DNA of 38,493 nucleotides from Candidatus Hydrogenedentota bacterium (GTDB taxonomy: Bacteria; Hydrogenedentota; Hydrogenedentia; Hydrogenedentales; SLHB01), in the NCBI GenBank assembly GCA_016215105.1, contig JACRLJ010000037.1:77554-116046 (forward strand), given 5' to 3'. The translations under genes were made by a program, and so were the position numbers. The notes beneath the pieces are model-generated. The model saw only the letters and a program-made list of their open reading frames with translations, ran no database searches and had not been told where the DNA came from. How positions within the stretch are numbered: the stretch's first letter is position 1; every line of letters starts with the position of its first letter. Below, piece by piece: positions 1 through 38,493 of the stretch.

Positions 1-1
1 G

Positions 2-1582
2 ACGGTCGTTGTTCCGTTGCCGGACGCGTCGTTCACTGCGAATGGCGAACGCTTTGTAATTGGGGACACGGTTCAGTTCTTGGATGAATCACGCCCACCC
101 GAAGGCGGCTCGATCACCAGTTGGCTTTGGACCTTCGGTGACGGGGCAACCAGTACCGAACAGAACCCGGCCCATGCGTATAACGCCGCGGGCCGCTACG
201 ACGTGTCGCTTTCCATTACTACTACCGGCGGGAATCGGCAAAAAGTGAGGACCGGGGCCATTTCAGTCTTTCAGGGCACTGCGCTGGACACGTACGTGCG
301 CGCGGCCGATACGCACTACTCGTACAACATCGTGAACACCGCGAGCTACTTCGGCTTCACCCTGACCACACTTAACATGACGTCGCAGCAGTGGCGGACG
401 TCTCAAGAGGTGGATCTGCCGATATGGACCCACTGGATGGCCATCGCTGAGCCGCCCGTCTTGACGACGGATACGGCGATATTGTTCATTTCCGGAGGCA
501 GCACATCGTCGGGATCGCCAAACTCCGAAACACTGGGCGCGTTGCTGACGCTCGCCGACGCTCTGGGCGCGGTAGTGGGGATTGTTCAGCAGGTGCCAAA
601 CGAGCCCCTGCTGTTTGCGGGAGAGACGGCGTCGCGAACGGAAGACGAGATCATCGCATACACCTTTGACAAGTACATGACGACCGGAGACGATACCTGG
701 CCCGCGCTGTTTCCCATGGCAAAGAGCGTAGTGAGGGCCATGGATACCGTGCAGTCGGTAGTAACTTCGACGAGCGCGAAAACAACGGCGTCGCCCGTGC
801 GTTACTTCGTGCTCTCCGGGGCCTCGAAACGTGGCTGGACGACCTGGTTGACGAGCATCACGGACCCCCGTGTGGTCGCCGCCGCCCCCATGGTGATCGA
901 CGTATTGAACATGCAAACGCAAATGGATCATCAATTCCACGCGTACGGAGCCTACTCGGACCAGGTGCAGGACTACGTTGATTTGGACATCTTTGGGCGG
1001 TTTAACACGCCTGAAGGTCAGGCGTTGCTCCGGTTGGTGGACCCGTTCCACTATCTCGAGCGGTTGGATTTCCCGAAACTCATGATCAATGCGACCGGCG
1101 ACGAGTTCTTCCTGCCCGATTCGGCGCAGTTCTACTATCCGTACTTGCCGGGCGCCAACTACCTTCGATATATCCCAAATACGGGTCACGGGCTACTGGG
1201 GTACACCCAGACGCTCGAGGAAACAATTCCGGTCCTTCGGGCGGCGGTGGACAGTTTGTGGGCGCCGGGATTCTCGTGGGAGGTGCGCTCGGACGGCGCC
1301 ATCGTCGTCACGCCGGGAGACAGACCTTCAGACAAACCGTCCTCCGTCAAGCTGTGGCAGGCCACCAATACCAAGGCGCGTAATTTCCGTCTGGACGAGA
1401 TTGGCGCGGCCTGGACGAGCACCGAGCTTCATCCAGACGCGAGCGGCAACTACGTCGGATTCCCGGTGGCGCCCGCAAAGTGGACTGCCTATATGGTCGA
1501 ACTGACGATTCCCAGCGGCGATGTCAAGCCTTACGTCTTCACGACCGAGGTGCGCGTGACTCCGGACGAGTTGCCGTTCTGA
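2..1582 (+). CDS. PKD domain + PhoPQ-activated pathogenicity-related (PqaA-type) protein, 5' partial
   Basis: The reading frame is open to the left edge, so the N-terminus, including any signal peptide, is missing; 526 residues are visible. Roughly residues 13-85 form a PKD-type beta-sandwich (the WTFGDG and HAYNAAGRYDVSL signatures are clear), a module common in extracellular proteins. From about residue 95 to the end the protein matches the PhoPQ-activated pathogenicity-related family (PF10142), an alpha/beta-hydrolase fold group with the conserved GASKRG stretch near residues 272-277. The family is named after Salmonella PqaA; the substrate is unknown. A TTG at position 17 is only the first possible start inside the window and is not a credible start because the PKD domain is already under way. 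No partner gene is visible on this side. The family call is secure; the cellular role is not. Confidence 0.85.
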   Translation, partial: TVVVPLPDASFTANGERFVIGDTVQFLDESRPPEGGSITSWLWTFGDGATSTEQNPAHAYNAAGRYDVSLSITTTGGNRQKVRTGAISVFQGTALDTYVRAADTHYSYNIVNTASYFGFTLTTLNMTSQQWRTSQEVDLPIWTHWMAIAEPPVLTTDTAILFISGGSTSSGSPNSETLGALLTLADALGAVVGIVQQVPNEPLLFAGETASRTEDEIIAYTFDKYMTTGDDTWPALFPMAKSVVRAMDTVQSVVTSTSAKTTASPVRYFVLSGASKRGWTTWLTSITDPRVVAAAPMVIDVLNMQTQMDHQFHAYGAYSDQVQDYVDLDIFGRFNTPEGQALLRLVDPFHYLERLDFPKLMINATGDEFFLPDSAQFYYPYLPGANYLRYIPNTGHGLLGYTQTLEETIPVLRAAVDSLWAPGFSWEVRSDGAIVVTPGDRPSDKPSSVKLWQATNTKARNFRLDEIGAAWTSTELHPDASGNYVGFPVAPAKWTAYMVELTIPSGDVKPYVFTTEVRVTPDELPF

Positions 1583-1646
1583 GCTGCGACCCCGGGACGG
1601 GGCTGTTTGCGGAAAGAACGCCGAGTCAAGGCGCCGTGGCCGGGAG

Positions 1647-1666
1647 GGCGAATGTCCTCATTCGCC
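1647..1666. repeat. Extragenic palindrome, TCCT loop
   Basis: Perfect 8-bp stem GGCGAATG/CATTCGCC around loop TCCT, preceded by GGGAG. It lies in the gap between two convergent genes. Related units with other stems occur at 7871, 27864, 27952 and 29545. Confidence 0.8.
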
Positions 1667-1780
1667 GGTCGGGGTGCCTGGACCTGTACCCACGCGATCG
1701 CGTCCTTACGAGTTCGCAGAGCTGACGACACGGCGTAGCGTCCAGATCCTCAGGATTGTTGCTCGGTGGCGTTGAATGAT

Positions 1781-3793
1781 CTATCTGAACCGGAGCAAGG
1801 GCGCCACGCGGGCGAGTAGTTGGCGCGCGCGCGCGGCGCTGGTGTGATGGAGGCGCAAGTGCCGATGGCCGGCAATTGCGACACGCCGCGCCTCGTTCGG
1901 GTGTTCGCGGAAATATTCCGCCTTCTCCAGGAGGCCGCGGGTGTCGTCGAAGAATACCGCGGATTCGCCGTCCACGAAGTTCTTCGGTATCTGGATGGGC
2001 ATGCGCTCGGATAGCAGCATGCAACCGTGCGCGGGCAGTTCCCAGTAGCGCACGGTGTCAAAGCCGAATCCAAAGAAGCTCAAGCCAATGCGTGACTCGC
2101 CAAGCGCGCGCGCATATTCCTCGGGTGAATACCGCGCGTCGAATTTCTCGCCGAAACGCGCTTCAAGAGTGTCCAGGTAAAGCCGCCGCAATCCGAATGC
2201 GCGTTGTCCAGCCCAAAACAGGCCGCGCGGACGGGGTTCGTCGGACAGCTCGGGCACGCGGTCGTCGGCGTACGCAAACGGCAGGGGGTAAGCCATTGGG
2301 CCGTAGTCATGGCAGGTCAGCATCTCCCGTTTGAAGTACGCGGCGATGGTCGCGCCGCCGAGGAATTCCGTGGCGCTCTCCAGATAGCTCTGTGGCTCGT
2401 CTTGAGCATCAACGACACAAACCGGAATGTCACCCGCCGCCTCGACAATGCGCTGGGCCTCTTCCTGCCCAAGATGCTGTTCGATGTCACCGAAAAGGAC
2501 AAGATCGAAACGCTTCTCCTTCAATTGATCCGCAATTTGGTCAATTCCTAAGCGTTCGCCGGGCCGATTGAAGAGGCAGGGGTATTGGCCATGAACGGAA
2601 GGCATATGGCCGTGGAGCGACGGTTTCCACGGATATTCGACCACGGCCTCGTCGCCGAGGACGTTACACAGCCCGTCGTACAGCACGTCCAGACCATAGT
2701 TGGGGCGCTCGTGGGTGATAAACAGGACGCGCAAGTTGGCGGGAAGGGGCGGAGCCGCGTCCGGCGGCTCGGGGCACGTGAAATCCTGCGAGGGGTGACG
2801 CCGAAGAATGGTGAGTTGGCGCTCGAGATCTTCGCTGGGCTGGACGAAGTGAATGCTCTCGAGCAGGCGAATACCCGTTCCGGGATCACCAATACGGCGC
2901 CAAAACTCGGCCTGACTCTGGTACGCCTGTGCCAACAATGGCGCCGAGCCTACGGCCTCGCGAAACAACGCCTGTGCCACGCCAAACAAAGGGAGCGTCT
3001 GCTCGGGGGGAGCGGTTCGCTGCACTTCGAGAACACACAATTGCATATCGGCCGCGACTCCGGCTGCGACAGCGGGATCGGTAAGGTACTCCTTCGGGAT
3101 AAGCGAAAGGACCTCGTAGCATGCGGAAGGCAGACCGTCCGAAAAGAGCGTGTGAGCGTGAGAAATCGGACTATACGTGTTCTTTACCAGGACCAGGATT
3201 GTCTCAATCGTAAACAGGGCAATTCGTTCCCGGTCGGTTCGCGCCGAGTAGATCTGGCCCGCAACACGCACGGAGCCGTTCTCGTCCGGACGAATCTGAT
3301 GAACGAGAGGGTCCAGGGAGGGCTTTCGGATGTAGACGCCGAGGCCGGCCGATGTGGCGGCGGCCTCGAGCGCGTCCATGGCCAGAAGACCGGGTGACGG
3401 AGACTGCCAGTAGAGCGGGTTCCGGGCCACTATCAAAAAGAAGCCGTTCGGCCCGAGAAACTGCGTGAGACTCCCGAGGACACGTGCGAACTGATCGGGC
3501 GGAAAATGTCCGCAATTCAGAACAATGCAGTCGAAATAGGCCTCGCCAAACTCCAGCGGGGTTTCCGGCGCGATACTCGCGGCCACCGAGTCCAGGACTG
3601 CGCGAGCCCGGCCAGCCCGTTCGGGGTTGGGTTCGACGCCGTGTACCTCGATTCCTCGCGATTTGAGTACGCGCCCCAGGCCACCCCGGCCGCAACCGAC
3701 GTGCAGGACGCGATGGGCATAGGATGGCACGTAGTCGGCCAAGTCGAGGCGTTCCCTCCAGATTTCAGAGCCAGGCGCCATTATCGTGTTCAT
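1781..3793 (-). CDS. SAM-dependent methyltransferase fused to CgeB-like glycosyltransferase
   Basis: A 670-residue two-enzyme fusion. Residues about 5-160 hold a class I SAM-dependent methyltransferase core with motif I VLHVGCGRGG at residues 29-38 and the acidic GVEPNPERAG strand after it. A helical, TPR-like linker follows (about 215-330). From about residue 353 to the end comes a CgeB/DUF3880-type glycosyltransferase-like domain, with the FITHERPNYGLDVLYDG opening and a C-terminal Glyco_trans_1-type ending (RYWELPAHGCMLLSE, then FFDD). Such fusions are common in surface-polysaccharide or protein glycosylation loci. The start chosen is ATG 3793, with GGGAG just upstream at short spacing. 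The frame stays open to a TTG at 3961, and ATG 3850 is also possible, but neither has a ribosome-binding site and the upstream extension looks non-homologous. It stands alone and is transcribed toward the PqaA-type gene. Acceptor and sugar are unknown. Confidence 0.82.
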   Translation of the reverse strand: MNTIMAPGSEIWRERLDLADYVPSYAHRVLHVGCGRGGLGRVLKSRGIEVHGVEPNPERAGRARAVLDSVAASIAPETPLEFGEAYFDCIVLNCGHFPPDQFARVLGSLTQFLGPNGFFLIVARNPLYWQSPSPGLLAMDALEAAATSAGLGVYIRKPSLDPLVHQIRPDENGSVRVAGQIYSARTDRERIALFTIETILVLVKNTYSPISHAHTLFSDGLPSACYEVLSLIPKEYLTDPAVAAGVAADMQLCVLEVQRTAPPEQTLPLFGVAQALFREAVGSAPLLAQAYQSQAEFWRRIGDPGTGIRLLESIHFVQPSEDLERQLTILRRHPSQDFTCPEPPDAAPPLPANLRVLFITHERPNYGLDVLYDGLCNVLGDEAVVEYPWKPSLHGHMPSVHGQYPCLFNRPGERLGIDQIADQLKEKRFDLVLFGDIEQHLGQEEAQRIVEAAGDIPVCVVDAQDEPQSYLESATEFLGGATIAAYFKREMLTCHDYGPMAYPLPFAYADDRVPELSDEPRPRGLFWAGQRAFGLRRLYLDTLEARFGEKFDARYSPEEYARALGESRIGLSFFGFGFDTVRYWELPAHGCMLLSERMPIQIPKNFVDGESAVFFDDTRGLLEKAEYFREHPNEARRVAIAGHRHLRLHHTSAARARQLLARVAPLLRFR

Positions 3794-3972
3794 TACTCCC
3801 GCGTCGTGCAGCGTTCGGAAAGTCCCGTGAGAAAGCGACACATTGTGCATGGAACGCGGGGGCGCTGTCGAATGTGCAGTGTAAAGCTGGGGATTAAGAA
3901 TGCGGGCGTGAGTGTTATAGTCATGGTGGTGTGCGACGGGGTCAAACGTGAACTCAACCAAAGGTAACTTAA

Positions 3973-4482
3973 ATGTCTGATAACACTATTCTCATTCTGG
4001 CGATGCGATGGACCCATATTCTGACAGCGATCACGGCCATAGGCGGTACGATTTTCATACGATTCGTGCTCATTCCGGTCGCGGAATCCGTTCTTGACGA
4101 TGAGACGCATGCGCGCCTGCGCGCGGGTTTGGTCAAGCGTTGGCAGAAGTTTGTACACACCTGCATCATGATGTTCTTGATCAGCGGGTTCTACAACTAC
4201 TTCGTGGTGACCGGACCGGCCCATTCAGGCCAGCCTCTTTACCATGCGCTGTTTGGGATAAAATTCCTGCTCGCGCTGGCCGTGTTTGGTCTAGCGGTGG
4301 TGTTGACTTCGACCAAGGATTGGTCGAAGGGTATCCGTGCCAACGCGAAGACATGGCTTGGCCTCCTCGTCGCGCTCGGCGTGGTAGTGGTCATGGTATC
4401 GGGTGTGATGAAAAACATTCCGAAGTCAGGGGTGACGCCAAGCAGCGCTCAAGTCACATTGAATGGAAACCCTGGCCGCTGA
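3973..4482 (+). CDS. Small integral membrane protein, CopD-like
   Basis: 169 residues with four evident hydrophobic segments (about 5-30, 57-78, 88-113, 127-147). The RWTHI motif in helix 1 and the overall four-helix layout resemble the CopD copper-resistance membrane domain family (PF05425), but the protein is much shorter than CopD itself and lacks the periplasmic part. A role in metal or haem handling is therefore only suggested. The start ATG has a weak AAAGGTAA upstream. The stop is 2 bases from the stop of the convergent ferritin gene, so the two transcripts must overlap at their 3' ends. Being next to an iron-storage protein fits a metal-homeostasis context, but the opposite orientation means they are not an operon. 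Confidence 0.7.
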   Translation: MSDNTILILAMRWTHILTAITAIGGTIFIRFVLIPVAESVLDDETHARLRAGLVKRWQKFVHTCIMMFLISGFYNYFVVTGPAHSGQPLYHALFGIKFLLALAVFGLAVVLTSTKDWSKGIRANAKTWLGLLVALGVVVVMVSGVMKNIPKSGVTPSSAQVTLNGNPGR

Positions 4483-4484
4483 CC

Positions 4485-5009
4485 TCAAGCCTGGGCGCCC
4501 GCGCCTGACGCCGCCGCGCTGACCGTGCGCGCCGCGAGTTCGCGGTCCAGAAAGAACAGGCCGCTCGTGTCGGCGCCGATGAGTTTGAGCTTCTTGACGA
4601 TCGCGTCCGCCGCCGCTTCCTCTTCGACTTGCTCGGTGACGAACCATTGCAGAAATGAGTTGGTGGCGTGGTCGGATTCCTTGAGGGCCAAGTCGACGAG
4701 TTTGTGGATGCGCGCGGTCACCTGAGTTTCGTGACGGTACGTGTCCTGGAAGGCTGCGATGGGGGACTTGTGATTGTTCGCGGGCTTGGCGACCGCCTCC
4801 AGCTCGACACGCCCGCCGGTCTGAATGATGAAGCTGTAAAACATCTGCGCGTGCGTCATCTCTTCCTGCACCTGGATCTTCATCCAATGCGCGCACCCGC
4901 CCAGATTCAGGCCCTCGAAGTAGGCGGCGGTGGCGGCGTATTGATACGCGGAGAACAGTTCGAAGTTGAGCTGGTCATTCAGGGCCGCTAGCATCTTCTT
5001 GCTTAACAT
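4485..5009 (-). CDS. ftnA: Ferritin (non-haem, bacterial FtnA type)
   Basis: A 174-residue iron-storage protein expected to form the 24-subunit shell that oxidises Fe(II) and stores the mineral. Ferroxidase ligands are in place at the usual numbering: E17, E50 and H53 in the EEMTHAQMF motif, and the FVTEQVEEE motif in the fourth helix gives the remaining glutamates and glutamine. The start is ATG 5009 because GGAGGAAA lies upstream at good spacing; the frame runs open to 5111 but that extension has no ribosome-binding site. The C-terminal tail is Ala-rich (AASGAGAQA) and slightly longer than in E. coli FtnA. The gene diverges from the phosphoesterase lipoprotein gene and converges on the CopD-like gene with a 2-base gap. 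No Fur box was identified with confidence. Confidence 0.93.
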   Translation of the reverse strand: MLSKKMLAALNDQLNFELFSAYQYAATAAYFEGLNLGGCAHWMKIQVQEEMTHAQMFYSFIIQTGGRVELEAVAKPANNHKSPIAAFQDTYRHETQVTARIHKLVDLALKESDHATNSFLQWFVTEQVEEEAAADAIVKKLKLIGADTSGLFFLDRELAARTVSAAASGAGAQA

Positions 5010-5175
5010 AGAGCTTTCCTCCAGGACTTGTAAACTCGCATATGCGCGGACGCAATGTAGTGGTCCCGCACAACGGCGGCCACATACCATGCCGACAACG
5101 CAGTGTACCACTCGACTCGCAGAAGCGTCAACGCAACTTAGGGGCTTAGCCGGTAGATCTGAAGCGCGGGAATCC

Positions 5176-5205
5176 TTGAACCGTTCGGTAACCGAAGACT
5201 ACACT
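5176..5205 (+). promoter_or_regulatory. Possible sigma70-type promoter for the phosphoesterase gene
   Basis: TTGAAC (5176-5181), an 18-base spacer and TACACT (5200-5205), about 45 bases before the start codon. A moderate match found by eye; no experimental support. Confidence 0.35.
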
Positions 5206-5250
5206 TCCGAAACCAGTCTAGCCGATTGTTCACATCGGAAAGGAGTTGTC

Positions 5251-7842
5251 ATGCGGTATTTTCAGAGTCTGCTGGCCCTTGCGGTGATCGGATGCGCGAC
5301 GACGGACGGCCTGGACCGTGCCAAGGTGGGCCGGAACGAGGACGGTACCTATACGGCGGCCACGCAGCAGACCATCGATTCCGCGGGCGAGATGGCCCAG
5401 TTTCCAGGCCGGCCGACGGACTTGGCGTTAAGTCCGGACGGCGCCGTGCTCGCCGTGAAAAACTTCAAGGACATCGTCTTTATGAACGCGGCGACGCATG
5501 CCGTGATACAGACACTCGCCTTGCCCGACAAACGGGGGAACAGTCCTTTCGGAATCGCATGGAAGCAGGACGGGAAGGGGCTGTGGACTTCCGAGGCGCA
5601 AGCGACTCTGCTGTACGCGGAACGGGGGCCAGATGGCTCGTTTGCTTGGGGCAAAGATAGCGCCGTGGCGCTACCGGGGCCGAAACCGAAGGAGGGGACA
5701 TCGCGCGGCGGGTCGGCGCCGGGCGGTTTCTTCGTGGACGAGGCGGCGGGTCTTGCCTATGTCGCGCTGAGCCGGAACAACGCCGTGGGCGTGGTTAACC
5801 TGACGGCAAAGAAGATCGACGAGGAAATTCCGGTGGGGATCGCTCCGTACACCGTGTTGCGTCACGGCGCGAAGGCCTACGTGACCAACTGGGGTGGACG
5901 GCGACCGAAGGAGGGTGATCTGACCGGGCCCACCTCCGGTAGCCAGGCGGTGGTGAATCCGAAGACGGGCATTGCGTCCACCGGATCGGTTTCGGTCATT
6001 GAGCTGGCCTCGAAGCGTGTCGTCAAAGAGATTGTGGTTGACCTGCATCCGTCCGGGATGGCGCTGGCGCCGGACGGAAAACGCCTCTACGTGGCGAACG
6101 CGAACAGCGATACTATCTCGGTCATCGACACGATTTCGGACGAGCGCGTCCAGACCTTTGATGTGAAGCCGAAGAAAGAGTTGCCGTTTGGCAGCGCGCC
6201 CAACGCCGTCGCCGTCAGCGCGGACGGCGCTTTGCTGTATGTCGCGAACGGGGGGAACAACGCCGTCGCGGTACTCGATGCGGCTCAGGGCGCGATCAAA
6301 GGGTTCATCCCGACGGGTTGGTATCCCGGCGCGGTGCTCCTGGGCGAGAATGGAAAAACGCTATGTATCGCCAACGTGAAGGGCGTGGGCAGCCTCTACG
6401 AGAAAGCCAATCTTGCGGAAAAGAAGAAGGATATCGGCGGTGACGTGCGGGGACACAACTCCCACGATCACATGGGGTCGGTAACCTTTGTGGAAGTCCC
6501 GAATGCCGCGCAGTTGGAACGCTACACGCTACGCGTGGGGGAGAATATGCGTTTGCCGCTCCTCACCAAGGCGTTGGGGATGAAGACCGCGGCCGAACGG
6601 GTTATGCCGGTCCCGATCCGGCCCGGCGATGTTTCTCCGATTAAGCATGTTCTCTACATCATCAAGGAGAATCGGACCTACGACCAGGTGTTCGGAGACA
6701 TGCCGCAAGGCAATGGCGAACCCAAGTTGTGCCAGTTCGGACGCGAGGTAACGCCGAATCATCACGCGTTGGCCGAAGAGTTCGTGCTGCTGGACAATTT
6801 CTACTGCAACGGCGTGCTCAGCGCGGACGGTCATCAATGGACCGACGAAGGGTATGTGACGGACTATCTCGAAAAGAGTTTCGGCGGATTTCCGCGGAGC
6901 TACCCGTATGAGGGCGAGGACGCGGTCGCGTTTGCGTCGAGCGGGTTCATTTGGGACAAGGTCTTGGAGAAGGGACTGACCTTTCGCGACTACGGCGAGT
7001 TTGTCAACGCGAAGATCGAGCCCGGATCGGCGACCTGGGATGACATCCACAATGACCTGCTAAAGGGGGAGCGCAAAGTCAATGTGCGCGCGGCGACACC
7101 GTTGAAAACACTCGAGCCGTATCTTTGCCCGACGTTCATCGGCTTTCCCCTCAAAGTGCAGGACGTGTACCGTGTCGAAGAGTTTCTAAAGGAATTCAAG
7201 GAGTTCGAAGCTAAGGGCAATCTGCCGAATTTCATGATTATGTTGTTGCCCGGCGACCATACTGCGGGCACGCGCCCGGGCATGCCGACGCCGCGCGCGT
7301 GTGTGGCGGACAACGATCTGGCCGTCGGGCGAATCGTGGACGCGATCAGCCACAGCAAGTTCTGGCCCGAGACCGCCATCTTTACGGTCGAGGACGACCC
7401 GCAGGCCGGGCTGGACCACGTGGACGGTCACCGCACGGTTGCGCTGTGCGTCAGTCCCTATACGAAGCGCGGAAAAGTGGACAGCACGTTCTACAATCAG
7501 ACCGGGATGCTGCGCACCATCGAACTTATCCTGGGACTACCGCCCTTGAACCAGATTGACATGGCGTCAACGCCGATGTCGAACGCGTTCACGAACAAGC
7601 CCGACCTGCGTCCGTACACAGTCAAACCAAACCAAATCCCCCTCGACGAGATGAACCCCAAGCTAACCGCGCTAAGAGGCAAACAGCGCTACTGGGCTGA
7701 GCAATCGATCAAGCAGCCGCTGGACGAACTTGATAAAGCGGACGAGGACACCCTGAATAGTATCATCTGGCATTCGGTGAAGGGCTACGACACGCCGTAC
7801 CCGAAAATGGCGAGAGCCAGCCGGGCGAAGGGTGACGACTAA
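5251..7842 (+). CDS. Lipoprotein: YVTN beta-propeller + phosphoesterase (PF04185-type)
   Basis: 863 residues. The N-terminus is a lipoprotein signal with lipobox VIGC (Cys15), so the protein is probably membrane-anchored on the outer face of the inner or outer membrane. Residues about 50-420 are a YVTN/NHL-type beta-propeller with repeated units (for example LALSPDGAVLAVKN, MALAPDGKRLYVANANSDTISVID, VAVSADGALLYVANGGNNAVAVLD). Residues about 465-800 resemble the phosphoesterase/alkaline-phosphatase-like family (PF04185, phospholipase C superfamily): IKHVLYIIKENRTYDQVFG contains the metal/nucleophile region, and a C-terminal FTVEDDPQAGLDHVDGHR carries metal-ligand Asp/His residues. The start is ATG 5251, with AAAGGAG five bases upstream; longer in-frame starts lack a ribosome-binding site and would remove the signal peptide. 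The natural substrate is unknown; a phosphate- or phosphodiester-scavenging role is inferred. Confidence 0.88.
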   Translation: MRYFQSLLALAVIGCATTDGLDRAKVGRNEDGTYTAATQQTIDSAGEMAQFPGRPTDLALSPDGAVLAVKNFKDIVFMNAATHAVIQTLALPDKRGNSPFGIAWKQDGKGLWTSEAQATLLYAERGPDGSFAWGKDSAVALPGPKPKEGTSRGGSAPGGFFVDEAAGLAYVALSRNNAVGVVNLTAKKIDEEIPVGIAPYTVLRHGAKAYVTNWGGRRPKEGDLTGPTSGSQAVVNPKTGIASTGSVSVIELASKRVVKEIVVDLHPSGMALAPDGKRLYVANANSDTISVIDTISDERVQTFDVKPKKELPFGSAPNAVAVSADGALLYVANGGNNAVAVLDAAQGAIKGFIPTGWYPGAVLLGENGKTLCIANVKGVGSLYEKANLAEKKKDIGGDVRGHNSHDHMGSVTFVEVPNAAQLERYTLRVGENMRLPLLTKALGMKTAAERVMPVPIRPGDVSPIKHVLYIIKENRTYDQVFGDMPQGNGEPKLCQFGREVTPNHHALAEEFVLLDNFYCNGVLSADGHQWTDEGYVTDYLEKSFGGFPRSYPYEGEDAVAFASSGFIWDKVLEKGLTFRDYGEFVNAKIEPGSATWDDIHNDLLKGERKVNVRAATPLKTLEPYLCPTFIGFPLKVQDVYRVEEFLKEFKEFEAKGNLPNFMIMLLPGDHTAGTRPGMPTPRACVADNDLAVGRIVDAISHSKFWPETAIFTVEDDPQAGLDHVDGHRTVALCVSPYTKRGKVDSTFYNQTGMLRTIELILGLPPLNQIDMASTPMSNAFTNKPDLRPYTVKPNQIPLDEMNPKLTALRGKQRYWAEQSIKQPLDELDKADEDTLNSIIWHSVKGYDTPYPKMARASRAKGDD

Positions 7843-7844
7843 GA

Positions 7845-7862
7845 CTCGGAATACCTTCCGAG
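7845..7862 (+). terminator. Hairpin directly after the phosphoesterase stop
   Basis: Perfect 7-bp stem CTCGGAA/TTCCGAG with loop TACC starting 2 bases after TAA. No T-run follows, so it may be an mRNA 3'-end stabiliser rather than an intrinsic terminator. Confidence 0.45.
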
Positions 7863-7870
7863 AATGCGCG

Positions 7871-7890
7871 GGCGAACGTCCCCGTTCGCC
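7871..7890. repeat. Extragenic palindrome, TCCC loop
   Basis: Perfect stem GGCGAACG/CGTTCGCC with loop TCCC. Same design as 1647 and 29545 but with different stem bases. Confidence 0.8.
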
Positions 7891-7966
7891 GCATCGGTGT
7901 CCGCTCCTCTTTTCATTCCGACACATTTAATGTCCCCAACAAGACCTTGGGCAATGGCGCGGCTCC

Positions 7967-8030
7967 GTAGCGCCGGCGTCCTCGCCGGCAAGGTGAATGC
8001 GTCCCGGGGCCGCCGGGACGGCGGCGCTAC
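7967..8030. repeat. Three-hairpin REP-like element with GTAG/CTAC ends
   Basis: The outer stem GTAGCGCCG (7967-7975) pairs with CGGCGCTAC (8022-8030). Inside lie GCCGGCG-TCCT-CGCCGGC (7972-7989, sharing bases with the outer stem) and GTCCCGG-GGCCG-CCGGGAC (8001-8019). The inner and outer pairings partly compete at 7972-7975. Confidence 0.7.
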
Positions 8031-8215
8031 AATATGCGTAAGGTGGTCTCGTTAGGGTCCCTTAGCGTAATCAGACCGAGGTCCGTGGTCTAATTGGGTG
8101 CGATTTCGACGTTGTCGGTGGCCGCCCCACCACCGCATTGCAGTACCCGAAATGCGTTGACGTTTGGGGCGTCGCGAGTCATACTGAAATCCAGGCTGTA
8201 TGGGAGGTAGTCGCC

Positions 8216-9130
8216 ATGTCCGAACAATTGTTTCAAAACGATCGACTATTCCGCACCCTCCTGGATAATCTTAGTGACGGCGTGTATTTCACGGACACGC
8301 AACGGCGGATTCAGTACTGGAATAAGGGCGCTGAAACTATCACGGGGTATAGCGCGGGCGAGGTCCAGGGGCACTGCTGCGCCGACAACATTCTGATGCA
8401 CACCGATATGGCTGGCCAGTGTCTGTGCCAGGGCCATTGTCCCTTGGCGGCCACCATCCAGGATTGTGAAAGCCGTTCGGCCAAGTTGTTTCTGCATCAC
8501 AAAGATGGGCATCGCGTGCCCATTTTGGTCAGCGTCTCTCCTATTCGCGACGAGAACGGCGCCGTTATCGGCGGCCTCGAAACGTTCCACGACATTACGA
8601 CCGAGATGAGCGCCTTGCAGCAGGTCGAAGAGCTCATGGAGAAGTCCCTTCTGTGCCCTGTTACCGGTGTGGGAAATCGCCGATACACGGAGCAGATGCT
8701 GACCTCGAAGGGCCAGGAGATGAAGCGGTCCGGCTCGTCGTTGGGCCTGGTATTCGTGGACGTTGATCATTTCAAAGCGGTCAACGACCGATTTGGCCAC
8801 AAGGTCGGCGACGTCGCGCTGAAGATGGTGGCGCGCACCTTGTCCGGCGCGATGCGGTCCTACGATTTCCTGGGCCGCTGGGGCGGCGAGGAGTTCATCG
8901 CCATTCTACCCAACCTTCACCGGCCCCAATTGGAGGTGTTCGCCGAACGCCTTCGGGCCTTGGTCGAGAAGTCCAGCGCCACCGTGAGCAACGGCGCGTT
9001 GGTCGTGACCATCTCCGCGGGCGCCACGGTGGTTAAAGCAGGGGAAGAAGTCGGAAAGGCCGTGGCTCGGGCCGACGCGCTCATGTACAAAAGCAAGGCC
9101 CAGGGGCGCAACCGCGTAACCATCGGCTGA
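8216..9130 (+). CDS. PAS-domain diguanylate cyclase (GGEEF)
   Basis: 304 residues, cytosolic, without membrane segments. A PAS domain (about 8-130) precedes a GGDEF domain (about 145-304) that makes the second messenger c-di-GMP from two GTP. The active-site signature is GGEEF at residues 223-227, a competent variant. RSYD at 214-217 lies exactly five residues before it and matches the inhibitory I-site (RxxD), so product inhibition is expected. The PAS domain is unusually rich in Cys and His: H53, C54, C55, H62, C69, C71, C75 and C84, most of them in one insert. This pattern recurs in a group of PAS-GGDEF proteins and may bind a metal, Fe-S cluster or haem, or sense redox; that is inference. 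The start is ATG 8216, backed by GGGAGGT at 8202-8208; the frame is open further upstream without support. It appears monocistronic. Confidence 0.92.
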   Translation: MSEQLFQNDRLFRTLLDNLSDGVYFTDTQRRIQYWNKGAETITGYSAGEVQGHCCADNILMHTDMAGQCLCQGHCPLAATIQDCESRSAKLFLHHKDGHRVPILVSVSPIRDENGAVIGGLETFHDITTEMSALQQVEELMEKSLLCPVTGVGNRRYTEQMLTSKGQEMKRSGSSLGLVFVDVDHFKAVNDRFGHKVGDVALKMVARTLSGAMRSYDFLGRWGGEEFIAILPNLHRPQLEVFAERLRALVEKSSATVSNGALVVTISAGATVVKAGEEVGKAVARADALMYKSKAQGRNRVTIG

Positions 9131-9230
9131 GGGCGCCGGATGCCCGCTCGAGAAAAGCGGCGCACGGTCGTGCCGTCGTCCCGACGCGGCCTAGAACTTC
9201 TAACAAGACCCTTATTCATAGGCCGTGGCG

Positions 9231-9355
9231 ACGGGTAGTCCGGCTTTTCCAAAGCCGGATTGGGTTGCGTGCATCGAATTCTTCGGAGCGTGAGGACTGA
9301 AGGGGATCTGATGCGGGGGGATGTTCCGGTTTTTGAAAAACCGGACTACTCGGGG
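9231..9355. repeat. REPIN-like inverted doublet (GTAGTCCGG ... CCGGACTAC)
   Basis: Two hairpins face each other: 9239-9259 (TCCGGCTTT/AAAGCCGGA, loop TCC, preceded by GTAG) and 9325-9345 (TCCGGTTTT/AAAACCGGA, followed by CTAC). The stems differ by compensated changes. A second such doublet with almost the same stem is at 26057-26172. Confidence 0.75.
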
Positions 9356-9398
9356 CGCATGCCAGTCCGTCCACAGATTTCGACTTGATAGGTCTAAT

Positions 9399-10487
9399 CT
9401 ACTCCAGCAACGTCGCGGGATCGCCGTGGAGCGGGGGCAGGGGATGCGGACGGACGAGCGCGCCGCCTTGTTCGTAGGACTCCATGACGGCCCAGGTGTA
9501 CTCGAGCGCGGCGAGGGCGTCGCGGCCGTTGGCGCGCAGGCTTTCCTTCGGGACGCCATTGCCAACGTCTTCGAGGAAGGCGTGGATGCGGCGCGGGAAG
9601 GTCAGGCCGAAATCCGTCAGGCCGGAGCTGGTCACGACGGGCTCCGCGGGTTTGGCCGCCGGCCAGAACGTGACCTTCTCGATACAGTTCTCGATGCAGA
9701 AGGTGCCCTTGGTTCCGGCGACCTCGAGGCTCCACCAACCGCCGAGACCATACGCCGCGTCGCCGCGTTGGCTGAGCAGGTAGCCGACCGAATCGTTTGC
9801 GAAGCGGACATGAATGCTGACCGTGGACAGCATCACGTCCTCGGCGCGGCGGCGGAATCCCGGGCGGTTCACGAAGGCCTGGACATGGGTCACATCGCCG
9901 CAGAAGTGGCGCATCACGCTGAAGGGGTGCGAGAGGAATGCCTTCAGATGCGCGTACGGGAAGCCTTTGAACCGGGAGGACGTTGTCGGGCTGTAGGTCT
10001 CCTCGCCCGCGGAGAATCCCATCTTGTGCAGACAATACACCAACTCCCCGATTTGACCGTTGTCCATGTACTGTTTGGCCGTCTCGGCGGGCGGGGTGAA
10101 GTAGTGGTTGAGGTTGCAGCCCAGGTAGACGTTCTTCTCGGCCGCCTTGGCCACCATCTGGCGCGCTTCGCCAACGTCATTCGACAGCGGCTTCTCGACC
10201 AGCGTGTGTTTGCCGGCTTCCATGGCCTGCATCGCCGGCTCATAATGCCAACTGCCGTTCTCGAAGCCGCCCGTGGTCACGTCCACGATGTCCAGGTCGG
10301 GCTCGTGCTTGAGCATGTCCGCCAGCGAGTAATACGCGCGTACGTTGTGCTTCTGCGCTTCCGCGTCGGCCCGTTCCTTGACCACGTCGCACACCGCCAC
10401 GAGATTCGACAGCGGGTCCTTCGAGTGACACTCCGCATGATTCGACCCTATCCCCCGCAACCCGACTATGCCAACCTTCAACGCCAT
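9399..10487 (-). CDS. Gfo/Idh/MocA family NAD(P)-dependent oxidoreductase
   Basis: 362 residues, the usual length for the family. The N-terminal Rossmann fold begins at once with VGIVGLRGIGSNHAECH, the dinucleotide-binding glycine loop (residues about 5-15). The EKPLSNDVGEAR segment (about residues 95-106) carries the family's EKP motif, whose Lys helps catalysis. The C-terminal half is the alpha/beta GFO_IDH_MocA_C substrate domain. Members oxidise or epimerise sugars, inositols or related alcohols; the substrate here cannot be read from sequence. The start is ATG 10487, with GGAGG six bases upstream; the open frame to 10775 is non-homologous. It is monocistronic, and its 3' end abuts a REPIN-like doublet. 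Confidence 0.92.
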   Translation of the reverse strand: MALKVGIVGLRGIGSNHAECHSKDPLSNLVAVCDVVKERADAEAQKHNVRAYYSLADMLKHEPDLDIVDVTTGGFENGSWHYEPAMQAMEAGKHTLVEKPLSNDVGEARQMVAKAAEKNVYLGCNLNHYFTPPAETAKQYMDNGQIGELVYCLHKMGFSAGEETYSPTTSSRFKGFPYAHLKAFLSHPFSVMRHFCGDVTHVQAFVNRPGFRRRAEDVMLSTVSIHVRFANDSVGYLLSQRGDAAYGLGGWWSLEVAGTKGTFCIENCIEKVTFWPAAKPAEPVVTSSGLTDFGLTFPRRIHAFLEDVGNGVPKESLRANGRDALAALEYTWAVMESYEQGGALVRPHPLPPLHGDPATLLE

Positions 10488-10593
10488 TGGAAACCTCCGT
10501 TTCTGTTCCAGCGCATGGACGCCACAGGATAGCATATTCGGGGGGCAGCTGGAATGTGAGATCGTCCGCGCCCGAATGACGCTAGGATAAAAG

Positions 10594-10669
10594 CGAGAGC
10601 TCGTAGCGCCGGCATCCTGCTGGCAGAGTTCAGGCGCCGCGATGCCTGCCAGATGCTGGCGTGCTCTCG
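10594..10669. repeat. Compound REP-like element, GTAG foot, TCC loop
   Basis: The outer stem CGAGAGC (10594-10600) pairs with GCTCTCG (10663-10669). Inside, GTAGCGCC leads into stem GCCGGCA/TGCTGGC (10608-10624, one mismatch) with loop TCC. The layout is like the element at 7967-8030. Confidence 0.6.
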
Positions 10670-10692
10670 TTTCCAAGTTGCACTTGGGAACG
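10668..10692. repeat. Palindrome of the TTCCCAAGT/ACTTGGGAA family
   Basis: 11-bp arms CGTTTCCAAGT/ACTTGGGAACG with loop TGC and one mismatch. Better copies sit at 13219-13243, 13305-13327 and 26202-26224. Confidence 0.75.
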
Positions 10693-10720
10693 CACCCAAG
10701 CGCGCAAGGCCCCAAAGTAG

Positions 10721-10740
10721 AAGCGGCGTCCTCGCCGCTT
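10721..10740. repeat. REP-like palindrome, GTAG foot, TCCT loop
   Basis: GTAG is followed by stem AAGCGGCG/CGCCGCTT with loop TCCT. A near-identical unit is at 31622-31640. Confidence 0.78.
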
Positions 10741-10989
10741 CCGACAGACTTCCCGCCGCGCATTGACCGTACCATCCCAGTCCACCCAGTCCACTAGGTC
10801 CACCCCCCAAGCCGCCCCGCCGCCGTCCTGCTCCACGCGGCATCTTGCGCCGCCAAAATAGTTCCCGCCGTCACTTCCCCGCTCGTAGTACCGGCTTTGG
10901 CCGGCTCCCGACCCAACGCCACAACCCAAACCACACCAACCGCTTACCCCGCCTTACCCCTTGTATCGAAAACCCACCGCCAGACCCCA

Positions 10990-11098
10990 CGTCCCTCCTT
11001 CATCGTCCCTTCCGTCCCTTCCGTCCCTTTGGTCCCTTTAGTCCCTTCTCCCATCCTTCCCATCGCTCCCATTCCTCCCATCCTTCCCATCCTTCCCA
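10990..11098. repeat. Polypyrimidine minisatellite
   Basis: Imperfect 9-10-bp units of the type GTCCCTTCC and CATCCTTCC. The plus strand is nearly pure pyrimidine over ~100 bases, so the minus strand is purine-rich with regularly spaced GGG runs. Related to the array at 12100-12298 on the other side of the same gene. Confidence 0.8.
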
Positions 11099-11217
11099 AA
11101 AATGACACCCAAAAAACTTCAAATCTCCATTTTTCCCAACAAAAACCCACTTCCACGCCCCAAAATCACCCCAAAACAGCGAAACAACTGCCCCTTACAT
11201 ATAAGGAGGTATTTAGC

Positions 11218-12402
11218 ATGAACACACTTGCTGAACTCGAACTCGAACCCGAAACCATCGACCAAACAACCGTTCTACCACAACAGCCGCTCGACCCCGA
11301 ATCCGAATCCGCCTCGCGCAAACTCGTCAACGGCGCCCTTTCCAAACCGGCGCCCCCGCCCACACCCCAGCATCGCACGGCCGCGGGCACACCCTACTCC
11401 AGTTCCTGGACCAAGTCCTGGATCGCCCGCGTCACCCAAACCGAGACCCGGCTTCAGCGGCGCATCTGCGGAGCCCAACTTCCCGACGGGTCCCCCTGCG
11501 AACTCGAATCGCGCCACAAGAACGGTCGTTGCCGCATGCACGGCGGCTTCGACCTCACCGGCGCCCCCGCAGGAAACACCAACGCCGAGATACACGGCCT
11601 CTACACCCGCCGCCTCAAGACGTGCAGCATGCACTGCCCTATGTGGAACGAATGCCCCTGCGCAGGCGCCGATGTCGCCGCGATGGAACCCCGTAAGCGC
11701 CCGACCTGTCCCTACGAACAAGCCGAATACGATTCCGCCGTTGCAACCGCCCTCAGCAACGCCAAGAAATCCGATTCCGCCACGCCAGTCCAAGACGCCC
11801 ACACTCTTGCCTTGCTCCAAGTCATGACGACCCGCGCCTCCCTCGCCGTGCGCAATGAACCTCTCGCCCATGAGGTCGGATTCGTTTCCAACGGCCAATT
11901 CAGCCAAACAGGCACCAAACTCAACGCCCACTTCCAAGCCTTCACCCGCATCGTCGCCGAATACCGCCGATTCACCGCCGTGCTCAAACCAAAAAAGAAA
12001 AAACACGCCACCCTAACCGCCAACGACCTGGCCCTGCTCCACCTAAGCGCCACCCAAAACCCCGAAGCCCCCGAACCGCCGCCGACCACTGATGCTCCAT
12101 CCGTCGCTTCGGTCCCTCGCGTCCCTTTGGTCCCTTGTGCCCCATCAGTCCCATCAGTCCCATCGGTCCATCAGCTCCATCAGTTCCATCAGTCCCATCA
12201 GTCCCATCAGTCCCATCGGTCCCATCGGTCCCATCAGCAACTTTGGTCCCTCTGGTCCCTTGCGTCCCTTTGGTCCCTTGCGACCCACCGGCCCCACCAC
12301 CAACTCGTTCCCAAGTTGGTGAAACCTCTTAGCCGCAATAGAACGCCGAGAACGCAAGGAGATTACGAAGATGTTGTCACAGGCCGGGTTGGCCATGGGT
12401 AG
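11218..12402 (+). CDS. HGG-motif cysteine-rich protein (phage small-terminase-like) with repeat-derived C-terminus
   Basis: 394 residues as read. The core (about 80-290) contains CGAQLPDGSPC, then CRMHGG, GAPAGNTNAEIHGLY and a second cysteine set (CSMHCPMWNECPC, then CPYE). The order 'C..C, MHGG, GAPxGNxNAxxHGLY' is typical of phage small-terminase-like or DNA-packaging-associated proteins and probably binds zinc; function here is uncertain. The start is ATG 11218, backed by TAAGGAGG nine bases upstream. Homology seems to stop near residue 295. After that the frame runs through a 9-bp minisatellite and is low-complexity (SVPSVPSV, HQSHQSHQSHRSHR, LWSLWSLASLWSL), so the natural stop may have been lost to repeat expansion. 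No other phage genes are nearby, so this is an orphan relic or a domesticated gene. Confidence 0.68.
   Translation: MNTLAELELEPETIDQTTVLPQQPLDPESESASRKLVNGALSKPAPPPTPQHRTAAGTPYSSSWTKSWIARVTQTETRLQRRICGAQLPDGSPCELESRHKNGRCRMHGGFDLTGAPAGNTNAEIHGLYTRRLKTCSMHCPMWNECPCAGADVAAMEPRKRPTCPYEQAEYDSAVATALSNAKKSDSATPVQDAHTLALLQVMTTRASLAVRNEPLAHEVGFVSNGQFSQTGTKLNAHFQAFTRIVAEYRRFTAVLKPKKKKHATLTANDLALLHLSATQNPEAPEPPPTTDAPSVASVPRVPLVPCAPSVPSVPSVHQLHQFHQSHQSHQSHRSHRSHQQLWSLWSLASLWSLATHRPHHQLVPKLVKPLSRNRTPRTQGDYEDVVTGRVGHG
12100..12298. repeat. 9-bp minisatellite inside the 3' end of the HGG gene
   Basis: Units of GTCCCATCA and GTCCCTTTG variants in near-perfect 9-base phase, so the repeat translates without frameshift. 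CCC triplets recur every nine bases at 12194, 12203, 12212, 12221 and 12230, giving five minus-strand GGG tracts with six-base loops, a pattern that can form a G-quadruplex. Confidence 0.85.
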
Positions 12403-12423
12403 GGCGGTTTTGCCAAAACCGCC
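12403..12423. repeat. REP-like palindrome, GTAG foot, GCC loop
   Basis: GTAG overlaps the first base of stem GGCGGTTTT/AAAACCGCC, with loop GCC. A partial relative is at 26337-26362. Confidence 0.72.
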
Positions 12424-12508
12424 GCCATCACTTGGGAACGAGTTGATACGAGTTGATGATGGCGGCGCCCCGCTGGTCAGACAAATGGTGGCGGCGAGTG
12501 CGCCTCGG

Positions 12509-12534
12509 GATGGTCGGCGTCCCCGCCGACCATC
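12509..12534. repeat. Perfect 11-bp palindrome, TCCC loop
   Basis: GATGGTCGGCG pairs with CGCCGACCATC around TCCC. Confidence 0.78.
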
Positions 12535-12619
12535 GTCGCCCGTACAACCACCGTTCGGCAAAGGCCTCTCCCCGCGCTTGACGGATCTACCCCTTTGCGT
12601 GTTACCCGCGCCAAGGCCA

Positions 12620-12637
12620 GTCGGCGAGGACGCCGAC
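12620..12637. repeat. Palindrome, AGGA loop (minus-strand TCCT)
   Basis: GTCGGCG/CGCCGAC around AGGA; the inverted counterpart of the unit at 12509, so the two form a loose inverted doublet ~100 bp apart. Confidence 0.7.
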
Positions 12638-12666
12638 CCTCCCGCGCGAACTTCTGCGAAAAACGG

Positions 12667-12788
12667 AATGAAGTTGACGGTTAGTAGTACGGAACACACT
12701 GAAAATATCGAGGCGAAAAGGGGCAACAATGAAGTTGACGGTTAGTAGTACGGAACACACTGAAAATATCGAGGCGAAAAGGGGCAAC
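12667..12788. repeat. 61-bp tandem duplication
   Basis: 12667-12727 and 12728-12788 are the same 61-base unit, beginning AATGAAGTTGACGG and ending GGGGCAAC. The copies look identical by eye, implying a recent duplication or an assembly artefact. Confidence 0.88.
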
Positions 12789-12814
12789 GAGAGGCGAGAA
12801 CGATCCACAGATTC

Positions 12815-13206
12815 GCATAGCGCGGCGTGGCCGCAACCCAGATAGGGTTGGAAACAGTTCCTCAACGCAGAGACGCAGAGAGCGCAGAGGAACGCGGAGA
12901 ACATTTCTCAATCTGGAAATCAGGAAAGCTGGTCAGACGAAGATCCAATGGATTGGCGAGAGAGTAGCATGGCGCGGCAGAGCCGAAGCCAGACCTCTTA
13001 GCCGCAAGAGAACGCGGAGAACGCAGGGGGTGCGCGTCCAGGGATAGGACGCCATCGGCATGACCCACTACACCAGCACTGCAACGCTATGCGCTAAAGT
13101 AGGCGCGCCGTCTCGTCGCGCCAGCCGGAGCGTGAATGCTGCATGTACGTGTAGCGTCTGCCTTGGGGTAATCGAGATGCCCTAAAGTTGTCCTTGACAT
13201 GAATCG
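12815..13206. repeat. ~392-bp direct repeat, copy 1
   Basis: Runs from GCATAGCGCGGCGTGG to TTGACATGAATCG. It matches 13345-13737 with scattered substitutions. Inside are a CAACCC/GGGTTG stem, the 'CAACGCAGAGACGCAGAG' motif seen as filler in many genomes, a GCGTCC/GGACGC stem, and a GTAG-footed REP hairpin at 13102-13122 (loop TCT). Confidence 0.88.
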
Positions 13207-13218
13207 GGTTTTTTCTCT

Positions 13219-13243
13219 CGTTCCCAAGTTGCACTTGGGAACG
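13219..13243. repeat. Perfect TTCCCAAGT palindrome
   Basis: CGTTCCCAAGT/ACTTGGGAACG with loop TGC. It lies between the two long direct-repeat copies. Confidence 0.82.
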
Positions 13244-13304
13244 CATCTCGAAGGCCTCCACCCACGCGCGGGGGAATACAAAGCGCAGCTTTTCAGGCAT
13301 GCCC

Positions 13305-13327
13305 ATTCCCAAGTACAACTTGGGAAC
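13305..13327. repeat. TTCCCAAGT palindrome, ACA loop
   Basis: ATTCCCAAGT/ACTTGGGAAC with loop ACA and one end mismatch, just before direct-repeat copy 2. Confidence 0.75.
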
Positions 13328-13344
13328 GAGTTGGAACCTGAGCA

Positions 13345-13737
13345 GCATAGCGCGGCGTGGCCGCAACCCAGATAGGGTTGAAGAGCAATTCTTCAACGCA
13401 GAGACGCAGAGAGCGCAGAGGAACGCGGAGAACATTTCTCAATCTGGAAATCAGGAAAGCTGGTCAGACGGAGTTCCAATGGATTGGCGAGAGAGTAGCA
13501 TGGCGCGGCAGAGCCGCAGCCAGACCTCTTAGCCGCAAGAGAACGCAGAGAACGCAAGGGGTGCGCGTCCAAGGATAGGACGCCATCGGCATGGCTCGCT
13601 ACACCAGCACTGCAACGCTATGCGCTAAAGTAGGCGCGCCGTCTCGTCGCGCCAGCTGGAGCGCGAATGCCGGATATATGTGCAGCGTCTGCCCTGGGGC
13701 AGTCGAGACGCTCTAAAGTTGTTCTTGACGCGAATCG
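13345..13737. repeat. ~392-bp direct repeat, copy 2
   Basis: Second copy of 12815-13206, again holding a GTAG-footed hairpin (13633-13653). Its right end differs functionally: TTGACG at the repeat edge is followed 17 bases later by TATATT in unique DNA, forming a good promoter. In copy 1 the corresponding TTGACA has no -10 element. Confidence 0.88.
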
Positions 13738-13753
13738 AGAATTCCGCTATATT
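13725..13753 (+). promoter_or_regulatory. Near-consensus sigma70 promoter of the transporter/AAA+/radical SAM operon
   Basis: TTGACG (13725-13730), exactly 17 bases, then TATATT (13748-13753). It is the strongest promoter match seen in the window. Transcription from about 13760 would give a ~285-base leader before the first gene. Confidence 0.65.
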
Positions 13754-13908
13754 CTCACTGTTGCCTCGCGGTTAGGGGGTATTCCGAGCGCCAAAGTGCG
13801 GTGGGTTTCACGTCAAGGTTCTGCCACGGCGAACGAGTCCTTGAGCATCCATCCTGAGCAAGGCTTGGGATTCGGTATTTCAAACTCACTCTCGGGGGTA
13901 ATTAAAAA

Positions 13909-13947
13909 ATGAATACAGAAGTGAGACGAGGGATGGGTGACGGATAA
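13909..13947 (+). CDS. Possible 12-codon leader peptide
   Basis: ATG at 13909 follows CGGGGGTA (13893-13900) at suitable spacing and encodes MNTEVRRGMGDG, with TAA at 13945-13947. It overlaps both competing left arms of the leader hairpins (13921-13928 and 13936-13945), so ribosome position could choose between folds. Short ORFs arise easily by chance, so this is tentative. Confidence 0.3.
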   Translation: MNTEVRRGMGDG

Positions 13948-13983
13948 ACATGCACACGTGGTTCTTGCTTGATCCGTCTCACC
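13921..13983 (+). promoter_or_regulatory. Leader with mutually exclusive hairpins
   Basis: The right arm ATCCGTCTCACC (13972-13983) can pair with GTGAGACG (13921-13928, perfect 8 bp) or with GGTGACGGAT (13936-13945, 10 bp with a two-base bulge). Both cannot form together. It sits ~60 bases before the first operon gene. No known riboswitch consensus was recognised. Confidence 0.4.
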
Positions 13984-14044
13984 TTACTCTTCATACTTCA
14001 ACCCATCTAAATGGTGGCTATATCGCTTTTCAGGAGGAGCAAAG

Positions 14045-15028
14045 ATGAAACAAACGACCATGAAACTTCGAATAGTCACTCTCGTCCTGGTGTTCGCCAC
14101 CGTGCTCGTTTCGTGCTCGAAGAAGGAACTCCAGCAAACGCAGAAACCACTGGAGTCGATTCGCATTGGCTATGTCCCGTATTCGTCCAGTATGCCGGCT
14201 CTGGTCGCGGTCGAGAAGGGCTTCGCAAAAGCCCAGGGTCTCGACGTTCAACTAGTGCGACTTGAAACATCGAACGAAGCAATCATCGCCCTGACCAAAG
14301 GCGACATCCAAGGACTGATGGGAATCGGCCTTCCCAGTCTGCTTGCCATAGAGGTAAAGACGCCGGGTACGTTCAAGTTTATTTGGTACGCAGTAGAGAC
14401 CGGGCCCCACAGCGTGAACGCGCTGCTGGTACCGGTCAAGTCTGAGGCAACTGACATCGAATCGCTACGAGGCAAGACGGTTGGCACTTTCTCCGGCGCG
14501 ACCCAACTCCTCAACCTCCAGGCCATATTCAAGACCGCACTTGGTGACACAGATGCCGTCAAGATATCTCAAGTAGCTCCAAACCTACAGCTTCAGGCCC
14601 TTGAGAATGGCGAAATCGCGGCGCTTTTCACAATCGAACCCCAGGTTACCATCGCAACGGAAAAAGGGATAGGGCGGATTCTTGTCGACAACCCCCGGAG
14701 CAAGTACATCATGGATCCGTTTCCGGGCGGAGGCGGCGTATTGGCCACCGCCTTCATTACGGCGAAGCCGGAACTAGCCAAGAAACTGCGCACCGCGTTT
14801 GACTCCGCCATCGAGAGCATCAGAGCCGACGAGTCTGCGGCAAAATCGCTCTTGCCCAAGTACGCACCCGTGGAATCAGAGATCGCGGCCAAGACGCGCC
14901 TCTACGGGTGGTGGACTTCGTCTCAGGTCGATCTGAAGAGCCTCCAAAGCATGGCAGATCTTCTCGAACATGACGGCATAGTCAAGGGTCACGTGGATGT
15001 CAAGAATATCGTCATGCCGGGAGAGTGA
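14045..15028 (+). CDS. ABC transporter solute-binding lipoprotein (NMT1/SsuA-like, NitT/TauT family)
   Basis: 327 residues. The signal peptide ends in lipobox LVSC (Cys24), so the mature protein is a periplasmic lipoprotein. IRIGYVPYSSSMPALVAVEKGFAKAQGLDVQLV opens a type II periplasmic binding fold of the NMT1/THI5-like or SsuA group, which captures nitrate, sulfonates, taurine, bicarbonate or pyrimidine precursors. The ligand cannot be told from sequence. GDIQGLMGIGLPSLLAI and LRGKTVGTFSGATQ are the usual hinge and second-lobe segments. The start is ATG 14045, with AGGAGG seven bases before; an internal ATG at 14060 is less well placed. It is the first gene of a five-gene operon, and its stop overlaps the next start (TGATG). 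A promoter lies at 13725-13753. Confidence 0.9.
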   Translation: MKQTTMKLRIVTLVLVFATVLVSCSKKELQQTQKPLESIRIGYVPYSSSMPALVAVEKGFAKAQGLDVQLVRLETSNEAIIALTKGDIQGLMGIGLPSLLAIEVKTPGTFKFIWYAVETGPHSVNALLVPVKSEATDIESLRGKTVGTFSGATQLLNLQAIFKTALGDTDAVKISQVAPNLQLQALENGEIAALFTIEPQVTIATEKGIGRILVDNPRSKYIMDPFPGGGGVLATAFITAKPELAKKLRTAFDSAIESIRADESAAKSLLPKYAPVESEIAAKTRLYGWWTSSQVDLKSLQSMADLLEHDGIVKGHVDVKNIVMPGE

Positions 15029-15810
15029 TGGGCGGAGTTTCGTATATAGAGGTAGCCGACCTTTCGGTGGCCTATCCAGATCCGTCTGCGGCCAACCGGC
15101 ACCTGCTGGCAATAGATCGTCTATCACTCAGCATTCCCAAGGGCGCATTCATATCGATTGTTGGACCAAATGGCTGCGGGAAGACGACCCTGCTTCTGTG
15201 CCTGGCAGGCATCCTGAAGCCCACGTCGGGTAACGTGCGGATCGCTGGCGTTGCGCCGGGCAAGACGACATGCGGGTACGTCTTCCAGAACTATCGAGAG
15301 TCGCTCTACCCTTGGCTCACCGTGCTGGACAACATTGCTCTTCCGCTTTGGCTGGACGGTTTTGCCCGTGCAAAGGCACGCCAGGCTGCCACCGAACTCA
15401 TGGCAACGCTCAACATCGAACTTCCGGTTGACCGCTTCCCATACACACTCAGCGGCGGCCAACAGCAACTCGCCGCACTCCTGCGGGCCGTCATACACAA
15501 ACCAGCCGTATTGCTTCTCGACGAGCCGCTCGGATCCCTCGACGTTCCGTCCCGTGCGGACTTGTGCGACGCAGTGCAGCGCATCTGGCAGGCAATAGGC
15601 GCGACGACTGTTCTGGTTACCCACGATCTCGACGAAGCCATCCAGGTCGCCGATACAGTGGTGGCGTTCACTCCACGCCCCGCTCGTGTCGCGGACACCG
15701 TTGAGGTGCCTCTCCCGCGACCGCGGTCGCGGGACATTTTGCATGATCCCCAAGTTGTCGTGTGGCGAGACCGGGTTCACAGGGCCATGACGGGAGGGCG
15801 AGACTCTTGA
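15028..15810 (+). CDS. ABC transporter ATP-binding protein (NitT/TauT family)
   Basis: 260 residues with all nucleotide-binding motifs: Walker A GPNGCGKT (46-53), Q-loop Gln87, signature LSGGQQQ (141-147), Walker B VLLLDEP (161-167), D-loop GSLD and H-loop His199 in VLVTHD. Length and motif spelling fit SsuB/TauB/NrtD-type importer ATPases. The start ATG overlaps the stop of the binding-protein gene by one base, and GGGAGAG lies directly upstream; a GTG three bases earlier is a less likely start. The stop overlaps the permease start by four bases. It powers import through the adjacent permease as a homodimer. Confidence 0.94.
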   Translation: MGGVSYIEVADLSVAYPDPSAANRHLLAIDRLSLSIPKGAFISIVGPNGCGKTTLLLCLAGILKPTSGNVRIAGVAPGKTTCGYVFQNYRESLYPWLTVLDNIALPLWLDGFARAKARQAATELMATLNIELPVDRFPYTLSGGQQQLAALLRAVIHKPAVLLLDEPLGSLDVPSRADLCDAVQRIWQAIGATTVLVTHDLDEAIQVADTVVAFTPRPARVADTVEVPLPRPRSRDILHDPQVVVWRDRVHRAMTGGRDS

Positions 15811-16550
15811 CACGTGATCGTGCCCTTCTTGCTCTAATACTCCTCGCCTTTTGGAGTGCCCTGGCTTATTCCGGTAGCGTCTCACCGCTTTTTCTGCCAG
15901 AGCCCCACGCGGTGGTTGTGTCGTTTTGGCGTGGACTCGTAAGCGGCTCAATTCTCCGCGACATCGCCGCCACCATGGCCCGTGTCCTTACCGGTTTCCT
16001 CCTGGGCGGGGCAGTCGGCGTCACCGGGGGCATATTCCTAGGCTACTGGAAACGTCTCCACAACGCGAGCATTCCTTTCCTCGACTTTCTGCGCAGCGTC
16101 CCGGTCACGGCCATCCTGCCTCTTTTTCTTCTAGCCTTCGGTATTGGCGATACCGCCAAGATCGCCGCCATCGCTTGGGCGTCGGCACTCATGATGCTCA
16201 TTAACACAGTCCTTGGCGTTGCGTCCGTGCCACCCACGCGCCTGATGGTGGCCGCAACGCTTCGAGCGAGTTCGTATCAACGTCTTGTCCACGTCATCCT
16301 GCCGGACGCACTGCCGCAGATATTCATCGGCATCCGCACCGCAATCTCGTTTGCCGTCGTTGTGGCCGTCGTAAGTGAAATGCTGCTCAGCACCACCTCC
16401 GGCATCGGCGCCTCCATATACAATTCGAGCGTTATGTACCGCACCGAGGACGTTTACGTCGGCATCATTCTTACGGGTGCCATTGGATACTTGCTGAACC
16501 TAGCCACTGCGCGTTTGGACGCACGAATAGTCCACTGGCGAGCACGATAA
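15807..16550 (+). CDS. ABC transporter permease (NitT/TauT family)
   Basis: 247 residues with about six membrane helices and a BPD_transp_1 core; the cytoplasmic EAA-type coupling loop lies around AATLRASSYQRLVHVILPDALPQIFIGIRTA. It resembles SsuC/TauC/NrtB permeases. The start chosen is TTG 15807, which overlaps the ATPase stop as TTGA and has GGGAGG upstream; the frame extends to a GTG at 15762, but that would overlap the ATPase gene by 49 bases. Eleven bases separate its stop from the AAA+ gene, which has its own strong ribosome-binding site. Together with the two preceding genes it makes a complete importer. Confidence 0.91.
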   Translation: MTRDRALLALILLAFWSALAYSGSVSPLFLPEPHAVVVSFWRGLVSGSILRDIAATMARVLTGFLLGGAVGVTGGIFLGYWKRLHNASIPFLDFLRSVPVTAILPLFLLAFGIGDTAKIAAIAWASALMMLINTVLGVASVPPTRLMVAATLRASSYQRLVHVILPDALPQIFIGIRTAISFAVVVAVVSEMLLSTTSGIGASIYNSSVMYRTEDVYVGIILTGAIGYLLNLATARLDARIVHWRAR

Positions 16551-16560
16551 GGAGGAACCC

Positions 16561-18885
16561 TTGGGCGACGACAAGATAGATCAACTGCGCTCCGTAATTA
16601 GCAATCACATGACGGCTGAGAAACTTAGACCACTTCAGATTGCAATCCGCAACGGCAATAACATCGCTTATAGGGCGGGACTTACGTCGCTGATCCGAGA
16701 CATCCTCGACGATATGAGCAAACAGATTGCGGTAATGGCATCTCTCGACGAAGTATCTGTTCTGACTTCCTACCATGCCAGCAGCATCATTCTTAGCGGA
16801 TGGCTCCGGGTCACTCAAAGCCGACAAGTATGGGAGAGAACCACCTTTGCCCAAACAGAAATAGACACTTTTAGAAGAATCTACGATTGGGATGCTAGAC
16901 CTGGGCATCTGATGACAGACCCAGGCGGGCAGGAGTCGATTGACGTCATATTCTGTCGGGACGGAATCCTGGACAACAAGTGTTGCGTCACGCCCGCAAC
17001 GTGGCGCATATCGAGAAGACTTCTCCATTCGGTTCTCTTTCCGGTCCTCGTTGAGCACGCACTGGACGGAGTCAAGCCGGACAACTTTGCCATGGCGGCC
17101 CAGTGCGTAAGGGCGTCAAGGGGGATAGTAATCTCCGAGGCCGATTTCCAGGAATTGAATGACCTTTCGCAAGCGCTGAACGACTTCGACTTCTGGAAAC
17201 AAAGCCCGAGCGATACAATGCCGTTCTTTAGAGTTCGTAGTTTTCTTGTCACCTTCTTCTACACTATAGGTCGCTGCGCGATGCCTGACATGAGTGCGAA
17301 CTCTCCGCTTATTGTCAGAGACGGAGCCAAGTTCGAACGCATTGTTGCATATGGTGTGCATCCAGAGAATATCGGTTTGGTTCCCAACGACAGCGAAAAG
17401 ATCGGCTCACTTGCTCTCGTCACAAGCCACAAGAAGAAGAGCACTCTATCCTACGACGTTGCCGACGCACTGCGTGCTGCCAGTGAATTCCTCGCCAAGT
17501 CACTCAGATGCTTTGAACTTGACGCTGCGGCCAATACGTCTCATGTCCGAACTACAACGCCGGACGAAGAAGACTCCATCCGCCAAGCCTGCGAGGTTGA
17601 CTATCTCGCAGACACAGAAGAAGTGAGGCAACAACCAGGCCTGGAGCAACTTCTTAGGCTCAGCCGTTCGTTACACGAAGCAATCGCGCATCGTCTGATA
17701 AAAGCTCACTATACAGATGAGGCTGAAGCAGCCGTACACAAGAATAAGTGCAGTAATACACCAACGGGCGTTCCTGTGTGTCTGCCCGTAGAACTCATGA
17801 CAGATATGACCATTCAGAAACTCTTGCTGGAGTGCGATATCGTGGGTTCGAGTCGGCAATACGTTCAGATGGTGCATGATCTTGCGGCCGTAGCGGCGAC
17901 GGACGATCTCTCGGAGACGCGTGTCGTTTTCCTCGACAGTGAACCTGGCTGCGGAAAGGAAATGCTCGCGAAGTTGCTCCATCTGTTTTCACGTCGCGCC
18001 CACCTTGATGCGCACGCAAAACTAGTCGTGCCCCGTCTGAAGCCAATGCTTGAAGATCTCAAGGGCTGCCTGGAACCGCTTATCTGTCAAGACCATAAGG
18101 AGCATTCAGTTTTCAAGGCCGTAACCGCGGTTCTGACGAACCCGCCTGGGTCGGACTATTGCATGGCGCGTCTCTCGAACTATTTTACGCTCAATATGGC
18201 TGCGTTGACGGACGAAGAACGCTTTATGGCGGAATTATTCGGTTCTTACAGTGAGGAGGATAAAATCAAAAAAGCCGGTCGTTGCTTCATGGCGCACGCG
18301 CTAAGCGGAACCGTCTTCTTAGACGAACTCAACACGCTACCAACAAAGGATCAGGCGAACTCGTTTCTTCGACTTCTGGAGAAGCCGTTTGAGATGGAGA
18401 TCCCTGGCCGCAGCTCCGGCCCCATTCGGGACGCGAACATGTTCATCGTTTTTGCCAGCAACAAGACCCGAGAGGAACTCATAGAGGCTGGTTTTAACGA
18501 AGCAGTCGTGTACCGGATAACCAAAACGAGAATCCACATACCTCCGCTTCGCGAACGGCCTGCTGATATAGCCGTCTTCGTCAACGCGAGAGTTCGCAAA
18601 CACAACGAAAGAAGGTGCAAGGCTGGGAAGGTGAAGGAACAGATACGAAAGATCGACATCCAGGCCATGCGCCTACTCTGCGAACTCCGCTGGCCGGACA
18701 ACTACCGCGGCGTTCAGGGGCTCATGGACGACATTTCTGGGGATCGGATTCAGCGTGGGATAGAACACCCAGAACTGACATTCGATGAGATACTCAGAGG
18801 GTTGAGGCGTCGTGAAGCGTTTCAGGCAGACGTAACCCGAGGTAAGACAGAATCAAAAGAGCATTCGGCAAGACAGTGCAAATGA
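16561..18885 (+). CDS. NtrC-like AAA+ ATPase lacking GAFTGA, with large unknown N-terminal region
   Basis: 774 residues. It starts at TTG 16561, preceded by AAGGAGG at good spacing. Residues 427-720 form a sigma54-activator-type AAA+ domain: IVGSS (427-431), Walker A SEPGCGKE (460-467), ELFG (558-561), Walker B GTVFLDEL (583-590), PPLRERPADI (661-670) and the sensor II-like RWPDNYRGVQ (710-719). The GAFTGA loop that contacts sigma54 should follow ELFG, but the sequence there is SYSEEDKIKKAG, so a standard sigma54 activator role is unlikely. An extra ~55 residues (about 483-538) sit between Walker A and the next conserved strand. Residues 1-425 match no family I recognise and could hold a ligand-sensing domain. 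No C-terminal DNA-binding helix-turn-helix is evident. The gene looks more A/T-rich than its neighbours. Its stop overlaps the next start by four bases. Confidence 0.83.
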   Translation: MGDDKIDQLRSVISNHMTAEKLRPLQIAIRNGNNIAYRAGLTSLIRDILDDMSKQIAVMASLDEVSVLTSYHASSIILSGWLRVTQSRQVWERTTFAQTEIDTFRRIYDWDARPGHLMTDPGGQESIDVIFCRDGILDNKCCVTPATWRISRRLLHSVLFPVLVEHALDGVKPDNFAMAAQCVRASRGIVISEADFQELNDLSQALNDFDFWKQSPSDTMPFFRVRSFLVTFFYTIGRCAMPDMSANSPLIVRDGAKFERIVAYGVHPENIGLVPNDSEKIGSLALVTSHKKKSTLSYDVADALRAASEFLAKSLRCFELDAAANTSHVRTTTPDEEDSIRQACEVDYLADTEEVRQQPGLEQLLRLSRSLHEAIAHRLIKAHYTDEAEAAVHKNKCSNTPTGVPVCLPVELMTDMTIQKLLLECDIVGSSRQYVQMVHDLAAVAATDDLSETRVVFLDSEPGCGKEMLAKLLHLFSRRAHLDAHAKLVVPRLKPMLEDLKGCLEPLICQDHKEHSVFKAVTAVLTNPPGSDYCMARLSNYFTLNMAALTDEERFMAELFGSYSEEDKIKKAGRCFMAHALSGTVFLDELNTLPTKDQANSFLRLLEKPFEMEIPGRSSGPIRDANMFIVFASNKTREELIEAGFNEAVVYRITKTRIHIPPLRERPADIAVFVNARVRKHNERRCKAGKVKEQIRKIDIQAMRLLCELRWPDNYRGVQGLMDDISGDRIQRGIEHPELTFDEILRGLRRREAFQADVTRGKTESKEHSARQCK

Positions 18886-20309
18886 TGAGATCAATTTGCA
18901 CGGCTTCTAGCCATATTAGACCTCAACTTGTTCTGGCACCACCCGATCAGAACTCCGGCCGAATCTCACGTAGCGGTTGTTTTCCGCCTCTCGGGCTCCT
19001 CGGGATCGCCACGTGGCTTCGTGAGCGCACCGGAATAGCGGCGGAAATCCTGGACGGCGAGATTCTCGACTTGCAGACCCTGGCGGCCCGACTTCGTGAC
19101 GGCTTGGTGGGCATCAGCGTCAGTCAGTTGACGTACGCGAACTCCGTCGCGCTCGCTCAAATCGCCAAGGGCCGGGGCGCAACCGTTGTCTTTGGCGGCC
19201 ACCACGCAACGGCTCATGCCGAACGCATTTTGAGGACGCAGCCATCCGTTGACGCTGTCGTCGTGGGCGACGGCGAGGAGGCTTTCGCCGGTCTGGCGAC
19301 AGGCGCGCCGTACGAGAAGGCGCCGAATCTCGTGTACCGTGATGCCGAAGGGATTATCCGCTATACGGAGCGCCGTGACGTAGACCTTCGGGCGGTACCA
19401 ATTCCCGACCGAACTTTAGTCCCGCTGGAACCGTACATAGCAAACTTCTGTCGCCAAAACCCAAACAAACCGTTCCGTCGCCCCTTTGCGGTTTGGACCC
19501 AGAAGGGCTGTGCCTGGCGTGCCCGAAGTGGCGGTTGTTCGTTCTGCGCTCGTACTGACCACGGCTGGCGGGCGCGCGACGTTGCCACCGTATGGCGCGA
19601 GATTGGCATGCTCTGCCGAACATACGGCGCGGACTACATCTGGGAACTGTCTGACGACATCTTGTCAGATACTGCTTGGTTCAACGCGTTCGCCGAATCC
19701 AAACCACCAGAAGTTAATCCGGCCTTCATGTTCTATGCGCGTCCCGCACATGTTACGTCTCAGGCAGCCGCGAGCATGGCCCGGCTTGGCGCGTATGAGG
19801 TCTTCCTTGGTATCGAGGCGGGCGACGACACTATCCTCCGCATGGCAAATAGGGGAATCACAACTGCAACCAATCTGCTGGCGGTCAAACGTCTGTCGGA
19901 ACATGGACTCAAAGTGTTCCCAAGTTTCGTCTTGGGTCTGGAGGGCGAATCGAAGGTAACTCTGCGAAGGACGGAGGAGCATTTGCTGCGTATACTAGAC
20001 ATGGCGTCTGTGGACACCATTGCGGTGTGTCACTTTATGCCTCTCCCTGGAGCGCCGGCCTACGACAGACTCATGAGGGTTCCAAAGGTGCGCGCAAAGT
20101 ACGCACACATGGACCACGTTCCCCTCGCCGCACTCCAAGAGGAATGGCTCAGGCGGTTCTGCCACGTCACCGTCGAAGAACTCACCGCCACGCGTGAGCG
20201 GATGATTTCGTACGCGCCCGTTGCCAGCGGCATGGGCGTCCCAGCCCATGCGACTAACATCGGTCCCAGCATGACGCTTCGCACGAAGGTCCAACCACAA
20301 TACACTTAG
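18882..20309 (+). CDS. B12-binding-type radical SAM protein with C-x8-C-x2-C motif
   Basis: 475 residues from ATG 18882, which overlaps the AAA+ stop as ATGA. Residues 1-165 resemble a cobalamin-binding Rossmann domain (PPLGLLGIATWLRE, then VVFGGHHATAHAERIL and VDAVVVGDGEEAF), as in BchE/HpnP-type radical SAM enzymes. The radical SAM barrel follows; its cluster cysteines are C210, C219 and C222 in TQKGCAWRARSGGCSFC, spaced C-x8-C-x2-C rather than the usual C-x3-C-x2-C. The later GIEAGDDTILRMANRGIT and SFVLGLEGES segments are classic for this superfamily. It should cleave SAM to a 5'-deoxyadenosyl radical; methyl transfer or rearrangement of an unknown substrate is inferred. It is the last gene of the operon and is followed by a terminator-like hairpin. 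Confidence 0.88.
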   Translation: MMRSICTASSHIRPQLVLAPPDQNSGRISRSGCFPPLGLLGIATWLRERTGIAAEILDGEILDLQTLAARLRDGLVGISVSQLTYANSVALAQIAKGRGATVVFGGHHATAHAERILRTQPSVDAVVVGDGEEAFAGLATGAPYEKAPNLVYRDAEGIIRYTERRDVDLRAVPIPDRTLVPLEPYIANFCRQNPNKPFRRPFAVWTQKGCAWRARSGGCSFCARTDHGWRARDVATVWREIGMLCRTYGADYIWELSDDILSDTAWFNAFAESKPPEVNPAFMFYARPAHVTSQAAASMARLGAYEVFLGIEAGDDTILRMANRGITTATNLLAVKRLSEHGLKVFPSFVLGLEGESKVTLRRTEEHLLRILDMASVDTIAVCHFMPLPGAPAYDRLMRVPKVRAKYAHMDHVPLAALQEEWLRRFCHVTVEELTATRERMISYAPVASGMGVPAHATNIGPSMTLRTKVQPQYT

Positions 20310-20621
20310 ATCGAGTAAGGAATAGCGATATCCCTTGCTCGACATAGATGGAAGCCACTTCGGCTGCGGATGATCGCGGAATAACATGGGGTTGCACGAA
20401 GCAGGAAGTGCAGACGAGAAACTGGGAGTTGGCGGTTTTGCCTTGATCCCAGACAGTTCATCCCCAAAAAACAATGCAGTCGGTATCGTCCTGAATCAGC
20501 GCCGTTACGGCGGGGCATGACTACCAGACGTTCTTGGATTTCGGTAGGTGTCCGAATACGGAGACGAAGCGGCAGCATTTTGTTGTCGTCCTACGGCGGA
20601 GCTTGAGGTCCTGTTTGGTCC
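20310..20621. other. 312-bp gap after the operon; nothing recognised beyond a hairpin
   Basis: After the hairpin at 20311-20342 the remaining ~280 bases carry only short open frames with no domain, start signal or repeat that I recognise. It may be decayed coding DNA, but I cannot name a parent gene. Confidence 0.4.
20311..20342 (+). terminator. Hairpin right after the radical SAM stop
   Basis: TCGAGTAAGG pairs with CCTTGCTCGA (one non-Watson-Crick position), with a 12-base loop. It begins two bases after TAG. No clear T-tract, so the terminator call is tentative. Confidence 0.45.
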
Positions 20622-22208
20622 TCAGATATCCAGCGCCATTTGCGCCTTCAGTGCCGGTTTGTTGACTTTGCCGGTGGGGAGGAGGGGGAGGTGTTCGCGG
20701 AAGTCGAAGCGGCGGGGGACTTTGAAGTTGGCTAGGCGCTCTTTGCAGTAGGCCCTTAGGTCGTCTTCGGTGAGGGTGTAGCCGGGTTTGATCGCTACGA
20801 ATGCGCGGCCGACTTCCTGGTAGGTGGGGTCGGGCACGCCGAGCACGGCGGAGAAGAGTACGCCGGGATGGCCCTCGAGGACTTCTTCGATCTCGCGGGG
20901 ATAGACGTTTTCACCGCCGGACTTGAACATCTCGGATTTGCGTCCGCAGATGTGGATGTAGCCGCGTTCGTCTAGGCGGGCGAGGTCGTTGGTGTAGTAC
21001 CAGCCGTCTACATCCAGCACTTCCTCGGTGGCGGCGGGGTTGTTGAAGTAGCCCTTCATCATCATCGGCCCGCGCAACGCGATCTCGCCGACCTCGCCTT
21101 GGGGGAGGGGTTGGCGGCGTTCATCGACGATCTTCAACTCGAACGGTGGAGCTATGGTTCCGCCGGTCTTGTGCAAGGTGTCGATATCGTCGCCCGGCGC
21201 GGTGTAGGTCACGAAACCCGCGACCTCAGTCGAGCCGTAGCCGGTGAGCAGGCGCGCGCCGGTCTTGGCGGCGACCTCGGCCAGCGCTTCGACCATGGTC
21301 CTGGGAGCGGCGACCCCAGACCAGATAAACGTCTCGACCTTGCTCAGATCGGTGAGGGCCCACAGGGGTGTTTGCATCTGCATCAGGAACATGGCCGGGA
21401 TCTGGCCCATCACGGTGACCCCTTCCTGTTCGATGACGCGCAGGGTCTGCGTTGGGTCGAACCGCTCCATCATGACGATCGTGGCCCCGGCGTAGACCGA
21501 TGCGAATCCGATCTCGACGTCGGCGGCGACGTGATTGATGGGGAAGTGCAGCAGGCTTCGCGACGCGGCGGTGAATCCGAAATGCTGGATCTGCACGGCG
21601 ACGTTGGCGATGATGCTGGCGTGCGTGTGCAAGACGCCTTTGGGCCGTCCCGTCGATCCGGACGTGTACATCAGCAGCGCGTCGTCGTCGGGTTTGCCCA
21701 TGCCCGAGCGCCGGTACAGATGGGTGTCCTGGTCGTCGCGTGTGGCGGAGGTGTACGCGCCGAAGTCCTCGGCGTCTTCGAAGGGCTCGCCCAGAACGAG
21801 AATCTTCCGGATGCAACCGCAGGTGTTCCAGATCGACCGTATGTCGTCCTCGAAGTCCCGTCCCGCGAACTCTCGGATGGTGACGAGCACTTTAGGCTGG
21901 GCGTCGCTGACGATGTAGCGGAGTTCATCTACGGTGAACTTGGGGGAAAGGCCAAGCCACCTCGCGCCGATCTTCAGTGTCGCCATGAACGTGACCATGA
22001 ACTCGATGCGCGCCATGGAAAGCATGGCAACGCAGTCCCCGCGCTGAACACCCGCCTCGAGCAGGGCCTTGGCGGCGCGGTCGACGCGGCGCTTGAATTC
22101 GTACCACGTGATGCGCTCACCGCCGCAGACCAGGGCCTCTCTAGCCGGCGTTTCCGCCGCCCACTTTTCGACGTAGTGCCACGTGAGATTCAGGTCCTTC
22201 CAGCCCAT
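20622..22208 (-). CDS. AMP-forming acyl-CoA synthetase / CoA ligase
   Basis: 528 residues of the ANL superfamily. The ATP-binding P-loop is YTSGSTGRPKG (181-191). GYGSTEVAGF is the A5 motif, the WYYTNDLARLDERGYIHICGRKSEMFKSGGENVYPREIEE stretch covers the hinge and A8, and the catalytic Lys lies in PTGKVNKPAL near the C-terminus. The enzyme activates a carboxylic acid to the acyl-AMP and then the CoA thioester; chain length is not predictable. The start is ATG 22208, with GGAG and AAGGA just upstream. It is downstream of a MaoC-type hydratase gene on the same strand, 87 bases apart, and the gap holds a small inverted-repeat element. The pair suggests fatty or aromatic acid activation followed by hydration of an enoyl-CoA. 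Confidence 0.93.
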   Translation of the reverse strand: MGWKDLNLTWHYVEKWAAETPAREALVCGGERITWYEFKRRVDRAAKALLEAGVQRGDCVAMLSMARIEFMVTFMATLKIGARWLGLSPKFTVDELRYIVSDAQPKVLVTIREFAGRDFEDDIRSIWNTCGCIRKILVLGEPFEDAEDFGAYTSATRDDQDTHLYRRSGMGKPDDDALLMYTSGSTGRPKGVLHTHASIIANVAVQIQHFGFTAASRSLLHFPINHVAADVEIGFASVYAGATIVMMERFDPTQTLRVIEQEGVTVMGQIPAMFLMQMQTPLWALTDLSKVETFIWSGVAAPRTMVEALAEVAAKTGARLLTGYGSTEVAGFVTYTAPGDDIDTLHKTGGTIAPPFELKIVDERRQPLPQGEVGEIALRGPMMMKGYFNNPAATEEVLDVDGWYYTNDLARLDERGYIHICGRKSEMFKSGGENVYPREIEEVLEGHPGVLFSAVLGVPDPTYQEVGRAFVAIKPGYTLTEDDLRAYCKERLANFKVPRRFDFREHLPLLPTGKVNKPALKAQMALDI

Positions 22209-22305
22209 TCCTTACTCCGTGTCGAAAAGCGGGGACAGACACTCTTTTCAAACTGCCGAAAAGCGAGTCAGTCCCCGGTTTTCGCAGCCCATTTCCTACC
22301 CCGTG
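22201..22305. mobile_element. Small inverted-repeat (MITE-like) element with 21-bp flanking direct repeats
   Basis: The arms CGAAAAGCGGGGACAGAC (22223-22240) and GTCAGTCCCCGGTTTTCG (22267-22284) are inverted repeats with two mismatches. They are flanked by 21-bp direct repeats at 22201-22221 and 22285-22305 (18 of 21 identical). The repeats contain the ribosome-binding site and first codons of the CoA ligase, so the upstream copy makes a 14-codon mini-ORF starting at ATG 22292 (minus). Confidence 0.6.
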
Positions 22306-23189
22306 CTCGGTTGCGTCGAAACTGTCAGACAACCGTCGCTAATGGCCTTCTTGCCATCGTGATTCAAGACGACAAAATGCAGGTCCGTCAGGTCGCCGCG
22401 GACTTCGCGCGACAAGAGCTGTACCGTGATCGTGGTTCCGGGAATCACCATCCCGGTGAATCGGCAGCCCAGCGCCTTGAGACGCCCCGGATCGGCGCCG
22501 GCTTCGCGGTTCGTCATCTCGCGAATGGCGAGCGACAACGTTGCTGTTCCATGCAGAATGGTGCGCGGCAGCCGAACGGAGTGCGCGAACTTGACCGAAG
22601 TGTGAATGGGGAAGTAGATATCCGCGCACGCGTCGTAGACATGCGCCGCCAACGGATCGATGGCGATGGGTTGTTCCCATTCCGGCGAGCCCGTGTACAC
22701 GTAGCGCGGAATGGGCGGAACCTTCTCGTCCCCTTTCGCGCCGTCCTTGCAGCGTACGCCGCGAAGCAGTCCGCCGATATATTCGGTAAACACGGGAAGC
22801 CCCTCGCTATCCGCGCCTCGGTAGCGAAGCACCATATGCGTGCCCGCCTGGTGCGGCGCGATGCTGAAGACCTCGCCTTCGAGGCGGAGCTTTTCTCCCG
22901 GGCGCATGGGGCGATTCCACTCAAGCGTTTCCGTGTAGTGGACCTGGCGCTGCAAGACATCGAAGGGGAAGTCCCCCGAGTTTCCGTACTGCCAGAACTT
23001 CTCCGAGACGGGCCACGTCAGCGCGACGCACAGCATCGGAGGCGCGATGATTCCGCCTTGGCGTTCATCGTCGAAGTAGACCGGGTTATTGTCGCCGACG
23101 GCGGCGGCGTAGTTCATCGCGTGGCGCGGCGTTACCTCCAAGTCAAAGGGGTTAATGTGGATGCCCACGTGCCGGGAACTCAATTCCAT
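22296..23189 (-). CDS. MaoC-like double-hotdog dehydratase/hydratase
   Basis: 297 residues built as two hotdog domains. The N-terminal half has YAAAVGDNNPVYFDD (GDNNP at 32-36), the imperfect first hydratase motif. The C-terminal half has DIYFPIHTSVKFAHSVRLPRTILHG, a relic of the hydratase-2 motif ending in LHG. The family hydrates trans-2-enoyl-CoA or dehydrates related CoA esters; the degenerate catalytic Asp/His pattern leaves activity uncertain. The start is ATG 23189, preceded by AGGAG at eight bases. First gene of a two-gene unit with the acyl-CoA ligase, and divergent from the Tat-exported protein gene. Confidence 0.86.
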   Translation of the reverse strand: MELSSRHVGIHINPFDLEVTPRHAMNYAAAVGDNNPVYFDDERQGGIIAPPMLCVALTWPVSEKFWQYGNSGDFPFDVLQRQVHYTETLEWNRPMRPGEKLRLEGEVFSIAPHQAGTHMVLRYRGADSEGLPVFTEYIGGLLRGVRCKDGAKGDEKVPPIPRYVYTGSPEWEQPIAIDPLAAHVYDACADIYFPIHTSVKFAHSVRLPRTILHGTATLSLAIREMTNREAGADPGRLKALGCRFTGMVIPGTTITVQLLSREVRGDLTDLHFVVLNHDGKKAISDGCLTVSTQPSTG

Positions 23190-23391
23190 CCGAAATTCTC
23201 CTATTTACCGCTTCATCGGTGACGCCAACTTAACATGTTTTGGCCGCGTAGTCCATCACGCCTGCGAGGGGTGGTAAATGGGCCAGATTTGCCGCCGCTT
23301 TGGCGGGCTTGCGGCGGACTTGGATCGCCGGTCGATGGGCGTGGTATCGTCATGAGTCAAAACGCAGCTTGTGCGGGAAATGGGGATTCGT

Positions 23392-26019
23392 ATGGCCGAT
23401 GGTATTTCACGACGCGGGTTCTTGGGAGGATCGTTGGGTATGGGGCTGCTCATGACGAGTACGGCGATGGGCGCAGGCACGGGCGGCGCCGAATCCGGAG
23501 GGCGGCTTCTGCATCGCATCGATTGCACGCAGGACTACCCGCCTGAACGGTATTTCACCAATTGCAGCGCCGGGGTCGTCGAAAGCGGCGCGGGCCGTTA
23601 CCGGGAAGGCGGCCCCAAGGCCGCTGACCGATTCGGGTACCGTTTTTCCGTCGAGCGCGTCGGGAAACCCCACGTGGCGGTCATCCGTTATCCGGACGAC
23701 AAACGCCGCTACATGTGCGTCATGGACAGCACCACCTACGATCTCTCGACCGGCCTTTTCACGAATTGGGCGCAGCCGCTCAGCGGCGCCATGCACGAAC
23801 TGCGGCAGATCTTCTGGCCGCGCTGGCGCGATTGTAGCGTCGTGTTCATGTCCTGGGGCGAGGGGGAACCGGCCGCCGCGGCGTCGGTCGAGATTTGGGA
23901 GCTGGATGAGTTGGCGCCCTTGGCGCTGCCTGCAAAGGCGCCCAGCCCGCGGCGCGAACTCGGAATTCAATACGAGGACCCGTGCGGGACGGGCGAGGCC
24001 GAAGGCGCCATGAACCGCGAGCAATGGCTGGATCACCTTACGGAATACGCGCTCCACTCCGGTCAAGGCTTGCTGGTGTATCCCATGGTCTGGTACCACG
24101 GCCCGGCGTTTCCGTCGGAACGGGAACCCTCGGGCGCGTTGGACATGGCCGTGGCCCGGGATCGGAACCAATACCTCCGTTGGACGACTCACCCCGAGGA
24201 TTGGTATGCGCGGCTGCTCAAGCGGTTTGGCCAGAAAGGGCTGAAATACCGCGCTTCGCTCACGATGATGCGCTTGGGCAGTCTCATGCAGAAGATGAAT
24301 ACGGATATCGCCGCGATCAAGGGTGGCGCCGATACCATCAACAACATGAATTGGAACGACCACGTTCAGGGAAGCACGGGAGACTGGACCCCGCTGTACA
24401 ACGTCCGGAATTTCAACGAGATTGCGAAGCTGGTCAAGCAGCAAGGGCGCGTCGAGCCCTTCGGCAGCAAGCTGCCCCCGTTCGCGTACGGCGAGACGCC
24501 CGATCCGGCCAATCCCATGAGCCCGATATTCAATCCGCTGCACCCGGTGGTGCAAGAGGCGCTGACGGAATTTGTCCGGGAGATTGGCGCGCGGTACGCC
24601 AAGTATCCCGCCTTTGAAGGGGTCTCGTTCAACATGTACGCCTCGTGCATGCCGTGGTTCGGGTCGATCCGTTCCGGGTACGATGATCTCACGATAGGGC
24701 TGTTCGAGAAGGAGACCGGAATACACCTTCCGGTGGATGCAAAGGCCCCGGACCGCTTCTCGAAACGGTACGACTATCTCACGCGGGTGTGCCGCGCGGC
24801 GTGGGTGGACTGGCGCTGCCGGAAGGTCCGCGACCTCTTTGTGAAAATGAGTCAGGCGCTGGCGGCCGCGCGGCCCGATCTAGACGTTGTAATCACCCTT
24901 TGGGACGAGACCACGATACCGGGTGTCCTGGGCATGCCGCTGGGCGCGCACCAACTGTATGCCCGCCAGAGCAATGTGGATTTCTTTCGCGACGCGGGTA
25001 TCGACATGGCGCTGTACCGTGACGTGCCCGGTATTCGCGTGGACACGCCTATGGGAAATTCGCGGGACCGGGGCGGGCACGGCGCGCATTCGGCGGGAGG
25101 CGTCAACACGCCAATCGAAGAGGCCACGATGTACCGCGACTTCGACTACCTGGACCAGGAGTCGCTGGACGCGGCGCACGCGCACGCGAAGCCGGGGGCG
25201 TTCATCTTTAATTGCTGGGTCGAGGCGTGGGGTAAACACGTTTGGTCCTGGCCGGAACCGGGCGACCCGAATGCGCGTGAACTCGGGATGATGGACGGGA
25301 AACCCGCGGAAGGGCTCCTGCGCATCAACTCGGAGTATCCGAAGGACGGTTTCTGGTGGGATTCGCAGTTGCGGATCACACCCGGATTTCCGGGTGGCCC
25401 GCACTTCCTCGAGCCGTACGCTCACGCGGTGGCGGAGTTGGACGCGTGCCGGATCACGCGCGGTGGACTGTTCCTCGATAAGGCGCACACCGAAGCCATT
25501 CAACAGTTCGCGCGCGCCTACCGCGCGTTGCCCGGCGAGAAGTTCGAGACGGTCGGCGCGACGACGGACCCTGTGGCGGTGCGGACGTTGCAGCGCGATG
25601 GGGTGCGCTATCTCTACCTCGTGAACCGCGACTACTATCCCGTGAACGTCGAGGTGACATTCAACGCCGCCCCCAAAGAGGTCCAGGATCTTTCCACGGG
25701 CAAGAAGCAGACCGCGTCGGATAGGTGGGCGCTGACGCTGGGGCCCTACGAGTTGCGCTCGTACTCGCTGGAATCGAACGCCGCAGTCGCGGGGTTCACC
25801 ACCGCATCCTCACCGGATATTGTGGCGCAACTGACGAAGGACGCAGAGAGCGCCTTCAAAACTTTCGCCGACGTGCGCGCGCGCAGCCTAATGGTCCCGG
25901 GGCTCGACACCTTCGAGGCGCGTATGCGCGCAGCCCTAACGGAACGCCGCTGGGCGTGGCTGAGACGCGCGCTGACCAGCTACATCGTGCGCAAGTCACG
26001 GGAGCTCTCCGCGAAGTAG
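23392..26019 (+). CDS. Tat-exported TIM-barrel glycoside-hydrolase-like protein
   Basis: About 875 residues from ATG 23392. The N-terminus, ADGISRRGFLGGSLGMGLLM, is a twin-arginine signal (RR at 7-8), so the protein is exported folded. The central part (about 200-620) reads like a glycosidase TIM barrel: GLLVYPMVWYHGPAFPSE, ARYAKYPAFEGVSFNMYASC, LDVVITLWDETTIPG and FIFNCWVEAWGKHVW carry the aromatic and acidic residues expected in strand ends. A beta-sandwich-like segment follows (about 690-790, ending LTLGPYELRSYSLES), then a helical tail. I cannot assign a GH family; the substrate is unknown. The frame extends seven codons upstream to a GTG at 23371, and ATG 23380 is also possible; ribosome-binding signals are weak for all. 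It diverges from the MaoC gene. Confidence 0.75.
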   Translation: MADGISRRGFLGGSLGMGLLMTSTAMGAGTGGAESGGRLLHRIDCTQDYPPERYFTNCSAGVVESGAGRYREGGPKAADRFGYRFSVERVGKPHVAVIRYPDDKRRYMCVMDSTTYDLSTGLFTNWAQPLSGAMHELRQIFWPRWRDCSVVFMSWGEGEPAAAASVEIWELDELAPLALPAKAPSPRRELGIQYEDPCGTGEAEGAMNREQWLDHLTEYALHSGQGLLVYPMVWYHGPAFPSEREPSGALDMAVARDRNQYLRWTTHPEDWYARLLKRFGQKGLKYRASLTMMRLGSLMQKMNTDIAAIKGGADTINNMNWNDHVQGSTGDWTPLYNVRNFNEIAKLVKQQGRVEPFGSKLPPFAYGETPDPANPMSPIFNPLHPVVQEALTEFVREIGARYAKYPAFEGVSFNMYASCMPWFGSIRSGYDDLTIGLFEKETGIHLPVDAKAPDRFSKRYDYLTRVCRAAWVDWRCRKVRDLFVKMSQALAAARPDLDVVITLWDETTIPGVLGMPLGAHQLYARQSNVDFFRDAGIDMALYRDVPGIRVDTPMGNSRDRGGHGAHSAGGVNTPIEEATMYRDFDYLDQESLDAAHAHAKPGAFIFNCWVEAWGKHVWSWPEPGDPNARELGMMDGKPAEGLLRINSEYPKDGFWWDSQLRITPGFPGGPHFLEPYAHAVAELDACRITRGGLFLDKAHTEAIQQFARAYRALPGEKFETVGATTDPVAVRTLQRDGVRYLYLVNRDYYPVNVEVTFNAAPKEVQDLSTGKKQTASDRWALTLGPYELRSYSLESNAAVAGFTTASSPDIVAQLTKDAESAFKTFADVRARSLMVPGLDTFEARMRAALTERRWAWLRRALTSYIVRKSRELSAK

Positions 26020-26039
26020 GCGCGCCGTCCCGCCGCGCC
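26019..26039. repeat. REP-like palindrome, GTAG foot, TCC loop
   Basis: GTAG precedes stem GGCGCG/CGCGCC, extended by CG/CG across a mismatch, with loop TCC. It begins within the last codons of the Tat-exported protein gene. Confidence 0.72.
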
Positions 26040-26056
26040 ATCGGGGCGAGTTAGCT

Positions 26057-26172
26057 GCCGAGTAGTCCGGCTTTTCCAAAGCCGGATCCGGATAGCGACA
26101 ACGTGGGCGTGGCATATCAGTTTGCGGCGTCGAGAGGGGAAATCCGGCTTTGGAAAAGCCGGACTACCCGGC
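26057..26172. repeat. REPIN-like inverted doublet (GTAGTCCGG ... CCGGACTAC)
   Basis: 26066-26086 (TCCGGCTTT-TCC-AAAGCCGGA after GTAG) faces 26143-26163 (TCCGGCTTT-GGA-AAAGCCGGA before CTAC). The stems are identical and the loops are reverse complements. Same family as 9231-9355. Confidence 0.82.
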
Positions 26173-26201
26173 CGAAGCGCATTGACCCGTTGACATTTCT
26201 C

Positions 26202-26224
26202 ATTCCCAAGTACAATTTGGGAAC
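26202..26224. repeat. TTCCCAAGT palindrome, ACA loop
   Basis: ATTCCCAAGT/ATTTGGGAAC with loop ACA; nearly the same as 13305-13327. Confidence 0.72.
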
Positions 26225-26261
26225 GAGATCAACGTCCAACCCAACGACGTTGCCCATAGTA

Positions 26262-26282
26262 GACGCGGCGGCTCGCCGCGTC
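26262..26282. repeat. Perfect 9-bp REP-like palindrome, GTAG foot, GCT loop
   Basis: GTAG overlaps the first stem base; GACGCGGCG/CGCCGCGTC around GCT. Confidence 0.78.
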
Positions 26283-26374
26283 GCCTGGGCGTAGCCACCT
26301 GGCGCTGCATGTTGGCTATGGTAGGCGAGTTCACATCGGGTAGGGCGGTCTTGCTAAGACTTCTGTTTCTTGCA

Positions 26375-26403
26375 TTGAACTGGAACCAATCCTTGCGCAC
26401 AAT
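26375..26403 (+). promoter_or_regulatory. Probable promoter of the NAD(P)-binding protein gene
   Basis: TTGAAC (26375-26380), a 17-base spacer and CACAAT (26398-26403), 32 bases before the start codon. Reasonable but not consensus. Confidence 0.4.
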
Positions 26404-26435
26404 AGTGTCTGCTGTTCATAGAAAGGGGTGTAACC

Positions 26436-27374
26436 ATGACTCAAGAACTCCACGTAGTAACTGGCGCCTTCGGGTACACCGGCAAATACATCACGCGGCG
26501 CCTGCTCGCCGCCGGTGTGCGCGTCCGCACACTCACGAACTCGGTCCAACGCGAAAACCCCTTCCAGGGGAAGGTCGAGGCGCATCCGTTCAATTTCAAC
26601 GACCCGCCGAAGCTGGTCGAATCTTTGCGCGGCGCGTCGGTGCTGTACAACACGTATTGGGTGCGCTTTAACCACGCCGATTTCAAACACGCCACTGCGG
26701 TCGAGAACACACTGACCCTGTTCCGCGCCGCGAAAGAGGCGGGTGTGCGCCGCGTGGTTCACGTCAGCATCACCAACCCTTCCGAAGATTCGCCGCTCGA
26801 ATACTTCAAAGGCAAGGCGGCGCTTGAACGCGCCTTGAAAGAGTCGGGGTTGGCCTACGCCATACTCCGGCCCACGGTCATCTTCGGCGAAGAGGACATC
26901 CTCATCAACAACATCGCGTGGACCCTGCGGCGCTTTCCCGTGTTTGGCGTGTTTGGCGACGGGCAGTACCGCCTGCAACCGATGTACGTGGACGACATGG
27001 CGAAGCTGGCCGTCGAGCAGGGGCAACGCCAGGAGAACGCCGTCATCGACGCCATAGGTCCGGAGACCTTTACCTACCGCGACTTGGTACGCCAGATTGG
27101 CGGCATCATCGGCAAGCCGCGTCCTATCATTTCGATCCCGCCCGCGATAGGGTACGTCATTGGCGCCGTGCTCGGCGCGTTCGTCGGCGACGTGATGATC
27201 ACGCGCGAAGAAATCGAGGGCCTCATGGCGGACCTGCTCTACACCCAGTCGCCGCCCGCAGGCGAGACCAAGCTGACGGACTGGACGCACGAACACGCGG
27301 CGGAACTCGGGCAGAAATATGCCAGCGAACTGGCGCGCCGCCGGGACCGAAAGACCGCGTACGAGCGGCTGTGA
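26436..27374 (+). CDS. NAD(P)-binding atypical SDR (NmrA/NDUFA9-like)
   Basis: 312 residues. VTGAFGYTGKYITRRLL at residues 8-24 is the glycine-rich NAD(P)-binding loop of atypical short-chain dehydrogenases. VVHVSITNPSEDSPLEYFKGKAALE contains a Y-x3-K-like pair, and ILRPTVIFGEEDI is the usual downstream segment. The group includes NmrA-type sensors, NDUFA9-like chaperones and epimerases; activity cannot be decided. The C-terminal part (about 225-255) has a hydrophobic IPPAIGYVIGAVLGAFVGDVM segment that may contact the membrane. The start ATG follows GAAAGGGG at seven bases. A small membrane protein gene follows about 100 bases downstream on the same strand. Confidence 0.87.
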   Translation: MTQELHVVTGAFGYTGKYITRRLLAAGVRVRTLTNSVQRENPFQGKVEAHPFNFNDPPKLVESLRGASVLYNTYWVRFNHADFKHATAVENTLTLFRAAKEAGVRRVVHVSITNPSEDSPLEYFKGKAALERALKESGLAYAILRPTVIFGEEDILINNIAWTLRRFPVFGVFGDGQYRLQPMYVDDMAKLAVEQGQRQENAVIDAIGPETFTYRDLVRQIGGIIGKPRPIISIPPAIGYVIGAVLGAFVGDVMITREEIEGLMADLLYTQSPPAGETKLTDWTHEHAAELGQKYASELARRRDRKTAYERL

Positions 27375-27474
27375 GGACGGCTAGTGGGGGATTGACTGGG
27401 AATCGTCCGCACGATTTATCGCACAAGGGAATGCTACCATGGAGTAGGCGGGAAAACGCAGAAAGGACCAGACA

Positions 27475-27666
27475 ATGAAAGCATACGGGATATTCATGAT
27501 CATTTGCGGAGTTGTCATCATCGCCTGCATGATCCAGGAACTCGTGACCGATTCGGTCAAGGCGCCTACGCTGTTGTTTGTAGGCCCATTGTCCCTCGCA
27601 GGCGGAATCTATGCTGTGATTCGTGCGTCGCGAAAAGGGGTTTCCGGAAAGCGGAGTGAGGACTAG
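27475..27666 (+). CDS. Small two-helix membrane protein
   Basis: 63 residues. Two hydrophobic stretches (about 4-22 and 31-49) are separated by a short polar loop, and the tail is basic then acidic (IRASRKGVSGKRSED). AAAGGA lies upstream of the ATG at workable spacing. No family recognised. Coding status is supported by the ribosome-binding site and clear hydrophobic pattern, not by homology. Confidence 0.5.
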   Translation: MKAYGIFMIICGVVIIACMIQELVTDSVKAPTLLFVGPLSLAGGIYAVIRASRKGVSGKRSED

Positions 27667-28040
27667 CGACGCAACCAAGCCATCGATCGAAACGGGGCCG
27701 AAGTGCGCTCGATTGTTCTGGCCACGTCTCGGAAGCGGGGTGTTCGGTATGCACGGGGTTAATTCTTCGTCCGCCGTGGCCGACGAAAAATGACACGATG
27801 CGCGGGCCTTGTTGGAAGAACAATCGCCGTTCCATTTGTGCGCTGCGGTTGCGGTGATGGGAGGGCGGGTGTCCCCACCCGCCGTGGGTTACGGCATGGT
27901 CTACACGTGTTGTGTGATCGTGGCGAGAGCGAGACGTTTTGGAGCTAGACCGGCGAATGGGGACATTCGCCCTCCCGAGTTTGCGCCTCGCAGATACCAC
28001 TAGAGTTACTCATCGTGTACGTGCGACGGAAGGGGAGCTT
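27667..28040. other. 374-bp gap with a REPIN-like doublet
   Basis: No gene. The inverted doublet at 27859-27977 is the only clear structure. The first ~190 bases show nothing I can name. Confidence 0.6.
27859..27977. repeat. Inverted doublet of GGGAGGGCG-type palindromes
   Basis: 27864-27883 (GGCGGGTG-TCCC-CACCCGCC after GGGAG) faces 27952-27971 (GGCGAATG-GGGA-CATTCGCC before CTCCC). The flanks are inverted copies while the two stems differ at several positions, each difference compensated. Confidence 0.8.
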
Positions 28041-29267
28041 ATGACAGCGGGAAATGAACTGGAACCCGAAATCGATAACAGTGCATCGAAGCAGAGCGTC
28101 CGGCCACCAAAGCCCCGTTCAAGAATCGGGGCTATTCTCGGGTTGCTGTTGGTTGTATACTTCGTGGCGGTTTGGCGAACCGGCCACTGGAACCCGCTAT
28201 CCTCCAGTTCAAACTTGGCGCTATCGTTTGACGGTGACACTCAAGGACTGAAAGCCACCCAAATTGTCCCGACCCTCGACACGCCTATCGAGAAGGGCAA
28301 GAACGTGATCTGGTGCGCGACGTTTGCGGCGGGTTGGAAACAGTTGCAGCAAAAGGTGACGAACGGTCCGGTCAATCTGACCGACGCGGCCGAGGTGTGC
28401 GCGCGGTTGAACGCCGCGCCTGACCCGGCGCCGACAATGCCTCCTGAAGCCTTCTACGCCAACGCGGGGACGACCGACAAGGGGATCATTCAGACGATTC
28501 ACCACGATATGAGGTCTAAGTTTCCCAAGCATATCCCGCCTGCGTTTGAAGGGGTCCCGGGTGGGGGCTTTGTGCTCTATTCGTACATTGAGGCGCGTGT
28601 CCCGTTTACCTTGAAGTACAGCAACAATCCTGCCCCGTTGGAATTCACCGGTAGCGATGGCGAAAAGACTGCGATTCGGTCATTCGGATTTGGGAGCCCG
28701 GACTATAAGAAGCATCGCCTCAAAGAGCAACCGTGTGTCCTTGTTGTGCGTGCGCAAGATCCGCCTCCAAAGCCGCCGGAACGCGCCAAGCTTGTTTCGT
28801 ACGCGGTTGATCTTTGCCGCGATTCGCGACCCTATCAAATTGTGGTGGCTCGTGTGGAGCGGAAACCAAGTCTTGCGGCAACCCTTGATTCACTTGACGA
28901 GGAGATTAAAGCGTTCGAAACCAAGGGTGGGGTAGAATCGCTTTCGGAAGGTATTCTGCGCGTTCCGGACATGTTTTGGGGTCTATCGCATCACTATCGG
29001 GAATTGGAGGAACGTCGAATCGTGAATCCGGAAATGCAAGGGCAATCCGTTGACATTGCTCTTCAGGACATCCAGTTCCGGCTGGACAGAAGCGGCGCCG
29101 ACGTAGCATCGGAGTCCGAGTCCACTCCTGTCAGCGCGGTGTATGAACACGAAAGCAATTACGTGTTCGATGGTCCGTTCCTGCTGTACATCAAGAAGCG
29201 CGGCGATGCTACGCCGTTCTTTGTGATGTGGATTGACAACGCGGAACTGTTGCAGAGGTGGGGATAG
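28041..29267 (+). CDS. Membrane-anchored protein of an unnamed 'IWCATF' family, copy 1
   Basis: 408 residues. A basic cytoplasmic N-terminus is followed by one membrane helix (about 29-45), and the rest should lie outside the membrane. VIWCATFAAGWKQL (about 89-102), VNLTDAAEVCARLN, LQDIQFRLDRSGAD and the ending FDGPFLLYIKKRGDATPFFVMWIDNAELL recall a family of hypothetical proteins found in several bacterial phyla; the ending faintly resembles the serpin C-terminus. I know of no established function. The start is ATG 28041 with AAGGGGAG upstream; the frame is open earlier without support. A second, N-terminally truncated copy lies at 30536-31615. The stretch from the end of the membrane helix to about residue 155 is almost identical in the two copies, while the middle has diverged strongly. 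Confidence 0.72.
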   Translation: MTAGNELEPEIDNSASKQSVRPPKPRSRIGAILGLLLVVYFVAVWRTGHWNPLSSSSNLALSFDGDTQGLKATQIVPTLDTPIEKGKNVIWCATFAAGWKQLQQKVTNGPVNLTDAAEVCARLNAAPDPAPTMPPEAFYANAGTTDKGIIQTIHHDMRSKFPKHIPPAFEGVPGGGFVLYSYIEARVPFTLKYSNNPAPLEFTGSDGEKTAIRSFGFGSPDYKKHRLKEQPCVLVVRAQDPPPKPPERAKLVSYAVDLCRDSRPYQIVVARVERKPSLAATLDSLDEEIKAFETKGGVESLSEGILRVPDMFWGLSHHYRELEERRIVNPEMQGQSVDIALQDIQFRLDRSGADVASESESTPVSAVYEHESNYVFDGPFLLYIKKRGDATPFFVMWIDNAELLQRWG

Positions 29268-29360
29268 TTTGACAGCCACGATCAAGCTTCGGCGTACAGA
29301 GCCTGCGATGAAAGTCCTTACTCGTCCGCACATATGACCCTCGCAAATAGACTTGCCTCG

Positions 29361-29476
29361 CGTGTCATTCTGAGCGCAAGTGAAGAATCTGCCCCGTGTA
29401 TGCCGCAAGCTCTGACGTTTGGTTGGAGCCGTGAAACGTTGGTAGTAGATTCTTCGCTTGCGCTCAGAATGACATG
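29361..29476. repeat. Inverted repeat, 30-bp arms (GTCATTCTGAGCG type)
   Basis: 29361-29390 and 29447-29476 are inverted copies matching at 28 of 30 positions, with a 56-base spacer. The core GTCATTCT ... AGAATGAC also forms the hairpin at 34625-34661. Confidence 0.85.
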
Positions 29477-29544
29477 ATAGGCGCGGTCCTATTGGCTAGG
29501 ACGATCGTCTCGGCGCCTGGATGCGGCGCCAGACAAGACGGGAG

Positions 29545-29564
29545 GGCGGATGTCCTCATCCGCC
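29545..29564. repeat. Extragenic palindrome, TCCT loop
   Basis: GGCGGATG-TCCT-CATCCGCC, preceded by GGGAG; same flank and loop as 1647-1666. Confidence 0.8.
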
Positions 29565-29756
29565 GCTGCTCGTATCACGGACCTGCATTTTGCCCTCCCT
29601 TGAAAGACGAATTTGCTTGCATACTGGACTTCAGCGCACCGCTGGTGTAGCATTCCCCGACGAATTAACAGCTTGGATACGCAAGTGTAGGCGTCGGCGC
29701 CAACCTGCCCGAACCGCGCTCGCTTCTTCTTCAAACTCCCAGGGAATGCATCAATC

Positions 29757-30419
29757 ATGCGCTTTTTGAGACCGGCCCTTCTTGTCTTCGACCTGGACGG
29801 AACGTTGGTGGATACGTTTGGCGACATCGCCCGCGCCGCCAATTATGGCTTGGAGCAGATTGGCCGTCCGGCCGTCAGCGTCGAGACCATCATCCCGTTC
29901 GTGGGCCGCGGCGGACGCAATCTCATCATTCAATGCGTGAACGATCCCACGGCGTCCGAGACCGAGATAGACGCCGCCTTTGCCGCGTGGAAAACGTACT
30001 ATGCGGACCACCTGATCGACTTGTCGCGTCCCTATCCCGGCGCGGAAGATGCGCTCGGTGCGTTGCGCCGGCGTGGAATCCGGCTTGCCGTGCTTTCCAA
30101 CAAGTGGCACGAGCTCACCCGAGGCATCCTCACGGGATTAGGACTCAGCCCCTTGCTCGACGCCGTGCAAGGCCAGGCGCCTGACAAGCCTATGAAACCC
30201 GACCCCACGCTGCTCTTCGATATGATGCGGCAATTCGATGCTGTGCCCGAAACGACCTGGATGGTCGGCGACGGCGATGCCGACATCGTGCTGGCGCAAA
30301 ACGCCGGCATACTTTCCATCGGCGTCAGTTGGGGCGTCCATCCCGCAGCCGGCCTCAAAGCGCTCGGCGCGGACGTGATTATTGAGTCGTTGAACGAACT
30401 GCCGGATCTATTTGACTAG
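29757..30419 (+). CDS. HAD-superfamily phosphatase (phosphoglycolate phosphatase-like)
   Basis: 220 residues with all HAD motifs: the nucleophile FDLDGTLVDT (Asp12 and Asp14), motif II LAVLSNK, the motif III Lys in KPMKPDP and motif IV MVGDGDADIVLA. The helical cap between motifs I and II fits subfamily IA, to which phosphoglycolate phosphatase (Gph), pyrophosphatases and sugar phosphatases belong; exact substrate unknown. The start is ATG 29757, with AGGGA about eleven bases upstream, a weak site. The gene is wedged between two copies of a duplicated gene family, with palindromes on both sides. Confidence 0.9.
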   Translation: MRFLRPALLVFDLDGTLVDTFGDIARAANYGLEQIGRPAVSVETIIPFVGRGGRNLIIQCVNDPTASETEIDAAFAAWKTYYADHLIDLSRPYPGAEDALGALRRRGIRLAVLSNKWHELTRGILTGLGLSPLLDAVQGQAPDKPMKPDPTLLFDMMRQFDAVPETTWMVGDGDADIVLAQNAGILSIGVSWGVHPAAGLKALGADVIIESLNELPDLFD

Positions 30420-30489
30420 CGCCGAACGATCCTATCCCCGGTTCGGTTCGTCCCAATAGTGGGCAACGCCCCAAACCCGCTTTTCTTTG

Positions 30490-30519
30490 CTTCTTTCTTT
30501 TCCCGCGAAAAGAAAGAAG
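30490..30519. repeat. Perfect 13-bp palindrome at the duplication edge
   Basis: CTTCTTTCTTTTC/GAAAAGAAAGAAG with loop CCGC. It lies 17 bases before the point where similarity between the two 'IWCATF' genes begins. Confidence 0.85.
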
Positions 30520-30535
30520 TATCTTTAACATCTGA

Positions 30536-31615
30536 TGGAATCCGCTATCCTCCAGTTCGAATTTGACGCTGTCGTTTGACGGCGACTCCCAGGGGTTGAA
30601 GGCCACTCAGATTGTTCCGACCTTGGACACTCCCATCGAAAAAGGTAAGAACGTCATCTGGTGCGCGACGTTTGCGGCGGGTTGGAAACAGTTGCAGCAA
30701 AAGGTGACGAACGGTCCCGTGAATCTTACGGATGCCGCCGAGGTGTGCGCGCGGTTGAACGCCGCGCCTGACCCGGCCCCGACGATGCCTCCCGAAGCCT
30801 TCTACGCCAACGCAGGCACGGCCGACAAGGGAATCGTTGAGGCTATTCAACAAGACATGAGAAAGCAGTTTCCGGACCATCGCTTGCGTCCCTTTGACGG
30901 AATCCTGCCCGGGTCTTTTGTTTTGTACTCCTATCTTCGTGTACGAGTTCCATTCAAGGTTCCCTACTTTGACAACCGTGAGCCGCTGGTGTTTACGGAC
31001 AGCAGTGGCGTTGCCACGGAGGTACGGTCGTTTGGTCTGCGCAAAGAGGATGGTGACCGGTATGGAAGTCTCCGGCGCCAAGCGAGGTACATTATGGAGA
31101 AGTGGGGCGAAGGCATAGTTAAGGGTCATCCACAAAGAGTGCGCGAGGAATTCGCGATTGACCTCTGCGCTGATTCTTCACCGTGCCAAATCGTGGTGGC
31201 CCGAGTGCCATTGGCAGAAACGCTGGCCGCCATCGTCGATGGTCTGGACCGCAGTATCGCGGCCGCCCCGCGGACGGAGTCCGGACACGGGTTGGGGGGA
31301 AATGACATTCTGCTCGTGCCAGACATGTTCTGGAAGTTTGAACATCACTTTCGTGAGTTGGAGAATCGCGCGCTCGAGAACCAGGAACTCAGCGGCCAAT
31401 CCGTTAGCGTAGCCCTTCAGGATATTCAATTCCGGCTCGATAAGAGTGGCGCCGAACTCTGGTCGGAGTCGCAATCGCATTGGGCGAGCGCGCCGGCAGT
31501 CGACCCCATCCTCGACGGCCCGTTCCTGCTGTACATCAAGAAGCGCGGTGAGGCTATGCCGTTCTTCGTGATGTGGATTGACAATGCGGAATTGCTGCAG
31601 CGGTGGGGGAGTTGA
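30536..31615 (+). pseudogene. 'IWCATF' family, copy 2, lacking the N-terminal anchor
   Basis: Similarity to copy 1 starts in frame at a TGG codon at 30536 (WNPLSSSSNL in copy 1) and continues to the stop, so the cytoplasmic tail and membrane helix are gone. The first in-frame start codon is TTG 30563, with no ribosome-binding site; ATG 30535 is out of frame and closes quickly. The remaining ~350 residues are open and keep the family ending FLLYIKKRGEAMPFFVMWIDNAELL. The first ~100 residues are nearly identical to copy 1 while the centre has many replacements and a different insert (residues about 160-195). Either a 5'-truncated pseudogene or a gene now made without an anchor; the lack of decay in the frame argues for recent truncation or continued use. 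Confidence 0.65.
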
Positions 31616-31621
31616 ACGTAG

Positions 31622-31640
31622 AAGCGGCGTCCCGCCGCTT
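31622..31640. repeat. REP-like palindrome, GTAG foot, TCC loop
   Basis: GTAG(A) then AAGCGGCG-TCC-CGCCGCTT, matching the unit at 10721-10740 apart from one loop base. It starts about six bases after the preceding stop. Confidence 0.78.
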
Positions 31641-31958
31641 TCGAGGCGCCCACGCCTTGTGGAAAAGCGCACGCGAACAGATGTGCCTGCGTTCATGGTT
31701 GGGTGTGCGAACTCAACTGCCAAATACCCCGGACCTCTCGTTCCGCGAAATACCTGCCACGACGCCCGAGCTTCCCAGACTCAAGACCCACCTGTCGCCC
31801 CTTGTCTCGCGAATGTCCTTTCCTGCTTCGGCTCCTTTCCCGAATACGTCCGGTGGGTCCGAATCGACCTATTCCAGTGCCGTAAAGCAGGCCAACACCC
31901 GAAACAACTCACCCTCATACATAGGGGAAGTTGATGGCGCCGGCCAATGCGCTCAGAC

Positions 31959-32085
31959 GGCGCGGCGAGACGGCGCGCCTACCTTGTGCGGCTTGTTCGG
32001 GTGTATTGCGCGTGAGTAGGCGTTGTGTCGGTCATGTTCGCACCGAAGACGAGTCTGGAAAGTAGGCGCGACGTCTCGTCGCGCC
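31959..32085. repeat. REPIN-like inverted doublet, GGCGCG stems
   Basis: 31959-31979 (GGCGCG/CGCGCC, loop AGA, followed by TAC) faces 32065-32085 (GGCGCGACG/CGTCGCGCC, loop TCT, preceded by GTA). The left unit has one mismatched pair; the right is perfect. Related to 13102, 13633 and 26019. Confidence 0.78.
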
Positions 32086-32184
32086 GCCGGGGTGTTAAGG
32101 GCGCTGTAATGTGACACACCTGCCTTGGGCGCGATGACTGGAACTCTCGGCACGCCGTGCGTTGTTTTGATGTCTACAGCTGAA

Positions 32185-32217
32185 GCGTCCAGGCGCTGAT
32201 ACTATTCTCCTGGACGC
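32185..32217. repeat. Inverted repeat GCGTCCAGG/CCTGGACGC
   Basis: Perfect 9-bp arms, 15-base spacer, ~150 bases upstream of the propeller/toroid gene. Could be an operator or a folded leader; no evidence to choose. Confidence 0.55.
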
Positions 32218-32365
32218 GTGTGCGGCACCGGTTGGGACCAATGCCCTCTGACGGCGTGCCTACATTAGGCGATTCGCCCAGATGGACTGCGCCGCGGGAT
32301 TCGGGGATAATCCGTGACGGGTTGAGAATCGAATTGGCGCGCAAGTCATCAAGGAGGGGCCTTCT

Positions 32366-34585
32366 ATGTCACGGACTCTGCTTCTAAGCATTTGTGTCGG
32401 ATGTGGCTTGGCGGAATACGCCTACGCCGCCGCGCCGGGTGAACCGGTGGCGCATCGGTGGAAGGCGCAGCCGGACGCGGTGTACTTGCAGGAGGTGGGG
32501 CGGACGATTTCCTCCGACACGCCGGTGCGGGCGGTGGCGGTGTACGACACGAAATTGTATGCGGGGTTTGATGACGGGGTGCGGGTGTTGGAAGGGGATG
32601 GGTTCAAGGTTGTCGTCGGCGCGCCTCAGGAGGCGGTGCGGCGGATCGTGGCGCTGGACGGGGCCTTGTGGGTGATCGCGGACAAGGGGTTGCATCGGTT
32701 CGTTCACGGCGCTTGGAGCGTCCTTTTCACGGGGCCTTGCAATGATGTTGTCCTTCATCTTGGCAAAGTCCATGTAGCCACAAGTGATGGCTTAATGTCT
32801 GTTGACGGGAACGCGCTGCGGCCCGTCCCCGATGGAAAAGGTTTGGCTGGGGCGCAACGCCTCGCGTCGTACAGTGAGACACTCTACGGCTTGGCGCCGG
32901 GACGTCTCGGGCTCTTTGACGGCAAGTCGTATCAAACCGAAATTGCCGATTGGGGCGAACTGCCTTCGGAATCCACGCGGGACATGCTGGCGTGGGGGAG
33001 TCGGCTGGTGGTAGCGACGGATCGTGGTGTGGCGATGTTGCGCGGGATGTCCATGACGACGATCACGGGCAAGGACGGGTTGTGTTACGAGGACACGACG
33101 TGTCTGGCGGAAGGGTTCGCGGACGATCTGTGGATAGGGACGACGCGCGGGGCGATACGGTGGGTGAACGGTGAGTTTCAGTATTTCGCGGCGGAGCGAT
33201 GGCTGCCGAACGACCACGTGAACGCGATTGTGTGCGGGGAGCGCGCAGCGTACATCGCGACGGACAAGGGCTTGGGCATCGTCGAGTACGAGCCCTACAC
33301 CCTCGCGAAGAAGGCGGCATATTACGAGCGGCATCTGGAGGAGTGGGGGCAGAAGCGGTTGGGATTCGTTTACAAACTGGAGTACAACGAATCCAAGGGG
33401 GGCTGGGTTCGCGAGATCAGCGACAACGACGGCGGCTGGACCGCGGAGTACCTGGCGGCGATGTCTTACAAATACGCGGTGACGGGCGATGAGGCGGCGC
33501 GCAAAGAAGCGGTGAACAGTTTCAAATCGTTGCGGTGGCTGGTGAGCATTACGGGCGTGCCGGGGTTCCCGGCGCGCGCGATCATGGCCAAGGGCGAAGT
33601 GGGCAACCAGTCCGGCGGCGAATGGCACGACACGGCGGACGGCCAGTGGCAGTGGAAAGGGGACACATCGAGCGACGAGACCGACGCCCATTTCTATTGC
33701 GTGTCGATCTTCCACGATCTGGCTGCGAAAGGCGAGGAGAAGAAACAAGCGGCGGACCATCTCGCGGGCATTGCATCGCACGTAATCGACAACGGCTGGG
33801 TGTTGCGCGGACCGAACGGTCAGCCGACAACGTGGGGACGATGGGACCCGGAGTATTTGCAGCGTCCCAAAGGGTTCTACGCGCGCGGGCTGAATGGGAT
33901 GGAAGCGCTGTGCATGATGCGTACCGCGGCGGCGCTGTCGGGCGATCCGAAGTTTGATACGGCTTACAAGACGCTGTTGGACTGGAAGTATCCCATCGAG
34001 ACCATCCGGCAGAAGCTGACCTTTCCACCCGATTTCATTTTCCATTCCGACGACCGCTTGGCGTTCTTTGCCTACTTCCCACTGCTTCGGTACGAAAAGG
34101 AACCGCAAATGCGCTCAATCTATGTGCGGAGCTTGGAGCGCAGTTGGGAAATCGAGCGCATCGAACAGAACCCGTGGTTCAATTTCATCTATGGCGCGCT
34201 GACCGGCAACGATTGTGAAGCCGACCGTGCTGCGAAGCATTTGCGGGAGTGGCCGCTGGACATGATCAACTGGTCATTTCACAATTCGCATCGGCAGGAC
34301 CTCGTTCCGCCCTCAGGCTACGTGCCGTACTCGGGTGGGGCCAAGCCGCTGTCGCCCCGCGATCGCGGACCCATGCGCTGGACGGATTCCACGCTGGGAC
34401 CCAACGGTGGCAGCAGCGGGAGAGAGGTGGTCGATCCGTCCGGCTGGCTCACGGCATACTGGATGGGGCGCTACTTTGGGTTCATCGAGCCACCGGCCGT
34501 GAAGGCTCGGGACCTGATCTCGGTGAAGCCGCGCGGGGAGCATTTCGGCGCAAAACCCTATGCGGGCCCGCCTCGACCGGAGTAG
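32366..34585 (+). CDS. Exported beta-propeller + alpha/alpha-toroid protein
   Basis: 739 residues with an N-terminal signal peptide (about 1-22, ending AYAAA). Residues about 45-305 form a propeller made of short repeats like those of two-component-regulator propellers (VRAVAVYDTKLYAGFDDGVRVLEGDGF, DLWIGTTRGAIRWVNGEFQYF, AAYIATDKGLGIVEY). Residues about 310-725 are helical and look like a six-hairpin (alpha/alpha) toroid, with Trp-, Asp- and Glu-rich segments (REISDNDGGWTAEYLAAMSYKYAVTG, WHDTADGQWQWKGDTSSDETDAHFY). Such toroids occur in glycoside hydrolases and lyases; no family assigned. The start ATG follows AAGGAGG at eight bases, a strong site. It sits upstream of a broken glycosyltransferase gene. 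A role in polysaccharide binding or breakdown at the cell surface is inferred. Confidence 0.75.
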   Translation: MSRTLLLSICVGCGLAEYAYAAAPGEPVAHRWKAQPDAVYLQEVGRTISSDTPVRAVAVYDTKLYAGFDDGVRVLEGDGFKVVVGAPQEAVRRIVALDGALWVIADKGLHRFVHGAWSVLFTGPCNDVVLHLGKVHVATSDGLMSVDGNALRPVPDGKGLAGAQRLASYSETLYGLAPGRLGLFDGKSYQTEIADWGELPSESTRDMLAWGSRLVVATDRGVAMLRGMSMTTITGKDGLCYEDTTCLAEGFADDLWIGTTRGAIRWVNGEFQYFAAERWLPNDHVNAIVCGERAAYIATDKGLGIVEYEPYTLAKKAAYYERHLEEWGQKRLGFVYKLEYNESKGGWVREISDNDGGWTAEYLAAMSYKYAVTGDEAARKEAVNSFKSLRWLVSITGVPGFPARAIMAKGEVGNQSGGEWHDTADGQWQWKGDTSSDETDAHFYCVSIFHDLAAKGEEKKQAADHLAGIASHVIDNGWVLRGPNGQPTTWGRWDPEYLQRPKGFYARGLNGMEALCMMRTAAALSGDPKFDTAYKTLLDWKYPIETIRQKLTFPPDFIFHSDDRLAFFAYFPLLRYEKEPQMRSIYVRSLERSWEIERIEQNPWFNFIYGALTGNDCEADRAAKHLREWPLDMINWSFHNSHRQDLVPPSGYVPYSGGAKPLSPRDRGPMRWTDSTLGPNGGSSGREVVDPSGWLTAYWMGRYFGFIEPPAVKARDLISVKPRGEHFGAKPYAGPPRPE

Positions 34586-34624
34586 TCATGGGTCTGATGT
34601 TTGACATGCGATATGGGCCCGCGC

Positions 34625-34661
34625 AACGTGTCATTCTTCACTTCGTTCAGAATGACACGTT
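34625..34661. repeat. 13-bp hairpin AACGTGTCATTCT/AGAATGACACGTT
   Basis: Perfect arms with an 11-base loop. It shares the GTCATTCT core with the longer inverted repeat at 29361-29476. Confidence 0.82.
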
Positions 34662-34696
34662 GCTGGTCGCTCCCGAGAATGTATGGCGCTCCGGCG

Positions 34697-34719
34697 GCCT
34701 GCGCTCATCGAGCGCAGGC
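34697..34719. repeat. Perfect 10-bp palindrome, ATC loop
   Basis: GCCTGCGCTC/GAGCGCAGGC around ATC; the three-base loop matches the design of the other palindromes but without the GTAG foot. Confidence 0.7.
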
Positions 34720-34775
34720 GTACTTGGTCGGGTCGTCGTCAATGATCGCGGCTACGTGCGGAAAGGAAGATCCTC

Positions 34776-36255
34776 ATGTCCGGTGAATCCCGGTCTATCG
34801 AAGAGGTCCGGAAGAACGGCCTGACGCTGCTGATGGTGTTTGCGGCGATCAAGCTTGTGTTGCACTTGATCTTGAACAGCCGCTACGGGTATCACCGGGA
34901 CGAATTGTATTTCCTGGCGTGCGCGGAGCACATGGACTTTGGCTACGTAGACCACTCGCCGTTGGTTCCGTGGATTGCCTTTGTGGCGCGATCGCTATTG
35001 GGGGATTCGCTTCCTGCGCTGCGCTTCATTCCGGCGCTGGCGGGCGCGGGCACGGTGATCCTGACCGGCCTCATCGCGCGCGAACTCGGCGCGGGACGTT
35101 TCGCGCAGGCGCTTGCTGCGTTGTCGATCATCATCGCCCCGGTGTACCTGCGCGCGCAGAACATGTTGCACATCCCCACGTTCGAGCCGCTGTTCTGGGG
35201 TGGTTGCGCGTATCTGATCATTCGTATCATCAAGTACGAGCGGACAAGATTATGGCTGTGGGTCGGAGCGCTGGCGGGTGTTGGACTGATGAACAAGCCT
35301 ACCATGCTGTTCTTCGGAGTGGGCCTGGCCGTGGGGCTCGTCCTGAGGCCCGCGCGCAAGTACCTCTTGAACAAATGGCTTTGGGCGGGAGGCGCGCTGG
35401 CCTTCCTCATCTTTCTGCCAAATCTCATCTGGCAGGCGACCCACGGATGGGCTACGCTGGCCTTCGCCGCCAACCTAAATAAGGGAACGATGAGCCGTAT
35501 CTCGTCGGTCGAGTTTCTCTTTGGCCAGCTCCTCTATTTGCACCCGTTCAACGCGCCCATCTGGATCGCTGGATTGTGGTACTACCTTCGAGCAGAGGCC
35601 GGTAGACCGTACCGAGTGTTGGGCTGGGTTTATGTGACGGTACTCGTGCTGTTGTTGGTCGCGAAGAGCAAGATCTACTACCTCGCGCCGGCGTATGCGT
35701 GGCCGGGTGTGGGGGAGAGCGGCTGTGGTGGCTGCGCTCATCGCAGGGGGACTGATCTTGGCGCCAGTGGGACTACCCATTCTGCCCATCGAGAAGACCA
35801 GCTCGTACATCACCATCTGCACCTTTGGCGCGCTCAAGGACGCGCGTGAGGTCACACAGGATTACCACGACGAGTTCGGCTGGGAGAACCAAGTGGCGGC
35901 GATTGCCAAGGTGTACCAATCGCTTCCGGATGAGGAGAAGGCCGACTGTGTCATTCTGGCGGGGAACTATGGACAAGCCGGCGCAGTCGATTTCTACGGG
36001 CCCAAGTATGGGCTTCCGCGCGCGGTAAGCGATCACATGACCTATTACCTTTGGGGAACCGGAAACGGCTCTGGGGAGGTCGTGCTCACGATCGGATACT
36101 CTCGCGAGAAACTCGAACCTTTGTTCCATCGTGTGGACTACGCGGCGACTATCGAAAGCGAACATGCCGTCGAATCCAAGCTGACGATTTTTGTTTGCCG
36201 CAAACCGCGAACGGACCTTCGCGAAGCGTGGGAAAAGCATGGGGTGAAGCTGTGA
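34776..36255 (+). pseudogene. GT39/ArnT-like membrane glycosyltransferase, frame-broken
   Basis: The first frame (from ATG 34776, with GAAAGGAAG upstream) gives many membrane helices and the early acidic pair in YHRDELYFLA (Asp42, Glu43), typical of GT39 enzymes that use polyprenyl-phosphate sugars. It is coherent to about 35695 (KSKIYYLAPAYA). After that the same frame turns to non-membrane sequence and stops at 35849. The second frame (from about 35695) resumes a helix (RAAVVAALIAGGLILAPVGLPILPIE) and a plausible periplasmic C-terminal domain ending at 36255. GT39 relatives usually have an extra helix after YYLAPAY, so a segment of some tens of bases, not just one base, seems to be missing. 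Real pseudogene or assembly error; both are possible. Confidence 0.75.
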
Positions 36256-36341
36256 CGCGCTTGCCCCGAACGCAACGCGAATGGCGATGATCCGACTATA
36301 GGCCTCGATATTCTGCTGCATAACCTGCTAGACTCGCGCCC

Positions 36342-37034
36342 ATGCGGCAGTCATCGAACTCCACCCTCAGAGCGCGCCTCGAAGCCCTCTACGCCCGATA
36401 CAACCGGAGTGTCGCGGTCGCGTTGGAACGTATCCCGCGTCCCCGGCGGTTCATCGCCGGGGCAAGCGCGTCCGAACTGCGGGACGCCGCGGCGGGTTTT
36501 GGGCATCGTTACGCGTCCCAGGACGATCTGGCCGCGCTTCTCATCGGGATCAGTGCGATACGTAACCGCGATGGCTCGTTGGGCGCAAGTTTCGCGGGAG
36601 ATCTGCGGCCGGACCATTCCACCGTGCTGCCCGCGCTGTGCGCGTGGACGGAAAGGTTGCGGTCGGCGGGCGGAAAAGGTGATAATTGCCTCTTGCCAGC
36701 GCCGCTGAAGGGCAGCGCGTGCAAGCGCTTGAATCTTTATCTTCGGTGGATGGTCAGGCGCGATGCGGTGGACCCGGGCGGCTGGGCAAGCGTGCCCGCT
36801 TCGAAATTGATTGTGCCAATCGATACCCACATGCACCGGATCGCAGTCCGGTTGGGATTCACGAAGCGGAAGCAGGCGGACATGAAAACAGCGCTCGAGG
36901 TGACGGAGCAATTCCGCCGGATCACTCCGGAAGACCCGGTACGCTACGATTTTGCGCTGACCCGGCTGGGCATCCGTGACGACACCGATATGGAAGCGTT
37001 TCTTGGGTCCTGCTCCGGCCTAGGACGGGAATGA
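36342..37034 (+). CDS. TIGR02757 (DUF2400) family protein
   Basis: 230 residues matching the TIGR02757/DUF2400 family along its length: LEALYARYN at the start, GFGHRYASQDDLAALLIGI, CKRLNLYLRWMVRRDAVDPGGW, LIVPIDTHMHRIAVRLGFTKRKQAD and DPVRYDFALTRLGI at the end. The fold resembles helix-hairpin-helix DNA glycosylases, but no enzymatic function is established for the family. The start ATG has no strong ribosome-binding site; it fits the family's usual N-terminus. Monocistronic, between the broken GT39 gene and the peroxiredoxin gene. Confidence 0.9.
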   Translation: MRQSSNSTLRARLEALYARYNRSVAVALERIPRPRRFIAGASASELRDAAAGFGHRYASQDDLAALLIGISAIRNRDGSLGASFAGDLRPDHSTVLPALCAWTERLRSAGGKGDNCLLPAPLKGSACKRLNLYLRWMVRRDAVDPGGWASVPASKLIVPIDTHMHRIAVRLGFTKRKQADMKTALEVTEQFRRITPEDPVRYDFALTRLGIRDDTDMEAFLGSCSGLGRE

Positions 37035-37150
37035 TTGAGGAGTCCGATAGGTTCACTTGTAATTGACGTTTGCCCGCGCGGTTCTGCGGGGCACACCATT
37101 TTGAATTCCCAGGGGAACCTGGGCAACGCATAGCAAAGGAGAAGAAAGCA

Positions 37151-37750
37151 ATGTCTACACTCGTTACAAAGCCCGCGCCGGAGTTCAAGGCGCAAACCGT
37201 CATGCCCGACAATAGTTTCGCGGAAAAGACCTTGTCGGAACTGCGCGGAAAGAAGCACGCCATCGTGTTCTTCTATCCCCTGGACTTCACCTTCGTGTGT
37301 CCGTCGGAGATTATCGCGTTCGACAAGAAGCTCGATGAATTCAAGAAGCGCGACTGCGAGGTCATCGGGATTTCCGTGGATTCCCACTTCACCCACTTGG
37401 CGTGGAAGAACACGCCGGTGGACAAGGGTGGTATCGGCCAAGTGAAGTTCCCGCTGGTCGCCGACCTTTCCAAGCAGATTGCGGAACAGTTTGGCGTGTT
37501 GCTCAATGGCGCCGTCGCGTTGCGCGGCCTGTTCCTGATCGACAAGGAAGGCATCGTGCGTCACGCGTTGGTTAATGACCTGCCGCTAGGCCGTAGCGTT
37601 GATGAAGCCCTGCGGATGGTCGATGCGCTGCAGTTCACTGAGAAGCACGGCGAGGTCTGCCCCGCCGGCTGGACGCAGGGCCGGGAGGGGATGCAGGCCA
37701 GTCCGGAGGGTGTCGCCACGTACCTCGCGGCTCACCATCAGGAGCTCTGA
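37151..37750 (+). CDS. Typical 2-Cys peroxiredoxin (AhpC/TSA family)
   Basis: 199 residues. It reduces peroxides in the cytoplasm with electrons from thioredoxin or AhpF/AhpD-type partners. The peroxidatic Cys50 lies in YPLDFTFVCPSE and the resolving Cys170 in HGEVCPAGW. GGIG at 93-96 matches the GG(L/V/I)G element linked to overoxidation sensitivity, while the usual C-terminal YF motif reads YL (191-192), so robustness to overoxidation is unclear. The start is ATG 37151, with AAGGAG upstream; the open frame to 37070 is non-homologous. A GC-rich hairpin follows the stop. Confidence 0.95.
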   Translation: MSTLVTKPAPEFKAQTVMPDNSFAEKTLSELRGKKHAIVFFYPLDFTFVCPSEIIAFDKKLDEFKKRDCEVIGISVDSHFTHLAWKNTPVDKGGIGQVKFPLVADLSKQIAEQFGVLLNGAVALRGLFLIDKEGIVRHALVNDLPLGRSVDEALRMVDALQFTEKHGEVCPAGWTQGREGMQASPEGVATYLAAHHQEL

Positions 37751-37777
37751 GCCGCCGCAGCCGCTGCGCCTTACTCG

Positions 37778-37805
37778 GACCACGGACGCTGCTGCGCCCG
37801 TGGTC
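37778..37805 (+). terminator. Hairpin after the peroxiredoxin gene
   Basis: GACCACGG/CCGTGGTC with a 12-base loop, 28 bases past the stop. No T-run follows. Confidence 0.45.
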
Positions 37806-37898
37806 TGACCGGCGGCCGGCCCATACTCCTTAGTACGCCGTTACACAATTACGGTGACCTAGGTGAGCCTGGATAAGGCGTACGCCGCGGGGGTGGGC

Positions 37899-38000
37899 GG
37901 GGGGCGCGGCCGCCCCCCGGCGGGGTGACAGCGGCAGGACGCGACCTATGGAAGCGTCCTGGAGCGCCAGAGGGGCGATAGCCCCTATGGAAGTGCCCTG
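37899..38000 (+). promoter_or_regulatory. Structured leader of the hemerythrin gene (unknown class)
   Basis: GGGGGGCG-CGGC-CGCCCCCC (37899-37918) is followed by AGGACGC/GCGTCCT (37936-37960) and AGGGGC-GATA-GCCCCT (37971-37986). CCTATGGAAG occurs in the loop of the first small hairpin and again at the end of the second, so the two look like diverged repeats. No known riboswitch motif recognised. Confidence 0.35.
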
Positions 38001-38064
38001 CTTCCGAATGAACATACGTCACAGTACTTAGGGACAGGGGCACTTAGCAGAGATGAGGAACAGC

Positions 38065-38355
38065 ATGTCCATCCTGGTGTGGGATGAGAAGTACTCCGTG
38101 GGTATCAGCGAAATCGATCGGCAACACCAGCGCCTGATCCAGATGATCAACGACCTCCACGAGGCGCTGGTGGCAGAGAGGGGACAGCAGGCCCTCACGG
38201 AGATCGTGGGGCGGATGCTGGACTACACCATCTACCATTTCGCCGCCGAGGAGACTCTCCTGAAGAACAACGGTTATGCTCTGTACGACGCGCATCAGCA
38301 AGAGCACGCCGGTTTCGGACTATCGTTTCCAGAATCGCGGCGGATCGGGTGTTAA
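38065..38355 (+). CDS. Bacteriohemerythrin, 3' end replaced
   Basis: The first 84 residues are a hemerythrin-like O2-binding protein: VWDEKYSVGISEIDRQHQRL, then HFAAEE and DAHQQEHAGF supply di-iron ligands His21, His58, Glu62, His77 and His81. The start is ATG 38065 with GAGGA five bases upstream (ATG 38053 is possible). After GF at about 38316 the hemerythrin sequence ends abruptly. The frame then reads through unrelated DNA to a stop at 38355, so the fourth helix with the last His and Asp ligands is absent. The DNA beyond the junction encodes gyrase in another frame, so this is a broken or chimeric gene, not a natural short hemerythrin. Confidence 0.82.
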   Translation: MSILVWDEKYSVGISEIDRQHQRLIQMINDLHEALVAERGQQALTEIVGRMLDYTIYHFAAEETLLKNNGYALYDAHQQEHAGFGLSFPESRRIGC

Positions 38356-38493
38356 AACAGCCACTCTTACGGCTAAGACGGGTAAATTGGTCGGCGCGCG
38401 CGTGATTGAACCGGGTCTGGACGGCGATTTAGTGATTATTTCCAAACATGGGCAGATGATTCGTTTGCCGCTCCAACAAATTCCTTCAATCGG
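38318..38493 (+). CDS. gyrA: DNA gyrase subunit A, C-terminal domain fragment (chimeric join)
   Basis: From GAC at 38318 the frame reads DYRFQNRGGSGVKTATLTAK and continues TGKLVGARVI, then DLVIISKHGQMIRLPLQQIP, to the window end. The RGG-G-K, TGKLVGA and KHGQ-IRLPL elements are hallmarks of one blade of the GyrA C-terminal DNA-wrapping propeller. The N-terminal catalytic part and earlier blades are absent; it begins mid-blade right at the hemerythrin break. The base composition is more A/T-rich than the DNA before it. The wording recalls GyrA from Patescibacteria-like organisms, but that is an impression only. Confidence 0.8.

Follow-up and report, generated by a model that had tools for sequence, protein, structure and literature searches.

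A five-gene operon of a NitT/TauT-type ABC importer, a GAFTGA-less AAA+ protein and a B12-binding radical SAM protein in a single contig of Candidatus Hydrogenedentota

The known enhancer-binding proteins (bEBPs) that lack the GAFTGA motif and act on sigma70 promoters retain a C-terminal helix-turn-helix (HTH) domain. Regulation of sigma70 promoters by GAFTGA-less bEBPs has been documented for NtrC of Caulobacter and Rhodobacter (PMC10274813). For the importer genes studied here, the best match to the substrate-binding protein among 291 genomes was found in G068, a member of another phylum (32% identity, E 3e-46). In this genome (cassette C4, locus L071) closely packed genes encode, in order, a substrate-binding protein, an ATPase, a permease, a 289-residue radical SAM protein and a 456-residue B12-binding radical SAM protein. 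No description of the five-gene set analyzed below was found in the literature, which is weak evidence because subscription papers were largely outside the coverage. We consider that the set may be an import-then-radical-chemistry cassette, acquired as one block, with a derived non-sigma54 ATPase that acts through protein contacts, and we give this reading a probability of roughly 0.4.

The stretch of DNA that was analyzed, referred to as the window, is 38,493 nucleotides long. Five plus-strand genes (14045-20309) encode a substrate-binding lipoprotein, an ABC ATPase, a permease, an AAA+ protein and a B12-binding radical SAM protein (Table 1). The preliminary description had seen here a coupled operon with overlaps of 1, 4 and 4 bases and one 11-base gap; the genes and the overlaps stand, and the gap, between permease and AAA+ genes, measures 10 bases. 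The binding protein and ATPase genes overlap by 1 base in TGATG (an alternative GTG start at 15025 would make this 4), the ATPase and permease genes by 4 bases in TTGA, and the AAA+ and radical SAM genes by 4 bases in ATGA. The AAA+ gene begins with TTG shortly 3' of an AGGAGG. A near-consensus promoter had also been placed in front of the operon. The site, TTGACG-17-TATATT, is present, but it lies about 290 bases upstream of the first start codon, and three sites of this type were observed in the scanned region against 3.4 expected by chance, so that the candidate does not exceed chance expectation. The radical SAM gene is indeed followed by the hairpin described (−18.3 kcal/mol, z −3.7, none of 200 shuffles equally good); it has no T-run and was not listed by the terminator scan.

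Table 1. Features of the five-gene operon and its flanks (positions in the window)
Feature	Position	Strand	Basis
Candidate sigma70-like promoter, TTGACG-17-TATATT	13725..13753	+	promoter scan of region
Substrate-binding lipoprotein, NMT1/SsuA-like, 327 aa, lipobox LVSC	14045..15028	+	Pfam NMT1 1.5e-13, NMT1_2 3.6e-13
ABC ATPase, 260 aa	15028..15810	+	Pfam ABC_tran 3.4e-29
ABC permease, 247 aa	15807..16550	+	Pfam BPD_transp_1 8.9e-17
AAA+ protein, sigma54-activator class, 774 aa, no GAFTGA, no C-terminal HTH	16561..18885	+	Pfam Sigma54_activat, alignment, fold match
AAA+ N-terminal region, about residues 1-423, without detectable relative	16561..17830	+	searches given in text
Insertion of about 55-60 residues, Walker A helix to strand leading to ELFG	18004..18180	+	alignment
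ELFG, then shorter SYSEEDKIKKAG replacing GAFTGA loop	18232..18279	+	alignment, residue positions
B12-binding radical SAM protein, 475 aa, CX8CX2C at residues 210-222	18882..20309	+	Pfam
Hairpin behind operon, no T-run	20311..20342	+	folding vs shuffles

The DNA upstream of the operon contains several repeats. Immediately upstream, 300 bases are directly duplicated with 94% identity (12855-13154 and 13386-13685); parts of this sequence recur at about 47 other sites of the genome, so the duplication is made up of dispersed repeats. At 12667-12788 a 61-base unit is repeated exactly in tandem. Nine-base repeats of the GTCCCWTCN type (10996-12299) flank and extend into an open reading frame at 11212-12402, which has a weak match to a terminase small subunit (phrog_9231, 1e-4). 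Rfam at gathering scores gave no upstream riboswitch or other RNA element, and the low-threshold matches were to plant miRNA models, which we read as chance or repeat-driven. On the other side of the operon, at 23371-26019, an 882-residue protein with a Tat-like N-terminus weakly matches GHL10 (glycoside hydrolase-like).

The gene identities given in the preliminary description (importer, AAA+ protein and B12-type radical SAM protein) agree with the Pfam and NCBIfam domain matches. An NMT1-like binding protein is encoded in one operon with one ATPase and one permease, and the three proteins form a predicted NitT/TauT-type ABC importer whose sequence names no substrate. The binding protein scored 88.6 bits against TIGR01728, the SsuA subfamily, under the cut-off of 163.5. 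Permease and ATPase matched SaoP, SaoA and nitrate and sulfonate transporters, in all cases under the curated cut-offs, and no NCBIfam equivalog for a named substrate subfamily (taurine, nitrate or sulfonate) was matched at its cut-off. Matches of the importer to homologues of solved structure were weak.

The fifth protein is, by its domains, a predicted B12-binding radical SAM protein, with B12-binding (PF02310, 3.5e-16, 59.6 bits) and Radical_SAM (PF04055, 1.1e-8, 35.8 bits) both over cut-off. Its cluster motif, CX8CX2C, departs from the canonical CX3CX2C; in its relatives within the phylum the motif is CX4CX2C or CX3CX2C. The best of these relatives are generic B12-binding radical SAM proteins with 30-35% identity, and a further 388 genomes gave no match at E 1e-32.

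Within the set it is the AAA+ protein that is unusual: by its sequence it belongs to a known class as a variant, and its N-terminal half has no known relatives. It scored 50.5 bits against PF00158 (Sigma54_activat, cut-off 20.2), and an alignment with 11 enhancer-binding proteins, from which the state of its motifs was read, shows the class motifs ELFG, Walker B FLDEL, sensor-I ASNKT, PPLRERPADI and sensor-II WPDNYRG. The Walker A lysine, Walker B DE, sensor-I asparagine and sensor-II arginine are kept. One of the two arginine-finger positions is also kept, the second; at the first, in FNEAVVYRI, N takes the place of R. The alignment confirms the earlier claim that GAFTGA is missing, while all 11 aligned bEBPs have GAFTGA or a near variant. 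The C-terminus lies about 55 residues past the sensor-II motif, with no Fis-type HTH. In the full-length model, confident in the AAA+ core only, Foldseek matched the AAA+ domains of FleQ (1.9e-13), NtrC1, NtrX and PspF. The single-sequence model of the N-terminal region had a pLDDT of 36 and was unusable.

The first 425 residues of the AAA+ protein gave nothing in Pfam, even at E 10, but one sub-threshold chance match, no DNA-binding domain among the Pfam families at that level, and no match in the other 67 genomes of the phylum. A phage or plasmid origin of this region was considered and dropped, as 50,697 phage and 72,556 plasmid records held no match. With the full protein, 386 genomes sampled across the domain gave only ordinary bEBPs, which have GAFTGA or a near variant wherever the loop was readable, and no closer relative. 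No closer relative came from 84,980 species genomes either, where the scan required exact eight-residue matches and is insensitive. The only match of the contig search (L010) is an ordinary GAFTGA-bearing bEBP. A role in a defence system was set aside, since the PADLOC matches are confined to the shared AAA+ region.

What might such a protein do? The preliminary description suggested that it could be an enzyme remodelling chaperone rather than a transcription activator; the doubt about an activator stands to the extent that the absent C-terminal DNA-binding domain argues against an ordinary one. It might instead be a one-component or partner-dependent regulator of sigma70 promoters, through which the imported ligand would govern the operon. 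Its fold belongs to the class in which GAFTGA-less regulators of such promoters are documented, and a sensor function of the N-terminal region is conceivable, but the known examples keep the HTH that is missing here and no Pfam DNA-binding domain was found in the N-terminal region, even at E 10, so we regard regulation of this kind as rather unlikely.

The set as a whole was proposed in the preliminary description as a candidate new system. Co-occurrence of the five genes was searched for in other genomes and, within the limits of the searches, the importer, AAA+ and radical SAM genes were found together in this contig only, the outcome that the proposal itself had named as counting against it. 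Since nothing found beyond the contig carries the set, the claim of a new system is not established. The importer of G068 is 32% (binding protein), 41% (ATPase) and 36% (permease) identical to that of the window. Its B12-binding radical SAM protein is 22% identical to the one in the window and is nearer to a generic B12-binding radical SAM protein from the phylum of the window (27%, 136 bits versus 65), so the two genes are not orthologues. The small radical SAM protein between importer and B12-binding enzyme in G068 (L071:5393-6262) has weak similarity to TYW1, viperin and tungsten-cofactor maturase. Beside four further importer relatives (G389, G827 and G723, of one phylum, and G194) no radical SAM or AAA+ gene was recognized, and the neighbourhood of a fifth (G787) is cut by a contig end. 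Several of the next importer relatives adjoin a predicted sensor kinase. At three loci of one phylum (L092, L099 and L100), importer relatives stand beside a predicted histidine sensor kinase some 580 residues long, and two of the three also adjoin a response regulator, a possible ligand-sensing pair. An importer with a B12-binding radical SAM gene thus occurs twice among the closest relatives, with non-orthologous enzymes, and the full set once. This may hint at a weak recurring theme and does not prove a system.

The five genes were probably acquired as one block from another organism, as judged from their composition and distribution. Their GC3 values are 0.66, 0.66, 0.65, 0.58 and 0.65 in gene order, whereas 14 other genes of this genome range from 0.74 to 0.83 (nine in the window, 0.75-0.83, and five bEBP genes elsewhere, 0.74-0.78). 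No orthologues of the binding protein, the AAA+ N-terminus or the radical SAM protein were found in the other 67 genomes of the phylum, the genus of the source being represented by one genome in these comparisons. The shared low GC3 and the missing orthologues would most simply be read as a joint acquisition of all five genes. It is also conceivable that an importer cassette was joined by unrelated foreign genes by chance, with the AAA+ gene under relaxed constraint. The single occurrence of the set, the motif losses and large insertion of the AAA+ protein, the lowest GC3 of the five in its gene and the roughly 1.4 kb of repeat-rich DNA upstream are what such an assembly might leave behind. 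The three overlapping junctions and the similar foreign composition across the five genes speak against it, as do the intact 774-codon AAA+ frame, its good ribosome-binding site and the preserved catalytic motifs, and we hold it to be unlikely.

The reading that we prefer, an import-then-radical-chemistry cassette, would work as follows. The lipoprotein-dependent importer, with a single, homodimeric permease, would take up a small molecule, and the co-expressed B12-binding radical SAM enzyme would methylate or rearrange this molecule, or a product of it, at an unactivated carbon; such a succession of uptake and radical chemistry seems the most economical account. The AAA+ protein would be a derived sigma54-activator-type ATPase that has lost both the contact to sigma54 (GAFTGA) and C-terminal DNA binding (HTH). 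That these two parts are lost and the ATPase motifs retained suggests that the protein works by contacting other proteins, most likely as an ATP-driven switch or remodeller governed by its own N-terminal region; its target could be the transporter, the radical SAM enzyme or some regulator whose gene lies outside the operon. Our reading rests on the overlapping starts and stops, the domain matches and the state of the AAA+ motifs, together with the shared low GC3, the lack of orthologues in the phylum and the independent operon of G068. Against it are the lack of a conserved association, the AAA+ protein in this genome only, the four importer relatives without recognized radical SAM or AAA+ genes, and the non-orthologous enzyme of G068.

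A role of the AAA+ protein as a remodelling chaperone or activase dedicated to the radical SAM enzyme would fit the ATGA-coupled pair, as for matched synthesis, and the loss of the transcription-specific parts with the ATPase motifs kept, but the pair is in no other genome searched, G068 has importer and B12-binding enzyme without such an ATPase, and we know of no B12-binding radical SAM enzyme that requires a dedicated one, so this is quite improbable. We place equally little weight on the most specific form of the idea, a compound-specific import-and-modify module in which the AAA+ protein, stripped of its sigma54 and DNA contacts, would remodel or license the enzyme on the imported compound. 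If the AAA+ protein does work on the radical SAM enzyme, a sigma54-activator ATPase would have been turned into an enzyme helper, and B12-binding radical SAM enzymes, whose function is in many cases unknown, would acquire a class of partners. The more modest reading, that genes for such enzymes travel with NitT/TauT importers, would already give a handle on their substrates, as the binding protein can be screened for its ligand.

How does the locus compare with the known systems? The G068 cassette is alike in that binding protein, ATPase and permease genes are followed in the same operon by a gene for a B12-binding radical SAM protein, and different in having a second radical SAM gene where the window has the AAA+ gene and in its B12-binding enzyme, which is of another subfamily (CX3CX2C, BchE/ApyD-like in its scores). 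The Sao operon provides the best NCBIfam match of the permease (SaoP) and the second for the ATPase (SaoA), but SaoX, SaoA and SaoP scored 34, 166 and 132 bits against cut-offs of 300, 360 and 295, and SaoB, SaoC, SaoL and SaoT are unmatched among the five proteins; import of the Sao or organometallic kind was rejected on these scores, which are far under the cut-offs. The B12-dependent radical SAM C-methyltransferases of RiPP maturation (TIGR03975) are the closest NCBIfam family of the radical SAM protein (88 bits over residues 69-360), which falls below the cut-off of 281.85, has no recognized precursor peptide and has an importer as neighbour. RtcR has a CARF-AAA-HTH architecture, of which the CARF N-terminus and the HTH are missing here, and the PADLOC RtcR models match residues 543-721 of the AAA+ protein only. 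With sigma54-dependent bEBPs the AAA+ protein shares the PF00158-class domain but neither the GAFTGA loop nor the C-terminal Fis-type HTH. The GAFTGA-less bEBPs (Caulobacter and Rhodobacter NtrC, VpsR) are of the same AAA+ class and have likewise lost the sigma54 loop, but they keep receiver and HTH, whereas the AAA+ protein of the window has neither and carries instead a large insertion and an unrelated N-terminus.
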